This document shows, in pieces, positions 1 through 64,000 of a DNA stretch of 64,000 bases. The notes under the pieces were generated by a model, which was not told where the DNA came from, searched no databases, and was given only the letters and a program-made list of their open reading frames with translations. The stretch lies in assembly GCA_035968315.1 (NCBI GenBank), contig JAVYIN010000009.1, positions 1 through 64,000 on the forward strand. The letters run 5' to 3'. Origin of the DNA: Nitrospira sp. (lineage in GTDB: Bacteria > Nitrospirota > Nitrospiria > Nitrospirales > Nitrospiraceae). The position numbers were made by a program, and so were the translations under genes. Within the stretch, counting starts at the first letter, position 1. Every line of letters begins with the position of its first letter.

Positions 1-49
1 AGTAGCATTGATCGGCGAGACTTTGTATAGTGGATGAACTGGAGACCCG

Positions 50-667
50 ATGCGGAAGAAGCTCATCACGATTCTCGTCGTCGGCATCGTTGGAACCCTG
101 GCGTTGCTGGGCTGGTTCGGCTATCAGTCCTTTACGACCGGGTTCAGCGCCAAGGCCGAGCCGCATGCGCTTGAAGTGTTGATGGCCCGACAGGTCCGCT
201 ACCTCGCGATTCCGTTGGAGCACCGCAACAAAACCAACCCGGTCGCGGTGACCCCGGAAATCCTGCAGGATGGGCTGGCGCACTTTGCCGACCATTGCGC
301 CACCTGCCACGCGAATGACGGCAGCGGACAGACGCCGATCGGCAAGAACGTGTACCCGAAGGCCCCGGACCTGCGCGAACGGGCCACCCAGAATATGTCG
401 GACGGCGAACTCTTCTGGGTCATCCATAACGGCATCCGCTTCACCGCCATGCCGGCCTGGGGCGAGGGCGATCCGGAGCAAGATATGGATAGCTGGAAAT
501 TGGTGCATTTCATCCGCCACCTTCCCCAGCTCACGCCTCAGGAGTTGGAACGGATGAAATCGTTGAACCCGAAAACCCAGCACGAGCTGGACGAACAAGC
601 AGCCCTTGAGAAGTTCCTGCAAGGCGACGATTCCGCCGCAAACGCCGGAACCGGGCATCACCATTAA
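50..667 (+). CDS. Membrane-anchored monohaem cytochrome c
   Basis: Small class I cytochrome c expected to shuttle electrons on the periplasmic face of the inner membrane. The 205-residue protein has an N-terminal signal-anchor (about residues 4-24), one haem c site C83-A-T-C86-H87 and a probable distal ligand M134 in TAMPAW. The tail ends in three histidines. An SD (GGAGA, 41-45) precedes the ATG by 4 nt. Genes at 697 and 1053 follow closely in the same direction, so the three may form an operon. The redox partner cannot be told from the window; the fold and haem site are clear. Confidence 0.9.
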   Translation: MRKKLITILVVGIVGTLALLGWFGYQSFTTGFSAKAEPHALEVLMARQVRYLAIPLEHRNKTNPVAVTPEILQDGLAHFADHCATCHANDGSGQTPIGKNVYPKAPDLRERATQNMSDGELFWVIHNGIRFTAMPAWGEGDPEQDMDSWKLVHFIRHLPQLTPQELERMKSLNPKTQHELDEQAALEKFLQGDDSAANAGTGHHH

Positions 668-696
668 GTGTCCGTGAAAGGAAAACTGGCCCTACC

Positions 697-1044
697 ATGA
701 TGATTCGAACGATTCTCCTCAGCCTCGCACTCATCCTGACCTCGTCCGCTGCCTGGGCGCATGGGTCGGGACAGCATGTGTTTGGCACCGTCACCGCCAT
801 CGATAGCACCCATATCGAAGTCAAAACACCGAAAGGTGCCATGATGACGGTGAAGGTGACGAAACAGACCCGGTTCAAAGAGAAAGGCAACCCGGGGTCA
901 CGGGAGCAGCCGGTCATCGGCGACCGCGTCGTCATTGAAGCCACGAAAGACGCCAAGACGCTGACGGCGACGGAAGTGAACTACTCCTCGGCCAAGAAAG
1001 CGGCTGGCGCCGCCGCCCCGGCGCCGGCGCCAGCCGCGCCATAG
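697..1044 (+). CDS. Small exported DUF5666-like protein
   Basis: Secreted 115-residue protein with a signal peptide cut near AWA-H (residues 19-22). The mature part is a small beta-rich domain with the pattern GTVTAIDSTHIEVKT...GDRVVIEA, which resembles DUF5666/OB-like periplasmic modules, followed by an Ala-Pro rich tail (AAAPAPAPAAP) typical of a flexible linker. It lies 29 nt after the cytochrome gene and 8 nt before the next gene, so it is probably co-transcribed with both. No catalytic residues are apparent and its function is unknown. Confidence 0.75.
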   Translation: MMIRTILLSLALILTSSAAWAHGSGQHVFGTVTAIDSTHIEVKTPKGAMMTVKVTKQTRFKEKGNPGSREQPVIGDRVVIEATKDAKTLTATEVNYSSAKKAAGAAAPAPAPAAP

Positions 1045-1052
1045 AGGTCCCA

Positions 1053-1508
1053 ATGCCGACCGTCCACATCTCTCGATTCGCGCAAGCGTCGCCCTTCCAT
1101 GGCGGGCTTCAGGCCTTTTTCGCGCGCACGCTGATCACGGGCATTGCCGTCTTTCTCGCCGTGACCATCGTCCCCGGCATCGACGCGGAGACTCTGGCAG
1201 CCGGCGTGGCCGCCGTGCTGGTCTTGACGATTCTGAACCTGATTCTGCGGCCGATCTTGCTGGTGCTGACGCTGCCCTTGATCGTGCTTTCGCTGGGATT
1301 GTTTCTGGTCGTCTTGAATGCGCTCTTGCTTGAATTGACATCCTATCTCGTGAAGGGATTCACCGTATCCGGGTTCTGGCCCGCCGTCGGCGGCGCGCTG
1401 GTCATCAGCCTCGTCAGCAGCCTGCTGAGCCGGTGGAAGGGCGACCCGCCGCCCGTCGAACCCTACTTTGCGGAGCACCGCAAGCCAAAAATTATCAATC
1501 CGGAATGA
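1053..1508 (+). CDS. Four-TM membrane protein (PF04020-like)
   Basis: Integral membrane protein of 151 residues with about four hydrophobic helices between residues 25 and 130. The core has the pattern of the PF04020 (mycobacterial 4TM, phage-holin superfamily IV) group: GIAVFLAVTIVPGI, then ILNLILRPILLVLTLPL, then SLGLFLVVLNALLLEL. Members of this family are common single-gene membrane proteins with no defined role; the holin name reflects fold similarity only. It starts 8 nt after the preceding gene with an AGAGG SD overlapping that gene's stop, supporting co-translation. Confidence 0.8.
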   Translation: MPTVHISRFAQASPFHGGLQAFFARTLITGIAVFLAVTIVPGIDAETLAAGVAAVLVLTILNLILRPILLVLTLPLIVLSLGLFLVVLNALLLELTSYLVKGFTVSGFWPAVGGALVISLVSSLLSRWKGDPPPVEPYFAEHRKPKIINPE

Positions 1509-1526
1509 CCGGAGCGTCCCTTTTCA

Positions 1527-1555
1527 TTGCATCACTGAACTATCGTTGCTAGAAT
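1527..1555 (+). promoter_or_regulatory. Promoter of the GAF histidine kinase gene
   Basis: A -35 TTGCAT (1527-1532), a 17-nt spacer and an extended -10 TGC-TAGAAT (1550-1555). The predicted start near 1562 leaves an 18-nt leader before the ATG at 1580. Confidence 0.6.
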
Positions 1556-1579
1556 GCGCCCTTTGATCCCCACACACCT

Positions 1580-3412
1580 ATGATGACTACACCAGCGACA
1601 TCCACGAAACCGACAGCCGAAACGCATTTGCAGCGGACGCTGAACACCGCCCTGAACGAGTTGGGGATGGAGGCGGCCTTGGCCGCCATCTTCCATCAAG
1701 AACAAGGGCCGCTCGTCGCCCATGCCGCCCGCGGATTCACGCCGCGCGATGTGCAATCGATTCTCCGAACCCTGTCGGCCCACGCCTCGATCCCGCAACC
1801 GGCGGCCCAGGACTCCGAGAACGGGCGGACGATTCGCCTTAGGCTGATCACGCCCGGATCGAAATCGCTCTTGGGCATGCCGCTCCGCTATCGCCAGCGA
1901 ACGTATGGCTTTGTGGTGATCGGACGAAAAGAAGGCGCCGCCTTCGCCAAGAAAGAGAAATCCCTGCTGGAACAGGCGGGCGATGGCATCACGAAGGCCC
2001 TGGAGCAAGAGGGGCTCTTCGATATGAACGTCGTGCTCAGCCGCCCCTATGTGGCGCGCGAGCCATTGCCGGCGACTCCGGCCGTTGCAGAAATGTTCGC
2101 CGCCCCGGCCTCGCAGCTGACCCCGGAATTGCAAGACAAGATCGTCGCTGTCCTGGGAGAAGCGAACCAATATGTGGCCTTCGATCGCGCCTGGGCCTCC
2201 TCCTATGATCCGCTGGCGGGCAGTGTGGAAGTGCTCGGCTTGGCCGGCGATCAAAAGGGCGAGCAGAAAGACGGCAAGAAAGATTTGCGGGCGGGCTTGC
2301 GCCTGACGCTCGACAGCTCGGCCTCCGGCTGGGCCGTCCGGCACCGCAAACCGCGCGTGGATCACGACCTGGCCTCGACGCAGGGCCGGTTCCTCGACCA
2401 CAAACATCTCTACAAAGACCGGTTTCTGTCGTCACTCGTCGTCCCCTTCTTTGTGCGCGGACAGGTGGGCGGCACACTGACGCTGGGCTCGAAAGAATCC
2501 TCGCGCTATCAAGTGACGGATGCCCGCACCCTGGAGCCGATTATCCTTAAATTGGCCGATCTCCTTCAGGCCCCGCCCGTTGCCGCCCCGGCACCGGCGC
2601 AGGCGCCCGGAACCGAGGGTGGCGATGAGACCGCCTCCGTTGCCGCTCCGACAACCTTGGAACCGGCCATCCGAAAACAAGAACGTCAAGCCGCGATCGG
2701 GGAATTCAGCGCGTTCCTGGCCACGGAAATCCGTGAGCCGCTCGCGTCGATTCGCTCTCAATTGGAAGAAGTGACCGGCGAAGGCATCTTGGATTTCGAC
2801 CCGCAGACCCGCGTCGAGAACGCCATGCGCGATCTGATGCGCGTGGAAGCCATCCTGAACGAGATCCTCGACTTCGCCAAACCGCTCGAACTGAACCGCC
2901 GCCTCTGCCGCATTCCTGAAGTCCTGGAAAGCGCGCTGGTCGTCGTAGGGACCGATCTGGAGGTCACACGCATTCAGGTCACCAAAGATTATGCGACCCA
3001 GATTGCCCCGGTGCGCGGCGATGAAGCCAAGCTCCAGCAGGTGTTCCTCAGCATCTTCAAGAATGCGGGGGAAGCCATGACGCCGGGCGGCCATTTGCAC
3101 ATTCAAGTCACTCAGCATCGCGCCGGCCGGGGCATTGAAGTTCAGACGCTGATCAAAAACGACGGTGCGCCGATCCCTGCCGACATTGTCGACAAGGTAT
3201 TCGAACCCTTCTTTACGACGAAGCGGTCCGGAACCGGATTGGGCTTGGCAACCGTGAAAAAGATCATTGAAGAGCATGGCGGGTCGATTGCCATCGGCAG
3301 CGCCCCCGGCGAAGGCACGACCGTCACGATTCGCCTTCCCGGTGTCAGCCGTGGACCGGCCTTCCGCCATCGCGGGCGTGGCCGCCGGCCGACTCGCCGG
3401 CCGGCCAGTTAG
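1580..3412 (+). CDS. GAF-domain histidine kinase homologue lacking the phospho-acceptor His
   Basis: Soluble 610-residue signalling protein: an N-terminal GAF-like region (about 20-150), a second GAF domain (about 180-330), an Ala/Pro linker, a HisKA-like helix pair (about 370-440) and a HATPase_c domain (about 470-595). The H-box reads FLATEIREPLASI, with Thr at residue 382 (ACG at 2723-2725) where kinases carry the phosphorylated His. The G1 box is NDGAPI (N527-D528-G529) instead of DxGxGI, while the F and G2 boxes (FEPFFTTK, GTGLGL) are intact. Autophosphorylation therefore looks unlikely; it could be a pseudokinase that senses a ligand through GAF and modulates another kinase. No response regulator is adjacent. 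Confidence 0.85.
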   Translation: MMTTPATSTKPTAETHLQRTLNTALNELGMEAALAAIFHQEQGPLVAHAARGFTPRDVQSILRTLSAHASIPQPAAQDSENGRTIRLRLITPGSKSLLGMPLRYRQRTYGFVVIGRKEGAAFAKKEKSLLEQAGDGITKALEQEGLFDMNVVLSRPYVAREPLPATPAVAEMFAAPASQLTPELQDKIVAVLGEANQYVAFDRAWASSYDPLAGSVEVLGLAGDQKGEQKDGKKDLRAGLRLTLDSSASGWAVRHRKPRVDHDLASTQGRFLDHKHLYKDRFLSSLVVPFFVRGQVGGTLTLGSKESSRYQVTDARTLEPIILKLADLLQAPPVAAPAPAQAPGTEGGDETASVAAPTTLEPAIRKQERQAAIGEFSAFLATEIREPLASIRSQLEEVTGEGILDFDPQTRVENAMRDLMRVEAILNEILDFAKPLELNRRLCRIPEVLESALVVVGTDLEVTRIQVTKDYATQIAPVRGDEAKLQQVFLSIFKNAGEAMTPGGHLHIQVTQHRAGRGIEVQTLIKNDGAPIPADIVDKVFEPFFTTKRSGTGLGLATVKKIIEEHGGSIAIGSAPGEGTTVTIRLPGVSRGPAFRHRGRGRRPTRRPAS

Positions 3413-3490
3413 CGGTTTCTGCCGATTCGCCCATGAGCGGGCCTCGGCATCGAGCATGGAGATCGGAGACCCAACCGGCCGCTTTCATGC

Positions 3491-3520
3491 TTGACAGGGG
3501 TACCCCCCCGTCGCTATGAT
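3491..3520 (+). promoter_or_regulatory. Strong sigma70-type promoter for the small secreted protein
   Basis: Consensus -35 TTGACA (3491-3496), 18-nt spacer, -10 TATGAT (3515-3520). The spacer contains a run of seven C (3502-3508) preceded by GGGGTA. The leader to the ATG at 3600 is about 75 nt and ends in a strong SD (AAAGGAG, 3587-3593). Confidence 0.75.
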
Positions 3521-3599
3521 CTCGGCCACTTGATTCGGCTTTGAATTCGATTGTTTTAAAACGTATTTCTCCAGCCACCATTATTCAAAGGAGTAGGGT

Positions 3600-3965
3600 A
3601 TGAAGCTCGTACTCGGCACTATTGCGACGTTGTCCGGTGTGCTTTTCGTGTTGTCGATGGCCTCGGCCAATCCGGCGCTGCTCCCCAAGCATGAAGGCTA
3701 TCCGATGAAGAACAGCGGGAGCCCTGTCACGGGCCAGCCCACGGCCAATGATCCAGGCCAGTCGGATGCCCGCGGCGAAGCCACGCTGCTCAAGTCGGCG
3801 GATTCGATCAAGCACAGCCAGCAGAACCTGACCAAGACGGACAATGCCCGTATCGTCGAGGGCGCAGGCGCAGGCCGGCTCCCGAAGGTGCAAGGTCCCC
3901 AGATTCAGATTGCACCGCCGGTCACCTCGGCCACGAAGATCGGTGCCGATCGTAAGATCGAGTAG
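3600..3965 (+). CDS. Small secreted protein of unknown function
   Basis: A 121-residue protein with a clear signal peptide (MKLVLGTIATLSGVLFVLSM, cleavage near ASA-N at residue 23). The mature part is hydrophilic, low-complexity and free of Cys, with motifs such as LLPKHEGYPMKNSGSPVTGQ and a basic/acidic tail. I do not recognise a family. It is monocistronic: a near-consensus promoter lies upstream and a strong intrinsic terminator follows 27 nt after the stop, and the SD is excellent, so high expression is expected. It may be a lineage-specific periplasmic or surface protein. Confidence 0.75.
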   Translation: MKLVLGTIATLSGVLFVLSMASANPALLPKHEGYPMKNSGSPVTGQPTANDPGQSDARGEATLLKSADSIKHSQQNLTKTDNARIVEGAGAGRLPKVQGPQIQIAPPVTSATKIGADRKIE

Positions 3966-3991
3966 TCGGTCCCTCGTCCAAGTTGAAGTTG

Positions 3992-4029
3992 AAAAGGGGG
4001 ATGCCGTCTCGCACGGCATCCCCCTTTTT
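3992..4029 (+). terminator. Rho-independent terminator
   Basis: Perfect stem AAAAGGGGGATGCCG / CGGCATCCCCCTTTT around a short loop (TCTCGCA), ending in a T-run. Because the A-run on the left arm mirrors the T-run, it could act on both strands, also ending the glycosylase transcript that arrives from the right. Confidence 0.9.
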
Positions 4030-4059
4030 CATTTTACCCGCATGCGTCAATCCACTCGA

Positions 4060-4641
4060 TCAGGGCGGCGTCCCTCTCCTGCCACGCGTGCTGATCGGAC
4101 GAGGCAAATCGAGCCGAAACCGCCAGGGCTTCTTCGCCCACTCACCGGCATAATCCACGCCGATGCGCGGGAAGGCATTGACCAACCGCCGGGGGATGCG
4201 CTCCCCTCGCTCCTCAAACCAGAGTAACTCTTGAATCGTCAGGTCATGCCGGTTCAAGCTGCGATCGATCTGCAGCGCCCGGCAAAGCCGGCCTGGGCCA
4301 TCAATCAGCTGTCCGCCGACTTCAATCGCGCGAATCAACACCGCCGCAGGACGCTCCTCCCGCTCCGTCACCACATTCAAACAGTGATACATGCCATAGA
4401 TGAGATACACGTAGGCGATCCCGCTCGGACCGAACATCACCTCCGTTCTAGCCGTTTTCCCTTTCGAGGCATGACAGGCCTGATCCTCGCCACCCACATA
4501 GGCTTCGACTTCGATAATCCGTCCGGCAATCTCGTGGCCGTCGATGACACGCACCAGATACTTGCCAATCAAGGATCGGGCAACCTGCACCGTAGGCCTG
4601 GAGAAGTAGGCTTTCGAGAGAACTGTTCGAGGGATCTCCAT
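4060..4641 (-). CDS. mpg: DNA-3-methyladenine glycosylase (AAG/MPG family)
   Basis: Base-excision-repair glycosylase that removes alkylated purines from DNA. The 193-residue protein matches the AAG/MPG family over its length: RIIEVEAYVGGEDQACH carries the catalytic Glu of the VE-x-EAY motif, followed by the family blocks GIAYVYLIYGMYHCLNVVT and PAAVLIRAIE. An upstream in-frame TTG (4665) and ATG (4653) exist, but the ATG at 4641 has the only good SD (GGAGG, 5-nt spacing) and starts with MEIPRTVL. A 127-bp palindromic element fills the gap to the TonB receptor gene upstream. Confidence 0.92.
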   Translation of the reverse strand: MEIPRTVLSKAYFSRPTVQVARSLIGKYLVRVIDGHEIAGRIIEVEAYVGGEDQACHASKGKTARTEVMFGPSGIAYVYLIYGMYHCLNVVTEREERPAAVLIRAIEVGGQLIDGPGRLCRALQIDRSLNRHDLTIQELLWFEERGERIPRRLVNAFPRIGVDYAGEWAKKPWRFRLDLPRPISTRGRRGTPP

Positions 4642-4653
4642 TACAGCCTCCAT

Positions 4654-4780
4654 GTGCCTGCTCAAAACGTTCTTCTAACAAGGCCGCAGGCGACGAAAGC
4701 ACCGGAGGCGTACCCTCTGGGGGTACGTTGAGGATGCTTTCGAGCCGAGAACGCAGTTAGAAGACGTTTTCAGCAGGCAC
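4654..4780. repeat. 127-bp imperfect palindromic element
   Basis: Terminal arms GTGCCTGCTcAAAACGT(t)CTTCTAAC and its near-perfect complement (4654-4679 against 4756-4780), then a second nested arm pair starting CGAAAGCA...GGTACC-like (about 4695-4740). The whole unit folds as one long hairpin. It ends exactly at the stop codon of the TonB receptor gene (4781) and overlaps the region just upstream of the glycosylase start. It looks like a non-coding MITE or REP-type element; no coding capacity is seen. Confidence 0.75.
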
Positions 4781-6823
4781 TTAAAAGTACCAGGACAGGC
4801 CGCCCAAGACCATCCGCGGATTCCCCGGCACAAAATGGATGTCGGTGACGGCCGCCGCTTCGCTACGCAGCCGGGAGGCGAATGCGAAGGTCGCCTGTTC
4901 CCACTTGGTATTGAACAGATTCTGGATAAACAGAAACGCCTCCATCCGGCCATGAGGCAGCGTCATCGGCAACTGATAGCGCTCCGACAGGTCTACCTCG
5001 ATCCATGCCGGAGACGTGATGCGGCGATCTTCGGTCAACGGCCGCACCCCGAGATAGGTGGCTTGCAGTTGGGAGGTCACGCCCTCCGGCCATTTCAAGA
5101 GGAGGGCTCCGTACGCCGTCATTTCAGGAGCCAAGGGAATGGCATTCCCATTGCGGAATTCCGCCTTGGTCCAGGTGACACTGCCGTTGAAGGACAGCGG
5201 CCCCCACACCTGTCCGCGGGCGGCGAGTTCCACCCCTTCTCGTCTGGTGGCTCCGCGAATCTCCGTGGTGCCTTCGTCGCCGACGAACACCAGCTCCGAC
5301 TTCAAGTCGAGCCGCCAGAGCGTCGCGATCAGTTCCACGCCATCGGCGCCGAAGGGTTTCGACCGGACGCCGGCTTCATAGCTCCTGGCTCGCGCAAGCG
5401 GCGAGGAGCCTGGCGCCACCGCCGACCGCGCATCGTTGCTGTGATACCCCTCCCCGTAGTTCGCAAAGAACTCCGTGCCGGCCCAGGGTCCCACGATGAC
5501 ATTCATTTTGGGCAGGACCACGCCGGAACTCTTCCGGCCAGCCGGTTGCTCCGCACAGGTGGCACAGCGGTTCCGGACATCGAACGTAAAGGTTTCACCG
5601 CGCAGCCCCCCGGCCAGCCGCAGCCAATCCGCCGGCTGAACCTCGGCTTTGACGAACGGCGCATAGGATGCTTCCAGAATATCGCTGTCCGTGGTGGTGC
5701 CCGTCACGGCCCGCTTCGTCTGAGTGCCCAATCGGGCATGGATGTCGTCCACCCGGCTCTGAAGGCCAATGGTCCCAATACTGGGCAGCCCGAACACCTC
5801 GCCTCTCTGTTTGTAGCCGAGATCGCCACCGTACATGACACGCCGGTCTGACTGGATCATGCCGTCCCCATTCACCGGATCGGTTTGGAAGAAGGTGAAG
5901 TTCGTATAGAGATCGAGTCGATAGTACTGGGCGTAGGCATTGGCAAAGAACTGCCCCCCCGAGGTGGTGTCGTAATGATAGTTCAGGCGTGCCGTACTGC
6001 GCAGGGTCTTGCCGCCCTCAGACGGGTCGATCGCGCCGAAGCGATCGAGCGAGCCCTCATTCACGGCCCGCAGCGGGATCTCGCCGGACGCATTCCATTG
6101 CGACTGCTGAAAGGTCCCTGTGAGACTGAGCTCATCGCGGCCGGAGAGAGACGTCGTCATTTTCCCGAAGAGATTGCTCCTGACATAGCGGTTGTCGTTC
6201 TGAAAGGGGCCGTTGGTGTAGTAGCCCTCGGCCGCAATGAGCGTGCGGATCTTCTCCTTCGTCGGCGAGAACATCAGCAGATGCCGCTGCGTGCCGAACT
6301 GCCCGCCGGCTGACTGCACGACGCCTTCCTTCACCACATCGCGCGTGCGAAAGTTGACGGCCCCGGCCGTCGCAAAGTCGCCATACTCCGGCAGATAGGC
6401 CCCCTTGTTGACCTCCAGGCCTTCGAGAGTTTCCGGAATAATGAAGTTGAGATCGGTATAGCCCTGCCCATGGCCATGTGACCGCAGATTGATCGGCATG
6501 CCGTCGGCAAAGAAGGCGACGTCGGTGCCATGGTCGGCATCGAAACCGCGCAGAAAGTATTGATCGGCTTTCCCGGCTCCGCCGGAGTGTTCCACGGACA
6601 GAAAGCCGGGAATCAATCGCAACACTTGAGCCGGCCGGCCCTGCGGCTGGAGGAGATATTCCTTGTCGGGAATGAATTGCTGAGAGGAGGCCGCCACGGG
6701 CCGTTCGCCCACCACCGAGACTTCGGGCACCTCGATCTCCGGAGCGTCCGGATCATGGGCAAGGGCCTCCCAGGGAGTCAGCGCCGATACACAACAGAGC
6801 AGGACAAGCGTACGAGGTATCAC
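4781..6823 (-). CDS. TonB-dependent outer-membrane receptor, probably for nickel
   Basis: Outer-membrane 22-strand-type receptor of 680 residues. A signal peptide (about 1-22) precedes the plug domain (about 45-160; QGRPAQVLRLIPGFLSVEHSG, YFLRGFDADHGTDV) and the beta-barrel, ending in the aromatic terminus LSWYF expected of outer-membrane proteins. It contains two Cys in a CATC loop (about residue 420). The start is GTG, 7 nt after the stop of nikR, so the two genes are a transcriptional unit under NikR control. That context, plus the His-rich SHGHGQG plug loop, suggests nickel (or a nickel chelate) as substrate; cobalt or another metal remains possible. Confidence 0.88.
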   Translation of the reverse strand: MIPRTLVLLCCVSALTPWEALAHDPDAPEIEVPEVSVVGERPVAASSQQFIPDKEYLLQPQGRPAQVLRLIPGFLSVEHSGGAGKADQYFLRGFDADHGTDVAFFADGMPINLRSHGHGQGYTDLNFIIPETLEGLEVNKGAYLPEYGDFATAGAVNFRTRDVVKEGVVQSAGGQFGTQRHLLMFSPTKEKIRTLIAAEGYYTNGPFQNDNRYVRSNLFGKMTTSLSGRDELSLTGTFQQSQWNASGEIPLRAVNEGSLDRFGAIDPSEGGKTLRSTARLNYHYDTTSGGQFFANAYAQYYRLDLYTNFTFFQTDPVNGDGMIQSDRRVMYGGDLGYKQRGEVFGLPSIGTIGLQSRVDDIHARLGTQTKRAVTGTTTDSDILEASYAPFVKAEVQPADWLRLAGGLRGETFTFDVRNRCATCAEQPAGRKSSGVVLPKMNVIVGPWAGTEFFANYGEGYHSNDARSAVAPGSSPLARARSYEAGVRSKPFGADGVELIATLWRLDLKSELVFVGDEGTTEIRGATRREGVELAARGQVWGPLSFNGSVTWTKAEFRNGNAIPLAPEMTAYGALLLKWPEGVTSQLQATYLGVRPLTEDRRITSPAWIEVDLSERYQLPMTLPHGRMEAFLFIQNLFNTKWEQATFAFASRLRSEAAAVTDIHFVPGNPRMVLGGLSWYF

Positions 6824-6830
6824 GCCGTGC

Positions 6831-7247
6831 TCAGCTCAGCCCTTTGCCGGTCGTCGTCATCGTGAGCTTGCCGTGCTTCACGCCCTTCACACTGATCAAG
6901 GCGTCGGCAACCTTGCGAATCTCAGCGCCTTTCCCCCTGACCACCAGCACCTCCAGGCAATGATCGTGATCGAGATGCACATGCATCCCCGACAGAATCT
7001 TCCCGTGATAGTCGTGCTGAATATCGGTCAGCTTGCTCGTCAGATCTCGAACATGATGGTCGTAGACGAAGGTAATGGTCCCGACCGTCTCTTTGTTCTC
7101 GCCCCATTCCTGCTCGACCAAATTATCGCGGATCAAATCGCGCAGGGCCTCTGAACGGCTGGCGTACTTCCGCCGCTCGATATGTTGATCGAATGCGTCC
7201 AACAGATGATGATCGAGGGACACGCCGAAGCGAACCAGTTTTTTCAT
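6831..7247 (-). CDS. nikR: Nickel-responsive repressor NikR
   Basis: Ribbon-helix-helix regulator of nickel uptake, 138 residues, full length. The N-terminal RHH (about 1-45, [16 protein letters not shown]) binds DNA, and the ACT-like C-terminal domain holds the square-planar nickel ligands at H78, H89, H91 and C97 (HDYH...[14 protein letters not shown]). A good SD (GGAGG, 7251-7255) precedes the ATG. It heads an operon with the TonB receptor gene and its promoter overlaps a palindrome that fits a NikR operator, implying autoregulation and nickel-dependent shutdown of the receptor. Confidence 0.95.
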
Positions 7248-7256
7248 ATTCCTCCA

Positions 7257-7283
7257 GTGCCATGAATATTAAAAACGTAGCAC
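7257..7283 (-). promoter_or_regulatory. Probable NikR operator
   Basis: Read on the minus strand: GTGCTAC, 13 nt, ATGGCAC, an inverted repeat that closely follows the GTGTTAC-N13/14-GTAACAC type described for NikR in delta-proteobacteria. It covers the -10 of the nikR promoter and stops one base before the SD. Confidence 0.65.
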
Positions 7284-7294
7284 TGCAAGAACAA
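7266..7294 (-). promoter_or_regulatory. Promoter of nikR-TonB operon
   Basis: Minus strand -35 TTGTTC (7289-7294), 17-nt spacer, -10 TAATAT (7266-7271). The -10 lies wholly inside the putative NikR operator. Confidence 0.6.
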
Positions 7295-7350
7295 ACCCGT
7301 CAAGGGAGGACGCAGCCCGCACCCGGCCTGTTCGTGAATGGCTGGAGAAC

Positions 7351-8757
7351 CTAATCGCCCTGGATGGGAATATACATGGCGTTGCCCTGGCGATTGACGA
7401 GCAGGAGGGCAAGGTCGGTCGGCTTGAGCGGATCGGCAAGCCGCTGAAAAGTGGCAAAGTTGTGGACGGGCTGCCGGTTGAGTTCGAGCACCACATCGCC
7501 GGGCTGAAGCCCTGAAGACTCGGCCAGGCTGCCTTCTTCGATATCGGTCACCACCACCCCGGTGTTCACGGATAAGTCCATCTGCCGGGCAAGCGGTGGC
7601 GTCACATCGTCAAAGACCACGCCCGACAGCGGGTGCGCCGTCGACGCCGTGGACGAGGCACCCTGTGCTTTTTTAGGCCGTTCCCTGGGAGCTTCCTGAA
7701 CCACCAGCTCCGCCTGATAGGATTTTCCGTCGCGGATAATGTCCAGGCGGTGTTTCGTGCCGATCGCCGACTGCGCAACCAGATTGCGCAGATGCCCGCT
7801 GTCCATCACATCGCGACCGTCGAAGCGCACCACCACATCGCTCCGCTTGAGGCCGGCCCGTTCCGCGGACCCCTTCGCCTGCAAATCGGTGACAATCGCC
7901 CCCTTCACATCAGGGAGCCGGAAAATCTTCGCCAGCAACGGGCTGACATCCTGAGTCGAGGCGCCAAGGAATCCCCGCACCACCCGTCCGGTCTTGATCA
8001 AACTCTGCATCGCCGCCCGCGCCATGTTGCTCGGAATGGCAAACCCGACACCGACACTCCCGCCGGTCGGACTGGCGATGGCCGTGTTGATGCCGACCAG
8101 TTCGCCGTTGACATTGACCAGGGCTCCGCCGGAATTGCCGGGATTGATGGGGGCATCGGTCTGGATGAAATCCTCGAAATCCGCCACGCCGACATCGGCC
8201 CGTCCGACGGCACTGACAATGCCGAACGTGACCGTCCGGCTCAGGCCGAGCGGATTCCCGATCGCGAGGACAAATTCGCCGACGGCAAGCGTGCTGGAAT
8301 CTCCCCAGGTCGCCACCGGCAAATTGGTCGCGTTGATTTTGACCACCGCGACATCGGTCTTCGGATCGGTCGCCACAACCTTACCCTTGTACTGCCGCCG
8401 ATCGGCCAAAATCACTTCCACATCCACCGCATCAGCCACCACGTGATTGTTCGTGATGATGTAGCCGTCAGACGACACGATCACACCGGAACCTTGCCCG
8501 TACTGGCGGCGCGCCGGCGGCTCTTTGAACAGCCCGAAGGGCAAGGTCTCGTCGCTGAAGGCCTGATCGCGGACCATCACGGTCGAGGCAATGCTCACGA
8601 CGGCCGGAATCACCTTGATCGCCGTCGCTTTGACCTGGCTCTGGAGATCGGCCCCGTTTGAGACCGGATAGAGATGGGACGCCGCCTCCCCCTCTCCGGC
8701 AGACAGCCCCAGCGAGAGGACGAGACCGAGACCCCAAAAGAACGATTGTCGTATCAT
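7351..8757 (-). CDS. htrA: Periplasmic HtrA/DegP-type serine protease
   Basis: Envelope quality-control protease of 468 residues with an N-terminal signal peptide (about 1-26). The trypsin-like domain carries the complete triad H105 (TNNHV), D135 (DPKTDVAVV) and S209 (NPGNSGGALV). Two PDZ domains follow (about 265-345, with GFLGASTQDV, and about 375-460, with GVVVTDIEEGSLAESSGLQPGD). Length and order match the Do/DegQ family. It is transcribed away from the copper ATPase side after an 80-nt gap and probably has its own promoter. A link to metal or misfolding stress is suggested by neighbours only. Confidence 0.93.
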   Translation of the reverse strand: MIRQSFFWGLGLVLSLGLSAGEGEAASHLYPVSNGADLQSQVKATAIKVIPAVVSIASTVMVRDQAFSDETLPFGLFKEPPARRQYGQGSGVIVSSDGYIITNNHVVADAVDVEVILADRRQYKGKVVATDPKTDVAVVKINATNLPVATWGDSSTLAVGEFVLAIGNPLGLSRTVTFGIVSAVGRADVGVADFEDFIQTDAPINPGNSGGALVNVNGELVGINTAIASPTGGSVGVGFAIPSNMARAAMQSLIKTGRVVRGFLGASTQDVSPLLAKIFRLPDVKGAIVTDLQAKGSAERAGLKRSDVVVRFDGRDVMDSGHLRNLVAQSAIGTKHRLDIIRDGKSYQAELVVQEAPRERPKKAQGASSTASTAHPLSGVVFDDVTPPLARQMDLSVNTGVVVTDIEEGSLAESSGLQPGDVVLELNRQPVHNFATFQRLADPLKPTDLALLLVNRQGNAMYIPIQGD

Positions 8758-8837
8758 GTCTGCGCCCTACGGTAACGGGAATTCAGATTCTGAAGAAATG
8801 CACGCGTGAGCGTACCATGCGGGCCATACCCGCGCAC

Positions 8838-11375
8838 TTATAATTCGATATGCCGCAGCCGGAGCGCGTTGGAAATGACGGAGACCGAACTGAAGGTCAT
8901 GGCCGCGCTGGCGATCATCGGGCTCAGCAACAATCCTGTCAAGGGATAGAGCACTCCAGCGGCAATCGGCACCCCCAGCAGATTATAGGCAAACGCAAAA
9001 AACAGGTTTTGCCGGATATTCCGCATGGTGGCCACGCTCAACCGCCGCGCGCGCACCAGGGCCTGCAGATCCCCTTTCAGCAAGGTCATTCCCGCGCTCT
9101 CGACGGCGACATCGGCCCCGGTGCCCATCGCAATCCCGACATCGGCCAGCGCCAGAGCCGGCGCATCGTTGACCCCGTCGCCCGCCATCGCCACCACCCG
9201 GCCGCTCGTTTTCAGCGCCTGGACGATCTGCCCCTTGTGCTCCGGCAACACCCCGGCCCGCACCTCATCGATCCCCAGCTGTCCGGCCACCGCTTCAGCC
9301 GTCCGTTGATGGTCGCCTGTCACCATGACCAGCCTGAGGCCCTCTGCCTTCAAGCGGCAAATCGCATCAGGAGTCGATGCCTTGATGGGATCGGCCACGC
9401 CGACCAAGCCCGCCGCGGTCCCATCCACTGCCACAAACATGACCGTCTGCCCGCGCTCCCGCAAGGCCTGCGCATCGTGATCCAGCGTTTCTACGGCGCG
9501 ATCCGCCCCTTTCACGATGTCATGCATAAACGACAGCGTTCCAATCGCCACCGCCTGCCCGTCAATCCGCCCGGTCACGCCCTTGCCCGTCGCCGCACGA
9601 AATTCCTGCACCGGCGCCAGCGTCACGCCTCGCGCCCGCGCGCCGGACACAATCGCCTCGGCCAGCGGATGTTCGCTGCCTTGCTCCAGACTCGCGGCCA
9701 GCCGAAGCACGGTCTGCTCGTTGAAGGGCGGCAGCACCCGGAAGGACACCAACGCCGGCTTGCCTTCGGTCAACGTCCCGGTCTTGTCGAAGACCACCGT
9801 ATCGACCCGGCCCAGCACTTCCAGCGCCTCGGCCTTCCGCACCAGCACGCCCGCCGTCGCGCCGCGGCCGGTCCCGACCATAATAGACATCGGCGTCGCC
9901 AGGCCCAGCGCGCAGGGACAGGCAATGATCAACACCGCCACGGCATTGACCAGGGCATAGGCCAGTTTCGGTTCAGGGCCCCACCACGCCCACACGGCAG
10001 CCGTCAGAATCGCCGCTGTCACGACGAACGGCACGAAATATCCTGCCGCCACATCGGCCACACGCTGGATCGGCGCCCGGCTGCGTTGCGCCTCGCTGAC
10101 CATTTGCACGATGCGCGCAAGCAAGGTCTCGCGCCCCACCCGCTGCGCCTGCATCACGATGGTGCCCATGCCGTTCAGCGTGCCTCCGGTGACCGATGCG
10201 CCGGCCATCTTTTCCACCGGCAAGGACTCTCCCGTTACCATCGATTCATCGACGGCCGTCGAACCCTCCCGCACGACCCCATCGACAGGAATACGCTCGC
10301 CCGGCCGCACCCGGAGCCGGTCTCCCACCAGCACCTGGTCGAGGGGCACATCCACTTCTGTGTCGCCCCGCACCACCCGCGCCGTCGATGGAGCCAGCCG
10401 CAAAAGTCCCTTGATCGCGGAAGAGGTCTGGCTCCGTGCCCGAAGCTCCAAGACCTGGCCAAGCAACACCAATACCGTGATCATCGCCGCGGCTTCAAAG
10501 TAGACGGCCACCCCGCCGCCGTGATGGTGAAAAGACGCCGGCAGCCAGCCGGGCGCAATCGTGCCAATGGTGCTGTAGCCGTAGGCGGCCCCCGTCCCGA
10601 TGGCAATCAGCGTGAACATGTTGGGCGCGCGATTGATGAGCGAGGCCCAGCCGCGTTGAAAGAACGGAAACCCGCCCCAGAGGACCACCGGCGTGGCCAA
10701 GAGCCACTGCGCCCAATTCAACAGCGCACTCCCCATCTGTGCCTGCAACGGCTGTCCCGGAATCATGTCGGACATGGCCAGAATCATCACCAGCACGGCC
10801 GGGCCCAGGCAGAGCCAAAAACGCCGGCTCATGTCCTCGAGTTCCGGATTCGGCCCCTCCTCCATGGTCACGACCTTCGGCTCCAAGGCCATCCCGCAAA
10901 TCCGACAGGCGCCCGGCTTGGTTTCAAGGATCTCGGGATCCATCGGGCAGATGTATTCGACCGTCCCTCCGGCGGGAACGGGAACCAGACGGGCAGGCCG
11001 CTGCTCAGGCGGCAACAGGTAATGCTCGGGATCGCTTGTAAATTTAGTCAGACAGTTGGTCGCGCAGAAGTAGTAGGTCTTTCCCGCATGCTGATGCGAG
11101 CCCGCCGCCGTCGCCGGGGACACCATCATGCCGCAGACCGGATCGCGCGCACTGCCGGCGGCGGGCGCCGCCGGCATCATCATGGGCAGTGGTTTGCGGG
11201 TCGAGGGAAAGAGCGGAGGATCGGGAGACTTCTTCGCAAGGGCCTTCTCGGGATCAGCGCGGAATCGCTCCAAGCAGGATGTGGCGCAGAAGTAGTACGT
11301 CTGGCCCTTGTAGTCGAACCGGCCGGCCGCAAAGGCCGGCTCGACCGTCATCCCGCAGATTGGATCGATCGCCAT
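8838..11375 (-). CDS. copA: Copper-translocating P1B-type ATPase with two YHS domains
   Basis: Inner-membrane pump of 845 residues predicted to export Cu(I) or Ag(I). The N-terminus has no HMA domain; instead there are two YHS domains (about 3-47 and 76-120, each DP(I/V)CGM...TYYFCAT(S/N)CL) and a heavy-metal-binding segment (about 139-165, [20 protein letters not shown]). The ATPase core follows with TGES, the transport motif C486-P-C488, the phosphorylation site D530KTGT, HP (SEHPLAEA) and [10 protein letters not shown]. The CPC pair and YHS/HMBD architecture fit CopA/CopF-type copper pumps. A dsbA-like gene lies upstream on the same strand, separated by a heptad palindrome. Confidence 0.92.
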
Positions 11376-11390
11376 AAATACCCTGTGCCG

Positions 11391-11466
11391 CGTAATGGGT
11401 GATGTGTGACAGGTGACGAGGAACCCCGCCGGTCACGCTCTCCCCATCACCGTTCACTCATCACTT
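11391..11466. repeat. Heptad palindrome 1 (copA/dsbA gap)
   Basis: Left arm reads TGATGTG TGACAGG TGACGAG with TGA every 7 nt; right arm has TCA spaced 14, 7 and 7 nt (GTCACGC ... ATCACCG TTCACTC ATCACTT). The arms are complementary. The right arm overlaps the stop codon of the dsbA-like gene (11461-11463). Confidence 0.7.
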
Positions 11467-12111
11467 CTTTTTGTCGCCATCCAGAATGCTCTGAATGACC
11501 AGCTTGAGATTTTCCGGATCGATCTGCTCCACCTTGATGTTGCCGTCAAGCAGCACCGTCGGCGTCTGCTGCACCTTGATCCGCTCACCCCATTTCTTGC
11601 TCTCCTCCAACGCTCTAGCCGGCTTGCCGCTGGCCATGCCCTCTTCAAACGCCTTGGGGTCGAGCCCGACTTCCTTGATCAACACTTCCCGAAGCGACCG
11701 GTCCAGCACACCCGTCACCTTGTCCGTGTGAATCGTCCGGAAGAGGACCTTCTTCATCTCGTCCCCTTTGCCCATCGTGCGAGCCTGCTCATACATGTCG
11801 AAGGGCGTCGGCAATTTCCCCTGAAAGACCGGGAATCCCACCATCGTCACCTCAAGCTTGTCCCCGAACTCTTTCTTGAGAATCGCCACTCCGTCGCCAT
11901 CGAAGCGATGGCAATGGGGGCAGTAGAAATCGGCAAACTCGATCAGCTTCACTTTGCCCGGTTGATGGACGGACTTTTCATCCTTCAAGATTTCGAACTT
12001 GCCCTTCAGCTCAGGCGTCCCGGCCCATCCGCTGACCGACACCATGAGGGCCACCGCCGCGCTGATCGCGCACCATGCCCAACGCCACCCCTGTCTCTCT
12101 CCTCGCACCAT
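11461..12111 (-). CDS. DsbA-family thiol-disulfide oxidoreductase
   Basis: Exported thioredoxin-fold protein of 216 residues that would form or shuffle disulfides in periplasmic proteins. A signal peptide spans about residues 1-31 (ending SVSGWA). The active site C-P-H-C sits in FADFYCPHCHRFDG, and the cis-Pro loop is VQQTPTVLLDG. The ATG at 12111 is preferred over an upstream ATG at 12153 because it has a strong SD (AAAGGAG, 6-nt spacing). It may supply thiol chemistry for the Cys-rich copper-associated proteins nearby; that link is contextual. Confidence 0.9.
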   Translation of the reverse strand: MVRGERQGWRWAWCAISAAVALMVSVSGWAGTPELKGKFEILKDEKSVHQPGKVKLIEFADFYCPHCHRFDGDGVAILKKEFGDKLEVTMVGFPVFQGKLPTPFDMYEQARTMGKGDEMKKVLFRTIHTDKVTGVLDRSLREVLIKEVGLDPKAFEEGMASGKPARALEESKKWGERIKVQQTPTVLLDGNIKVEQIDPENLKLVIQSILDGDKKK

Positions 12112-12185
12112 GTCCTGCTCCTTTCGAGAATATCTGATCTGCTGTCGAGTCATTATATAGAATGCAGGGCCATCTTGCCCTCTGT

Positions 12186-12191
12186 TATACT
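12186..12191 (+). promoter_or_regulatory. -10 box for a leaderless slp-like mRNA
   Basis: TATACT ends 6 nt before the ATG at 12198, so transcription would start at or next to the start codon. No convincing -35 and no SD are present. Confidence 0.4.
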
Positions 12192-12197
12192 TTTCTT

Positions 12198-12731
12198 ATG
12201 ACGCCACACCGGATTCTGCTGCTCAGCCTTTGCCTCATCATCTCAACCGGCTGCGCCACCAGCGAAAGCCTCGACGGGCAACCGCCGCAGCTATCCTTCG
12301 CGCAAGTGAAAGCCGCTCCGGACTCCTTCAAGGGACAGTCGGTGACATTCGGGGGAGAAGTCCTCTCGGCCAGGCGGCTCAAGGATGGAACGCGCGTCGA
12401 GATTCTGCAACTGCCTGTGAACAGTTCCCTCCAGCCCACGATGCAACTGAACAAATCCCAAGGCCGCTTTATCGCCATTCAACGGGAGTTTCTCGACCCC
12501 GCCACGATTCCTGCCGGCACCTTCGTCACCGTCACAGGAGAACTCACGGGATCGATCACGCTGCCCTTAGACGACACCGAATATACCTACCCCATGATGG
12601 AAATCAAAGACATGAAAGTCTGGGCAAGGGGAGAAGAAGCGCCGGTTCGCATCAGGCCCTACATGGGGCCAGGGCCCTATTGGGGGCCGTACTGGTCTCC
12701 CTACTGGAGACCCTGGCCATACCGGTGGTGA
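12198..12731 (+). CDS. Slp-family outer-membrane lipoprotein
   Basis: Lipoprotein of 177 residues: signal sequence with lipobox ISTGC (Cys about residue 20), then a domain of the Slp (starvation-inducible lipoprotein) type with the pattern SFAQVKAAPDSFKGQSVTFGGEVLSARRLKDGTRVEILQLP and GRFIAIQREFLDPA. The C-terminus is aromatic-Pro-Gly rich (GPYWGPYWSPYWRPWPYRW). An upstream in-frame ATG at 12162 would bury the signal peptide, so 12198 is chosen. It is divergent from dsbA and its 3' end nearly touches the convergent TPR gene. Confidence 0.85.
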   Translation: MTPHRILLLSLCLIISTGCATSESLDGQPPQLSFAQVKAAPDSFKGQSVTFGGEVLSARRLKDGTRVEILQLPVNSSLQPTMQLNKSQGRFIAIQREFLDPATIPAGTFVTVTGELTGSITLPLDDTEYTYPMMEIKDMKVWARGEEAPVRIRPYMGPGPYWGPYWSPYWRPWPYRW

Positions 12732-12734
12732 GCC

Positions 12735-13808
12735 CTACCGGAACGTCGATCCGACAATCCGCTCGACTCGATCATCCCGCCCGCCGAGCTCACGGTACTT
12801 GCGATACTGCGCCAGCGCGCGCGGCAGATCCTTCCGGTGCAGCTCATAAAACACGCCGAGATTGTAGTGGGCCTCCGCGTACTCCGGCTTGAGGGCCACC
12901 GCCGCTTCATACTCATGCTCCGCATCGTCGAGCTTGTTCAGGCTCGTATACACCACGCCCAAGCTCATATGGGCTTCCGCATATTCCGGCCGATAGCGCA
13001 ACACTTCGAGAAAGGCCCGCTCCGCCTCGCTCGTTTTCCCCTGGCTGCGATAAATAAACCCCAGGTTGTAATGGGCGTCGACTAAATCGGGCTTTGCCGC
13101 CACGGCTTGCTTATACGCATAGGCCGCCTCGACTAAGTCGTTTTGTTTTTCGGCCATGCGCCCGATCAAGTACCAGCCATCGGCATGTTTCGGATGGGCC
13201 TTCGTCAGCTTGGCCAACGCCTCCTTCGCCGCCTTGCCATCACCGGCGCCGTCAGACAACACCGCCAGATGAAACAGGGCCTCGGCCTGGGCTGGCTGCA
13301 TGGCTAAGAGCGACTGGTACGTTTTGACTGCGGCCGGTGTATCCCGCCGCTGTTCATACAGCTTGGCCAGGCTCAGATACGACTCGGCCTGTTTGGGATC
13401 AGCCGCCATCGCACGCAGAAAGGCCTGTTCGGCATCGGCCTCTTTCCCGAGCAGGAGATATACCTCTCCCAAATCATGCAGCGCTTCGGCAGAAGCCGGC
13501 TTCACCTTAACCGCGTGCAGAAAGGCCTCGGCCGCCTCTGCCGGCTTGCGCGCCTTCAGCAAGACCGCGCCTAAGAGGCGATAGGCCTCCGCGGACGATG
13601 GATTCCGCTGAATCGCTTTCCTCGCCGCATCCTCAGCCGGCTTCAGATCGCCCTGACGAAGCAGCGCGGCGCCTTGATCGAGAAAGGGCTGAATCGATTC
13701 AGATGGAGCAGCGGCGGCGAGACGGAGGGAAACAGGGGGAGACACATCCAGGAGAAGCCCAACCAGGGCGATGACTTGCATCCATCGGCAGAACGCCAAC
13801 CGATCCAT
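12735..13808 (-). CDS. Exported tetratricopeptide-repeat protein
   Basis: A 357-residue protein with a signal sequence or N-terminal membrane anchor (about 5-32) and about eight to nine consecutive TPR motifs covering the rest (repeats such as AEAHYNLGVFYELHRKD and VDAHYNLGFIYRSQGKTSEAERAFLEVLRYRPEY). TPR arrays mediate protein-protein contacts; no enzymatic domain is present. The ATG at 13808 is preferred over 13835 because GGGAGGGAGG directly precedes it. It is downstream of the barrel cassette on the same strand but separated by a stable hairpin, so it may be independently transcribed. Confidence 0.85.
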   Translation of the reverse strand: MDRLAFCRWMQVIALVGLLLDVSPPVSLRLAAAAPSESIQPFLDQGAALLRQGDLKPAEDAARKAIQRNPSSAEAYRLLGAVLLKARKPAEAAEAFLHAVKVKPASAEALHDLGEVYLLLGKEADAEQAFLRAMAADPKQAESYLSLAKLYEQRRDTPAAVKTYQSLLAMQPAQAEALFHLAVLSDGAGDGKAAKEALAKLTKAHPKHADGWYLIGRMAEKQNDLVEAAYAYKQAVAAKPDLVDAHYNLGFIYRSQGKTSEAERAFLEVLRYRPEYAEAHMSLGVVYTSLNKLDDAEHEYEAAVALKPEYAEAHYNLGVFYELHRKDLPRALAQYRKYRELGGRDDRVERIVGSTFR

Positions 13809-13887
13809 CCTCCCTCCCAGTGACAGCGCGAGCACAAACTATAACGGCGGGATGCGGCGAAATCAATGAACCGGCGGGAGGGGAATA

Positions 13888-13914
13888 CGGAGGCTCAGGG
13901 AAACTGAGCCTCCG
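13888..13914. terminator. Perfect 11-bp hairpin after the barrel cassette
   Basis: CGGAGGCTCAG, loop GGAAA, CTGAGCCTCCG. It follows the stop of the last cassette gene (13930, minus strand). There is no good T-run on either side, so it may stabilise the 3' end or act as a weak terminator. Confidence 0.5.
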
Positions 13915-13929
13915 CGAACATGATGCCGC

Positions 13930-14973
13930 TCAGGCCTTTCCTCCCAGCTGGAAATACTTGGTCAGCCCAAAGGTATAGGTCGTCCCCTGGGAAAGATTGT
14001 TATTCGCATCGCGCACCAGCGGCACCTGCGCCATGAAATAGGTTTGCCAGGTGTCGGCAAAGCTCACGAGCACGCCGGGAGCAATCCCAAACCAGGACGA
14101 TCCTGTGTTGGGCACGCCACGGTCGATAATCGGTCCCGTCCCTTGGCTGGCAACCATACTGTCATGCACCTGATAACGATAATTCAGTTGCGTCGTCAAC
14201 GCGAGCCATGGCGTCGACTCGACGGGCACAAGATTGAGCCCTGCATTGAGAATGTATTCGTCGCCATACTGATAGCCGTCATTATTCCGAAAGGTGTGCC
14301 GGAAACTCGCATAGGCGAATTGATTCAGCCGGTGAGGAATCAGTTCATACCCCTGATAAATGGAGCCGACAAGCCCGGCTTGGCCTCGTCCGAGCTGTCC
14401 CGAGGGTTCGAGCAAATTCCCCTGTCGGTCAATCTGGTTGTTATCGCCGGTAGGCAGCTCGACGCCGACGCCGACGACCAGCATGCTCCGAAGCGACGGC
14501 AACACATTGTACTTTCCTGTGATTCGAACATCGCCGATCCCCTTGTCGCTGAATTGTGCGCGCTCCTTATCGGCCCCCTGATGCCAATGATAGTGGTCAT
14601 GGTTGCGAATCAAATAGGGAACCGTAAGCTGAATGCCCAACCGGTCCGTGATGCCGTAATTCGCGTCGAAGGTATAACTATTGGTAATGGTCGAAAGTTC
14701 CCGATGGTGATTCGGAACGATCCGGCGGGCTGCCTGGTCTGCCTCGGCGATATGGCCCGTGGTTCCGCTCGGTAACGTCATGGGCGTATAGCTGTAGATG
14801 AAATTCGTCGTCAGGAGCCCTTCCTGCGGCACTTGTTGCTGCGACCCGATGGTCACAAAACAACTGACCGACCCGCAGGCCGCATCCGAACGGACCGGCC
14901 CAAACAAGGGGCCCAGAACAAACACGGCAAACAGACCGAGCAAAAGACTGAATCGGTGAACGACGTTCGACAT
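13930..14973 (-). CDS. Outer-membrane beta-barrel protein, cassette copy 2
   Basis: A 347-residue exported protein (signal about 1-32, ending RSDA) predicted to be an outer-membrane barrel: amphipathic alternation throughout, a terminal QLGGKA region and blocks shared with the paralogue at 16019-17128, e.g. CFVTIGSQQQVPQEGLLT, YELIPHRLNQFAYASFRHTF and NNDGYQYGDEY. The fold resembles the meta-pathway phenol-degradation (MetA) transporter group, whose members are poorly defined channels. The mature N-terminus carries a CGSVSC pair. It follows the small His/Cys peptide gene (15117) as in the other copy, suggesting a functional pair. Confidence 0.8.
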   Translation of the reverse strand: MSNVVHRFSLLLGLFAVFVLGPLFGPVRSDAACGSVSCFVTIGSQQQVPQEGLLTTNFIYSYTPMTLPSGTTGHIAEADQAARRIVPNHHRELSTITNSYTFDANYGITDRLGIQLTVPYLIRNHDHYHWHQGADKERAQFSDKGIGDVRITGKYNVLPSLRSMLVVGVGVELPTGDNNQIDRQGNLLEPSGQLGRGQAGLVGSIYQGYELIPHRLNQFAYASFRHTFRNNDGYQYGDEYILNAGLNLVPVESTPWLALTTQLNYRYQVHDSMVASQGTGPIIDRGVPNTGSSWFGIAPGVLVSFADTWQTYFMAQVPLVRDANNNLSQGTTYTFGLTKYFQLGGKA

Positions 14974-15116
14974 GATGAGCGCACTCCTCGTTGAGAGAAC
15001 AGATTCAAAATAAACCCGCGGAGCGACGGCAGGCTGAATCAGGCCAAGCCTGCCGTGCGGCCGACAACTGGGAAGACCCAGCCCGCCCTGCGCATGCGCG
15101 GGAACAACATTTCAGA

Positions 15117-15431
15117 TTACAGAGAGGGAGGAACAGACGGGGGACCGCGAGACGCGGTGCGCACGACGAACGGTTTGCAGGATATGTGGATTTCCGGCAG
15201 AAACGCCGGCGCGGTGACGGCCACCACGAGCATGCTCAGCGGGGCCGCATCCTCCGCCGTCTGCCCGGCAGCGCATTGCCAGGCACAGAGTCCGGTCGAA
15301 TGAGTCCCGGCGTCATGCTTCGCATGGTGGCCGGCATGGGCCACCGCCGGTGCGGCCAGGAGTCCGTTCACCAGAACGAGTCCCAGCAGCAGCAACCAGA
15401 CCAGCCAGGATTGTTTCAATCGCACGAACAT
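15117..15431 (-). CDS. Small exported His/Cys-rich protein, cassette copy 2
   Basis: A 104-residue protein with a signal peptide or anchor (about 8-31) followed by HAGHHAKHDAGTHSTGLCAWQC-AAGQ, i.e. a His cluster and a C-x3-C centre, and a C-terminal ASRGPP motif. The same plan is found in the copy at 17285. It resembles DUF2946-like small exported proteins often found near copper genes (recalled, not searched). It starts 4 nt after the stop of the TlpA-like gene, has no SD and is probably translationally coupled. A metal-binding role is inferred from the His/Cys content. Confidence 0.72.
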   Translation of the reverse strand: MFVRLKQSWLVWLLLLGLVLVNGLLAAPAVAHAGHHAKHDAGTHSTGLCAWQCAAGQTAEDAAPLSMLVVAVTAPAFLPEIHISCKPFVVRTASRGPPSVPPSL

Positions 15432-15435
15432 AGGC

Positions 15436-15990
15436 TTATCGGAACGATGCCGCCTTAACCGGTTCCTGTTTCTGGATCTTCACGACCATCTCGTTAATCA
15501 TCTGCTCGGTCAGCAAACCGCCTTTGATGTATTCCTGTACACGGCCCTGCTGATCGATGAACACACTCACCGGCAATCCGAAGACGCCGAACTGGTTGGC
15601 CACTTTATTGTCGCGATCCAGCAGCACAGGAAACGTATGCCCGTAATGTTTGACGTGCTCGCGCACTTTGGCTTCATCTTCGAGTTCGTTGATCGCCAGG
15701 ACGATAAATCCCTTGTCCCGCAGCTTGTCGAAGCTGGCTTGCATGGCCGGCATTTCCGTCGTGCAGGGCTTGCACCAGGTGGCCCAGAAATTCACCAGTA
15801 CGACCTTCCCTCGATACTGGCTGAGACTGTGCATCTGCCCCTCAAGATCGATCAGACGAAACTCATCGGCCGGCGTCCCCACCGCCGGCACGCGCGAGCC
15901 CATGCTCCAGCTATCAAGGATCGGGTACGCTAAGACCGCCGTCACCAACAGCGCCGCCGCGAACTGGATACGAGTCTTCCGTGATCTCAT
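15436..15990 (-). CDS. TlpA/ResA-like membrane thioredoxin
   Basis: Membrane-anchored periplasmic thioredoxin of 184 residues: an N-terminal TM helix (about 7-26) and an AhpC/TSA-Redoxin domain with active site W-C-K-P-C (FWATWCKPCTTEMPA, about residues 72-76) and cis-Pro loop VFGLPVSVFIDQQG. Such proteins reduce disulfides for cytochrome c or copper-centre assembly. The SD GAGGAGG lies 6 nt before the ATG. It sits between the two barrel/peptide pairs, 28 nt after one barrel gene and 4 nt before the second peptide gene, so it could keep the C-x3-C peptides reduced. Confidence 0.9.
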   Translation of the reverse strand: MRSRKTRIQFAAALLVTAVLAYPILDSWSMGSRVPAVGTPADEFRLIDLEGQMHSLSQYRGKVVLVNFWATWCKPCTTEMPAMQASFDKLRDKGFIVLAINELEDEAKVREHVKHYGHTFPVLLDRDNKVANQFGVFGLPVSVFIDQQGRVQEYIKGGLLTEQMINEMVVKIQKQEPVKAASFR

Positions 15991-16018
15991 CTGAGCCTCC
16001 TCACACAGTACCGTCGAA

Positions 16019-17128
16019 CTAGGACGGGTTCACCAGTTGAAACGAGCGGGTGAGCCCAAAAATGTAACTGGTTCCTTGTGCCAAACTGTCGTTGGAATCA
16101 CGGGCAAAGGGAATCTGCGCGAAGAAATAGGCCGATGTCATATTGGTCCAGCTGGATTCAATCAACTGGCCAAGGTTGACTTGAAACCCTGGCGAAAACG
16201 CATGATAGGTCGAACCAGTAGTCGGCACTGCACGGTTCCTGATCGTCGGGTCAATCTGCTGAGGTTCATCAGGAAAACCCGCATCGGCTGGCGTCAACGA
16301 CCGAGAGAGCGAGGATTTGAAATTGTCGTGTACGAGATAGCGGTAATTCACCTGGCCGGTGAGGATCAGCCACGGGGCTGCGATGAGATTCAGCCCGGCA
16401 TTGATCATATACTCGTCGCCGAACTGATAGCCGTCATTGTTCCGAAACGTATGCCGATAGCTGGCCGACGCAAACTGATTGAGCCGATGCGGGATCAGCT
16501 CGTAGGTCTGATAGATGGTCGGATTCAACCCGACCTGCCCGCGCCCCAGCTGGGTCGGAGACTCCATAATATTCTCTTCACTGTCATGCGCGTGGGTATT
16601 GCCGGTCGGAAGATAGACGCCAAGACCCAGCACCACCATGCTGCGAAGCGTCGGCAACACGTTGTACTTGACGCCTACACGGATATCTCCGATCCCATTG
16701 GCCGAAAACTGAGACGGAGCCCCCTCGCCGGTTGGAGCCTCCCCAAGGCCATCAATATGTTTATGCGTGCGCCACATGTAGGGAACGGTCAACTGCACGC
16801 CCAGCCGCTCGGTCACCCCGTAGTTCAGATCCAGCGTGGCCTGCTGAGTAATCGTGCGCGTTTCCTTGTGGTGAGCGAGAATCATCTGTCTGCCGGCTTG
16901 GTCGACGGCGGGAATCACGCCCGTCGTTCCGCTCAACAGTCGCATGGGCGTGTAGTTATACATCCCGTTGACCGTCAGGAGCCCTTCCTGCGGAACCTGC
17001 TGCTGGGAACCCACGACGACAAAACAATTGACCGCTCCGCACGAAGCCGAGGCGTTGGATACGAATATGCCCAGGCCCATGAGAATCAAGAAAAACCCCG
17101 CTACGGAAGATGCACGACGGCTGTTCAT
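16019..17128 (-). CDS. Outer-membrane beta-barrel protein, cassette copy 1
   Basis: A 369-residue exported barrel, paralogous to the protein at 13930-14973 over nearly its full length (shared blocks: GSQQQVPQEGLLT, NYGVTERLGVQLTVPY, GIGDIRVGVKYNVLPTLRSM, YELIPHRLNQFASASYRHTF). It has an additional loop of about 20 residues near 300-320. The signal peptide (about 6-28, ending NASA) favours the ATG at 17128 over one at 17236. The mature protein begins with SCGAVNC, as in the paralogue. Substrate unknown; metal-related transport is a contextual guess. Confidence 0.8.
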   Translation of the reverse strand: MNSRRASSVAGFFLILMGLGIFVSNASASCGAVNCFVVVGSQQQVPQEGLLTVNGMYNYTPMRLLSGTTGVIPAVDQAGRQMILAHHKETRTITQQATLDLNYGVTERLGVQLTVPYMWRTHKHIDGLGEAPTGEGAPSQFSANGIGDIRVGVKYNVLPTLRSMVVLGLGVYLPTGNTHAHDSEENIMESPTQLGRGQVGLNPTIYQTYELIPHRLNQFASASYRHTFRNNDGYQFGDEYMINAGLNLIAAPWLILTGQVNYRYLVHDNFKSSLSRSLTPADAGFPDEPQQIDPTIRNRAVPTTGSTYHAFSPGFQVNLGQLIESSWTNMTSAYFFAQIPFARDSNDSLAQGTSYIFGLTRSFQLVNPS

Positions 17129-17284
17129 GAAGCACGAAACCTTTCCGCTCTGCGCAGTGACTCCATTGCAAAGAATCAACTGGCGCGTACGCGAGAAAAT
17201 AAAAGATGGATTCCCGGCGACGCCCTGCCTTCTCACAACCGGAAAAAATTCCGGTCTCTGGCTCAGCGGCAGGGTCAGGCTTGA

Positions 17285-17605
17285 TTAGGCGAAATAGAAG
17301 GCTGGAGGCCCGCGGGTCGTGTGAACGCTCGAGGGAAGAGGCGTCACGTGATCGGGCGAAAAGAGGTCGACGGATTCGCGAGAAGCCACGTACTGAAACG
17401 CAAGAACGGTCGCGGCTTCACCCGCCTGTCCGGCTGCGCACATCCAGGAGCAAAAGGCTGATCCGTGAGTGGCCGCCTGGTGGTGGCTATGATGGTGGCT
17501 TTCGTGGAGGACGGATTGGGCCGACGCAATACCGCTGATCCCCACAACACAGAGGACCAACAAAACCGCGACGATGACCTGGAAACGACGCATCATCATG
17601 CCCAT
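17285..17605 (-). CDS. Small exported His/Cys-rich protein, cassette copy 1
   Basis: About 106 residues; signal sequence (MRRFQVIVAVLLVLCVVGIS, cleavage near ASA), then ESHHHSHHQAATHGSAFCSW with the C-x3-C of CSWMC-AAGQ, and a C-terminal TRGPPAFYFA. It shares the THxxxxCxWxCAAGQ core and the RGPP tail with the protein at 15117, showing common origin. Several ATG codons (17605, 17599, 17596, 17593) and an upstream TTG (17617) could start it; none has a strong SD. It is the first gene of the five-gene minus-strand cassette. Confidence 0.7.
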   Translation of the reverse strand: MGMMMRRFQVIVAVLLVLCVVGISGIASAQSVLHESHHHSHHQAATHGSAFCSWMCAAGQAGEAATVLAFQYVASRESVDLFSPDHVTPLPSSVHTTRGPPAFYFA

Positions 17606-17807
17606 CGCTATCGACAAGACCAGACTATCCTATAGGGGCGCATGCTAGCCGGTGGCCCCCTGCGGAGTCAAGGCGGACCCGAACGCAACCTGTTCTGTTC
17701 TTCCTGATAGGATTCGGGGAAGTTTTGCTGTATACTGCGCCGGTAGATTTGCGTGGTAGATCGACCTCTCCCGCATTGATCACCCTTACGATAGCCATAC
17801 GTCGTCT

Positions 17808-20549
17808 ATGCTGACTCAACTCCTGAATCTTGTCTTCGGCAGTAAGAACGATCGCGAAATCAAGGCGTTGATGCCCACCGTGGCCCGTATCAACGACCTG
17901 GAGTCCAGCCTGACGCCCCTCTCCGACCAGGCGCTGGCGGACAAGACCCAGGAATTCAAGACACGCCTGGCCGACGGCCAAACCCTTGACGACATTCTTC
18001 CCGAAGCCTTCGCGGTCTGCCGAGACATGTCGCGCCGACGCCTGAACATGCGGCATTTCGACGTCCAGCTCATCGGCGGCATGATCCTGCACAAGGGCCG
18101 CATCTCTGAAATGAAGACCGGCGAAGGGAAAACGCTGGTGGCCACCCTGCCGATCTATCTGAATGCGCTCGAAGGCAAGGGCGTTCATCTCGTGACGGTC
18201 AACGACTATCTGGCCAAGCGCGATGCGCAATGGATGGCCCAGCTGTACCACGCGCTCGGCCTGTCGGTGGGCATCATCCAGCACGACGCCTCGTTCCTCT
18301 ATGACCCCACGTACAATGCCTCCGATAAACGCCTGCAGTCGTTGCGGCCCTGCACCAGGCAGGAAGCCTACCGCGCCGATATCACCTACGGCACCAACAA
18401 CGAGTACGGGTTCGATTATCTGCGCGACAATTTGATCGTCAGCGACCTGAGCCAGTGCGTGCAGCGCGAGCTGAACTTCGCCATCGTCGACGAGGTGGAC
18501 AGCATTCTGATCGACGAAGCGCGCACGCCCTTGATCATCTCCGGACCGACCGATCAAACCACCGATCTCTACTACCGCATCAATTCGATCATCCCGCAGC
18601 TGCAAGCCGAGCGGGATTTCACCATCGAAGAGAAGACCAAAACCGCCTCGCTGACAGAGGACGGCAACGTGCGCGTCGAGAAACTGCTCGGCGTGGACAA
18701 CCTCTATGATCCGGCCCACATGGATCTGGTCCACCATGTCGTGAAGGCCCTGCAGGCCTATACCCTCTATAAGCGCGACGTGGACTATGTGGTGAAAGAC
18801 GGCGAGGTCATCATCGTCGATGAGTTCACCGGGCGCCTCATGCCGGGCCGCCGCTGGAGCGACGGGCTGCACCAGGCCGTGGAAGCCAAGGAAGGCGTGA
18901 AGATCGCCAACGAAAACCAGACGCTGGCCTCCGTCACCTTCCAGAATTATTTCCGCATGTACAAAAAGCTCGCGGGCATGACCGGCACCGCCGATACCGA
19001 AGCGGGCGAGTTTGCGAAAATCTACAACCTCGACGTCAACGTGGTCCCGACCAACCGGAAGATGGTCCGCCTGGACTACGCGGATGTCGTCTACCGCACG
19101 GAAAAAGAGAAGTTCGCCGCGATCGTCGAAGAAATCAAGGAATGCCACCAGCAGGGCCAGCCGGTGCTTGTCGGCACCATTTCCATTGAGAAGTCCGAAC
19201 GGCTCTCCGGCCTCTTAAGCCGGAACGGCGTGAAGCACAACGTCCTGAACGCCAAATTCCATGAGAAAGAAGCCGAAATCGTCGCGCAGGCCGGGCGGAA
19301 AGGCGCCGTCACCATCGCCACGAATATGGCCGGCCGCGGCACAGACATTCTCCTCGGCGGCAATGCCGACTTCCTCTTCAAGCAAATCCTCTATCGGGAA
19401 GAAAACCTGCCCGAAGAGAAAAAGCTGGAAATCTACGAACAGATCAAGGCCGACTGCGACAAAGACAAACAGGACGTCATGGCCGCAGGAGGGCTGCATA
19501 TCCTCGGCACCGAGCGGCACGAAAGCCGGCGCATCGATAACCAGCTCCGCGGCCGCGCCGGCCGCCAGGGCGACCCCGGGTCCTCGCGTTTTTACCTCTC
19601 GCTCGAAGACGACCTGATGCGGATTTTTGCCTCCGAGCGCGTGTCCCAGCTCATGCTCAAGCTGGGCATGGAAGAAGGCGTGCCGATCGAACACGGCATG
19701 GTCACCCGCGCCATCGCGAACGCGCAGAAGAAAGTCGAAGGGCACAACTTCGAGATCCGGAAACAGCTCCTCGAATACGACGACGTGATGAACAAGCAGC
19801 GGGAAGTGATCTACCAGCACCGCCACGCCGTCCTGGCCGGGGAAAACTTAAAGAGCGATATTTTCGACATGATCGCCGAGATCATCGACTCCGCCACAAG
19901 CATCTACTGCCCGCCGGAACAATATCCGGAAGAGTGGGACCTCAAGGGACTCACCGAGATGATGCACGGCCAGTTTGGTCTCGACATCACCCACGGCAAG
20001 CACGACCACGGCGAGTCGCTCCGCGATCTCGGCCGCGATGCCCTGGTGGAAGACCTGAAGAAGCTTGCCCACGAGGCCTATGAGCGGAAAGAACAGGAAC
20101 TCTCCTCAGAACTCATGCGCTTCCTTGAAAAGACCTTCATGCTGCAGGTCATCGACCATCATTGGAAGGACCATCTGCTGGGCATGGACCACCTGCGCGA
20201 CGGCATCGGTTTGCGCGGCTATGGCCAGAAAGATCCGCTGATCGAGTACAAACGCGAGGGCTACGATCTCTTCGCCGGCATGATGCAGCAGGTCAAATCA
20301 GACGCAGTCGAACGGCTATTCCGGGTCCAAGCGGTCAGGCAAGAGGCTCCCCCTGACCAGCAACAAGCGGCACCGCCCCCCCCGCCACCGCCGCCGGTCA
20401 TCGCCAGGCCGCAGCCCAAACTCACCTTGAACCGGGGGGATGAACCGATTGCGCCGCAAACCGCACAACGCGCGGACGACAAAGTCGGCCGCAACGATCC
20501 CTGCCCCTGCGGCTCAGGCAAGAAGTACAAGAAATGCCACGGAGCATAG
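17808..20549 (+). CDS. secA: Preprotein translocase ATPase SecA
   Basis: Motor of Sec-dependent protein export, 913 residues, full length. Visible landmarks: Walker [10 protein letters not shown] (about 104-112), the DEVD Walker B ([24 protein letters not shown]), the preprotein cross-linking region, the second helicase half ([38 protein letters not shown]), the scaffold and wing domains, a Pro-rich linker (eight consecutive Pro) and the C-terminal zinc motif [13 protein letters not shown], which contacts SecB and lipids. It is monocistronic; a possible -10 TATACT lies at 17731-17736. Two long palindromic elements follow the stop. Confidence 0.98.
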
Positions 20550-20559
20550 ACGGGGAAGA

Positions 20560-20755
20560 CTGGGCGATGAGGACCAGATCTTCGGCGTTCGGCATGATGC
20601 GACGGCTCTCCGCTGCCACTGACCCTCTCTACTTTCTCCACGCGCGCCTGTAATACCGCGCCGAAGCGTCGCAATGCCGGCGCGCCTGTCCTACAAGCCC
20701 ACTCATTTCGCGACCACGCATACCGAGCACCGAAGATCTGCCCCCCATCGCCCAG
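20560..20755. repeat. 196-bp palindromic element A, after secA
   Basis: Outer arms CTGGGCGATGAGGACCAGAT/CTTCGG (from 20560) and CCGAAGATCTG...CATCGCCCAG (to 20755) match with three mismatches, and pairing continues inward (GGCGTTCGGCATGATGCG against CGCGACC-ACGCATACCGAGCACC). The centre holds a direct repeat GCGCGCCTGTAATACC / GCGCGCCTGTCCTAC. No coding potential or T-run is evident. Confidence 0.7.
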
Positions 20756-20807
20756 CGAAGGGGGGAGGGGAAGGAAAACTGCCCTTGAATCAGTCACACA
20801 CCTTAGT

Positions 20808-20958
20808 GCCTATCCATTCGGGTACCGTTCTGGCGACCCACTGCGGCTCGCCAAAGGCGAGTGACGCCGATGTCTGAAGTTCCGTCCCGCGAGGCAGCGG
20901 ACGGAACGAGTTTCGGCGTCAAGCAGTACGGGAGATCCAGAACGGTCGAATGGCTGGG
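20808..20958. repeat. 151-bp palindromic element B
   Basis: Outer arms GCCTATCCATTCGGGTACC..TTCTGG (20808-20833) and CCAGAACGGTCGAATGGCTGGGC (20937-20958). Inner arms TGACGCCGA..GTTCCGTCC and GGACGGAAC..TTCGGCGTCA, with a tip loop CGCGAGGCAGC. A side hairpin GGCTCGCC-AAA-GGCGAG branches from the left arm. The remainder of the secA-midA gap (20959-21135) holds only the promoter described next. Confidence 0.7.
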
Positions 20959-21007
20959 CGGGAGCAAAACGGGTGCAACATCACCGCCCTGTTCCCCTGA
21001 TTTCGCC

Positions 21008-21037
21008 TTGACTTAGCGCTGGCCGCAAGGCTACTCT
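21008..21037 (+). promoter_or_regulatory. Probable promoter of the midA-nuo operon
   Basis: -35 TTGACT (21008-21013), 18-nt spacer, -10 TACTCT (21032-21037). Predicted start near 21044, giving a leader of about 90 nt to the GTG at 21136. This is the only good promoter seen ahead of the nuo genes. Confidence 0.5.
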
Positions 21038-21135
21038 ACCCCACTTTTGGCACGCCGATTCGGATAGATGCCCCGCACCTATCTCGGTATTGGTGTTCCC
21101 GCTGAAGCCTTACCCGCGGACGAAGGGATTTGTCT

Positions 21136-22386
21136 GTGTCGATCGGGCACCCACAACTTATTGAGGCCATCGCCTCCGAAATCGCCGCCTTTGGGCCCAT
21201 CCCCTTTGCGCGGTTTATGGAGCTGGCCCTCTATCACCCGCAATTCGGCTACTATACCCGTCCGCCTGAATCCGGCACGGAACGGATCGGCTGGTCGGGC
21301 GACTTCTACACCAGCTCAGACGTCCATCCCATTCTCGGCCAGGCCTTGGCGAAACAGGCCCGGCAGCTTGACGCACTCCTCGGCCATCCTGATCCCTTTA
21401 CGGTTGTCGAGATGGGCCCGGGCAAAGGATTGCTGGCCAAGCATTTTCTCTCCGCCTGCCGATCGCGCGAGCAGGATTCATTCAGCCAGCGCCTGCGCTA
21501 TGTGCTGATCGAGCGCAGCCCCGCCATGCGGGCACTGCAACAGGCAAACCTGCTCCATGGTTTGGTCGAACCAGGCCGCATCACGTGGGTGGAGAGTCTC
21601 GACGATGTCCAACCCAATAGCGTCACAGGATTATTCTTTAGCAACGAATTGCCCGACGCCTTCCCCGTCCACCGGATTCAGATCGAACAGGGGCAGATCC
21701 GGGAACTCTACGTAGACTATGACGGCGCCCGGTTTATCGAGCGCCTTCAGCCGCCGTCCTCGCCGGACCTTCAGCACTATCTGGCACGGCTCAATCTGTC
21801 GCTCCCTGACGGCTATCAAACCGAAATCAACCTGGACGCCGTCCGCTGGATGGCGCAGGTCGCCCGTGCGATCGATCGCGGCCTCGCCATCACCATCGAC
21901 TATGGCCATACCGCGCAGGATCTCTACGGGCCGGACCGGGCGAAGGGCACGCTGCTCTGTTACTACTCGCAGATGACGAACGAGGAGCCCTATGTCCGGG
22001 TCGGCCAGCAGGACATGACCGCGCATGTGGATTTCTCCACCCTGGCCACGGTCGGGGAAGATCACGGGCTGCATGTGACGGGCTTTACGAATCAAATGAG
22101 TTTTCTGATGGGGCTGGGCGTGGAAGAGATGATCGCGCACATGGACCCGGAAGGGCCTGAGTTTCGCGCCGCCATCCATCTCCTGAGACCGGAAGGGATG
22201 GGCCGGACCTTCAAAGTCTTGATTCAGCACAAGGGCATGGCCGCGCCAACCTTGGACGGCTTGGCGTTCAAGCCGTTCTTCGGATCAGCCCTGGCGATGA
22301 GCCAGGCACGCGGCGAGAGGCACGAGGCGATGGACCATGATCTTGCCTCTAGCCACGCGCCCCTCACCCCTAGCCTGCGAGCATAA
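21136..22386 (+). CDS. midA: MidA/NDUFAF7-family SAM-dependent methyltransferase
   Basis: Class I methyltransferase of about 416 residues (COG1565/DUF185). The family blocks are present: MELALYHPQFGYYTRPPESG near the N-terminus, the SAM-binding VVEMGPGKGLLAKHFL, the post-I motif VLIERSPAMR and LFFSNELPDAFPVHRI. The mitochondrial homologue NDUFAF7 dimethylates an Arg of the complex I 49-kDa subunit (NuoD homologue). Here the gene lies 5 nt upstream of nuoA, which supports the same role. GTG at 21136 fits the SD AAGGGA (7-nt spacing) better than TTG 21130. The last 25 or so residues are encoded by a heptad palindrome and look like an acquired tail. Confidence 0.9.
   Translation: MSIGHPQLIEAIASEIAAFGPIPFARFMELALYHPQFGYYTRPPESGTERIGWSGDFYTSSDVHPILGQALAKQARQLDALLGHPDPFTVVEMGPGKGLLAKHFLSACRSREQDSFSQRLRYVLIERSPAMRALQQANLLHGLVEPGRITWVESLDDVQPNSVTGLFFSNELPDAFPVHRIQIEQGQIRELYVDYDGARFIERLQPPSSPDLQHYLARLNLSLPDGYQTEINLDAVRWMAQVARAIDRGLAITIDYGHTAQDLYGPDRAKGTLLCYYSQMTNEEPYVRVGQQDMTAHVDFSTLATVGEDHGLHVTGFTNQMSFLMGLGVEEMIAHMDPEGPEFRAAIHLLRPEGMGRTFKVLIQHKGMAAPTLDGLAFKPFFGSALAMSQARGERHEAMDHDLASSHAPLTPSLRA
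22305..22380. repeat. Heptad palindrome 2, inside midA 3' end
   Basis: Left arm AGGCACG CGGCGAG AGGCACG AGGCGAT, right arm CCTCTAG CCACGCG CCCCTCA CCCCTAG CCTGCGA. Period 7 with complementary arms. It is in frame with midA and encodes its C-terminal tail. Confidence 0.7.
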
Positions 22387-22391
22387 GCAAG

Positions 22392-22763
22392 ATGGGTAAC
22401 GCCGCGATCCCAGCGAATTACGTTCCGATTCTGGTGTTTATCGGCATCGCGATTGCCTTTGGCGCCGTGTCGCTGCTGGCCGGACGGCTCGTCAGGCCCA
22501 GCCGCCCCTACCGAGCCAAGCTGGCCCCCTATGAGAGCGGAAGCCCGCTCTTCCAGGATGCGCGCGTGCAGTTCCCGATGCGGTACTACATCATCGCGAT
22601 GCTGTTCGTGATTTTCGATATCGAGATTGTGTTCATGTTTCCCTGGGCCGTCGCGTTCAATAAATTGGGCCTCGTCGGGCTGGCCGAAATGGTCATGTTT
22701 ATCGGCATCCTGGTCGTGGGATTTTGGTACGCCTGGAAGAAGGGCGCTCTTGAATGGGACTAG
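22392..22763 (+). CDS. nuoA: NADH-quinone oxidoreductase subunit A
   Basis: Membrane subunit of complex I, 123 residues with three TM helices (about 8-28, 62-82, 90-112). It has the family signature PYESGSPLFQDARVQFPMRYYIIAMLFVIFDIEIVFMFPWAV, with the conserved DIE of the quinone-channel loop. It starts 5 nt after midA. Its TAG stop is the first three bases of a heptad palindrome that fills the gap to nuoB. Confidence 0.97.
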   Translation: MGNAAIPANYVPILVFIGIAIAFGAVSLLAGRLVRPSRPYRAKLAPYESGSPLFQDARVQFPMRYYIIAMLFVIFDIEIVFMFPWAVAFNKLGLVGLAEMVMFIGILVVGFWYAWKKGALEWD

Positions 22764-22831
22764 GCGAGAGGCACGAGGCGAGCGGCAATAGGAAATGCAC
22801 CCCTCGCCACTGGCCCCTTGCCCCTAGCCTG
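22761..22831. repeat. Heptad palindrome 3, nuoA/nuoB gap
   Basis: TAGGCGAG then GGCACGA GGCGAGC GGCAATA against CCCCTCG CCACTGG CCCCTTG CCCCTAG CCTGG. Period 7 on both arms; the first bases are the nuoA stop codon. Confidence 0.75.
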
Positions 22832-22842
22832 GAATTGGACTT

Positions 22843-23322
22843 ATGAGCTTTTTAGAACGACAATTTGAAGCCAATATCATCACGACGAATCTTGACGCGG
22901 TCGTGAACTGGTCCCGGAAATCGGCGCTCTGGCCGATGACCTTCGGGCTGGCCTGCTGCGCGATTGAAATGATCGCCAGCGTGTCGTCCCGCTACGATCT
23001 GGACCGGTTCGGGGCCGGCGTGTTTCGCGCCTCTCCGCGTCAATCGGATTTGATGATCGTGGCCGGCACGGTCTCACGCAAGATGGCTCCGGTGATCCGC
23101 CGCATCTACGACCAGATGCCGGAGCCCCGGTACGTCATTTCGATGGGGTCCTGCGCGACCTCCGGCAACCATTACAACAGCTACGCCGTCGTGCAGGGCG
23201 TCGATCAGATTGTGCCGGTGGATGTGTATGTGCCGGGCTGCCCGCCGAGGCCGGAAGCGCTGCTCGACGGGCTCTTGAAACTCCAAGAAAAAATTCAACG
23301 CGAAAAAGTCTTTGTGAAGTAA
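22843..23322 (+). CDS. nuoB: NADH-quinone oxidoreductase subunit B
   Basis: Peripheral subunit carrying the terminal [4Fe-4S] cluster N2 that reduces quinone, 159 residues. Cluster ligands are the CC pair in [10 protein letters not shown], the Cys in SMGSCATSG and the Cys in [14 protein letters not shown]. The stop overlaps the nuoCD start by one base (TAATG), so translation is coupled. Confidence 0.98.
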
Positions 23323-25076
23323 TGCTGCAAGACCTGGCGGAACGCCTGCAGAAACAGTTTCCGGACGCCATCCTGTCCGTCCATCTCGACGAGGGCCGGG
23401 CGGAGCTGTCGGCCCGTGTCCAGGCGTCCCGCATTGTGGAGATCGCCCGCTATCTGCACGACGCCCCCGACATGGCGTTCAATCACATTACCGACATCTG
23501 TTCAGCCGACTACCCGTCGGACCAGGACCGCTTCGAGGTGATCTACCAGCTGCTCTCGCTGCCGCATGGCCTGCGCATCCGGCTGAAGGCCCGCCTGCCG
23601 GAGGAGAATCCGTCGATTGCCTCGGTCACCGGCGTCTGGCGGGGGGCGGAGTTCCTCGAACGTGAAGTCTACGACATGATGGGGATTACGTTTACCGGCC
23701 ACCCGGACCTGCGCCGGATTCTCATGCCGGAAGACTATGCCGAGGGCTACCCGCTCCGGAAAGATTTCCCGGCGGAAGGGCGGGGCTGGCGCAGCCAGTT
23801 CGATTTCATCCCACGCCTGGACGAAGCTCCGGAAGAAATGACCGGCAGTGAGTTCACGGAAGCCGAAAAGAAGCCCTTCCGTTCAACCGCTGCTCCCTCC
23901 GGATCGCGCCGGCGGGAAGAACTGCTGCTGAACATGGGGCCGCAGCATCCCAGCACCCACGGCGTCTTGCGCGTCGTGCTGGAGCTCGACGGCGAGCGGA
24001 TCGTGAAAGCGACGCCCGACCTCGGCTACCTCCACCGGGGCGTGGAAAAACTGGCCGAGGGCCTGGCCTACATGCAGGTCATCCCGCACACCGACCGGCT
24101 CGACTATGTCTGCGCGATGGCCAACAACTATGCCTACGTCCGGGGGGTCGAGAAACTGCTCGGCATCACCGTGCCGGAACGGGCGGAATATATCCGCACC
24201 ATCGTGGCTGAGATGCAGCGCATCATCGGGCACCTGTTCTGGCTGGGCACCCAGGCCCTCGATATCGGCGCCATGACCGTCTTCTTCTGGACCTTCCGCG
24301 AGCGCGAGATTCTGCTCGACATGTTCGAGAAGCTCTGCGGCGCGCGCCTCACGCTGAACTATTACCGGATCGGCGGCGTCGATAGCGACTTCACACCCGA
24401 TCTCGTGCTGCGGCTCAAGACCTTCCTGGAAACGTTTCCTCAGAAAGTGAGCGAATACGATTCGCTGATCGCCTCCAATCGCATTTGGCTGGGCCGGACC
24501 AAAAATGTGGCCGTGATTTCCGGCGAGGACGCGATCAATTTCGGGCTCACCGGCCCCACCCTGCGAGGATCGGGCGTGGCCTATGACATTCGAAAGATGG
24601 AGCCCTACGGGGTCTATGACAAAGTCGAGTGGGAAGTGCCGATCGGCAAGAACGGCGACACCTACGACCGCTATTGGGTGCGGATGGAAGAAATGCGCCA
24701 GAGCGCGCGCATCATCTCGCAATGCCTGGACCTGCTGCCGTCCGGCCCGATCATCGCCAACGAGCCTCAATATATCCCGCCGCCCAAACAGCTGGTCATG
24801 CGGGATATGGAAAGCTTGATCCATCATTTTATTATCTTTACCCAAGGCTTCAAGCCGCCGAAGGCCGAAACCTATTGCGGCACCGAAGCCCCCAAGGGCG
24901 AATTGGGCTTCTTTCTCATCAGCGACGGGACCCCTCGTCCGTACCGATTGAAGATCCGCTCGCCCTCCTTTATTCATATGGGCGCTTTCGATCACATGGC
25001 GCGCGGGTATTTGATTTCCGACATCATCACGATCTTCGGAACCTATGACATCGTGATGGGCGAGTGCGACCGATGA
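23322..25076 (+). CDS. nuoCD: Fused NADH-quinone oxidoreductase subunits C and D
   Basis: Single 584-residue chain joining the 30-kDa subunit NuoC (about 1-185, with ERETYDMMGI-like EREVYDMMGITFTGHPDLRRILMP) and the 49-kDa subunit NuoD (about 200-584, with MGPQHPSTHGVLR, YLHRGVEKLAEGL and the C-terminal GECDR). NuoD forms the quinone site with NuoB. The Arg in YLHRG corresponds to the region dimethylated by NDUFAF7 in mitochondria (as recalled), relevant because a NDUFAF7 homologue heads this operon. The fusion is known in several bacterial lineages, including E. coli. Confidence 0.97.
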   Translation: MLQDLAERLQKQFPDAILSVHLDEGRAELSARVQASRIVEIARYLHDAPDMAFNHITDICSADYPSDQDRFEVIYQLLSLPHGLRIRLKARLPEENPSIASVTGVWRGAEFLEREVYDMMGITFTGHPDLRRILMPEDYAEGYPLRKDFPAEGRGWRSQFDFIPRLDEAPEEMTGSEFTEAEKKPFRSTAAPSGSRRREELLLNMGPQHPSTHGVLRVVLELDGERIVKATPDLGYLHRGVEKLAEGLAYMQVIPHTDRLDYVCAMANNYAYVRGVEKLLGITVPERAEYIRTIVAEMQRIIGHLFWLGTQALDIGAMTVFFWTFREREILLDMFEKLCGARLTLNYYRIGGVDSDFTPDLVLRLKTFLETFPQKVSEYDSLIASNRIWLGRTKNVAVISGEDAINFGLTGPTLRGSGVAYDIRKMEPYGVYDKVEWEVPIGKNGDTYDRYWVRMEEMRQSARIISQCLDLLPSGPIIANEPQYIPPPKQLVMRDMESLIHHFIIFTQGFKPPKAETYCGTEAPKGELGFFLISDGTPRPYRLKIRSPSFIHMGAFDHMARGYLISDIITIFGTYDIVMGECDR

Positions 25077-25079
25077 CAC

Positions 25080-25166
25080 AAGAGCGAATGGCACATAGCC
25101 TATGGCAGATGGGTGGGATCCTCTGCGCCTCATCGTGCCATCAGCTATCAGCCATAAGCTCTTGAG
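25080..25166. repeat. Heptad palindrome 4, nuoCD/nuoE gap
   Basis: AAGAGCG AATGGCA CATAGCC TATGGCA GATGGGT against TGCCATC AGCTATC AGCCATA AGCTCTT. Period 7 in both arms. The right arm ends in CTTGAGG, which is the only SD-like sequence near the nuoE start. Confidence 0.75.
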
Positions 25167-25169
25167 GTA

Positions 25170-25715
25170 ATGCTATTTATGTTGCGCGATAAGTACCGAG
25201 CAGAAATTGATGACATCCTGTCCCGCTATCCGGTCAAGCGATCGGCGCTGATCCCCTTGCTCTATCTCGCGCAACGGGAGCAGGGCTACATCACGGAAGC
25301 GTCGATGACCGAAATCGCCGGGCTGCTGCGATTGACCCCGTCGCAGGTCTATGAAACCGCGACCTTCTACACGATGTTGAATCTGAAGAAGGTGGGGAAG
25401 TTTCACATTCAGGTGTGCAAGTCGCTCATGTGCGCGCTGGTGGGATCGGATACCGTGATCGGCTGGATGAAGACCAAGCTCGGGATCGCACCGGGTGAAA
25501 CGACCACGGACGGGCTCTTCACCCTGACCGCCGTCGAATGTCTGGCGGCCTGCGGGACCGCGCCCATGATGCAAATCAATGACGACTATTACGAGCGGCT
25601 GACGGAAGAGAAGGTCGATCGCATTCTGGCCGACCTCAAAGCGACCGGCACCAGCGCGTTGAAAAGCGGCCCCTATCTGTGGCCGGAATCTGTCACTGTA
25701 AAACGTGAGGCGTAA
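25170..25715 (+). CDS. nuoE: NADH-quinone oxidoreductase subunit E
   Basis: 24-kDa peripheral subunit with a thioredoxin-like [2Fe-2S] domain (cluster N1a), 181 residues. Ligands are C-x4-C in VCKSLMC and C-x3-C in ECLAAC. The helical N-terminus (LIPLLYLAQREQGYITEASM) is typical. Either ATG 25170 or ATG 25179 may start it; the upstream GAGG comes from the repeat. The extreme C-terminus (VKREA and stop) is within the next heptad palindrome. Confidence 0.96.
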   Translation: MLFMLRDKYRAEIDDILSRYPVKRSALIPLLYLAQREQGYITEASMTEIAGLLRLTPSQVYETATFYTMLNLKKVGKFHIQVCKSLMCALVGSDTVIGWMKTKLGIAPGETTTDGLFTLTAVECLAACGTAPMMQINDDYYERLTEEKVDRILADLKATGTSALKSGPYLWPESVTVKREA

Positions 25716-25781
25716 AACGTGAGACATTACGGAAACGACAAGCCTCAACTCCTTTTACGTTTCACCTTTCACGTTTAACGA
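25697..25781. repeat. Heptad palindrome 5, nuoE/nuoF gap
   Basis: Left arm AAAACGTGAG GCGTAAA ACGTGAG; right arm TTTTACG TTTCACC TTTCACG TTTAACG. Period 7, complementary arms. It contains the nuoE stop codon and ends 3 nt before the nuoF ATG. Confidence 0.75.
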
Positions 25782-25783
25782 TT

Positions 25784-27091
25784 ATGCCCAAGTACGAACT
25801 GGTCCTTCTGAAAAATATGATGCAGCCGGGCTATACCGGCTCGCTCAAGGATTATGAGCAGGCTGGCGGCTATCAGGCGCTCCGAAACACGCTCGGCAAG
25901 ATCGCGCCGACGGACGTGACCGGCACGGTCATGAAGTCCGGCCTGCGCGGGCGCGGCGGCGCCGGGTTCCCCACCGGTGTGAAGTGGGGATTTCTGCCCA
26001 AGGACTATCAAGGCCCGCGCTATCTCTGCTGCAACGCCGACGAGAGCGAGCCCGGCACCTTTAAGGACCGCCAGCTCATGGAGCGCGATCCGCACCAGCT
26101 GCTTGAAGGCATCGTCCTGGCGTGCTACGCCATCGGCGCGGCATCGGCGTATATCTATATTCGCGGCGAAATGGTGCTCGGGTCCAAAATCCTGGAACAC
26201 GCGATCGGCGAAGCGCGCGCAGCCGGGTACATCGGCAACAACATCCTGGGAACGGGCGTCACGGTCGATGTCTGGGTCCATCGCGGGGCGGGCGCTTACA
26301 TCTGCGGCGAGGAAACCGCGCTGCTCGAATCGCTGGAAGGCAAACGCGGGCTGCCGCGCGTCAAGCCGCCGTTCCCGGCCACCCACGGCCTCTACAACAA
26401 GCCGACGGTCGTGAATAACGTGGAGACCCTGGCCAACCTGCCGCACATTCTGAATCGCGGCCCCGAATGGTTCGCCGGCATCGGGTCTCCGCCCAAGAGC
26501 ACCGGCACCCGCGTCTTCTGCGTCAGCGGCCACGTCAAGCGTCCCGGCAATTACGAGCTGCCGATGGGGGTAACCGTACGCGAACTCGTTTACGAACATG
26601 CGGGCGGCATGCGATCCGACAAGCCGCTGAAAGCCTTTATCCCCGGCGGCGCCTCAGCACCGTTCCTGACGCCCGACCATCTGGATGTGAAGTTGGACTT
26701 TGAATCCGTTGCGGCGGCGGGCTCGATGCTTGGCTCGGGCGGCGTCACCGTCATGGAAGAAGGCACCAGCATGGTCTGGGCCGCGCTCCGCCTGATGGAA
26801 TTTTTCTACCATGAGTCCTGCGGCAAGTGCAGTCCCTGCCGCGAAGGCAGTTCCTGGCTTGTCCAGACGATGCGCCGGATTATCGCCAAACGTGGGCAGA
26901 TGCAAGACCTTGAAACCCTGACAGATCTGTGTAAAAACATCGCGGGCCGAACGGTCTGCGCCTTTGGCGATGCCGAAGTTTCGCCGATCATGAGCACGCT
27001 GAAACATTGGCGGCACGAATACGTGACCCTCATTCACGAAGCGGAAGCGGCCAATTTGATTCGGCCGGAATCGACAGGAGCGCGGCACTGA
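25784..27091 (+). CDS. nuoF: NADH-quinone oxidoreductase subunit F
   Basis: 51-kDa subunit that oxidises NADH, 435 residues. FMN and NADH binding is shown by GLRGRGGAGFPTGVKWGF, CNADESEPGTFKDR and GAYICGEETALLESLEG; the [4Fe-4S] N3 ligands are SCGKCSPCREGSSW plus a downstream Cys (CKNIAGRTVCAFG). Its last codons (from about 27014) form the first unit of a tandem duplication whose second, diverged unit fills the gap before nuoG. Confidence 0.97.
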   Translation: MPKYELVLLKNMMQPGYTGSLKDYEQAGGYQALRNTLGKIAPTDVTGTVMKSGLRGRGGAGFPTGVKWGFLPKDYQGPRYLCCNADESEPGTFKDRQLMERDPHQLLEGIVLACYAIGAASAYIYIRGEMVLGSKILEHAIGEARAAGYIGNNILGTGVTVDVWVHRGAGAYICGEETALLESLEGKRGLPRVKPPFPATHGLYNKPTVVNNVETLANLPHILNRGPEWFAGIGSPPKSTGTRVFCVSGHVKRPGNYELPMGVTVRELVYEHAGGMRSDKPLKAFIPGGASAPFLTPDHLDVKLDFESVAAAGSMLGSGGVTVMEEGTSMVWAALRLMEFFYHESCGKCSPCREGSSWLVQTMRRIIAKRGQMQDLETLTDLCKNIAGRTVCAFGDAEVSPIMSTLKHWRHEYVTLIHEAEAANLIRPESTGARH

Positions 27092-27167
27092 CGTGATGCG
27101 CAACCTGATCCATCAACGCCGAAGCGGCGAATTTGATTTGACCGGAATCGACGGGAGCACGGCACTG
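27014..27167 (+). repeat. 77-nt tandem duplication of the nuoF 3' end
   Basis: Unit 1 ends at 27090 inside nuoF and its stop region; unit 2 ends at 27167, five bases before the nuoG ATG. The 3' 47 nt (27044-27090 and 27121-27167) match at 42 positions; the 5' parts are more diverged but still alignable (CTCATTCACGAAGCGG and CTGATCCATCAACGCC). Unit 2 is out of frame with nuoF and appears non-coding. Confidence 0.75.
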
Positions 27168-27171
27168 ATCC

Positions 27172-29841
27172 ATGCCTAACCAGACTGCCGATATGGTGCG
27201 CGTGACGATCGACGGCACGGTGGTGTCCGTCCCGAAAGGCACGCTCGTCATCGAAGCGGCACGCCGCGTCGGCGTCATGATTCCGCATTTCTGCTACCAC
27301 CCGAAGCTGAAGCCCGACGCCAATTGCCGGATGTGCCTGGTGGAAGTCGAAAAAATGCCGAAACTCCAGACCGCCTGCAGCACGCCGGTCGCGGAAGGCA
27401 TGAGCATCAAGACCGCCACGACCGTGGTGGACGATGCGCATAAGTCGGTGCTGGAATTTATCCTGGCCAATCATCCGCTGGACTGTCCGGTCTGCGATCA
27501 GGGCGGGCGCTGCGACTTGCAGGACTTCTCCCATCAATACACCCCGACGACGAGCCGGTTTGCCGAGACCAAACGCATCTTCCAAAAGGAATATTTCAGC
27601 CCGCTGATCGAAACCCAGATGAACCGTTGCGTCCAGTGCCTGCGTTGCGTGCGCTATTGCGACGAAGTCATGGACGTCAAAGCCCTGGCCCCGGTCGGCC
27701 GCGGCACGATGACGGAGATCAAGCACTTCGGCGCCCATGCGCTGGACTGCGAATTCTGCGGCGGCTGCGTCCAGATCTGCCCGGTCGGCGCCATCACCAG
27801 CCGCCTCTCCATGTACGAATACCGCCCCTGGATGCTGAAACGGGCGGAGACGATCTGCGGCTATTGCGGCGACGGGTGCCAGATCACCGTCCAGACCAAG
27901 AACAACCAATTGATCGAAGTAAATTCCGCCCATGGCGCGGGACGCAACAACGGCGATCTCTGCGCGAAGGGGTTTTTTGGCTTCCATGCCACCAGCCATC
28001 CCGAGCGGCTCACGCATCCGCTCATCCGTCGCAACGGCGCCCTCGTCCAGGCGACCTGGGAAGAAGCGTTGGAATTCATCGCGGCCCAGGCCAGCCGCAT
28101 CAAGCAGGACCACGGAGGCCATGCCTTCGGCGGCTTGATCACCAGCCGATGCACCAACGAAGAGCTGTATCTGTTCCAGAAATTCCTGCGCCTGGCCATC
28201 GGCACCAATAACATCGACAGCAGCGCGCGCTACGGTCACATGAACGCCGTGCAGGCCATGCGGCGGGTGCAGGGCACCCACCGCTGGAGCGTGACCTTCG
28301 AGGACCTGGCCGCGGCGGATGTCCTGCTGCTCGTCGGCACGAACATCACGGAAGCCAATCCCATCACCGGGCTCAAGATTAAAGAGGCCGTCAAGAAGCG
28401 GCAGGCCACGCTTGTCACGATTGAATCGCTTCAGCCGGCCGTTGGCACCATCAGCAATATCGCCAATCTGTCCGAGCACCATTTCTGCGTGGCACCGGAC
28501 CAGATCTCAACCGCGGTGCTCGGCCTGCTCAAAGCCGTGGCGGAAGAAAGCTTGATCGTCACGGGCCTGAAACAAGACCAGCCGAAATATGTGACTGCCG
28601 TGACCGCCCGGCTCCAGTCGCTTGCATGGCCGGAGATCCAGGCCGCCACCGGCATGGACAGGGAAGCCTATGTGGCCGCGGCCAAAGCGCTGGCCGGAGG
28701 AAAACGCGTGGTCGCCGTGGCCGGGCAAGGGCTGCTGCGCGGGGAGCGGGGCTATGCCGGCTCCATGAACCTGCTCGACCTGCTGCTGCTCACCGGCAAA
28801 CTCGACCAGCCAGGCTGCGGATTCGCGCCGCTGACGGAAGAAAACAACGACCAGGGCGCCATTGAAATGGGCGCAGCCGCCGAATTCTTACCGGGTCCCT
28901 CCGCCATCACGGACCGGGCCGGCCGAGACCGTGTCGCCAATCTCTGGAAAGAAGAGCCGCCGCCGAACAGCGGCGCCTCCCTGATCGAGATGTTGGATCG
29001 CGCCAGAGCCGGCATTCTCAAGGCGATGTTTATCGTCGGGGAAAACCCGCTGGCCAGCCTGCCGGCGACCGTGCGCGTGGGCGAATCCCTGGCCAAGCTG
29101 GACTTGCTCGTGTGCCAAGAACTCTTCCTGACCGAAACCGCCGCTCTGGCGCACGTCGTCCTCCCGGTCTGCTCATCGCTGGAAAAGGACGGCACGTTCA
29201 CGAATACGGAAGGCCATGTGCAAGCTGTGCGGCGAACCGTTGACCCGGCTGGCGAAAGCTGCCCGGACTGGGAAATTTTCTCCGCGCTCGCCGGATTGAT
29301 GGGCGCGCCGCTGGAATACGGCGAAAGCCGGGAAATCTTGAAAGAAATCCGGAGCCTCATTCCCGGATACGGATCGCTCGGCCCGTCGCCGGTACCGCCG
29401 AAAGTCGACCGGACGGCCATCGACCGTTACCTCGCGCAGGGATTCGAGCAGGATCTCACGGGCCGGTACCAATTGACTGCGGCGGCTCCCCAGCCAGACG
29501 GCACGGTGCAGATCAGTCTCGTGCAAAGCCTGTTTCACTCCGGCAAATTGTCCACGCGCGCCAAGGGGCTGCTGCAGATTGAGGACCGGGGCCGCCTGCG
29601 CATCAATCCGCAAGACGCGGCGCGCTTCTCGCTGGTGGACGGCAACCGCGTCCGCCTCTCGAACGCGCGGGGTGAGATCACCACCGACGTCACGGTGCTC
29701 GCGCGCGTGCCGGAAGGGCAGGCCTGGTTCCCGAATCATTTCAGCCAGGACATGAATAGGCTGTTCGACTGTGCGATCGATCCGGACACCAAGGTGCCCT
29801 CCATCAGGGCCACCTCGGTTTCCATGGTGAAAGTGTCGTAA
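27172..29841 (+). CDS. nuoG: NADH-quinone oxidoreductase subunit G
   Basis: 75-kDa subunit, 889 residues. N-terminal [2Fe-2S] ferredoxin domain (CYHPKLKPDANCRMC), the NuoG His-Cys3 [4Fe-4S] motif (DCPVCDQGGRCDLQD), a 2x[4Fe-4S] domain (CVQCLRCVRYC, CEFCGGCVQICPVGA), and an additional molybdopterin-domain Cys set (CGYCGDGC, LCAKG) followed by the molybdopterin-oxidoreductase fold and a C-terminal MopB-like barrel. The molybdenum cofactor is normally absent in NuoG. ATG 27172 is taken as start; ATG 27193 is possible. SD support is weak, perhaps because the gap is a duplication product. Confidence 0.96.
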   Translation: MPNQTADMVRVTIDGTVVSVPKGTLVIEAARRVGVMIPHFCYHPKLKPDANCRMCLVEVEKMPKLQTACSTPVAEGMSIKTATTVVDDAHKSVLEFILANHPLDCPVCDQGGRCDLQDFSHQYTPTTSRFAETKRIFQKEYFSPLIETQMNRCVQCLRCVRYCDEVMDVKALAPVGRGTMTEIKHFGAHALDCEFCGGCVQICPVGAITSRLSMYEYRPWMLKRAETICGYCGDGCQITVQTKNNQLIEVNSAHGAGRNNGDLCAKGFFGFHATSHPERLTHPLIRRNGALVQATWEEALEFIAAQASRIKQDHGGHAFGGLITSRCTNEELYLFQKFLRLAIGTNNIDSSARYGHMNAVQAMRRVQGTHRWSVTFEDLAAADVLLLVGTNITEANPITGLKIKEAVKKRQATLVTIESLQPAVGTISNIANLSEHHFCVAPDQISTAVLGLLKAVAEESLIVTGLKQDQPKYVTAVTARLQSLAWPEIQAATGMDREAYVAAAKALAGGKRVVAVAGQGLLRGERGYAGSMNLLDLLLLTGKLDQPGCGFAPLTEENNDQGAIEMGAAAEFLPGPSAITDRAGRDRVANLWKEEPPPNSGASLIEMLDRARAGILKAMFIVGENPLASLPATVRVGESLAKLDLLVCQELFLTETAALAHVVLPVCSSLEKDGTFTNTEGHVQAVRRTVDPAGESCPDWEIFSALAGLMGAPLEYGESREILKEIRSLIPGYGSLGPSPVPPKVDRTAIDRYLAQGFEQDLTGRYQLTAAAPQPDGTVQISLVQSLFHSGKLSTRAKGLLQIEDRGRLRINPQDAARFSLVDGNRVRLSNARGEITTDVTVLARVPEGQAWFPNHFSQDMNRLFDCAIDPDTKVPSIRATSVSMVKVS

Positions 29842-29960
29842 GATGCGCCATCGATCCGAAGACCGATATGTTGTCAGTTCGGCCGCTTCCAACGCGTCGG
29901 CCACAGTGTCATACGTTGAACGTGAGGATGTTCATCATCCGTTAATCCAGGGGTGCCATC

Positions 29961-31037
29961 GTGACTGAACTAGGCTTGCGCCTTGCCGTGTCTCTCGCCC
30001 AGATCGCTGCGGTCATGGGCATTGTGATGTTAACCGTGATGATCCTGACACTCGCCGAACGAAAAGTGCTCGGCTGGATGCAGGATCGCATGGGCCCGAT
30101 GGAAGTCGGCCCCTACGGCATCCTCCAGCCGATCGCCGACGGCCTGAAGCTGTTCTTCAAGGAAGATATCGTGCCCGCGGGCGCGAACAAATTCATGTTC
30201 ACCCTGGCGCCGATTCTGGCCATGGTGCCGGCCATGATCGGCTTTGCCGTCATCCCCTTCGGCCCCGACCTGACGCTCGACGTCTTCGGGATTTCCGTCA
30301 AACCCTTCGTGATCAGCGATATTAACATCGGCATTCTCTATATCCTGGCCTTCGCCTCCATCGGCGCCTACGGGATCATCCTCGGCGGCTGGGCCTCGAA
30401 CAGCAAATACTCGCTCCTCGGCGGATTGCGGTCGGCTGCGCAGGTCATCAGCTACGAATTGAATGTCGGCTTGGCCATCGTCGGCGTGCTGATCATGGCC
30501 GGCTCGCTGAGCCTGGTGAAAATCACCGAAGCCCAGGCCGGAGGGTTCTGGCATTGGTATGTGTTTGCCTTTCCGGCCCCGCAGATTTTCGCCTTCGTCG
30601 TGTACGTGATCTCGGCCGTCGCCGAAACCAATCGCGTGCCGTTCGACTTGCCGGAAGCGGAAAGCGAACTGGTCGCCGGATTCTTCACGGAATACAGCGG
30701 CATGCGCTTCGCGTTTTTCTTCATCGCCGAATACGCCAATATGGTGCTGGTCTCCTGCGTGGCCGCCGCGATGTTCCTCGGCGGATGGAACGCCCCCTAT
30801 CCCGGCACCATCCTCGCCCAGATCGGGCTGGAGGGCTTCGCCTGGATCGAAGGGGTGGCCTGGTTCACCGTGAAGGTCTACGGTTTCCTCTTCCTGTTCT
30901 TCTGGCTGCGGGCCACGCTGCCGCGCCTCCGGTACGACCAACTGATGAAGTTCGGCTGGAAGGTCATGTTGCCGATCGCCCTGGGCAACATCGTCGTCAC
31001 AGCCATTGCGATGTACATCTATAACCAATTCAAGTAG
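29961..31037 (+). CDS. nuoH: NADH-quinone oxidoreductase subunit H
   Basis: Membrane subunit at the quinone tunnel, 358 residues with eight predicted TM helices. Signatures AERKVLGWMQDRMGP, QPIADGLKLFFKED and ETNRVPFDLPEAESELVAGF are all present; the acidic residues of the last are part of the proton-coupling E-channel. The 119-nt gap from nuoG shows no clear heptad repeat. The start is a GTG (29961). Confidence 0.97.
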   Translation: MTELGLRLAVSLAQIAAVMGIVMLTVMILTLAERKVLGWMQDRMGPMEVGPYGILQPIADGLKLFFKEDIVPAGANKFMFTLAPILAMVPAMIGFAVIPFGPDLTLDVFGISVKPFVISDINIGILYILAFASIGAYGIILGGWASNSKYSLLGGLRSAAQVISYELNVGLAIVGVLIMAGSLSLVKITEAQAGGFWHWYVFAFPAPQIFAFVVYVISAVAETNRVPFDLPEAESELVAGFFTEYSGMRFAFFFIAEYANMVLVSCVAAAMFLGGWNAPYPGTILAQIGLEGFAWIEGVAWFTVKVYGFLFLFFWLRATLPRLRYDQLMKFGWKVMLPIALGNIVVTAIAMYIYNQFK

Positions 31038-31052
31038 CGACCGGCATAGACG

Positions 31053-31613
31053 ATGACACAGACCACCGGCACACAGCGCCTCATCGGCTGGCTCAAGACC
31101 ATCACCTTCTATGAACTGTTGGTGGGAATGAAGGCCACGATGTCGCATTTGCTGCACTACCGGCCGATCACGCTGCAGTACCCGCACGAGAAGCGGACGC
31201 TGCCGGACAACTACCGCGGCATGCTGGCGCTGCTCCGCTACGATGACGGAACGGAAAAATGCGTCGGATGCGATCTCTGCGAAGCGGCCTGTCCGTCGCG
31301 TGTAATTCGCGTGGTCAGCGGGGAAGTGCCGGGGGAGCCGACCAAGCGCTACTCCAAAGAATATTACATGGACATGACGCGCTGCCTGTTCTGCGGAATG
31401 TGCGTCGATGCCTGCCCGGTCGATGCGCTCGGCATGACCAGGGAATTCGAATGGGCCGTGTACGACAAGCGGCAACTCCATCTGAACAAGCAGCAGCTGC
31501 TCGCCATCGGTGACCGGTCGTTCCCGGTGCGCGAAAAACGCCTGGAACTGCAGCATCCGAACGTCGCCTTCTTCAACGTGGCGTTCAAGCACGTGCCGCA
31601 GAAACCGAACTGA
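31053..31613 (+). CDS. nuoI: NADH-quinone oxidoreductase subunit I
   Basis: Ferredoxin-like subunit with clusters N6a and N6b, 186 residues. Two classical motifs: CVGCDLCEAACP and CLFCGMCVDACP. An N-terminal amphipathic helix (about 10-35) docks on the membrane arm. It follows nuoH by 15 nt. Confidence 0.97.
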   Translation: MTQTTGTQRLIGWLKTITFYELLVGMKATMSHLLHYRPITLQYPHEKRTLPDNYRGMLALLRYDDGTEKCVGCDLCEAACPSRVIRVVSGEVPGEPTKRYSKEYYMDMTRCLFCGMCVDACPVDALGMTREFEWAVYDKRQLHLNKQQLLAIGDRSFPVREKRLELQHPNVAFFNVAFKHVPQKPN

Positions 31614-31722
31614 GGCCGGAAGGCGGAGCCGGCTTCCCTCATCACCGTAGCGGCGGGGGGAGCATGGGAATGATTGGCCCGCGCCGGAGAACATCGGGGC
31701 AACGGCCCCCTAGAGGAGAGAC

Positions 31723-32238
31723 GTGGATCAGTTGTTTTTTGGGTATTTCGCCGGAGTGATTGCGCTCACGGCCATCCTGGTCGTCGCGCTCAGGAATCCG
31801 GTCTATAGCGCCCTCTCGCTGCTCGTGATGTTTTTTCACGTCGCCGGACTCTACGTCACGCTCCATGCCGAGTTCCTCGCGGCCGTCCAAATCATCGTCT
31901 ACGCGGGCGCCATTCTCGTGCTGTACCTGTTCGTCGTGATGCTGCTCAACCTCCATCGGGATGACCGGTACCACAGCCAATGGCGCACGGTCGCCTTCGT
32001 CTGCGTCCCGCTGCTCATCGAATTCATGGTCTTGATCGGGGGCAGCATCGCGGCCGCGCCGCAATCCGTGGCCCCGGTGGAAACCGGGAGCGGCGAGAAT
32101 ACCCTGGCGATCGGCGAAGTGCTCTTTTCGACCTATCTCTTCCCCTTTGAAGTCGCCTCGCTGATCCTGCTGGTCGCGATGATCGGCGCGATTATCCTGG
32201 CGAAGCGAGATGTTGGGGACGCAAGGAGCGAAGGGTGA
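31723..32238 (+). CDS. nuoJ: NADH-quinone oxidoreductase subunit J
   Basis: Five-TM membrane subunit, 171 residues, with the TM3 pi-bulge region VQIIVYAGAILVLYLFVVMLLNL that is part of the proton path. GTG start at 31723 with SD GAGGAGAG. The C-terminal residues (GDARSEG) and stop are partly encoded by the left arm of the following heptad repeat. Confidence 0.95.
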   Translation: MDQLFFGYFAGVIALTAILVVALRNPVYSALSLLVMFFHVAGLYVTLHAEFLAAVQIIVYAGAILVLYLFVVMLLNLHRDDRYHSQWRTVAFVCVPLLIEFMVLIGGSIAAAPQSVAPVETGSGENTLAIGEVLFSTYLFPFEVASLILLVAMIGAIILAKRDVGDARSEG

Positions 32239-32302
32239 TGCGATTGCTATCAACTAGATTGCCCCAATCACCCGTTACCCGTTACCCGTTACGCATCACG
32301 AG
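32212..32302. repeat. Heptad palindrome 6, nuoJ/nuoK gap
   Basis: The right arm is a clean tandem: CAATCA CCCGTTA CCCGTTA CCCGTTA CGCATCA CGAGG; the left arm (ACGCAAG GAGCGAA GGGTGATGCG) is its degenerate complement. The CGAGGA at its end is the SD region for nuoK. Confidence 0.65.
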
Positions 32303-32308
32303 GATGTC

Positions 32309-32614
32309 ATGACCGTCCCCGTCACCTACTACGTCATATTGAGCGCGGTGGTCTTTCTCACCGGCATGGTCGGGGTGTTGATCCGGCGGAACATCATCGC
32401 CATTCTGCTGTCGGTCGAGCTGATGCTGAACGCCACGAACATCAACTTCGTGGCCTTCTCCGAGCATCTCCACGATCTCGGCGGCCAGGTGTTTGTCTTT
32501 TTCGCCCTGACCGTTGCGGCAGCGGAAGTCGCCGTGGGGCTGGCCATCATCATCGCCCTGCACCGGGCTAAGGATACGATCAACGTGGAAGAGTTCAGTT
32601 TGCTCAAGTGGTAA
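32309..32614 (+). CDS. nuoK: NADH-quinone oxidoreductase subunit K
   Basis: Three-TM subunit, 101 residues, homologous to MrpC. Conserved Glu residues in TM2 (LLSVELMLNATNINFVAF) and TM3 (TVAAAEVAVGLAIIIAL) contribute to proton transfer. It ends 7 nt before nuoL. Confidence 0.97.
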   Translation: MTVPVTYYVILSAVVFLTGMVGVLIRRNIIAILLSVELMLNATNINFVAFSEHLHDLGGQVFVFFALTVAAAEVAVGLAIIIALHRAKDTINVEEFSLLKW

Positions 32615-32621
32615 CTAAACG

Positions 32622-34523
32622 ATGTATGCGCTGATTCCATTATTGCCGCTGACCGCCTTTCTCGTGCTCGGCCTCGCCGGCTCGCGGATTAAGGAACGGG
32701 CCCATCTGGTTGCCGTCCCGGCGGTCCTGCTGTCGTGGCTCCTGGCCGTCACCGCCTTCATCGAGGTGGCGCAAGGAGGGGTGATCGCCCAGCCCTTGTA
32801 CACCTGGCTGACATCGGGCGCGCTCGACATTCACATCGGACTTTATATCGACCGCCTCACGGCGGTCATGCTGTTGCTGGTCACGACCGTCAGTTCACTC
32901 GTCCATATCTATACGATCGGGTACATGCACGGAGAAACGGGGTACGCACGCTTCTTCAGCTACATCGCGCTCTTTACCTTTTCGATGCTGATGCTGGTGC
33001 TCGCCGACAACCTGCTCCAACTGTTCGTCTTCTGGGAAGCGGTCGGTCTCTGTTCCTACCTCCTGATCGGCCATTGGTATGAGCGGGCCTCGGCTTGTGC
33101 CGCGGCGACGAAGGCGTTCCTCGTCAATCGCGTGGGCGACTTCGGCTTCATGCTGGGCCTCCTGCTGGTCTGGACCAGCTTCGGCACGCTGAACTATCTG
33201 GAAATCTTTCCCGCCGCCCACGAGGCCGCCAACCAGACCATCAATCTGCTGAGCCCCTTCGGCGGCACGTGGGAGGTGTCGGTCTTTACGCTCATTTGCC
33301 TGCTCCTGTTCACCGGGGCCATTGGCAAATCCGCGCAAGTACCGCTGCATGTCTGGCTCCCGGATGCGATGGAAGGTCCCACGCCTATTTCGGCGCTGAT
33401 CCATGCCGCCACCATGGTCACCGCCGGTGTCTTCATGGTCGCCAGGCTCGCCCCGCTCTATAACTTGTCCCCGACTGCGATGACTGTCGTGGCACTGGTC
33501 GGCGCCGCCACCATGGTCCTTGGCGCCACGATCGCCCTCACGCAAACCGACATCAAACGCGTGGTCGCCTACTCCACCGTCAGCCAGCTGGGGTACATGG
33601 TCATGGCCTGCGGCCTCGGCGCCTATACCGCGGGCATGTACCATCTGCTCACCCATGGCGCCTTCAAGGCCTTGCTCTTTTTGGGATGCGGCTCCGTGAT
33701 CGTCGCACTGCACCATGAGCAGGACATGCGGCATATGGGCGGCCTGAAAAACAAGCTTCCCGTCACCTATTGGACCTTCGTCGTCGGCTCGCTGGCGCTG
33801 GCCGGCTTTCCACTGACCGCCGGGTTCTTCAGCAAAGACGATTTGCTCGTCTCGGCCTGGTCCTCGGGATCGCTGGGACAGGTTCTGACGATTCTCGGCC
33901 TGCTGACGGCGTTGATGACGGCCTTCTATAGTTTCCGGCTGGTCTTCGTGACCTTCTGGGGACCGTCGCGCGTGGATCCGCATCACGCCAAACATATCCA
34001 TGAGCCGTCCAACACCATCACGATCCCGCTGATCGTCCTGGCCGTCCTGAGCATCGTCGCCGGGTATGTCGGCATTCCCTCGTTCCTTGAGCCGGTGTTT
34101 GCCCATGGCGACAGCGGGGCGGCCCCTCATGAGCATGGCGCGGCGGGACTCGGCATCATGATCGTCGCCACCCTCATGGGCCTCACCGGCATCGCGGGCG
34201 CCTACTATGTGTATGTGCTGAACCCCCAGCTGCCGGACCAGTTTGCCCGGCAGTGGAAGAGCCTCTATGAGGGCTCGCTGAACAAGTGGTACGTGGACGA
34301 AGCCTACGACAAGGCCTTCGTCCGGCCGACGTTTACCGCGGCGGCAGAAATGTGGAAGCGCGTCGATGTCGCGATCATTGACGGCGCCGTGAACGGCATC
34401 GCCCGTGGGATCGCCTGGGGCGGCTGGCTGCTGCGCCTGGTACAAAGCGGGCAGACGCAGCATTACGCCTTGGCGATGGCCCTGGGCGTGGTCATTCTGG
34501 TCACAGTCTTTTTGGTGTTTTGA
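32622..34523 (+). CDS. nuoL: NADH-quinone oxidoreductase subunit L
   Basis: Antiporter-like proton-pumping subunit, 633 residues, with the Glu of TM5 (LLQLFVFWEAVGLCSYLL), the Lys motif in TM7/8 (AIGKSAQVPLHVWLPDAMEGPTPISALIHAATMVTAG) and the long C-terminal amphipathic helix region (about 530-600). Length is normal for NuoL; there is no sign of a second L-like gene in the cluster. Confidence 0.97.
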   Translation: MYALIPLLPLTAFLVLGLAGSRIKERAHLVAVPAVLLSWLLAVTAFIEVAQGGVIAQPLYTWLTSGALDIHIGLYIDRLTAVMLLLVTTVSSLVHIYTIGYMHGETGYARFFSYIALFTFSMLMLVLADNLLQLFVFWEAVGLCSYLLIGHWYERASACAAATKAFLVNRVGDFGFMLGLLLVWTSFGTLNYLEIFPAAHEAANQTINLLSPFGGTWEVSVFTLICLLLFTGAIGKSAQVPLHVWLPDAMEGPTPISALIHAATMVTAGVFMVARLAPLYNLSPTAMTVVALVGAATMVLGATIALTQTDIKRVVAYSTVSQLGYMVMACGLGAYTAGMYHLLTHGAFKALLFLGCGSVIVALHHEQDMRHMGGLKNKLPVTYWTFVVGSLALAGFPLTAGFFSKDDLLVSAWSSGSLGQVLTILGLLTALMTAFYSFRLVFVTFWGPSRVDPHHAKHIHEPSNTITIPLIVLAVLSIVAGYVGIPSFLEPVFAHGDSGAAPHEHGAAGLGIMIVATLMGLTGIAGAYYVYVLNPQLPDQFARQWKSLYEGSLNKWYVDEAYDKAFVRPTFTAAAEMWKRVDVAIIDGAVNGIARGIAWGGWLLRLVQSGQTQHYALAMALGVVILVTVFLVF

Positions 34524-34529
34524 GGGCCT

Positions 34530-36098
34530 ATGCAATCGGGCGGATTCCCCTGGCTGACATTCTTGATTCTCCTTCCGCTGGCCGGCGCAGCCGCGCTGTT
34601 CTTCGTCAAGGAGACCAGCGTCCGCATGGTCGCGCTCGGCGTCACCCTGGCCGATCTGCTGCTGTCGCTTCCCCTCTGGTGGCTGTTCGACGCCTCGTCG
34701 AGCCAGATGCAGTTCACCGAGAACGCCGCCTGGATCACCTCGCCGCCCGTTCACTATCACCTCGGCCTGGACGGCATCAGCCTGCCGCTCGTCTTGATGA
34801 CGACCGTCCTCATGCCGCTCTGCGTCTCGATTTCCTGGCGCTCGATCGAATCGCGCATTCGCAGCTTCATGGCCATGCTGCTGATCATGGAAGCCGCCAT
34901 GATCGGCGTGTTTGCCGCGCTGGATTTCGTGCTCTTCTACGTGTTCTGGGAAGCGATGCTGATTCCGATGTATCTGCTGATCGGCGTCTGGGGCGGACCG
35001 AACCGGCTGTATGCCGCCATCAAGTTCTTCCTCTACACCCTGGCCGGGAGCGTGCTGCTGCTGGTGGCCATCATCGCCCTCTACTTCCAGGGCGGCCAGA
35101 CCTTCGACATCGTCCAGCTGAGCCAGCACACCTATTCGTCACGGCTCCAGTTCTGGCTCTTCCTGGCCTTCTTCGCCGCCTTCGCGGTGAAGGTGCCGAT
35201 GTTTCCGTTCCATACCTGGCTGCCGGACGCCCACGTGGAAGCGCCGACCGCCGGCAGCGTGATCCTGGCCAGCGTCCTCCTCAAGATGGGCACCTACGGG
35301 TTCCTGCGGTTCAGCCTGCCGATGCTGCCCGACGCGTCGAAAGACTTTACCCCGATGGTCGTGACCCTCTCGATCGTGGCCATCATCTACGGCGCCTACA
35401 TGGCGTTGGCACAGGCGGACATCAAGAAGCTCATCGCCTATTCCAGCGTGAGCCATATGGGGTTCGTGACGCTGGGACTGTTCATGTTCAATCAGCAGGG
35501 CATTGAGGGCGCCGTGATGCAGATGGTCAACCACGGGATCACGACCGGCGGCCTCTTCCTCTGCGTCGGCATCATCTACGAACGGACTCACAGCCGCCAG
35601 ATTGCCGACAACGTCGGCCTCACGAAGCCGATGCCCCGGTATGCCACCCTGCTGGTCATCTTCGCCCTCTCCTCGCTCGGGCTTCCCGGCACCAACAGTT
35701 TTGTCGGCGAGTTCATGGTGCTGGTCGGAACCTTTCTGTGGAGCAAACTCGCGGCGGCGATTGCGTCGCTGGGGATTATCCTGGCGGCCGCCTATATTCT
35801 CTGGATGGTCCAGCGGGTGGCCTTCGGGGAGCCCTTAGCCAAGTTTCTCCCCAAGCTGAAGGATCTCAATCAGCGCGAGATGCTGACGTTGATTCCGCTG
35901 GTCGTGCTGGTGTTCTGGATCGGCCTGTTTCCCAACCCGATTCTCACCCGCATGCATGCCTCAGTGACACAGGTGGTCGCCCGCGCCACCGCGCCGCCGC
36001 GTGAATCGCCCACCTCCACGGGGCGGGTCGCGCCGCTGAGCAATCCCATTCAGAAGGCCCACATGATTCAAGCGATGGAGGAAGCGGCACGGCCATGA
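34530..36098 (+). CDS. nuoM: NADH-quinone oxidoreductase subunit M
   Basis: Antiporter-like subunit, 522 residues, 14 TM helices. Key blocks: LFYVFWEAMLIPMYLLIGVWGG (pumping Glu), AVKVPMFPFHTWLPDAHVEAPTAGSVILA (Lys and His path) and ALAQADIKKLIAYSSVSHMGF. Only one nuoM is present, i.e. the conventional 14-subunit arrangement rather than the two-M variant. The stop overlaps nuoN by 4 nt. Confidence 0.97.
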   Translation: MQSGGFPWLTFLILLPLAGAAALFFVKETSVRMVALGVTLADLLLSLPLWWLFDASSSQMQFTENAAWITSPPVHYHLGLDGISLPLVLMTTVLMPLCVSISWRSIESRIRSFMAMLLIMEAAMIGVFAALDFVLFYVFWEAMLIPMYLLIGVWGGPNRLYAAIKFFLYTLAGSVLLLVAIIALYFQGGQTFDIVQLSQHTYSSRLQFWLFLAFFAAFAVKVPMFPFHTWLPDAHVEAPTAGSVILASVLLKMGTYGFLRFSLPMLPDASKDFTPMVVTLSIVAIIYGAYMALAQADIKKLIAYSSVSHMGFVTLGLFMFNQQGIEGAVMQMVNHGITTGGLFLCVGIIYERTHSRQIADNVGLTKPMPRYATLLVIFALSSLGLPGTNSFVGEFMVLVGTFLWSKLAAAIASLGIILAAAYILWMVQRVAFGEPLAKFLPKLKDLNQREMLTLIPLVVLVFWIGLFPNPILTRMHASVTQVVARATAPPRESPTSTGRVAPLSNPIQKAHMIQAMEEAARP

Positions 36099-37570
36099 CG
36101 ATCTCGGCCCACGATCTGTTCCCCATTCTGCCGGAGCTGCTGGTGATCTTCGCGGCTTGCGCCGTCCTCGCCCTGGATCCCATCACCCCTGCGTCGAAGA
36201 AGGACGGGCTGGCCTGGCTCAGTCTGGCCACCATGGCCATCTGCATGGGCCTGACCGCCGCCCGCATGAGCGATCCGACCACGGCGTTCGGCGGACTGGT
36301 CGTGGTCGATGCCTATTCCTGCTTTTGGAAACTGCTGCTGTACTTCGTCACCGGCCTGACTATTTTATTGTCCTTCCCCTATCTGAAAGAGGAGCGGATC
36401 TACTTCGGCGAGTACTATGGGTTTGTTCTGCTGGCCTTGTCCGGCATGATGGTGATGGTGTCCGGCGCCGACCTCCTGACGATCTATCTCGGCACCGAAC
36501 TCATGTCGCTCTCACTCTATGTGATGGCGGGATTAAAACGAGCGGAACCCCGCTCCCTGGAAGCCTCGGCCAAATACTTTGTGCTCGGCGCGTTTTCCTC
36601 CGGCATCCTGCTGTACGGCATCTCCCTGCTCTACGGCGCAGCCGGCAGCACGCAGCTTCCGGCCATTGCCGCCGCCATCGCCGAACGAAGCTTGAACGAT
36701 CCGTTGCTCTTGTTCGCGACGATTCTCCTGGCGGTCGGATTCAGCTTCAAGCTGGCCGTGGTGCCGTTCCACATGTGGACGCCGGACGTCTACCAAGGCG
36801 CCCCCACCTCCGTCACGGCCTTCATGGCCGTCGCCGCAAAAGCCGCCAGCTTCGGCGCCTTCCTGCGGGTCTTTGTGGAGGGACTCGGCGGAGTCAAAGC
36901 CAACTGGTCCGCGATCTTCCTGCTGCTCTGCATCGGCACATTGATATTGGGCAATATCGTTGCCCTTGTCCAAACGAACATTAAGCGGATGCTGGCCTAC
37001 TCCAGCATCGCCCACGCCGGCTATGCCTTGATCGGCATCGTGGCGGCCGGGCGGCTCGAAGCCGCCGATTCGACCTCGGCCATTGCCAGTGTGATGCTCT
37101 ACATCGCCCTCTACGCCTTCATGACCTTCGGCGCCTTTGCCATTGTCGCCATGTTGCGCAAGGGCGGCCAGGAGGGGGAAGAGATCGAAGACTACAGCGG
37201 CCTCGCGAAGCGCCATCCCCTCGCCGCCCTGTTCATGCTGATCTTCATGGTCTCACTGGCCGGCATTCCCCCGACGGCGGGATTCATCGGCAAGTTCTAT
37301 GTCTTCATGGCGGCGGTCCAGGCGGGCATGTCCTGGCTGGCAATCCTCGCCTTGGTCTTCGCCGCCATTTCCGCCTATTACTATCTGCGCCTCGTCATGG
37401 TGATGTACATGCGGGAGCCGGGTGAGGTCACCGCCACGTCGCCGCGCTTCGTGCCGTCGCCGGCCTTGTCCATTGTCCTGGCCTGCGCCATTGCCGGTGT
37501 GCTCTTCTTCGGCCTGTATCCCAATCCCATTGTGAACCTGGCCACCCAGGCCGCGCTGACCCTGAAGTAA
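36095..37570 (+). CDS. nuoN: NADH-quinone oxidoreductase subunit N
   Basis: Third antiporter-like subunit, 491 residues. Signatures YLGTELMSLSLYVMAGLKR, GFSFKLAVVPFHMWTPDVYQGAPTSVTAFMAVAAKAASFGAF and NIKRMLAYSSIAHAGYALIG. ATGA overlap with nuoM (36095-36098) indicates coupling. Last gene of the complex I operon. The next gene begins 102 nt downstream. Confidence 0.97.
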   Translation: MTISAHDLFPILPELLVIFAACAVLALDPITPASKKDGLAWLSLATMAICMGLTAARMSDPTTAFGGLVVVDAYSCFWKLLLYFVTGLTILLSFPYLKEERIYFGEYYGFVLLALSGMMVMVSGADLLTIYLGTELMSLSLYVMAGLKRAEPRSLEASAKYFVLGAFSSGILLYGISLLYGAAGSTQLPAIAAAIAERSLNDPLLLFATILLAVGFSFKLAVVPFHMWTPDVYQGAPTSVTAFMAVAAKAASFGAFLRVFVEGLGGVKANWSAIFLLLCIGTLILGNIVALVQTNIKRMLAYSSIAHAGYALIGIVAAGRLEAADSTSAIASVMLYIALYAFMTFGAFAIVAMLRKGGQEGEEIEDYSGLAKRHPLAALFMLIFMVSLAGIPPTAGFIGKFYVFMAAVQAGMSWLAILALVFAAISAYYYLRLVMVMYMREPGEVTATSPRFVPSPALSIVLACAIAGVLFFGLYPNPIVNLATQAALTLK

Positions 37571-37672
37571 CGCTCCGTCTTTGTTGAAACAGGTGCGCCG
37601 CCGCCCCGCTCATGCTAGGCTCGCACCTGTCGGCTTGCACCGAACGCAGCCACCCCTAAAGGGTCCTGAACG

Positions 37673-38527
37673 ATGCTGCCAGCCCTGCGCTTCCTCCTCG
37701 ACGTGGTCAAAGCCTTTCGACGGCATGGCTGTGCCAGCCTGGCGGCCTCGCTGGCGTTCTTCTCCCTGCTCTCGCTGTTTCCGCTCGTCTTCCTGCTGCT
37801 GTACGGCATCAGCTTCCTCGTCAGTCAGGATGTGATCGGAGAGCAATTCCTCCTCAGCTTCCTCAAGGGCTTCCTCCCTTCGCTGGGTGAACGGCTGGCC
37901 GATGAGCTGCACCGCATCAGCGTGCTGGAGAGCGTGCGCTGGGCTGTCTTTCTGTCCTTCGCCTGGTTCGGCGCGCTCGTGTTCTATGAACTGGATTATG
38001 CGTTGAATGTCGTCTTCGAAAGCACCTGGCGGCGCCACCCGCTGATCTCCACGGCGATTTCCGTCGCCTCCTTGGGCGCCACGGGATTGCTGCTCATCAT
38101 TTCCTACGTTGCCACTCAGATCATCAACTTCTTGACCAGCTATGTCCCGCAACTCTGGGGGCTGGATCTCGTGGCATTGGCCGCCCACGAATTCCTGCTG
38201 ACCTACACCGTCCCCTTCGGCTTGGCCTTTGTGGCAGTCAGCAGCCTCTACCGCTACGTGCCGCGCCGCCGGCCGGCTTGGCGGGAAGCCATGATCGGAG
38301 GGCTGACTTTCGGTCTCCTCTGGGTCGCCGCCAAACTCCTCTTCGTCACCTACAGTGGCTATGCCACCGTCTACGTGCGCCTCTATGGCTCGCTCCTGGA
38401 AATCGTGTTGATGCTCCTGTGGGTCTACTATTCGGCCAGCTTGCTCTTGTTCGGCGCCGTCGTCACCCACAAGCTCCAGCAGCACGCCCAGGCCATGACA
38501 CCTCCATCGGCACCATCCGCCGCCTAG
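37673..38527 (+). CDS. YihY/BrkB-family inner-membrane protein
   Basis: Multi-TM protein of 284 residues, six predicted helices, with the family pattern AFRRHGCASLAASLAFFSLLSLFPLVFLL, WFGALVFYELDYALNVVF and LLWVAAKLLFVTYSGYATVYVRLYGSLLEIVLMLLWVYYSASLLLFGA. The family was once annotated as RNase BN, incorrectly; its function is unknown. The upstream gap has an extended -10-like TGCTAGGCT (37613-37621) flanked by ACAGGTGCG / CGCACCTGT inverted arms, so it may be transcribed separately from nuo. Confidence 0.88.
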   Translation: MLPALRFLLDVVKAFRRHGCASLAASLAFFSLLSLFPLVFLLLYGISFLVSQDVIGEQFLLSFLKGFLPSLGERLADELHRISVLESVRWAVFLSFAWFGALVFYELDYALNVVFESTWRRHPLISTAISVASLGATGLLLIISYVATQIINFLTSYVPQLWGLDLVALAAHEFLLTYTVPFGLAFVAVSSLYRYVPRRRPAWREAMIGGLTFGLLWVAAKLLFVTYSGYATVYVRLYGSLLEIVLMLLWVYYSASLLLFGAVVTHKLQQHAQAMTPPSAPSAA

Positions 38528-38579
38528 CCTGTGCCCCTCCCTCACGGCTCGGGCCGATCCCCTTGCCAGAGCCATGTTG

Positions 38580-38604
38580 AGCCCGTGCAACTTCCGGGCT
38601 TTTT
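38580..38604 (+). terminator. Intrinsic terminator after the YihY gene
   Basis: AGCCCG, 9-nt loop, CGGGCT, then TTTT (38600-38604). Placed 50 nt after the stop. Confidence 0.7.
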
Positions 38605-38660
38605 GTAGTCCAATCCCCCCTTCCCCGATACAATGGCTTCCGGCGGAAACGGAGGTCTTC

Positions 38661-40016
38661 ATGTCCGAAGATTTCGGCAAAGAGATGTTGATGTTGGGCG
38701 GCACGATCGCGGGCTTTGTCGCGGCCATGCTGACCGTGCTGGAAAAGCTCCTCGACCTCCAGCATCGCCTCCGATCAGGAAAAGAAGGAACGAACGCCGC
38801 ACAACCGGAGCGAGCCTCCCCTGCCGCTACATCGACGATCGACTTCTTTTCCTCCAAGCCACTCCGCGGATCGTCCTATTTGCTGCTCTATGAAACGGGC
38901 GTCATCATGGCCGCCGGAGTGTTGCTCAACTATGTCGGGCTGACCCTCAGCCGCCATATGGAAAGCATCCTGTTTCTTGATATGACCGGCACGGCGCTGG
39001 TGGCATTCCTCCTGGGCCCCTGGTGGGGCGCCATCGCCGCCTTATTGTCCAATTCCGTCGTGAACTGGCTCCTCTATCCGGAGGTCGGCGCCGATGTCGT
39101 GATCTTCCCCTGGTCGCTCGTCAATATGACCGGCGCGCTCTTCTGGGGCGTTCTGGCGAGACAACCGGGCTTTCAGAAATATGTGCGGACGGCCAAGAGC
39201 TCTGCCCTGGCTCACACCTGGTTCCTGCTCAGCTTCGGGGTTGTCGGCGCAGTGGTTATGAGCATCCCCGGCACGCTGGTGCAAGCCGCACTGAACGAGC
39301 GCACCACGTTTGCGCTCAACCCCGACGTCGCCGAGTCATTGAGCGCCCGCGTGACGCAGTGGGAAAGCACCGTGCGGGTGGCGCTGGAATCGATCCTGGG
39401 CCTGCAATGGGGGGAGAATCTCAGTTGGGCGGTCGTCAACTGGTTCCAGAACTGCGTGCGCTACATTCCGGACAAGACCATGAGCGCGGCGATTGCCCTC
39501 GTCGTTCTGAAGTACGGCTATCCGCTATTTGAACAGGAATTGATCCACGGCGGGCCCGAGGGAGCACGCCCGAGCGACGAACGGATGCTTCCGTTAGCGC
39601 TGGGACTCCTCTATGCCCCCTCCTACGCCACGCTGATCAGCAGCGACGGCTATGCAGGCATGGTCTATTGGCCGCTGTGGTCGCTGCCCTGGCTGTTCAT
39701 CGTGATCGGATATGTCTCGCTCAGCTACTGGGGACAACCGGACGATGCGATGCGGGAGGCGCGCCTCCAACGGGCCGCGCGCTATGCCCGCGCACTGAAA
39801 CCCATCGGGAAAGAACCCTCCTATGAATTCTGCCGCCGGCTCACCTTCGTGACGCTGGTCGCCAGCCTCATCTTTGCCCTCTGCCTGCCCATCCTCTTGA
39901 TGGACTTCTACCGTGTGACCTTCAAATTCTTCTGCGTGGTCTACGGCTTCCTGCTCGTCGTCCATCTCATCCGTGTCGCCATCGCGCAGAATATTTCCGT
40001 CGCACGAGCCGAGTGA
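38661..40016 (+). CDS. Multi-TM protein with ECF S-component-like N-terminal half
   Basis: Membrane protein of 451 residues with about ten TM helices. After a short first helix and a polar loop (about 30-65), the stretch FLDMTGTALVAFLLGPWWGAIAALLSNSVVNWLLYP and FPWSLVNMTGALFWGVLAR matches the pattern of ECF transporter substrate-binding (S) components. A periplasmic or cytoplasmic loop (about 205-265) and a further set of helices follow, with an RLTFVTLVASLIFALCLPILLMDFYRV end. The ATG at 38661 has a GGAGG SD at 5 nt; the upstream ATG at 38574 lies in the terminator. No ECF T or A subunit is nearby, so the role is open. Confidence 0.75.
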   Translation: MSEDFGKEMLMLGGTIAGFVAAMLTVLEKLLDLQHRLRSGKEGTNAAQPERASPAATSTIDFFSSKPLRGSSYLLLYETGVIMAAGVLLNYVGLTLSRHMESILFLDMTGTALVAFLLGPWWGAIAALLSNSVVNWLLYPEVGADVVIFPWSLVNMTGALFWGVLARQPGFQKYVRTAKSSALAHTWFLLSFGVVGAVVMSIPGTLVQAALNERTTFALNPDVAESLSARVTQWESTVRVALESILGLQWGENLSWAVVNWFQNCVRYIPDKTMSAAIALVVLKYGYPLFEQELIHGGPEGARPSDERMLPLALGLLYAPSYATLISSDGYAGMVYWPLWSLPWLFIVIGYVSLSYWGQPDDAMREARLQRAARYARALKPIGKEPSYEFCRRLTFVTLVASLIFALCLPILLMDFYRVTFKFFCVVYGFLLVVHLIRVAIAQNISVARAE

Positions 40017-40059
40017 GCAGCGACGCGCCATCCGCCTCTCGCCGTTTGCGAGATACGTT

Positions 40060-41211
40060 TTACGCCTTGTGCAGTTGCAGATAATGCAGGATCGCGGAAT
40101 GGGTCACGAGCCCGATCACCTGTCCCTCCTGCACCACCACCAAACGATCCCAGCCGGCTTGCGTCATCCGCTGCATGGCGTCTAAGACCGGCGCGTTCGG
40201 TTCGATCGTGAGCGAGGGATCCGCCGGCCGCATCACTTGCTGCACGATCTTCCAGGCCCAGAGCGATTGGGGCACCGTCTGTACGTCCATCACCGTGACC
40301 AGCCCCACCAGCTGCCCCTCGGCCACGACCGGAAACCCGCCATACCCATGCGGCACGAAGTACTGATTGACGGCGTCGGCAATCGTGCAGTCCGGAGGAA
40401 TCGAGACCACCGTCTGCACCATGAGATCCCGCACCGGCACCACGGCCAGCGATTGCCGCACCACCGCCTGACGGCGGCTCGCCAAGGCGGTCGCAAAGAG
40501 AAACGTGGCGAGAATGACCACCCACCCGCCATTCGACGCCATCGATTCGGGCAAATCGCCGCTCAACGCCCCGATGACGACCATCACTCCGGCCAGGCCC
40601 AGCAAGACCCCGAAGGACTGGCCGACAAACGACGCCTGCACCGTGGCCCGATAGAAATCCTTCCCCCACGCCCAGAGACCGGCACGCAACGCCCGTCCCC
40701 CGTCCAGCGGAAATCCCGGAATCAGGTTGAAGAGTCCCAGCTGCACATTGACGAAGCCCAGCAGGCTCCCGAGCATCATCAACCCCTTCCATCCCGCCGC
40801 CTCGCCCACGGTTCCCGCCACCTCGACGGCTCCGAGGCAGAGCCCGCCCAGAAGAAAGCTCACGGCTGGGCCCGCGATGGCGATGAGAAACTCCGCTTTG
40901 GGATGCGGCGGCTCCTCCCGCATATGCGCCACTCCGCCGAAGAGAAAGAGGGTGATCTGGCTGATGGGAATGCGGTAGCGCAGCGCGACATAGGAATGCC
41001 CCAGTTCGTGCAAGAGCACGGACAGGAACAACAACACCGCCGCGACGGCCCCCATCGCCCAGTACCGCTCCTCGGACAATCCCGGCAGATTCTCCGGCAG
41101 AAACCCGGACGCGAGGCTGGAGGTCACAAAGAAAAAGACCAGGAACCAGGAGGCATGAATGCGAATCGGAATGCCCAAGGCCCGGCCGATTTCCCACGAA
41201 GGCAATTGCAT
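40060..41211 (-). CDS. M50 site-2-type metalloprotease with CBS pair
   Basis: Intramembrane zinc protease of 383 residues: six TM helices with the zinc motif HELGH (in LLHELGHSYVALRYRIPI) and the third ligand NLIPGFPLDGGRALRA, followed by two CBS domains (about 255-310 and 320-378; VSIPPDCTIADAVNQYFVPHGYGGFPVV, LVTHSAILHYL). This SpoIVFB-like, CBS-regulated architecture suggests nucleotide-sensing cleavage of membrane substrates. ATG 41211 (MQLPSWEIGRALGIPIRIH) matches family starts; upstream in-frame extension to 41298 is rejected. Confidence 0.92.
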   Translation of the reverse strand: MQLPSWEIGRALGIPIRIHASWFLVFFFVTSSLASGFLPENLPGLSEERYWAMGAVAAVLLFLSVLLHELGHSYVALRYRIPISQITLFLFGGVAHMREEPPHPKAEFLIAIAGPAVSFLLGGLCLGAVEVAGTVGEAAGWKGLMMLGSLLGFVNVQLGLFNLIPGFPLDGGRALRAGLWAWGKDFYRATVQASFVGQSFGVLLGLAGVMVVIGALSGDLPESMASNGGWVVILATFLFATALASRRQAVVRQSLAVVPVRDLMVQTVVSIPPDCTIADAVNQYFVPHGYGGFPVVAEGQLVGLVTVMDVQTVPQSLWAWKIVQQVMRPADPSLTIEPNAPVLDAMQRMTQAGWDRLVVVQEGQVIGLVTHSAILHYLQLHKA

Positions 41212-41269
41212 AGGCCCACCGTAACAGTCGAATAAACAACGGGTCAACTCTTCTTCGCCCGGCTTGAGG

Positions 41270-41275
41270 TATACT
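41270..41275 (+). promoter_or_regulatory. -10 box for a leaderless deacetylase mRNA
   Basis: TATACT ends 7 nt before the ATG at 41283, with no SD between. The -35 region is poor. Confidence 0.4.
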
Positions 41276-41282
41276 AGATTGC

Positions 41283-41984
41283 ATGTCACTTCGAGCATGG
41301 GCTTTCCTCTGCATCGGCGTCATCGGACTGGTCGCGCCCCAACTTGGATCAGCCCAAGTCATCAAGTCAGGCCCTCCGTCCTGCCCAGGCATCGCGCTCA
41401 CCTTCGATCTCTGCCCCGTCAGAAAGGGACCAGGGTTCGATCAGGCCCTGGTGGACTACCTTGTCCAGCACCGGATCCCTGCGACATTTTTCATGTCGGG
41501 CAAATGGATCACCAAGCATGATGCCGAGGTCGAGCAGCTGCTCGGCATCGACTACTTTGAAGTCGGCACGCACGGCGAAGTCCATGCGCATCTGCCGATG
41601 CACGACGCCGACGAGCAACGCGAAGAAATCCACCGGCCCGTCCGGTTCCTGCATGAACGCTATGCCCATGACGCCACGCTCTTTCGCCCGCCCTATGGCG
41701 AATATAACGACACGACCGTAGATGTCGTGAAACAGCTCGGCCTGCGCTTCATTCAATGGAACATCGAATCGGGCGACCCGGATCCCACCCTGTCAGCGGA
41801 TCACATCCTCGCCCGCATCGAGAAACGCGCAAAACCGGGCAGCATCGTCGTGCTCCATGCCAACGGCAAAGGAAAGCAGACCAGGGAAGTCATCGAGCGG
41901 TTGACGGCGGACGTGCTCCCACGCAAAGCCCTGAAACCCATGACGGTCAGTGATCTCCTGGCTTGCACACAAAAGAATCCATGA
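41283..41984 (+). CDS. NodB-type polysaccharide deacetylase
   Basis: Exported carbohydrate esterase 4 protein of 233 residues with a signal peptide (about 1-25). NodB motifs: TFDLCPV (motif 1, where the usual second Asp of TFDD is Leu), GTHGEVHAHLP (H-x3-H metal ligands), RPPYGEYN (motif 3), W-N-I-E-S-G-D-P and VVLHANG (motif 5). It probably removes N-acetyl groups from peptidoglycan or a polysaccharide in the periplasm. The altered motif 1 may change metal binding. Its stop overlaps the GNAT start (ATGA). Confidence 0.88.
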   Translation: MSLRAWAFLCIGVIGLVAPQLGSAQVIKSGPPSCPGIALTFDLCPVRKGPGFDQALVDYLVQHRIPATFFMSGKWITKHDAEVEQLLGIDYFEVGTHGEVHAHLPMHDADEQREEIHRPVRFLHERYAHDATLFRPPYGEYNDTTVDVVKQLGLRFIQWNIESGDPDPTLSADHILARIEKRAKPGSIVVLHANGKGKQTREVIERLTADVLPRKALKPMTVSDLLACTQKNP

Positions 41985-42454
41985 GCCTCCCAACCATCAG
42001 AGCGATGCAGCAGGATGACCGCGACGCGGTGGTGCAGCTCCTCGCCGGCTCCGATCCCTGGAAGACACTCGGCTACACCAGCGCCGATTGGAACCGGATC
42101 TTCTCCCCCCTCCCGCAAGGCCGTGAGGCGCTTGTCGCCCTGGTTGATGGGAAGGTGGCCGGCATCGCGTTGCTTCGCGAGAAATTTCTGCTGGGCGATT
42201 ATCTGGAATTGCTCGGGGTGGCGTCATGGGCAAGAGGCCATGGGCTGGGGGGCCAGTTACTCGGACACATCGAGCCCCTCGTATTTGGACGAACGAAGAA
42301 CCTCTTCGCCTGCGTCTCCGACTTCAATACGCCCGCCAGAGCCTTCTATAAGAAGCACGGCTTTCAGGAAATCGGCCCCATGCCGGACTTCTTAATCCCG
42401 GGAAGCGCCGAGCTGCTGCTGCGAAAGACCGCAGGACCGGCGAGAAAGAACTGA
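41981..42454 (+). CDS. GNAT-family N-acetyltransferase
   Basis: Cytoplasmic acyltransferase of 157 residues with the GNAT fold: LELLGVASWARGHGLGGQLLGHIE carries the acetyl-CoA-binding R/Q-x-x-G-x-G/A loop (RGHGLG), and FNTPARAFYKKHGFQEIGPMPDF is the typical C-terminal motif. The substrate is unknown. It overlaps the deacetylase gene by 4 nt, so an ATG at 41981 is preferred over 41963. The stop codon is the first base triplet of a heptad palindrome. Confidence 0.9.
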   Translation: MSLPTIRAMQQDDRDAVVQLLAGSDPWKTLGYTSADWNRIFSPLPQGREALVALVDGKVAGIALLREKFLLGDYLELLGVASWARGHGLGGQLLGHIEPLVFGRTKNLFACVSDFNTPARAFYKKHGFQEIGPMPDFLIPGSAELLLRKTAGPARKN

Positions 42455-42537
42455 TGGCTGATAGCAAATAGCGTAGGCAGGAGGAGAAACCCCTGTCTCT
42501 TGCCATCGGCTATAGGCGATCTGCTATAAGCTCCTCA
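42453..42537. repeat. Heptad palindrome 7, GNAT/glyoxalase gap
   Basis: GATGGCTGATAGC AAATAGC GTAGGCAGGAGG against TGCCATCGGCTATAG GCGATCTGCTATAAGCTCCTC. Period 7; same word family as heptad palindrome 4. Starts within the GNAT stop codon. Confidence 0.7.
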
Positions 42538-42538
42538 T

Positions 42539-42937
42539 ATGAAGGTCACCAAACTCCTCCACACCCGCATGCGCGTCAGCGATCTGGACCAGACGATCCG
42601 GTTCTATACGAACGTGCTGGGTCTTGAAGTGGTCGAACGCAAGACCTCGCCGCGCGGATCACAGCTCGCCTTTTTGAAAGTCCCCAACAGCGACGAGTTG
42701 ATCGAACTGACCAGCTTTCCCCCGAGCGGGCCTGTGAAGGTGCAGGAGGATCTGGTCCATCTCGCCTTTCAGGTGGAGAATCTTGACCACACCATCGCCT
42801 CGCTCACGTCAAAAGGCGTGAAGATCACGGACGGTCCCACACAGACCTCCTCCGGCAGCCGGTTCATCTTCATTGATGCCCCAGACGGCTATGAGATCGA
42901 ATTGATCGAACGGCCTCACGGCGTGACGATCGTCTGA
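42539..42937 (+). CDS. Glyoxalase I-like VOC protein
   Basis: A 132-residue vicinal-oxygen-chelate protein with two beta-alpha-beta-beta-beta units, closest to lactoylglutathione lyase: LLHTRMRVSDLDQTIRFYTNVLGLEVVERK, then VHLAFQVENLDHTI and FIDAPDGYEIELIE. The metal ligands H8, E56, H76 and E123 (approximate) are in place, supporting methylglyoxal detoxification or a related lyase activity. No SD is evident; the ATG directly follows the repeat. Confidence 0.88.
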   Translation: MKVTKLLHTRMRVSDLDQTIRFYTNVLGLEVVERKTSPRGSQLAFLKVPNSDELIELTSFPPSGPVKVQEDLVHLAFQVENLDHTIASLTSKGVKITDGPTQTSSGSRFIFIDAPDGYEIELIERPHGVTIV

Positions 42938-43021
42938 TCATCACCTCCCTCTTTTCCTGCCGATTGGCTTCATGCTACCTTCGACGCCTGACAGCATCGC
43001 TTCACCCTGAAGGAGATTGGT

Positions 43022-43891
43022 ATGAAGAACGGGTTTTTCCGCGGCCACGGCCTGGGCAACGACTACATCGTGATGGATCCAAAGGAACTGACGTTCAAAC
43101 TCACACCGAAGAACATCAAAGCGGTCTGCGACCGCAATTGGGGCCTGGGCAGTGACGGCATCCTCGCCCTCGTCCCGACCAAGAAAGCCGACTTCGGCCT
43201 GCGCATTTACAACCCGGACGGCAGCGAAGCGGAAAAATCCGGCAACGGGTTGCGCATTTTCGCCCGCTACCTCCATGCGACCGGCAAGACGAAGAAAAAG
43301 CATTTCACGGTTGAGACGAAAGGCGGCCTCGTCACCATCGATCTGCATGTAGATCGCCATGGCGACGCCAGCGCCGTCACGGTCGAAATGGGGCAGGCCA
43401 CGTTCAAACCGGCGGCGCTTCCTTGCACCCTCGGCGTGCCGGAATTGATTCAACAGCCGATCGACGCAGCCGGACAGTCGCTCCTGTTCACCGGCGTCAG
43501 TGTCGGCAATCCCCATTGCGTCGTTTTCAAGCCAACTGGGGAGTCCTGGTCGCGCGAAGAACTGCTGAAGCTCGGGCCTGTATTGGAAAACCACCCCCTC
43601 TTCCCCAAGCGGACGAATGTGCAATTGGCTGTCCCGACCGGGCCCAAGGAAATCTTCATCCTGATTTGGGAGCGCGGGGCCGGGGAGACGCAAGCCTCCG
43701 GTTCGTCCTCATGCGCGGCCGCGAGCGCGGCGGTGCGCCTGGGGCTGGTCAAGAGCCCCGTCACAGTCAAGATGCCGGGCGGCCAGCTCAACATCGAGGT
43801 CGCGCCAGACTTCAGCCTGACGATGAAAGGTCCCGTGGCCGAAGTGGCGCGGGGCAGCGTGAGCCCCTCGTTCCTGCGCGGGCTCAAGTAA
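43022..43891 (+). CDS. dapF: Diaminopimelate epimerase homologue with Ser/Ser active site
   Basis: A 289-residue DapF-fold protein. The family converts LL- to meso-diaminopimelate with two Cys acting as acid and base. Here both are serine: S73 in EKSGNGLR (canonical ECGNGxR; TCC at 43238-43240) and S226 in TQASGSSSC (canonical TLACGTGxC; TCC at 43697-43699). Other family blocks (GHGLGNDYIVMD, NPDG, GNPHCVVF, IWERGAGET) are intact, so it is not a decayed pseudogene. SD AAGGAG precedes ATG. It may have a different isomerase or lyase activity; canonical DapF activity is doubtful. The symbol marks homology only. Confidence 0.85.
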   Translation: MKNGFFRGHGLGNDYIVMDPKELTFKLTPKNIKAVCDRNWGLGSDGILALVPTKKADFGLRIYNPDGSEAEKSGNGLRIFARYLHATGKTKKKHFTVETKGGLVTIDLHVDRHGDASAVTVEMGQATFKPAALPCTLGVPELIQQPIDAAGQSLLFTGVSVGNPHCVVFKPTGESWSREELLKLGPVLENHPLFPKRTNVQLAVPTGPKEIFILIWERGAGETQASGSSSCAAASAAVRLGLVKSPVTVKMPGGQLNIEVAPDFSLTMKGPVAEVARGSVSPSFLRGLK

Positions 43892-43978
43892 GGCCGGCGG
43901 TCACCGTCAGGCGCCATTCGTCAATCGGCAAGAAAGAGCACGGTGGTTCCTGCTATTCTTACGATTGACGGATGATGT

Positions 43979-45781
43979 ATGACGACCGACGCACTCCACT
44001 CCAAACTCGACCATTTGCCGCCGAATCCAGGCGTCTATCTCTTCAAGGACCAGGCCGGCGACTATCTCTACGTCGGCAAGGCCGCGTCGCTGGCCGACCG
44101 TGTCCGCTCATACTTTCAACGCACCGCCGACCACAGCCCCAAAACGACGCTGCTCGTCAGCCAGATTGCCGATCTGGAAACCATCGTCACCCGGTCGGAA
44201 CTCGAAGCCCTCATCCTCGAAAGCAATCTGATCAAGCGGCACCGGCCCCGTTTCAACATCGTGCTGCGTGACGACAAGCAGTACCCCTATCTCCGCCTGC
44301 CGGTCAAAGAGCGGTTCCCCCGCCTCTCCATTGTCCGGCGCGTCCAAAAAGACGGCGCCCTCTACTATGGCCCCTACACCCCGGCCGGCGCACTCCGCGA
44401 AACGCTGAAGGTCATCAAGAAAGCCTTTCCGCTGGCGACCTGCACCATCGACATCGACGGGACGGCGGAGCGGGCCTGCCTGGAATTCGAGATCAAGCGG
44501 TGCATGGCGCCCTGCACCGGCAACCAATCGCAGGAGGAGTACCACAAGATCGTCAGCCAGGTTCGGCAGTTTCTGGAAGGGCGCGATCGTGAATTGCTGG
44601 ACGAATTGCGGGCCGGCATGGACGCCGCCGCGGAACGGGAGGAGTTCGAAGAAGCGGCGAGGATTCGTGACCGGCTCTTCAAGATCGAGCGGACGCTTGA
44701 AAAACAGCGCATCACCCAGACCGCATCGACGGATCAGGACGTCATCGGCCTTGCCCGGCAAGGCACCGCCGTGGATCTGCAGTTGCTCTTCGTGCGCGGC
44801 GGGCTCTTGATCGGCCGGAAGGATTTCTTCTGGCCCCAGTCTGCCGATGTGAGCGACGAGGACCTGGTCCGATCGGCCATCGAACAGTTTTACAATAAGG
44901 ACGGCCAACCGCCGAAAGAACTCCTCGTTCCCGCAGCCCTCGCCGACGCCGAACTGATCGAACAATGGCTCAGCGACAAACGGGGATCCGGCGTGAAGGT
45001 CCTCGCTCCGGAGCGCGGCACGAAACATCAGCTGGTATTGCTGGCGGAAGAAAATGCCGCCGCAGCAGTAGCCGATCATCTCAGAGACGAAGCCCTCGAC
45101 CTTCAGGCGGTCGAAGACCTGAAACGGTTGCTCCACCTCGACAAGGCTCCCAGACGGATCGAAGGATTCGACATCTCCAACACAATGGGCCAACAGTCCG
45201 TCGCCTCAATGGTCGTGTGGGAAGACGGCCAGATGAAGAAGGCGGATTATCGCCGGTTCAAAATCCAGACAGTGACGGGCGCCAACGACTTCGCCAGCAT
45301 GCAGGAAGTCGTCGCCCGGCGGTATGGAACATCAGAGGATTTGGCCCGCCCCGATTTGATCCTGATCGACGGAGGGCTCGGACAACTGGCCGCCGCCATG
45401 GAAGGGCTGAAGCAGGCCGGCCACCATGACCAAGCCATTATGGGCCTGGCCAAGGCGCGCGGTGAAAAAGATGAGCGCATCTTTCTGCCCGGCCGGAAGA
45501 ATCCCATCCTCTTGAGACCGAATGCCCCGGCTACGCACCTGGTGCAACGCATCCGCGACGAAGCGCACCGGTTTGCCTTGGGCTACCATCGCAAGCTCCG
45601 CGGCAAAGCCTTGATCGCGTCAAAGCTGGATCACATCATCGGGATCGGCGAGATCAGACGGACCACCTTGCTGAAACAGTTCGGCAGCGTCGATGCGCTG
45701 GCCGCGGCCAGCGACAGTGCCCTCGCAGAGGCCGGCCTCGACGCCACCACCATCGCGGCTCTCCGCAACACCCTCACCTAA
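43979..45781 (+). CDS. uvrC: Excinuclease ABC subunit C
   Basis: Dual-incision nuclease of nucleotide excision repair, 600 residues. GIY-YIG domain (about 14-95; PGVYLFKDQAGDYLYVGKA), UVR motif that binds UvrB (about 205-240; EREEFEEAARIRDRLFKIE), RNase H-like 5'-incision domain (about 380-530; IEGFDISNTMGQQSVASMV, LILIDGGLGQL) and C-terminal tandem HhH (IIGIGEIRRTTLLKQFGSVDALA). An extended -10 TGC-TATTCT is at 43951-43959. It ends 13 nt from the convergent FadL-type gene. Confidence 0.97.
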   Translation: MTTDALHSKLDHLPPNPGVYLFKDQAGDYLYVGKAASLADRVRSYFQRTADHSPKTTLLVSQIADLETIVTRSELEALILESNLIKRHRPRFNIVLRDDKQYPYLRLPVKERFPRLSIVRRVQKDGALYYGPYTPAGALRETLKVIKKAFPLATCTIDIDGTAERACLEFEIKRCMAPCTGNQSQEEYHKIVSQVRQFLEGRDRELLDELRAGMDAAAEREEFEEAARIRDRLFKIERTLEKQRITQTASTDQDVIGLARQGTAVDLQLLFVRGGLLIGRKDFFWPQSADVSDEDLVRSAIEQFYNKDGQPPKELLVPAALADAELIEQWLSDKRGSGVKVLAPERGTKHQLVLLAEENAAAAVADHLRDEALDLQAVEDLKRLLHLDKAPRRIEGFDISNTMGQQSVASMVVWEDGQMKKADYRRFKIQTVTGANDFASMQEVVARRYGTSEDLARPDLILIDGGLGQLAAAMEGLKQAGHHDQAIMGLAKARGEKDERIFLPGRKNPILLRPNAPATHLVQRIRDEAHRFALGYHRKLRGKALIASKLDHIIGIGEIRRTTLLKQFGSVDALAAASDSALAEAGLDATTIAALRNTLT

Positions 45782-45794
45782 TCGTCGCGCAGAC

Positions 45795-47198
45795 TTAAAA
45801 AAGGAATTTGACGCTAACCGTCCCCAAATGGACAAAGGCGTGATAGGTTCCGTTGACCGTAGGATTCTGATTTCCCGCCACCGTATGCGGCTCGTAAAAC
45901 CATTCCTGATAGGCCACATCAAACCCCATGGCCTTGGGCCACACAGCCGACTCGCCTCCGCAGGGAACGATTCCTAGAAACCGGCCACCCTTTCTGCACA
46001 GAAACCCTGCCCCAAGTGAGAGCGTGTTAGATGACAGGGAAATAGTCGCCGGATTAAACGTCAGATCCGGCACAGGGTTTTCGGTTCTGGTATAGCCGGC
46101 CCGGGCCGATATGTTCCAATGCCGCAACCACGCAGGATTGAGCCACGTATATTCCGTCCCGACCGCCACGACCTGGACGGTCTTCCACTGTTGAGGCTGA
46201 GGCACCGTGACACCATTGGATAGACGCACGTCCAGATTCTGATTGGATTTCCAGACGACATAGTCCACATCCAGTTCCAGCTTCCATTCCCGCTCACTGG
46301 TGCGCACCGGCCAGACCGCCACCGCCGCGGTATAGATCGGCGGAAGGGCGAGGCTTGTGGAAGCCTCAGCGACTTTCGCGCCATTGACCAACAGCGCGCC
46401 ATGCAACGGAAGCACGGCCTGGCTGCGATAGACCAGGCCAATCGAAGCGAGGGGTTTGCCCTCATGGTTTTTGATCGGGGCATACAAGAGGCTGGCATTC
46501 ATCCCCACGCCAGTCCCTTTCCCGTTGAGTTCCACCGAAGCCCCGGCTGGAATGCCATAGAGCCCCGCCCCAACTTGCCGCTGTTCGACCTGGCCTTCCC
46601 CTAGAAAATTGGCAAACGTATAGATATCGGCCCCGAGGCCGATGGACAGATCGTCCGTCACTTTGTAGGCCACCGTCGGCTTGATATCGATCAGGGGTAA
46701 GGTTGCAACCGTTGCCGCCGTGTTAAACGGCCCATCGACGGGATAGCGCGTATTCAACCCGAAGGGAGAAGTCAGTCCAAGCCCCACCGTCATCCGCGAG
46801 AGGCTCGCCAACCCAAGCGCGCCCAAATTGGCACTGAAATAAGCATGACTCGGTGGAGGGAATACGGCACTGCCCCCCATATCACCGCGAATATCGGCCC
46901 CGGATATATTCTTATACTTTACCGACCCACCAAGCAGAGCGGTCCCCCCAATAGCTTGAATTCCCTCAACCTGTGTCAGCCCAGCTGGGTTGTAATGAAT
47001 CGCGGATGCATCGTCTGCCTGCGCGGCAAAGGCATTCCCTTGGCCAACAGCGGCAGCCCCTTGTGGTTGAAACCGAAGGGCTTGCGCGAGAGCCGTCCGA
47101 GGGGAACTGAAACACATGGCGCACAGGCACAGGAGCGCAATCCCATACCGCATCCGATACCCCAGGCAATTGCTGACACTGTTCATATTCGGCTTCAT
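45795..47198 (-). CDS. FadL/TodX-family outer-membrane porin
   Basis: Outer-membrane 14-strand barrel of the OMPP1/FadL/TodX family, about 467 residues, that would import hydrophobic compounds. After the signal peptide (ending RTALA) come the mature N-terminus LRFQPQGAAAVGQGNAFAAQADDASAIHYNPAGLTQVEG, with the family's NPAG motif, and a C-terminal strand ending VSVKFLF. Several ATG codons could start it (47228, 47198, 47186, 47153); 47198 has a GGTGG SD, while 47153 gives the most typical signal length. Substrate unknown. It could pass fatty acids or long-chain signals; the adjacent LuxIR pair is noted only as context. Confidence 0.88.
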   Translation of the reverse strand: MKPNMNSVSNCLGYRMRYGIALLCLCAMCFSSPRTALAQALRFQPQGAAAVGQGNAFAAQADDASAIHYNPAGLTQVEGIQAIGGTALLGGSVKYKNISGADIRGDMGGSAVFPPPSHAYFSANLGALGLASLSRMTVGLGLTSPFGLNTRYPVDGPFNTAATVATLPLIDIKPTVAYKVTDDLSIGLGADIYTFANFLGEGQVEQRQVGAGLYGIPAGASVELNGKGTGVGMNASLLYAPIKNHEGKPLASIGLVYRSQAVLPLHGALLVNGAKVAEASTSLALPPIYTAAVAVWPVRTSEREWKLELDVDYVVWKSNQNLDVRLSNGVTVPQPQQWKTVQVVAVGTEYTWLNPAWLRHWNISARAGYTRTENPVPDLTFNPATISLSSNTLSLGAGFLCRKGGRFLGIVPCGGESAVWPKAMGFDVAYQEWFYEPHTVAGNQNPTVNGTYHAFVHLGTVSVKFLF

Positions 47199-47307
47199 AA
47201 CGCCACCGGCATATTGCCCTCTCCCCATACATCACGGTAGTGCCACTTGGTAGTAGCTTGGCCTTCTATCTCTCTCCCACAGTCCTCACGCCCGTCTCCA
47301 GACCCCA

Positions 47308-47337
47308 TTGTTCTTCCCTTCCCCCCCGTGCTAGGCT
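47308..47337 (+). promoter_or_regulatory. Probable luxR promoter
   Basis: -35 TTGTTC (47308-47313), 18-nt spacer containing seven consecutive C, extended -10 TGC-TAGGCT (47332-47337). The leader is about 22 nt and includes the SD AGGAGG (47355-47360). Confidence 0.5.
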
Positions 47338-47365
47338 TCCCTTGTCATCCGACCAGGAGGGACTA

Positions 47366-48166
47366 ATGGCTTACGCCCGGAACAAACGCCCCTTCCCAGG
47401 AGAGCTGTTCGCTCGCCTCTCGAAATCCGAATGCGAAGGCTTCATTGAACTTCTCCACTACACCGCGGAATCGGACAATGTCGATGACGTCAAATCGGTC
47501 CTCGTCCGATTTCAGCATCTCTTTCCGTTTACCAGAGTGATCGGCGGATTGGCGAGGTTGGGTCCCACGGGAACGTTCGAAGGATTTACGAATGTCCTCA
47601 ATGCCAGCTACCCGGAAGAATGGCTGCGTCTCTACTGGCAAAAAGGTTATTTCGACGTCGATCCGGTCTTCCAAACCGCGCTGCAGAAGCCAGGCACCCA
47701 ACACTGGGCCAAAACGTACAACACCGGCGCGTCGGAAAAACAACAGGAGTTCATCGCGGCCGCCAAAGAGTTCGGGCTCGGGGACGGCATTACAACCGGA
47801 TCCATCGATTCGGCATGCGGCATCGCGACCTTCTGCTCATTCGCCTCGGCAGGGCCCGTTGATGCCGAACGGTACCTCCAGTTGATCGAGTATTTCGGCT
47901 ACCATATTCATCTCGCCCTGCTTCGAACCGCGCCTCCCCATTCTCAAAACCTTGATCAATGCGTCCGGGAATTAACACTGCGTGAGATGACGATCTTGAA
48001 CTGGATGAAAAACGGGAAGACCAATGGAGAAATTGGTCAAATCCTCGGCGTCACCGAACGAACGGTCCGGTTTCACGTGGGGAGCATCTTCTCGAAACTC
48101 GACGTGACATCCCGATCGCAAGCCGTTGCAACCGCCATCGAGCACGGGCTCCCCAACGTCGTCTAA
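47366..48166 (+). CDS. luxR: LuxR-type quorum-sensing transcription factor
   Basis: A 266-residue regulator with an N-terminal autoinducer-binding domain (about 15-170) and a C-terminal LuxR HTH (about 200-262; LTLREMTILNWMKNGKTNGEIGQILGVTERTVRFHVGSIFSKLDV). The sensor core EEWLRLYWQKGYFDVDPVF follows the W-x3-Y...DP pattern of acyl-homoserine-lactone receptors. The ATG at 47366 has a strong SD AGGAGG at 5 nt; the upstream reading frame (from 47240) is not used. It converges on luxI, with 48 nt between stops. Likely activates luxI through the palindrome at 49005. Confidence 0.92.
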   Translation: MAYARNKRPFPGELFARLSKSECEGFIELLHYTAESDNVDDVKSVLVRFQHLFPFTRVIGGLARLGPTGTFEGFTNVLNASYPEEWLRLYWQKGYFDVDPVFQTALQKPGTQHWAKTYNTGASEKQQEFIAAAKEFGLGDGITTGSIDSACGIATFCSFASAGPVDAERYLQLIEYFGYHIHLALLRTAPPHSQNLDQCVRELTLREMTILNWMKNGKTNGEIGQILGVTERTVRFHVGSIFSKLDVTSRSQAVATAIEHGLPNVV

Positions 48167-48214
48167 CAACTGCGGCCTTTCGCAATCCGGCTTCGGGCCT
48201 CGGCCTGGGATCAA

Positions 48215-48931
48215 TTACCCGCCCGCTGCACCTGCCTGCACCAGCTCCTGATTCGTGCAGGCCAATGCCTGACGCCCCGTCACTACAACTCCGTCCATTG
48301 TTTGAATAGTCGACATCCATTGCAGGAATTCTGGACGCCTTCTGGCATTCTGTTCATCGAACTGCATCATGTCGTAGACCGCCGCCACAGAACTCGCTCC
48401 TGCCGGCGGGAGCGAGACCGGCGCGCCTAACGGCTCACAGGGGAATCCCAACGCGCGCAATACCCTGAGGAATCGATGCTCCACCTCCAGATAGTAGTAT
48501 CGAACGTTGTTCTCAACCGCCCACTGATACACGCCTTTCAACACCGCAAGCATGATCCTGGCCGACAGTCCTTTGTCGCGGATTTCCGGCGTGACCGCCA
48601 AGCGAGTGATTTCGGCAGTATCGGACGTCTTTCTCACCCGGTGGCCGGGAGGAAGGAGTGCGGCAAGATCATGCTCCAGCATAAATGGCCCGGACGAAGG
48701 GAGTAATCGGGCCATTCCAACGACCATTCCGTCCGCGCGCACCAACCCGATCGTCGTTCCCCAGACATCGTACAAATCGATCTCTTTCCCATCACTTGAC
48801 GGCAACACCCATCGCAAGGTTTCCGCAAACACCCGATGTCGAAGCCGATAGGACTGATCCAGCTCCGGGCCGTGCAATGTTCTCACAACATAATCCTCTT
48901 CTCGAAATGCAATGTCTTTCAACTCTGGCAT
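48215..48931 (-). CDS. luxI: LuxI-type acyl-homoserine lactone synthase
   Basis: Autoinducer synthase of 238 residues, using SAM and an acyl-ACP or acyl-CoA. LuxI-family residues are seen in YRLRHRVFAETLRWVLPSSDGKEIDLYD (the invariant R, F, W, E, D-x-Y-D set) and in TAEITRLAVTPE (E-x-x-R block). The C-terminal extension (about 200-238) is unusual and Gln/Ala-rich. Start ATG 48931 has SD GGGAGGG at 5-6 nt; the longer frame to 49048 is rejected. Its promoter region contains a perfect lux-box palindrome, implying positive autoregulation by the convergent luxR. Confidence 0.9.
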   Translation of the reverse strand: MPELKDIAFREEDYVVRTLHGPELDQSYRLRHRVFAETLRWVLPSSDGKEIDLYDVWGTTIGLVRADGMVVGMARLLPSSGPFMLEHDLAALLPPGHRVRKTSDTAEITRLAVTPEIRDKGLSARIMLAVLKGVYQWAVENNVRYYYLEVEHRFLRVLRALGFPCEPLGAPVSLPPAGASSVAAVYDMMQFDEQNARRRPEFLQWMSTIQTMDGVVVTGRQALACTNQELVQAGAAGG

Positions 48932-49004
48932 ATCGCCCTCCCCTGTTTGGCCTCGCTTGAGGCGTTCGTGTAAGGGCACGATATGGAGAAAGCACGTGAA
49001 TTGG

Positions 49005-49030
49005 TCACCTGGCGGATCCGCCAGGTGACA
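49005..49030. promoter_or_regulatory. Perfect 26-bp palindrome, lux box
   Basis: Half-site GTCACCTGGCGGA and its exact complement, centred at 49017/49018. The inner ACCTG...CAGGT matches the LuxR-type operator form. On the minus strand it is followed after about 18 nt by CATATC, placing the box at about -42 of a luxI promoter with a transcription start near 48975. Confidence 0.8.
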
Positions 49031-49114
49031 ATTCTCGTCACTCTCCACTACCCTCCCCTCACACAGCGCAAGTATTCAGATCGATAGAGTCGCTCACTCG
49101 GAGAAGGATGGAAT

Positions 49115-49903
49115 ATGAATCGCGACGGGCACGACTTATTTGTGATCACCGGCGGGCGGCCAACGTCTCCACGCCCCTCGCGACAGAGACCCGGCATCAG
49201 AGGCCTTGCACCCGCACACCAGTTAGACGAATCGCTGTCTGTTTCGTTTGTTTCGATGGAGGAGCGCTTGAGCCAGCTGCTGGAGGATCGCGAACGGATG
49301 GGGCGCGACCTGCATGACTCGGTGCTGCAATCCCTCTATGCCATTGGCCTCAGCCTAGAGACCGCCAGAAAGATCAGTCCGCCGCTGTCGCCGGAAGCGA
49401 CCCAGGCCAGCACCCATGCGATTGAGCAACTCAACCGATTAATCCATGAGGTGCGGGGGACGATCCACCGTCTCAAAGACGGCAGGATTCAGAACTTTGA
49501 TTTGGCGGTAGAGCTAGCCAATCTCCAGCACACCTACGAGCAGGTCGGCGGCATCTCCATCACGCTGAACCTGCAGCCGGGCGCGATGGACCTGCTCACC
49601 ATGGAAGAAGAACAAGACATCCTGCACATCGTCCGGGAGGCCTTGAGTAACTGCGTCCGCCATGCGCAGGCCACACACGCCTCCATCTCGCTCCGCCTGC
49701 GCGGCACCCGCCTGCGCCTCACCATCAGCGACGACGGAATCGGCTTCTCAACTGCGGCCCTTCCATGCAGAGGCTACGGCCTCACCAACATGGAGGCCCG
49801 CACGAAAAAACTCGGGGGGATGCTACGCGTGCAATCAAAACCGGGCGAGGGTACCCGTCTCACCGCGGAGCTTCTCCTGGAACCCGTACTGACACCCTTA
49901 TGA
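49115..49903 (+). CDS. NarL-type sensor histidine kinase without input domain
   Basis: Soluble HisKA_3 kinase of 262 residues. An unstructured N-terminus (about 1-45) leads to a short coiled coil and the DHp H-box RERMGRDLHDSVLQSLYAIGL with the phosphorylated H67, then HATPase_c (about 165-258; REALSNCVRHAQATHASI, ISDDGIGFS, GYGLTNMEARTKKLGG). It lacks a PAS, GAF or membrane domain, so its signal must come from a partner. The stop overlaps the response-regulator start (ATGA), confirming the pair. It lies divergent from luxI, about 85 nt from the lux box. Confidence 0.92.
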   Translation: MNRDGHDLFVITGGRPTSPRPSRQRPGIRGLAPAHQLDESLSVSFVSMEERLSQLLEDRERMGRDLHDSVLQSLYAIGLSLETARKISPPLSPEATQASTHAIEQLNRLIHEVRGTIHRLKDGRIQNFDLAVELANLQHTYEQVGGISITLNLQPGAMDLLTMEEEQDILHIVREALSNCVRHAQATHASISLRLRGTRLRLTISDDGIGFSTAALPCRGYGLTNMEARTKKLGGMLRVQSKPGEGTRLTAELLLEPVLTPL

Positions 49904-50580
49904 AACACACTCGCACAACTATTCTCATCGTTGACGATCATGAAGTCGTCCGCCAGGGACTCCGAACTCTGTTGAGCCTAGAACAAGACCTCCACATAGT
50001 CGGGGACGCCTCAACGGTCGCCGAGGCACTGACGGAAACGGCCAGGCTTCGTCCGCACGTGGTTCTGTTGGATATGAAATTGCCGGATGGGACAGGGCCC
50101 GAAGCCTGCAGCCGACTACTGGCGCTTGCTCCCGACACCCGCATACTAATGTTGACCAGCTTTGCAGAAGAAGCGATGGTCGTGAGTGCCGTACAAAGCG
50201 GAGTGCATGGCTATCTGTTAAAAGACGTTCGCGCCACCGATCTGGTTCAGGCAATTCGAACGATTGCCGGCGGGCAGAGTTATCTCGATCCGCGCGTCGC
50301 CCAGCAAGCCCTCAGCTGGATTCGACACCAGAACAAGCCTGATCACCCAACGCCCCCCCAAGGGCTCGAACAGCTCTCCCCGCAAGAACGAGCCATTCTG
50401 CCCCTCCTCGCCGAAGGAAAAACCAACAAGGAAATTGCCGCGCGGTTGCGGCTAAGCGATAAGACCATCAAGAACTATTTGGCCCATATTTTCGACAAGT
50501 TACAGGTCAGCAGGCGAACGGAAGCCGTCGCCTGGTACATAAAAATGAGCCGGTCAAGCCCTATAGACCAGATCAGCTAG
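49900..50580 (+). CDS. NarL/FixJ-type response regulator 1
   Basis: A 226-residue regulator: receiver domain (about 6-122) with D12-D13 and phospho-acceptor D58 (VVLLDMKLPDG), conserved T (LMLTSF) and K (YLLKD), and a C-terminal LuxR-type HTH (about 160-222; LSPQERAILPLLAEGKTNKEIAARLRLSDKTIKNYLAHIFDKLQV). The start at 49900 overlaps the kinase stop by 4 nt. It closely resembles the regulator at 53171, so the two systems likely arose by duplication. Confidence 0.95.
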   Translation: MKHTRTTILIVDDHEVVRQGLRTLLSLEQDLHIVGDASTVAEALTETARLRPHVVLLDMKLPDGTGPEACSRLLALAPDTRILMLTSFAEEAMVVSAVQSGVHGYLLKDVRATDLVQAIRTIAGGQSYLDPRVAQQALSWIRHQNKPDHPTPPQGLEQLSPQERAILPLLAEGKTNKEIAARLRLSDKTIKNYLAHIFDKLQVSRRTEAVAWYIKMSRSSPIDQIS

Positions 50581-50742
50581 TTCCGTACCCCCCCCCTTTA
50601 TTGCTACTACTCCCCCCTAGCATTTCTTTGAGCGATCATACTATCCTACCGCTGAAAATTGGCCGCTACCGGTAGCTAGCCGGAGGGAGCACAGAACGAC
50701 AGCGCTCCTCCGAAGCATCAACACCGGCACGAGACAACATCG

Positions 50743-53190
50743 ATGAGCCCCCCTCACGATCACCTCACTCCGCAATGGGTGGAATCCCCAACGGATGCTA
50801 TGGACCTTGCCCGGATGGAAATCCGCACGGATCAATCCGTCCAGGCCGTCCCATCCGATGCGTCCACAGACTCCGAACGCGCCCTCCAAGACCTGCAGCG
50901 AACGTTTGACCAACGCCTTCAGGAGCGAACCAGGGAACTCAACCAAACCATTCACCACCTGCAACAGGAAATCATGCGCCATCAAGCGACTGAGGCCCTC
51001 CTCGCGGCGCGCGAACTCCGATACCGTCTGCTCTATGAACAGAACCCCTCCATGTATTTCACGCTCGATCCGAGCGGCCGCATTCTGTCTGTCAATCAAT
51101 TCGGCGCCACCGCGCTCGGCTATCGGCCCGGCGAGCTGATCGATCGGTCGGTTCTGTGCGTCTTTCATCCGGATGATCATCAAACCGTGCTCACCCAGTT
51201 GCACCTGTGCGCAAGCAGCCCCGAAACGACCTTTGACTGGGAAATTCAGAAAATTCGAAAGGACGGGAGCCAGCTGTGGGTCAAAGAACGGGCGCGACAG
51301 GTTACCGATCCGCACGGGCATCCCATGATCCTGGTGGTCTGCGAAGACATGACCGATCGGCGGGAAGCGGAGGCCACCCTTCGGAAGAGTGAAGAACGGT
51401 TCCGGCAAATTGCCGAGACCATCGAAGAAGTCGTATGGTCTGCCGACCCAAGCATCGGCAAAATGTTGTATATCAGCCCGGCCTACGAGCGCATCTGGGG
51501 GCGCTCCTGCGCCAGCTTGTATGCGGAACCCAAATCCTTCATTGAGGCTATTCATCCCGATGATCGCCCACGTGTGGTGAAAGAACTCATTGCGCAGCAG
51601 GAAGGACGGCTCTTTGCCCACGAATACCGAGTGCTACGTCCGGACGGGACCATCCGCTGGGTCTGGGACCGGGGATTTCCCGTTGTGGATCAGGCAACCG
51701 GCCTGCTCACACACTATGTGGGCGTGGCCTTGGATATCACCGAGCGCAAGCAGGCCGAAGAAGCGCTCCGGGAGAGCCAAACCCGGCTCGCCTTTGTGCT
51801 CTCCCACTCTCCCGCCGTCATTTACACCGCGGCCGCTTCTGGAGAGTTTGGGGCCACCTTCGTCTCCGCGAATATCACCGCACAACTCGGATACGAGCCG
51901 CAGGAATTTACGAACGATCCCCGATTCTGGGTCGATCGGATTCATCCGGACGATGCTCCGGAGATTTTCAAGCGTCTTTCCGCTCTCTTTGCTCAAGGAA
52001 CGCTGGCCCACGAATACCGCTTTTTAAACAAGCAGGGCCAGTACCGCTGGATGCATGATGAAGTCGTTTTGATTCGAGACCCTGACGGCCATCCTGTCGA
52101 ACTGCTCGGCTCCTGGCTCGACATCACCGAGCGCAAGCAGACCGAAGAATTGCTGCGCGTGAGTGAAGAGCGGTTTGCCAAAGCCTTCCGGTCGAGCCCC
52201 CATCCCGTCATCGTCACGGAACGTGAGACGGGACTCTGCCTGGAGGTCAACGACGCGGGGCTCGCCCTGTTCGGCTATCGACGGGAGGAAGTGATCGGCC
52301 AGACCGTGCCAACCTTGAGATTGTGGGCGACCCCCGAGGATCGCGCCCAGTTTTTTGCGCGGCTGGCCCAGGCGGGAACCTTCCGCAATGTCGAAATGGA
52401 ATTTTATACGAAAGACCGCACACCCCGGCAATGTCTGGTCTCCTGCGAACCGATCGAGATCGACGGGAAGGCCTGCCTGGTGACGGTGGGAACCGACATC
52501 ACGGAACAAAAGCGGGCCGAAGAGGCTGTCCGCCTCCAAGAGCGCATCCTGCAGCAGGCGAGAGAGGAGCGTGAACGCATCAGCCAGGACCTGCACGATA
52601 ACATCTTGCAATCTTTGTACGCGGTCGGCATGCAGCTGGAGGCCAGCAAGCTGGTGGCCGGCACCTCGGCGAGAAAATCCAAGACCCATGTCACGCAGGC
52701 CATCGCCCAACTCAATCAGCTCGTTCAGGAAGTGCGCCACTTCATCGCCTTGCTGCACCAACGCAACGCGCCGAACATGGATTTTGAGCGCACACTGCGC
52801 CAATTGGCCGACTCATTTTCCTCCGCCGGACACAATGCCCCTACCCTGACCATCCAGCCGGAGGCCATCCCGCTGATCACGGCCACTATGGGAGAGCAGC
52901 TCGTGAGCATCGCGCGCGAAGCCCTCAGCAACAGCATGCGCCATGCCAAGGCCAGCACGCGATCCATGACCCTGCGCTTCATCGGCTCAATTATCCAATT
53001 GCGTATCACCGACGACGGCATCGGCTTCAAGCCAGGCCAGAAGCGCCGGCGGGGCCAGGGGCTGAGAAACATGGCCACACGCGCCGCACACATCGGCGCC
53101 CGTTTTCTGCTGGCCAGCACGCCAGGACAAGGCACAAGTGTCATCGTCGAGGTCCCGCTAGAAAGGCCGCATGAGCCAGGCACAATCTAA
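50743..53190 (+). CDS. Multi-PAS NarL-type sensor histidine kinase
   Basis: Cytoplasmic kinase of 815 residues: an N-terminal coiled coil (about 40-95), four PAS/PAC modules (about 95-215, 220-345, 350-470 and 475-595; linker repeats DITERKQAEE and DITERKQTEE), a HisKA_3 DHp with H618 (ERERISQDLHDNILQSLYAVGM) and HATPase_c (about 720-808; REALSNSMRHAK, ITDDGIGFKPG, RRGQGLRNMATRA). No TM helices, so PAS domains probably sense cytoplasmic redox, gas or a small ligand. It overlaps its regulator by 20 nt. The leader contains a run of nine C (about 50588-50596) and two short hairpins. Confidence 0.93.
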   Translation: MSPPHDHLTPQWVESPTDAMDLARMEIRTDQSVQAVPSDASTDSERALQDLQRTFDQRLQERTRELNQTIHHLQQEIMRHQATEALLAARELRYRLLYEQNPSMYFTLDPSGRILSVNQFGATALGYRPGELIDRSVLCVFHPDDHQTVLTQLHLCASSPETTFDWEIQKIRKDGSQLWVKERARQVTDPHGHPMILVVCEDMTDRREAEATLRKSEERFRQIAETIEEVVWSADPSIGKMLYISPAYERIWGRSCASLYAEPKSFIEAIHPDDRPRVVKELIAQQEGRLFAHEYRVLRPDGTIRWVWDRGFPVVDQATGLLTHYVGVALDITERKQAEEALRESQTRLAFVLSHSPAVIYTAAASGEFGATFVSANITAQLGYEPQEFTNDPRFWVDRIHPDDAPEIFKRLSALFAQGTLAHEYRFLNKQGQYRWMHDEVVLIRDPDGHPVELLGSWLDITERKQTEELLRVSEERFAKAFRSSPHPVIVTERETGLCLEVNDAGLALFGYRREEVIGQTVPTLRLWATPEDRAQFFARLAQAGTFRNVEMEFYTKDRTPRQCLVSCEPIEIDGKACLVTVGTDITEQKRAEEAVRLQERILQQAREERERISQDLHDNILQSLYAVGMQLEASKLVAGTSARKSKTHVTQAIAQLNQLVQEVRHFIALLHQRNAPNMDFERTLRQLADSFSSAGHNAPTLTIQPEAIPLITATMGEQLVSIAREALSNSMRHAKASTRSMTLRFIGSIIQLRITDDGIGFKPGQKRRRGQGLRNMATRAAHIGARFLLASTPGQGTSVIVEVPLERPHEPGTI

Positions 53191-53851
53191 ACCCACTAAA
53201 CCCATTCGGATCCTGCTCGTCGACGACCATGAAGTGGTCCGTATCGGGCTGAGCGCCGTGCTCAATTTGACGCCCGGCATGAAAGTGGTCGGCCAAGCCA
53301 GCAAAAAGGACGAGGCGCTCAGGCAATGCGCGCGGCTGAAACCCGACATCGTGCTCCTCGATATCCGCTTGCCCGATGGCAACGGCGTGGACGCGGCGGG
53401 AGACATCTTGGCGGTCAGCCCCTCATCCCGCGTCCTGTTCCTCACCAGCTTTGCGGATGAGCATACCGTCGAAGAAGCGAGCCTGTCAGGCGCCCACGGG
53501 TATCTGCTGAAGGACATCGCCTCGCAGGCCCTGGTCCGCGCCATCAAAACCGTCGCCGCCGGCCAGCCCCTCACCGATTCCCGGATCACGCACCATGCGC
53601 CCGGCTGGCGAACGCCCTCCCCCTCGGCGCCCAGCCCGTCGAAACGTCCGCTGCTGTCGCCGCAGGAGCAGCGCTTGCTCCCCCTGGTTGCCGCAGGATA
53701 TACGAATAAAGAAATCGCCCAGTCCTTAACCCTCAGTGAAAAAACCGTGAAGAATTATTTGGCCAACATTTACTCCAAGCTTCAAATCAGCCGCCGGTCT
53801 CAAGTCGCCACCTTCTTCGCCAGCAGTTTCAGGGGCACCCCGCTCTCCTGA
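53171..53851 (+). CDS. NarL/FixJ-type response regulator 2
   Basis: A 226-residue regulator: receiver (about 12-128) with D18-D19 and phospho-acceptor D64 (IVLLDIRLPDG), LFLTSF and YLLKD, then LuxR HTH (about 163-222; LSPQEQRLLPLVAAGYTNKEIAQSLTLSEKTVKNYLANIYSKLQI). It begins inside the last codons of the multi-PAS kinase, so they form one translational unit. Strong similarity to the protein at 49900 in both domains. Confidence 0.95.
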   Translation: MSQAQSKPTKPIRILLVDDHEVVRIGLSAVLNLTPGMKVVGQASKKDEALRQCARLKPDIVLLDIRLPDGNGVDAAGDILAVSPSSRVLFLTSFADEHTVEEASLSGAHGYLLKDIASQALVRAIKTVAAGQPLTDSRITHHAPGWRTPSPSAPSPSKRPLLSPQEQRLLPLVAAGYTNKEIAQSLTLSEKTVKNYLANIYSKLQISRRSQVATFFASSFRGTPLS

Positions 53852-53985
53852 GCCCCTACCGTCACCGTCCTCCCCCTCCACCTGAACACCCTGGACACCC
53901 CCACCGCTCAAGATTCTCGACGCAGACGCCGATAGCAGGAGAGACATGCGGCCCCATAGGCATTCGCAGATCCTTCTGACACATC

Positions 53986-54669
53986 ATGACTGATACGGTC
54001 CCCCTTTCAATCCTCTATCTGGGCCCTCAGAGTCCGCTCACGGCGCAGATCGGCTCGTGGCTGGCCACTCATCTTCCTGGTCCGCACACGGTCCGCATGA
54101 CTCACACGCTGGCCGATGCCCTCGAACATCTCCAGGCCCAGCGAGTCGATCTGGTCCTGCTCGATCTCAAGAGCCAGGAACGGCCGGGTCAGGATCTGCT
54201 CCACACAATCCATGCCGCCTCGCCCACCAGCGCGCTTCTCGCGCTGGTGCTGCATACGGACGATAGCTCCGCCTTTGACGCGCTTCGCCGGGGCGCTCAC
54301 GAAGTCCTGGCCATCACCTCATCGACCCACGCTGACGCCTGCCGGGCCATCGCCCGAGCCCTCGCACGCACAGGAAAACAACCGCCCGCGTTCATGCGGC
54401 CGAGCACGGCGCCTCCCGCATCGCTCAAGCCAGACCGGCTGATTCATGACCTCAATAATCTCCTCACCTCGATCAATGGATTTGCGGATCTCCTGCTGAC
54501 GCGCCTCGCGCCGCAAGACCCTGCCCGTACAAGTGCGGAGCATATTGTCACAGCCGGGAAACGAGCCGCGGCACTGCTCAAGGCCCATGCGCCAGTCCCG
54601 CACTCCGCTTCCACGGCGCCCCCCGCGCCGATCATGCAGCCGCCTGCCATCACCGCCAAAGCCGCCTAA
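53986..54669 (+). CDS. Degenerate receiver fused to a lone DHp segment
   Basis: A 227-residue protein. Residues about 7-125 follow a response-regulator receiver: the phospho-acceptor-like D60 (LVLLDLKSQ) is kept, but the acidic pair near the N-terminus and the conserved Lys are missing (SILYLGPQS, EVLAITSS). After a Pro-rich linker, RLIHDLNNLLTSINGFADLLL (H154) matches the H-box of hybrid-kinase DHp domains, yet no ATPase domain follows; a Pro/Ala tail ends the protein. It may act as a phosphotransfer or kinase-docking module for the two kinases upstream. No promoter was recognised in the 134-nt gap. Confidence 0.7.
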   Translation: MTDTVPLSILYLGPQSPLTAQIGSWLATHLPGPHTVRMTHTLADALEHLQAQRVDLVLLDLKSQERPGQDLLHTIHAASPTSALLALVLHTDDSSAFDALRRGAHEVLAITSSTHADACRAIARALARTGKQPPAFMRPSTAPPASLKPDRLIHDLNNLLTSINGFADLLLTRLAPQDPARTSAEHIVTAGKRAAALLKAHAPVPHSASTAPPAPIMQPPAITAKAA

Positions 54670-54708
54670 TCCATCGGGCCATCGGCCCGCGCCATTCGCG
54701 GTCTAGAA

Positions 54709-54737
54709 TTGACAGCCTGGCGCACGCACCTTAGGAT
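54709..54737 (+). promoter_or_regulatory. Promoter of the UPF0114 gene
   Basis: -35 TTGACA (54709-54714), 17-nt spacer, -10 TAGGAT (54732-54737). The leader of about 45 nt ends in a GAGGAGG SD before the ATG at 54789. Confidence 0.7.
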
Positions 54738-54788
54738 ACGCGGCAGGCGCGCCCGCTACGGTGGCGCATGCATCATTGAGGAGGCCTG

Positions 54789-55355
54789 ATGTCCAGCGAG
54801 CATTCTTCCCCGTCCCCAACCCATGCCAAACCATCCCATTCACCCTGGCACAGAATCGAGCAAGGCTTCGAGTTTGCCGTGTTCCACAGCCGGTGGATTC
54901 AAGCCCCGCTCTATTGCGGGCTGATCGTGGCGGAACTGCTCTATGCCTATAAATTCCTGGTCGAATTGTGGGAAATGCTGCTCCACGTCAACCAGAGCAA
55001 AGAAGTCGAATTCATGCTCGGCGTCCTCGGATTGATCGATGTCACGATGGTGGCGAATCTGCTCACGATGGTCATTATCGGCGGCTATGCGACGTTCGTC
55101 AGCAAGCTCGACCTGGAAGGCCATCCTGACCGGCCCGACTGGCTGGGGCATGTGGATCCCGGCACGATCAAGGTGAAACTGGCGGCCTCACTCATCGGCA
55201 TCTCCAGCATCCACCTCTTGAAAGCCTTCGTCGATATCGAGAATGAGAACCTTGACCACATCAAGTGGAAGATCTTCATCCACATGACCTTCCTCGGCTC
55301 AGCCATTCTGCTGGCCTGGACCGACAAGATCATGCAAAAGGATAAAAAGCACTGA
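54789..55355 (+). CDS. UPF0114 (YqhA-type) membrane protein
   Basis: Inner-membrane protein of 188 residues with four predicted TM helices (about 38-58, 75-100, 128-148, 158-178). Family blocks: FHSRWIQAPLYCGLIVA, LIDVTMVANLLTMVIIGGYATFVSKLD and VKLAASLIGISSIHLLKAF. The YqhA/UPF0114 family is widespread and uncharacterised, with some structural links to channel-like proteins. Its own promoter and SD are clear. The following 72 nt hold short inverted words (CTCGTGACG / CGTCACGA) but no convincing terminator. Confidence 0.88.
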   Translation: MSSEHSSPSPTHAKPSHSPWHRIEQGFEFAVFHSRWIQAPLYCGLIVAELLYAYKFLVELWEMLLHVNQSKEVEFMLGVLGLIDVTMVANLLTMVIIGGYATFVSKLDLEGHPDRPDWLGHVDPGTIKVKLAASLIGISSIHLLKAFVDIENENLDHIKWKIFIHMTFLGSAILLAWTDKIMQKDKKH

Positions 55356-55427
55356 GAAAGAGACGTCTCTCGTGACGTGCCGTTCGCACAATACGAGAAG
55401 CGCGTCACGAATGACGAAGCAGGATGG

Positions 55428-57932
55428 TTACTCCCATGCGGCGGTGAGCCGCCCCTCGGCGTCCTGCCACTGAGGCATCCAGGCGAGCGCCACGACCTTC
55501 ACCACGATGTTGGCCTTCGTGGGTTTCAGCGACACAACCTCCAGCCTTTCCGTGAGGGGATCGATGGCCGCAGCCAATGCGTCGGCTTCGGCCTTGAACT
55601 GTGCTTCCAGATCGGCCAATTGCTGTTGCAAGGCCGCGACATTTTCCTCTGCGTGCCCCACGTCCTGCGATTCCTTCATCACCCGGCCCGCGCTCCTGAC
55701 CGCCGTCGTCGCCCGCCCGATGTTCGTCGCGCTGATCGTCTTGCGCCCGAGAAACGCGCCGAGGATTGAGGCTCCGACCGAGATCGCGGCCTGGATCTGA
55801 CTGGACCGGGCTTCCGCCTGCTGCCGTTCTTTCATCTGCTCCGCCCGCCGAAGGCGATCTTGCAGCACCGCGATCTTGGGCGCGTATTTCTTCCGCAAAC
55901 TATCCGATTGCTGATCCCGCAGCTCCCGGCCGGCCTGCTGAAGACGGACGCGGAAATCCCGCTCAGACTCGCCGGGGCGGGAGAGTTCCTTCGTGCTCGG
56001 ACTCCTCAAGAGCTCTAGTTTATGGGTGCGAAAGAGCCACCCCGCAAAATCCTTGTTCCACGTGTCGTAGTGTTTCCCCTTTGCCGCGGGAGCGGGAAGC
56101 GCCGCAAACCGGGCACTCTCTACCGGAGACTTCTCCAGATCCGCGACCGCGATCGATGCCGCCGTCGCATGCTCCCACTCCACCGGCACCGCTCCGTCAA
56201 CAATCGGCGCCAGCCTCGCCACATCCTCCGCCACATCGATCGCTGCTTTGCTGTCGGCCAAGCGGATTTGCGCAACGCCCAACACCATCGGCTGATAGAC
56301 CACCGTGCTCCCGCCAGGCTGGCTGCCGCGCAGCGGAATGAAATATTGCGGCACATCGGGAGGCAGCATCGGACGGGCAACGCCAGGCGACAGGCCAGAG
56401 GCACGAGGCGCGGGTGAAGACGAACCGATCTGACGGCTCTGCCCCTGTTCGCTACCCCTAGCCTCTACCCCCTTGCCCTTCACCTCGCTCATCAGCGTCT
56501 TGATCTGGGTCCTGGTCAGGGGCCCACGCAGATAGGAAAGCGTCCACCTCGTTTGAAACACTTCGGGGGCATCCTCGTGAACGTTGTTCAAAAGAAACAC
56601 CCGATTGCCCAACCCGGCGAGAAGCTGCTCCATCCGCTGCCGGTCAAATTTCTTCCCCGAGCTCGCCGCGGCCCCCTCCAACCCCTCCAGCACCCGCGCC
56701 TTGTCCCGCTCCGTCTGCAACCGGCCGATGAACCAGGTGCCGGTATTGGCAAGCCCCTTGTAATCGAGATCGACCGGGTTCTGCGTCGCGAGCACCACGC
56801 CGAGACCATAGGCCCGCGCCTGTTTGAGCAAGGTGAGCAGCGGTTGTTTAGACGGAGGATTGGCGACCGGCGGAAAGTAGCCGAAGATTTCGTCCATGTA
56901 GAGAATCGCCCGCAGGCTGGTCGTGCCGGACTGTGCCCGCACCCAACCCAGCGTCTGGCTCAACAGCAGCGTGACAAAGAACATGCGCTCGGCGTCGTTC
57001 AAATGCGCGATCGAGAAAATAGCCAGGCGCGGCTTCCCGCTGGGCGCATACAACATCTGCCCCACGTCGAGTGCTTCGCCCTCCAGCCAGGCACTGAACC
57101 CCGGCGCCGCCAATAAGTTATTCAACTGCATGGCCAAGGCAAACCGATCCTTCGACGGATAGAACGAGTCCACATCCAGCACGCCGATCTTCGTCATAGG
57201 CGGCGCCTGGATCTGGTGGATGAGCGATGCCAGATCCAGATCCTGCCCCGCCTTCCAGGTGCGATCGAGGATCGTGGAGAGGAGAATGTGCTCGCGGCTC
57301 TTGATCGGGTCGGCGTCCACGCCGATCAATCCCAGCAGGCTGGTGACAGTCGTCCCGATACGCTCGCGCAGCATCTCCGCGTCATCGAGAATCTCCGACG
57401 ACGGCGCCGCGAAGGATTTGAGGATCGAGACGGGAATGCCGGCGTTGCTCCCCGGCGTATAGACCGCCACATCGGCGGCCTCACGCAACTTTTGAATCCG
57501 CTCGCCGCTCTGCCCCCAGTCGGCCAGCCCCTTCTTCCACAGATCGGCCTGCGCCTGCGCGTACTCGGCTGTTGAGAGGCCCTTCTTGCGCGCATCATCT
57601 TCGTTCACCCAGGGTGCAAAGTCTTCACCCCGTAATTGCGGGAAAGTGAGGAGCAGATTCGCCAGGTCGCCCTTGGGATCGATGATGAGGGCGGGAATCC
57701 CGTCAATCGCCGCCTCTTCAAGCAGTGAGAGACAGAGGCCCGTCTTGCCGCTGCCGGTCATACCGACACAAACCGCATGGGTGACCAGATCCTTGGAATC
57801 GTAGAGCAGCCAACCCGGCTTCGCCTGTTTCGCCGCCAGATCGTACGGACGGCCAAGATAAAAAACGCCGAGCCCTTCAAAGTCCTGGCTTGCCTGCTGA
57901 TCCGTCCCCACCGCCTTCTTCGCCTTCGCCAT
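55428..57932 (-). CDS. HerA-like ATPase with C-terminal coiled coil
   Basis: A 834-residue FtsK/HerA-superfamily ATPase. Walker A is VGMTGSGKTGLCLSLLEEA (about 57-68), with ALIIDPKGDLANLLL as the strand-2 D-x-K-G motif, Walker B AILYMDEIFGYFPP and the sensor region VVLATQNPVDLDYKGLANTGTWFIGRLQTERD. A long helical region (about 660-800; ELRDQQSDSLRKKYAPKIAVLQDRLRRAEQMKERQQ) and a Gly-rich segment follow. Such ATPases translocate or remodel DNA, but no nuclease partner (NurA) is nearby. Residues about 482-516 are encoded by a heptad palindrome and look like an inserted linker. Confidence 0.85.
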   Translation of the reverse strand: MAKAKKAVGTDQQASQDFEGLGVFYLGRPYDLAAKQAKPGWLLYDSKDLVTHAVCVGMTGSGKTGLCLSLLEEAAIDGIPALIIDPKGDLANLLLTFPQLRGEDFAPWVNEDDARKKGLSTAEYAQAQADLWKKGLADWGQSGERIQKLREAADVAVYTPGSNAGIPVSILKSFAAPSSEILDDAEMLRERIGTTVTSLLGLIGVDADPIKSREHILLSTILDRTWKAGQDLDLASLIHQIQAPPMTKIGVLDVDSFYPSKDRFALAMQLNNLLAAPGFSAWLEGEALDVGQMLYAPSGKPRLAIFSIAHLNDAERMFFVTLLLSQTLGWVRAQSGTTSLRAILYMDEIFGYFPPVANPPSKQPLLTLLKQARAYGLGVVLATQNPVDLDYKGLANTGTWFIGRLQTERDKARVLEGLEGAAASSGKKFDRQRMEQLLAGLGNRVFLLNNVHEDAPEVFQTRWTLSYLRGPLTRTQIKTLMSEVKGKGVEARGSEQGQSRQIGSSSPAPRASGLSPGVARPMLPPDVPQYFIPLRGSQPGGSTVVYQPMVLGVAQIRLADSKAAIDVAEDVARLAPIVDGAVPVEWEHATAASIAVADLEKSPVESARFAALPAPAAKGKHYDTWNKDFAGWLFRTHKLELLRSPSTKELSRPGESERDFRVRLQQAGRELRDQQSDSLRKKYAPKIAVLQDRLRRAEQMKERQQAEARSSQIQAAISVGASILGAFLGRKTISATNIGRATTAVRSAGRVMKESQDVGHAEENVAALQQQLADLEAQFKAEADALAAAIDPLTERLEVVSLKPTKANIVVKVVALAWMPQWQDAEGRLTAAWE
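56385..56488. repeat. Heptad palindrome 8, inside the HerA-like gene
   Basis: Left arm AGGCGAC AGGCCAG AGGCACG AGGCGCG GGTGAAG; right arm GCCCCTG TTCGCTA CCCCTAG CCTCTAC CCCCTTG CCCTTCA CCTCGC. Period 7, same word family as the nuoA/nuoB copy. In frame; translates to a Gly/Ser/Arg-rich linker. Confidence 0.7.
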
Positions 57933-57978
57933 TCTCCCTCTTCCCCCTTGCCTCTAACCCCATGCCCCTAGCCTTGAC
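57933..57978. repeat. Heptad repeat 9 (single arm) upstream of the HerA-like gene
   Basis: CCTTGCC TCTAACC CCATGCC CCTAGCC TTGACC, period 7. Only one arm is present; no complementary arm was found nearby. It fills the 49-nt gap between the DUF486 stop and the HerA-like start codon. Confidence 0.6.
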
Positions 57979-57981
57979 CTA

Positions 57982-58308
57982 CTACTCCTTAAATATGAGA
58001 AAGACCGCGCCGATCATCAGGCCAAACCCAGCCAGATAATTCCACTTCAGCGGCTCTTTCAGGTACAGCACTGAAAAGACACAAAACACGACGAGGGTAA
58101 TCACCTCTTGAATGGTTTTCAACTGCGCCGCGCTGAACTCATAGTGACCAATCCGATTCGCCGGCACCTGGAAGCAATACTCGAAGAAGGCAATGCCCCA
58201 ACTCGCCACAATCACGATCCACAAGGGCGAATCCTTGTACTTCAAATGCCCATACCACGCGAAGGTCATGAAGATGTTGGAGATGGTCAGCAGAAGAATA
58301 GTGTGCAT
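57982..58308 (-). CDS. DUF486 small membrane protein
   Basis: A 108-residue protein with four TM helices, of the DUF486/DMT-like family: MHTILLLTISNIFMTFAWYGHLK, WGIAFFEYCFQVPANRIGHYEFSAAQLKTIQEVITLVVFCVFSVLYLKEPL and GFGLMIGAVFLIFKE. The family is related to small multidrug-resistance-type (EmrE-like) folds, but no substrate is known. It is transcribed toward the HerA-like gene with a 49-nt repeat-filled gap; they may share an mRNA. Confidence 0.88.
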   Translation of the reverse strand: MHTILLLTISNIFMTFAWYGHLKYKDSPLWIVIVASWGIAFFEYCFQVPANRIGHYEFSAAQLKTIQEVITLVVFCVFSVLYLKEPLKWNYLAGFGLMIGAVFLIFKE

Positions 58309-58357
58309 GGGTCTCCTCTTTACCCTCTTACCTGTTCATTCCCCGCAGTGGGGGGAG

Positions 58358-58528
58358 GGTGGAGCGTTTGGGAGTCGCCATAGCGGGCGCAGCCAGATGA
58401 CAGCCACGAGAGTGCCGAGTGCGACGGCATGCGATTCTTATCGCGCCTTAGAGTCGCACGCGGCCAATGGTAAGAGACCAGTAGCAGACTCTATCCCTCG
58501 CATCATGGCGACTCCCGAACGCTCCGCC
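58358..58528. repeat. 171-bp palindromic element C
   Basis: Outer arms GGAGCGTTTGGGAGTCGCCA(T) (58361-58381) and ATGGCGACTCCCGAACGCTC(C) (58505-58525) pair with one mismatch. Inner arms GTGCGAC (58419-58425) and GTCGCAC (58453-58459), with a tip hairpin GCGAT-TCTT-ATCGC. It occupies the gap between the DUF486 gene and uvrA; nothing else was seen there. Confidence 0.7.
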
Positions 58529-58532
58529 CTTC

Positions 58533-61127
58533 CTAAATCCCCGCTTCCCTCAACACCTGCCCCGTATACGACCGTTTCGACTTCGCCACTTCGCGGGGCG
58601 GACCTTCGACGACGATCTCGCCGCCTCGGTCGCCGCCTTCTGGGCCGAGATCGATGATCCAGTCGGCATTCTTAATGACATCGAGATTATGCTCAATCAC
58701 AAGGACGGTATTGCCCGCTTCCACTAATCGGTCCAGCACGTCGATCAGCCGCTGCACATCGGCAAAATGAAGCCCGGTCGTCGGCTCGTCCAGGATATAC
58801 AACGTCCGCCCGGTGGGCCGCTTCGACAGCTCGCGTGACAGCTTCACCCGCTGCGCCTCGCCGCCAGACAACGTGGTGGCCGACTGGCCAAGCTTCACAT
58901 AGTGCAAGCCAACATCGTGCAGCGTTTCCAGCTTCCGTTTGATGAAGGGGATGTGTTCGAAAAACTCTACGGCGTCGTCCACCGTCATGTTCAACACATC
59001 GGCGATGCTCTTGCCCTTGTGATGAATCTCCAGCGTTTCGCGGTTGTACCGCTGGCCCTTGCAGACTTCGCAAGTCACATAGACATCCGGCAGGAAATGC
59101 ATCTCGATCTTGATGAGCCCGTCACCCTGGCAAGCCTCGCAGCGCCCGCCCTTCACGTTGAAACTGTACCGTCCCGGCTTATAACCCCGCACCCGCGATT
59201 CGGGCAGATTCGAGTAGAGATCGCGGATAAAGCTGAAGAGGCCCGTATAGGTCGCAGGGTTGGATCGGGGTGTGCGGCCGATCGGCGATTGATCGATATC
59301 GATGACCTTATCGAGCGCCTCGACGCCGAGCAATTCCTTGCACCCATCCAGCTTCACGACTTTCCGCTTCCGAGCCGGCCGGCCTTCCTCCTGCCGCAGG
59401 CCGCGTGCCGCCTGACGAGACGGTGGCTGATCGCCCGGCACAGACGCCTCTTTCCCCAGCGTCTGCATGAGCGAATGAAAGAGCACTTCCAACACCAGCG
59501 TACTCTTGCCTGAACCGGACACGCCGGTCACACAGGTCATCAGGCCCAAGGGAATTTTGGCCGAGACATTCTTGAGGTTATGCTTGTTCGCTCCCACGAC
59601 CGAGAGATAGCCCTTGGGCTTGCGGACGCGCTGCGGCAGGGACACGATTTGCGTCCCGCGCAGGTATTGCCCTGTGATGGAGTCGGGATTGCCCATCACC
59701 TCCTGCGGCGTGCCCTGCGCAATGACATGCCCGCCATGCGTCCCGGCCCCAGGCCCCATGTCGAGGAGGTGATCCGCCGCCATCATCGTTTCGGCATCGT
59801 GCTCCACGACCACGACTGTGTTGCCGAGATCGCGCAGGCGGAGCAACGTCTGCAACAGGCGGCGATTGTCCCGCTGATGGAGTCCGATCGAGGGCTCGTC
59901 GAGGATGTAGAGCACCCCGACGAGGCCCGAGCCAATCTGCGTGGCCAGCCTGATGCGCTGTCCCTCGCCGCCCGACAAGGTCGCGGCGGCGCGATCCAAG
60001 GTCAAGTAATCGAGGCCGACGTTGACCAAGAAGCCCAGCCGCTCGCGGATCTCCTTCAGAATGCGATGCGCGATGACCAGCTCCCGGTCGGTAAACTTCA
60101 GCGAGACAAAAAACTCCGCCGCCGCCCTGATCGACAGACTCGTCACTTCTGCAATGGATTTCTGTTCGAGCTTGATCGCGAGGCTTTCCGGCTTGAGCCT
60201 GGCCCCCTGGCAGACTTCACAGGCATCGAGCAGCGTGAAATCTTCGTCCTCGGGACAGCCGGGCGTCACCTGATAGCCGATGCCGTCACAGGCCGGGCAG
60301 GCTCCATGCGGACTATTGAACGAAAAGATCCGGGGCTCGACTTCCGGATAGCTCACGCCGCACTTGATGCAGGCCAGCTTGTCGCTATAGAGCCGGGTCT
60401 TGCCATCGTCGGTCAGGACCGCGACCAGCCCCCCGGTCAGCTTCAGCGAGGTCTCGACGGAATCGGCGAGGCGCCGCATCAGCGCCTCGCCCGCCTTCAT
60501 CACCAGGCGATCGACGATGATCTCAATGGTGTGCTTTTTCTGTTTATCAAGGACGATGTCTTCGCCGAGATCGACCATCTCGCCGTTCACGCGTGCCCGC
60601 ACATACCCGGCCCGGCGCATCTCCAGCAGCTCTTTGCGATATTCCCCTTTGCGCCCCCGGGCAATCGGCGCCAAGATCTGAAATTTGCTGCCCTCAGGAA
60701 GTCCCGCGATCGCATCGACCATCTGTTGGACGGTCTGGGCGGCGATTTCTTCTCCGCACTGAAAACAGTAGGGCCGCCCGACTCGCGCGAACAGCAGCCT
60801 CAGGTAGTCGTAAATCTCCGTCACCGTGCCGACCGTGGACCGGGGATTATGGCTGGTGCTCTTCTGTTCGATGGAAATGGCCGGCGAGAGGCCTTCAATA
60901 GAATCGACGTCCGGCTTGCCCATCTGTTCGAGGAACTGCCGGGCATAGGCCGAGAGGGATTCAACATACCGCCGCTGGCCTTCGGCGTAGATCGTGTCGA
61001 ACGCCAACGACGATTTCCCTGATCCGCTCAAGCCCGTAATGACGACCAGCTTGTCACGCGGAATGGTGACGTCAATGTTCTTGAGATTGTGCTCGCGTGC
61101 GCCCTTGATGATGATCGAATGGCTCAT
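58533..61127 (-). CDS. uvrA: Excinuclease ABC subunit A lacking the insertion domain
   Basis: Damage-recognition ATPase of nucleotide excision repair, 864 residues (about 75 shorter than E. coli UvrA). First Walker [14 protein letters not shown], UvrB-binding domain present (about 118-250), zinc 1 ligands C253, C256, C277 and C280. The next CxxC (C303, C306; [12 protein letters not shown]) follows after only 22 residues, where UvrA normally has a domain of 100+ residues; this insertion domain is missing. Both ABC signatures ([24 protein letters not shown]), the second Walker [11 protein letters not shown] and zinc 2 (CEACQGDG...CEVCKGQRY) are intact. About 35 extra Lys/Arg-rich residues lie at about 580-615. 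Confidence 0.95.
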
Positions 61128-61136
61128 AGGGGCGGG

Positions 61137-61142
61137 ATTATA
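61137..61142 (-). promoter_or_regulatory. Consensus -10 of uvrA
   Basis: TATAAT on the minus strand, ending 9 nt before the ATG at 61127; the mRNA would be leaderless or have a 2-3 nt leader. The -35 is weak (TTGTCA at 20-nt spacing). Confidence 0.5.
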
Positions 61143-61161
61143 CCATGTGCAGCCGGTTACC

Positions 61162-61191
61162 TTGACAAAGGCGGAAAGCAGGTGCTACCAC
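61162..61191 (+). promoter_or_regulatory. Promoter of ubiE, leaderless spacing
   Basis: -35 TTGACA (61162-61167), 18-nt spacer, extended -10 TGC-TACCAC (61186-61191), then 7 nt to the ATG at 61199. No SD is present. Divergent from the uvrA promoter, with which it overlaps the same 71-nt gap. Confidence 0.55.
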
Positions 61192-61198
61192 GACTGCC

Positions 61199-61963
61199 AT
61201 GGTACAAGCGGAACAGACGACGACTTCCCCCGCTCCCCAGGCGGTCTCTACCTGGACCGGGTCCGCGCGCGAACAGGCTGTGCAGCGGATGTTCACGGCC
61301 ATCGCCGGGGTCTACGATCTTAATAACACGCTACTCAGCTTCGGGCTCCATTACCGTTGGAAGAAAATCACCGCTTCATTGGTCCCAAAAGTCGAGCAGG
61401 GGACTGCGCTTGACGTGGGAGCTGGCACAGCCGACCTGGCCCTGCTCGTGGAGCCCCGCATGGGTGCCAATGGTCGTGTGGTCGCCTCCGATCTCAATCA
61501 CGCCATGCTCGCCGAAGGCCTGAGAAAGGTTGCAGGCAAGGGACTCGCGGGAAAAATTACTTGTTTGCAAGCCAACGCGGAACACTTGGGATTTGCGGAT
61601 AACACGTTTGACGCGGTGACCACCGGCTTTTGCATGCGCAATGTCGGGAATCTGCCGCAAGCGGTCGGCGAGATCCGCCGGGTGATGAAGCCGGGCGGGA
61701 CCTTTGTCTGCCTGGAGTTCTCCCGGCCGGTCTTCGGCTGGCTGCGGGCGCTCTATGATTGGTATTCATTTAAATTACTGCCCTGGATTGGGACGAAAGT
61801 CGCGCGGGACACCACCGGCGTCTATGAATATCTGCCCGCTTCGATCCGCACGTTCCCCGATCAGGAACGGCTCTGCCAGGTGCTGCGCGACGTCGGCTTC
61901 CGCCAGGTGTCCTATAAGAACCTGACGGGCGGAATCGTGGCGATCCATGTGGCAACAAAATAG
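61199..61963 (+). CDS. ubiE: UbiE/MenG quinone-biosynthesis C-methyltransferase
   Basis: SAM-dependent methyltransferase of 254 residues for the last C-methylation of menaquinone (or ubiquinone) synthesis, supplying the quinone reduced by complex I. Signatures: [38 protein letters not shown] (SAM site), [12 protein letters not shown] and [17 protein letters not shown], with [17 protein letters not shown] near the C-terminus. The TAG stop is the start of a heptad palindrome. In this organism menaquinone is the more probable product. Confidence 0.93.
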
Positions 61964-62034
61964 GCGAGAGACGCGAGGCTAGAGGCGATGGGCACGCGAT
62001 TCCCTTTCTTACCTCTCGCCACTTGCCCAGAATT
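61961..62034. repeat. Heptad palindrome 10, ubiE/radical SAM gap
   Basis: TAGGCGAG AGACGCG AGGCTAG AGGCGAT GGGCACG against CCTCTCG CCACTTG CCCAG. Period 7. As at nuoA, the stop codon TAG is the first three bases of the TAGGCGAGAG word. Confidence 0.75.
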
Positions 62035-62037
62035 AAC

Positions 62038-63681
62038 ATGAATTCTATCTTATACGTCTTTCTGCCCTGCAAAAAGGTCTATCCGATCGGGATCACCTAT
62101 CTGGCCGACTTCATTCATCGCCGGAGGCCGGAGGTGCGCCAGCAGATCCTGGATCTCTCGCTCTTTCCCGCGTCCCAGCGCAGCCAGGCCCTCCGGGATG
62201 CGGCGACGGCCTTCAAGCCGGACTTGGTCTGTTTCTCCTGGCGCGATATCCAGATCTTCTCGCCCCATGAAGGCGACTCGTCGCTGGAACATGCGTTCAA
62301 TTTTTATTTTGCGAGCAACCCGATCAAGCGGGTCGCCGCCTCGTTCGCGGGATTGAAGCAGCTCTACCGCTATTACAGCCACATCTACACGATCCTGTCG
62401 TACCCCTGGCTGATGCGAAAAGAGTTTCCCAAGACGCAGATCATGATCGGCGGCGGGGCGTTTACGGCCTTTGCCGATCAGCTGATTGAGAAGCTCCCCG
62501 AAGGCACGATCGGGATTCTCGGCGAGGGCGAAGACGCCATCCTAAAAATGGTCGAAGGCCAGTCGCTTGAGGGGGAACGCTATATCGTCCGGGAAGGGAA
62601 GAATATCCGCAAAGGCCAGCAGGGCACGATGGCCTTGCTCGACGCCCTCACTGTGGATCTCCCCTATCTAACCTCCATCTTCCCTCAGTACCGGGAATTC
62701 CAGAACGAGTCCATCGGGGTACAGACGAAGCGCGGCTGCCCCTACGACTGCGCTTTTTGCCTCTACCCCTATATTGAAGGCAAGCGGGTCCGGTACCGTC
62801 CCCCTTCCATGGTCGTGAAGGACATTTCCCAGCACTACCATCAGTGGGGAGCGCGGCGGTTCTGGTTTACCGATGCGCAATTCATTACCGGGAAAGAGGC
62901 CTATCCTCAATGCACGGAAATTCTCGAACGGATCATCAGTGAAAAGCTGGAGATCGAGTGGTCGGGCTATATTCGCACCTCGCTCATTACCCCCGAGTTG
63001 GCCAAGTTAATGGTCCGGTCGGGGGTCGGCGATCTTGAAGTCGCCATCACGTCAGGCTCTCAGGAGGTCTTAAACAACCTCCACATGGGCTTCAAGCTGG
63101 AGCGGCTCTACGATGGATGCCGCTACCTGGCGGAAGCAGGCTTCAAGGGAAAGGTGATCCTGAACTACTCGCTCAATTCCCCCAAGGAGACGGAAGAGTC
63201 CCTCTTACAGAGCGTGGAGTCCTATAAAATGGTCGCCTCCATCCTGGGAGAAGAACGGGTCTTCCCCTTGATGTTCTTCCTGGGCATTCAGCCCAATACC
63301 GATCTCGAACAGCGGCTTCTTGAAGAGGGCTACCTCTCCGCCGGGTATAATCCGCTGATGCTGACGCCCACCAGCATCCGAAAGCTGCTCTATAACCCCG
63401 CGCCACTGAACAAGATTATCGCCAAAGCCTGTTTGAAAGCCTGGGAACGAAAAGCCGGCAGCCGGGACCCCAGAAAATGGACCGGCTCCCTCTCTCAGAC
63501 GGCCACTCCCACGACAACCGCTCAACCAGCTCAGTATGCCGACAAGAGCTTGTCCAAAGGAATCGAAGGGAATTCGGGGCGGGATGCCCTCCTGACTCTT
63601 GAGGAGATCCTTCGCTCTCGAAAAGCTCCACCCACGGCAGTATCGTCAGACTCAAAATCAGTGGCGCCCCCGACTTCCTAA
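62038..63681 (+). CDS. B12-binding-domain radical SAM protein
   Basis: A 547-residue enzyme with an N-terminal cobalamin-binding-like Rossmann region (about 3-165; VYPIGITYLADFIHRRRPEV, MIGGGAFTAFADQLIEKLPEGTIGILGEGED), a radical SAM core with the cluster ligands C-x3-C-x2-C in RGCPYDCAFCLYPYIEGKRVR (about 240-260) and a C-terminal region ending in a Ser/Thr/Pro tail. Relatives act in hopanoid, bacteriochlorophyll and natural-product methylations or cyclisations; the exact group is not recognised. ATG 62038 is chosen over TTG 62023, which lies in the repeat. Co-transcription with ubiE is possible. Confidence 0.85.
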   Translation: MNSILYVFLPCKKVYPIGITYLADFIHRRRPEVRQQILDLSLFPASQRSQALRDAATAFKPDLVCFSWRDIQIFSPHEGDSSLEHAFNFYFASNPIKRVAASFAGLKQLYRYYSHIYTILSYPWLMRKEFPKTQIMIGGGAFTAFADQLIEKLPEGTIGILGEGEDAILKMVEGQSLEGERYIVREGKNIRKGQQGTMALLDALTVDLPYLTSIFPQYREFQNESIGVQTKRGCPYDCAFCLYPYIEGKRVRYRPPSMVVKDISQHYHQWGARRFWFTDAQFITGKEAYPQCTEILERIISEKLEIEWSGYIRTSLITPELAKLMVRSGVGDLEVAITSGSQEVLNNLHMGFKLERLYDGCRYLAEAGFKGKVILNYSLNSPKETEESLLQSVESYKMVASILGEERVFPLMFFLGIQPNTDLEQRLLEEGYLSAGYNPLMLTPTSIRKLLYNPAPLNKIIAKACLKAWERKAGSRDPRKWTGSLSQTATPTTTAQPAQYADKSLSKGIEGNSGRDALLTLEEILRSRKAPPTAVSSDSKSVAPPTS

Positions 63682-63720
63682 CCTTGCCCGGCAAGGCAAC
63701 CCGTGAGCCTCATAGTCGCC

Positions 63721-63750
63721 TTGCAATCCAGTTCAGGCTAGTGCTATCAT
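63721..63750 (+). promoter_or_regulatory. Promoter of the universal stress protein gene
   Basis: -35 TTGCAA (63721-63726), 18-nt spacer, extended -10 TGC-TATCAT (63745-63750). The leader of about 95 nt ends in a GAGGAGG SD ahead of the ATG at 63851. Confidence 0.6.
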
Positions 63751-63850
63751 CCGTCCTCTTTTATGCTGGGGATCATAGGCAACTGTTTGGTTTTTCTGAC
63801 AATTATCAGAATCACCCCCGGCGGTTAGCGGGCCTAGAGGAGGCGTGTTC

Positions 63851-64000
63851 ATGTATAAGACGATCTACGTCCCGGTCGATAATTCCGACCATTCCAATAC
63901 AGCCGTCGATGTCGGCGTCGAGTTCGCGAAAACCTTTGGCTCCAAGATTGTCGGCAGCCACGTCTACGCGGCGAAGATGCACGACAAGCGCTTCAAGCAA
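63851..64000 (+). CDS. Universal stress protein, 5' end only
   Basis: Partial gene cut by the window edge; 50 residues are visible, beginning MYKTIYVPVDNSDHSNTAVD and continuing VGVEFAKTFGSKIVGSHVYA. This is the UspA first strand and helix (V-P-V-D-x-S) with nucleotide-binding potential. A strong SD (GAGGAGG) precedes the ATG. The full length and any fused domain cannot be seen. Confidence 0.85.
   Translation, partial: MYKTIYVPVDNSDHSNTAVDVGVEFAKTFGSKIVGSHVYAAKMHDKRFKQ

What the first reader, a model, noticed from the sequence alone, without database searches (positions are those of the whole stretch)
43238..43699. DapF homologue with both catalytic cysteines replaced by serine
S73 and S226 occupy the positions of the two acid/base Cys, while the surrounding substrate loops are preserved. 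In the related proline racemase superfamily, Cys changes switch epimerases to dehydratases, so a new reaction is plausible. If this is the only DapF in the genome, lysine and peptidoglycan synthesis would need another route or a Ser-based epimerase.
Basis: partly seen in the sequence, partly recalled or inferred. Interest (0 to 1): 0.7.

Follow-up and report, generated by a model that had tools for sequence, protein, structure and literature searches.

The report
Cysteine-free DapF with two serines
The cell-wall and lysine enzyme DapF is textbook two-cysteine chemistry, but in this Nitrospira relative, and in a clade found in records of about 17 bacterial phyla, both cysteines are serine and this DapF is usually the only one, so these bacteria appear to make meso-diaminopimelate with a cysteine-free epimerase that has not been tested.

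Summary
Window 43022-43891 (+) encodes a full-length DapF (NCBIfam equivalog cut-off passed) with Ser73 and Ser226 in place of E. coli Cys73 and Cys217. It is the only DapF in a 99.97% complete genome. It is not an error: orthologues in the family and its sister family are Ser/Ser, all six Ser codons occur at position 73 across the clade, and dN/dS is about 0.05.

Ser/Ser DapFs form one well-supported clade in records of about 17 phyla. In 36 of 40 such genomes checked outside Nitrospirota it is the only DapF. All DAP-binding residues are kept, and new clade-specific invariants accompany the serines (Y15, K72, Q201, S229). In Nitrospirales it replaces the dapF lost from argH-lysA-dapF-dapA-dapB. 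The host has DapL, LysA and an mDAP-type MurE. A dehydrogenase bypass is absent from 37 of 39 other Ser/Ser genomes searched.

Best explanation: a true DAP epimerase working without catalytic cysteine. A new reaction is less likely. The chemistry is inferred, not measured; in characterised relatives a single Cys-to-Ser change nearly abolishes activity. I found no publication on this form.

The parts
43022..43891 (+). dapF, 289 aa, Ser/Ser diaminopimelate epimerase homologue
   Evidence: ORF, TIGR00652 231.6 bits over cut-off 114.65, PF01678 two repeats; model pLDDT 96, best fold match DapF Z 36.5
43238..43240 (+). Ser73 codon TCC, at the place of catalytic Cys73
   Evidence: alignment to solved and E. 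coli DapF; directly before helix 74-86
43697..43699 (+). Ser226 codon TCC, at the place of catalytic Cys217
   Evidence: alignment; directly before helix 227-239
43235..43237 (+). Lys72, invariant in the Ser/Ser clade (Met/Phe/Gln in Cys/Cys DapFs)
   Evidence: column comparison, 75 Ser/Ser against 23 Cys/Cys sequences
43064..43066 (+). Tyr15, invariant in the clade (Phe13 in most Cys/Cys DapFs)
43622..43624 (+). Gln201, 74 of 75 in the clade (Gly192 in E. coli; Glu or Asn mostly in the Cys/Cys set), two residues after substrate Asn199
43706..43708 (+). Ser229, 74 of 75 in the clade (Gly220 in all Cys/Cys), three residues after Ser226
42539..42937 (+). neighbour: VOC/glyoxalase-like gene upstream; VOC-dapF-uvrC order kept in family f1 (context, not part of the mechanism)
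43979..45781 (+). neighbour: uvrC downstream (context)
   Evidence: TIGR00194 591 bits; conserved order

Best explanation
This is a genuine diaminopimelate epimerase (LL-DAP to meso-DAP) that works without catalytic cysteine. It folds, closes and binds DAP like ordinary DapF, with the reacting carboxylate between the N-termini of the two central helices. Ser73 and Ser226 sit where the two thiols normally stand and most likely act as the base/acid pair, their hydroxyls activated by helix dipoles and a clade-specific polar set (Tyr15, Lys72, Gln201, Ser229). Shown by computation: the Ser/Ser state, its single origin and conservation, the fold, intact DAP-binding residues, its being the sole DapF, and its replacement of the operon dapF. 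Inferred: that it epimerises DAP in vivo, and more tentatively that the serines themselves carry the protons.
For: (1) Only DapF in a 99.97% complete genome that has LL-DAP aminotransferase over its curated cut-off, LysA, DapA/DapB and a MurE with the DNPR motif, recalled as typical of mDAP-adding enzymes: LL-DAP is made and meso-DAP is needed. (2) Replacement in Nitrospirales: among 83 family f1/f3 genomes with a hit, 78 have the Ser/Ser gene, 5 have the other, operon-borne DapF, none has both. All 23 Ser/Ser genomes tested have lysA followed by dapA with no dapF between; 3 of 3 non-Ser/Ser relatives tested keep dapF there. (3) Outside Nitrospirota 36 of 40 Ser/Ser genomes have no second DapF, including isolates of Maribellus, Tangfeifania, Sunxiuqinia and Apibacter. 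In several Bacteroidota the gene lies next to dapL (TIGR03542 over 600 bits) and a lysA-like gene. (4) N11, N64, N75, N157, N190, E208, R209 (E. coli numbering) are invariant in the clade; their equivalents are required in C. glutamicum DapF (PMC5296763). (5) One clade, SH-aLRT 99, with the catalytic columns masked; all six Ser codons at position 73 and dN/dS about 0.05. (6) Precedent: Ser/Cys 4-hydroxyproline epimerase in the same fold superfamily (PMC4113996). (7) The model matches DapF structures first, including the C73S and C217S mutants.
Against: In characterised relatives Cys-to-Ser costs nearly all activity: under 0.1% left in PddB, similar reported for M. tuberculosis DapF (PMC8225329), greatly reduced in HisR (PMC11602996). 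A serine hydroxyl is a poor base for an alpha-carbon of pKa about 29 (PMC8142540). No activity of any Ser/Ser member has been measured. Genomes of family f18 carry both Ser/Ser and Cys/Cys copies, as do four of the 40 genomes outside Nitrospirota, so the function need not be the same everywhere.
Confidence: 0.72

Rival explanations
1. It is the DAP epimerase, but the serines are not the proton carriers. Another residue of the clade-specific set (Lys72, Tyr15) or a bound water does one or both transfers, and the serines only position the substrate.
For: Lys72 and Tyr15 are invariant in the clade and absent or rare in Cys/Cys DapFs. Single Cys-to-Ser changes elsewhere are nearly dead, so something extra is needed.
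Against: Ser73 and Ser226 are invariant through changing Ser codons and lie directly before the two facing helices. Ser at the first position is described as catalytic in proline-racemase superfamily members (PMC4113996). A second lineage has Ser73 without Lys72 or Tyr15.
Confidence: 0.14
2. It has a different reaction or substrate (dehydration, elimination, or epimerisation of a DAP derivative), and meso-DAP comes from another enzyme.
For: In the proline racemase superfamily loss of the second Cys goes with dehydratase activity (PMC4113996). A few genomes carry Ser/Ser beside Cys/Cys DapF.
Against: All DAP contacts, including the distal L-centre residues N64, N157, N190 and R209, are invariant. 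It is the sole DapF in most genomes, and the operon dapF is missing exactly where it is present.
Confidence: 0.08
3. It is a non-catalytic relic and meso-DAP is made by a meso-DAP dehydrogenase bypass.
For: The host genome has a homologue of type II meso-DAP dehydrogenase on contig 5 (132.5 bits, below the TIGR01921 cut-off of 180.6; closest solved relatives are DAP dehydrogenases).
Against: Of 39 other Ser/Ser genomes searched only two have such a homologue, both below cut-off. In the host copy an Asp and an Asn of the solved type II enzyme read Met and His (alignment; their role in DAP binding is from memory). dN/dS about 0.05 is not that of a relic.
Confidence: 0.04
4. Sequencing error or chance substitution.
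For: None beyond both codons being one base from TGC.
Against: 129 distinct Ser/Ser sequences from many independent genomes and assemblies, including isolates.
Confidence: 0.01

Closest known systems
Diaminopimelate epimerase DapF (TIGR00652, PF01678; E. coli, H. influenzae, C. glutamicum structures)
   Same: Length, two-domain fold, all DAP-binding residues, pathway context; passes the DapF equivalog cut-off.
   Different: Both catalytic Cys are Ser; Y15, P65, K72, I79, Q201 and S229 mark the clade; the Cys-Cys disulphide redox switch described for C. glutamicum DapF (PMC5296763) is impossible.
Proline racemase superfamily: Ser/Cys 4-hydroxyproline 2-epimerase and Ser/Thr trans-3-hydroxyproline dehydratase (PMC4113996)
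   Same: Same fold superfamily (Z about 23-27); natural loss of one or both catalytic Cys with activity retained or changed.
   Different: Different substrates and about 14% identity; the structurally described Cys-free pair there belongs to a dehydratase.
Ser73/Cys217 DapF of the lysA-dapF-dapA operon in other genera of the same family (L078-L081, L083)
   Same: Ser at the first catalytic position; sole DapF of its genome.
   Different: Separate origin within the DapF tree; keeps the second Cys; lacks K72, Y15 and S229.
Laboratory C73S and C217S mutants of H. influenzae DapF (PDB 2q9h, 2q9j), CntK C72S, HisR C67S
   Same: Ser at the catalytic position in a DapF fold.
   Different: Engineered, single, and slow or nearly inactive; the natural clade has both changes plus a surrounding set.

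Membership tests
DapF (TIGR00652 equivalog) | Full-length match above the curated cut-off | tested here: met
   231.6 bits against 114.65, residues 5-280 on 3-268 of 270
DapF (TIGR00652 equivalog) | DapF fold with two mirrored domains | tested here: met
   pLDDT 96.0; P. aeruginosa DapF Z 36.5, 272 residues, 1.9 A; E. coli DapF Z 36.0
DapF (TIGR00652 equivalog) | DAP-binding residues N11, N64, N75, N157, N190, E208, R209 and helix-end Gly74/Gly218 (E. coli numbering) | tested here: met
   invariant in 75 non-redundant Ser/Ser sequences
DapF (TIGR00652 equivalog) | Two catalytic cysteines (Cys73, Cys217) as acid/base pair | tested here: not met
   both Ser in the window gene and in all 75 non-redundant clade members; a member by descent and probably by role, not by the textbook mechanism
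DapF (TIGR00652 equivalog) | Interconversion of LL-DAP and meso-DAP | not testable with these tools
   no assay; inferred from sole copy, pathway completeness and gene replacement
Proline racemase / hydroxyproline dehydratase family | Sequence match to that family | tested here: not met
   Pfam scan gives only DAP_epimerase; structural similarity at superfamily level only, about 14% identity
meso-DAP dehydrogenase bypass (TIGR01921) | Ddh over the curated cut-off in the host genome | tested here: not met
   contig 5 homologue 132.5 bits against 180.6; no match in 37 of 39 other Ser/Ser genomes, below cut-off in the remaining two

The most novel reading that the evidence does not exclude
A bacterial clade found in records of about 17 phyla runs an essential step of cell-wall and lysine synthesis with a naturally cysteine-free, Ser/Ser two-base amino-acid epimerase. 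A serine hydroxyl, activated by a small invariant polar set, would deprotonate an unactivated amino-acid alpha-carbon and give an epimerase immune to the Cys-Cys oxidation that inactivates ordinary DapF.
Probability: 0.55. Interest if true: 0.87.

Novelty: new variant of a known kind. Interest (0 to 1): 0.74.

Why it matters
DapF and its relatives are standard examples of two-cysteine proton transfer, and Cys-to-Ser is the standard way to slow or kill them. A large natural clade with both cysteines replaced, usually as the only DapF, would mean that the thiolate is not required for this chemistry. It would give a direct test of how proteins activate serine as a carbon base. It also predicts organisms whose DapF resists thiol oxidation and thiol-directed inhibitors such as aziridino-DAP, and it corrects active-site annotation for hundreds of genomes.

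Tried and rejected
Sequencing error: rejected by orthologues. Second dapF in the genome: none. Relocated catalytic cysteine: Cys36 is invariant in the clade but also Cys in 19 of 23 Cys/Cys DapFs, so it is not a replacement; Cys231 is Ser in 10 of 75. Dehydrogenase bypass: weak homologue in the host and in two relatives, absent elsewhere. Glutamate-racemase bifunctional DapF (NF038284): 55.1 bits against cut-off 350. Published account of Ser/Ser DapF: none in the open library, which lacks most subscription papers. Two regular-expression scans missed the operon-type DapF because it has one extra residue (ERGVEGET); redone with phmmer. The genome-contig scan used the pattern AEKSGNGL, so it finds Ser at position 73 by design and cannot show how common Ser/Ser is among all DapFs, nor whether Cys/Ser intermediates exist.

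Full report
What is there. The ORF at window 43022-43891 (+) encodes 289 aa. It passes the NCBIfam DapF equivalog cut-off twofold (231.6 against 114.65 bits) and matches both repeats of PF01678. Both align with the catalytic cysteines of solved DapFs and of E. coli DapF, C73 and C217. A model built from 37 clade members (pLDDT 96.0, pTM 0.90) puts the serines directly before helices 74-86 and 227-239. The best structural matches are ordinary DapFs (P. aeruginosa Z 36.5 over 272 residues at 1.9 A; E. coli Z 36.0), and the H. influenzae C73S and C217S mutants are among them.

Not an error. Of 59 relatives, 57 gave a DapF match. In this family (f1) and the sister family (f3) every gene of this type that was read has Ser at both positions. 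Codons at position 73 include TCC, TCA, TCG, TCT, AGC and AGT across the clade; at position 226 all TCN plus one AGC. dN/dS between the window gene and its congeners is 0.03-0.06. The serines are under strong purifying selection.

Only copy, in a pathway that needs it. A PF01678 search of the 3.11-Mb, 99.97% complete genome finds this gene alone. The genome has an LL-DAP aminotransferase over its curated cut-off (613.7 against 593.25 bits), LysA (541 bits), DapA and DapB in an arg-lys operon, and a MurE carrying DNPR, recalled as the motif of mDAP-adding MurE. By established pathway knowledge LL-DAP must be epimerised before LysA and MurE can use it.

A gene replacement. Other Nitrospirales (f2, f4) and other genera of the same family (g13, g16, g18, g20) carry a different DapF inside lysA-dapF-dapA-dapB. 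In 23 of 23 Ser/Ser genomes of f1 and f3 tested, lysA is followed by dapA with no dapF between, while in 3 of 3 non-Ser/Ser genomes of f1 tested dapF is still there. Among 83 f1/f3 genomes with a hit, 78 have the Ser/Ser gene, 5 the operon gene, none both; these counts go by E-value band, one of the 78 being a fragment at a contig end. The Ser/Ser gene stands where a DAP epimerase is required. The operon DapF of those other f1 genera is itself Ser73/Cys217 (five sequences read), so no f1 gene read keeps Cys73, through two separate events.

A widespread clade. The 80 kept come from records named as Nitrospirota, Bacteroidota, Aquificota, Dadabacteria, Rokubacteria, Methylomirabilota, Gemmatimonadota, Chloroflexota, Cyanobacteriota, Armatimonadota, Planctomycetota, Verrucomicrobiota, Dictyoglomota, Actinomycetota, Bacillota and others; all but three are Ser/Ser. 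Most are metagenome bins, so some phylum labels may be binning errors; isolates include Maribellus, Tangfeifania, Sunxiuqinia and Apibacter. With the two catalytic columns masked, 75 non-redundant Ser/Ser sequences form one clade (SH-aLRT 99) set among Cys/Cys DapFs; the Ser/Cys pair is a separate event. The tree is a quick search with several long branches, so details inside it are soft. Of 42 genomes searched through those loci, two were Cys/Cys (L172, L177). Of the 40 Ser/Ser genomes, 36 have no other DapF and four have a second, Cys/Cys one, including Clostridium sp. LS, which may be a mixed assembly. In several Bacteroidota the gene neighbours dapL and a lysA-like gene.

Bypass. The host has a type II meso-DAP-dehydrogenase homologue (contig 5) below the family cut-off; in the alignment an Asp and an Asn of the solved enzyme are replaced by Met and His. 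TIGR01921 is absent in 37 of 39 other Ser/Ser genomes searched, and below cut-off in the other two. A dehydrogenase route cannot explain the clade.

What changed around the serines. Against 23 Cys/Cys sequences the clade keeps every DAP contact (N11, N64, N75, N157, N190, E208, R209, Gly74, Gly218) and H159. It differs at a small set of positions: Tyr15 (Phe13), Pro65, Lys72 (Met/Phe/Gln), Ile79 (Cys), Gln201, Ser229 (Gly220). The DAP contacts are those seen and mutated in C. glutamicum DapF (PMC5296763). Tyr15, Lys72, Gln201 and Ser229 are my candidates for the network that activates the serines; this is inference, as coordinates could not be inspected.

How it works. Most likely the enzyme closes over LL-DAP exactly as DapF does, one serine takes the alpha-proton and the other returns one to the opposite face. 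Precedents in the fold superfamily: a natural Ser/Cys 4-hydroxyproline epimerase, and a Ser/Thr protein that dehydrates 3-hydroxyproline, where the Ser is positioned by an Asn three residues on (PMC4113996). Ser229 stands three residues after Ser226 here. Against it stand the reports that Cys-to-Ser leaves under 0.1% activity in PddB, with similar behaviour cited for M. tuberculosis DapF (PMC8225329), and greatly reduced activity in HisR (PMC11602996), and the high pKa of serine (PMC8142540). Those are single changes in frames evolved for thiols; this clade changed the frame too.

Possible benefit. In C. glutamicum DapF the two catalytic cysteines form a disulphide on oxidation and the enzyme shuts (PMC5296763). 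A Ser/Ser enzyme cannot. This may matter for a nitrite-oxidising host, but the clade also includes quite different organisms, so it is only an idea.

Known or new. No paper in the open library describes a Ser/Ser DapF. The curated model already names such proteins DapF. I rate it a new variant of a known kind: member by descent, fold, binding site and probable role, failing the defining two-cysteine feature.

Noticed in passing
L180:1126-2043 (own genome contig 5, around 264,600): Type II meso-DAP-dehydrogenase homologue in which an Asp and an Asn of the solved enzyme are Met and His; patchy in the family (host, G103, G173). Function unclear.
   Followed up: partly
L078-L081, L083 (family f1, genera g13, g16, g18, g20): The operon DapF of neighbouring genera has Ser73 with Cys217 kept (FSGNGARC / ACGTG): a second, independent loss of the first catalytic cysteine, also as sole DapF.
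   Followed up: partly
L066 (G217 contig 22, 828000-834000): Tandem duplication of the VOC-dapF unit: two adjacent Ser/Ser dapF genes in one genome.
   Followed up: no
L094-L096 with L074-L076 (family f18): Genomes carrying both an operon Cys/Cys DapF and a Ser/Ser DapF, the latter with an atypical second motif (ASGTGAS, no Ser229).
   Followed up: partly
G114, G054, G194, G205, G210: Genomes at 95-100% estimated completeness with no DapF found by two searches; gap or real loss not resolved.
   Followed up: no
window 42539-45781 and relatives: VOC/glyoxalase-like gene, dapF and uvrC keep their order through family f1, with no obvious functional link.
   Followed up: partly
L124 (Clostridium sp. 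LS): A Ser/Ser dapF nested among Bacteroidota sequences in a record named Clostridium, beside a second Cys/Cys DapF: contamination or transfer.
   Followed up: no
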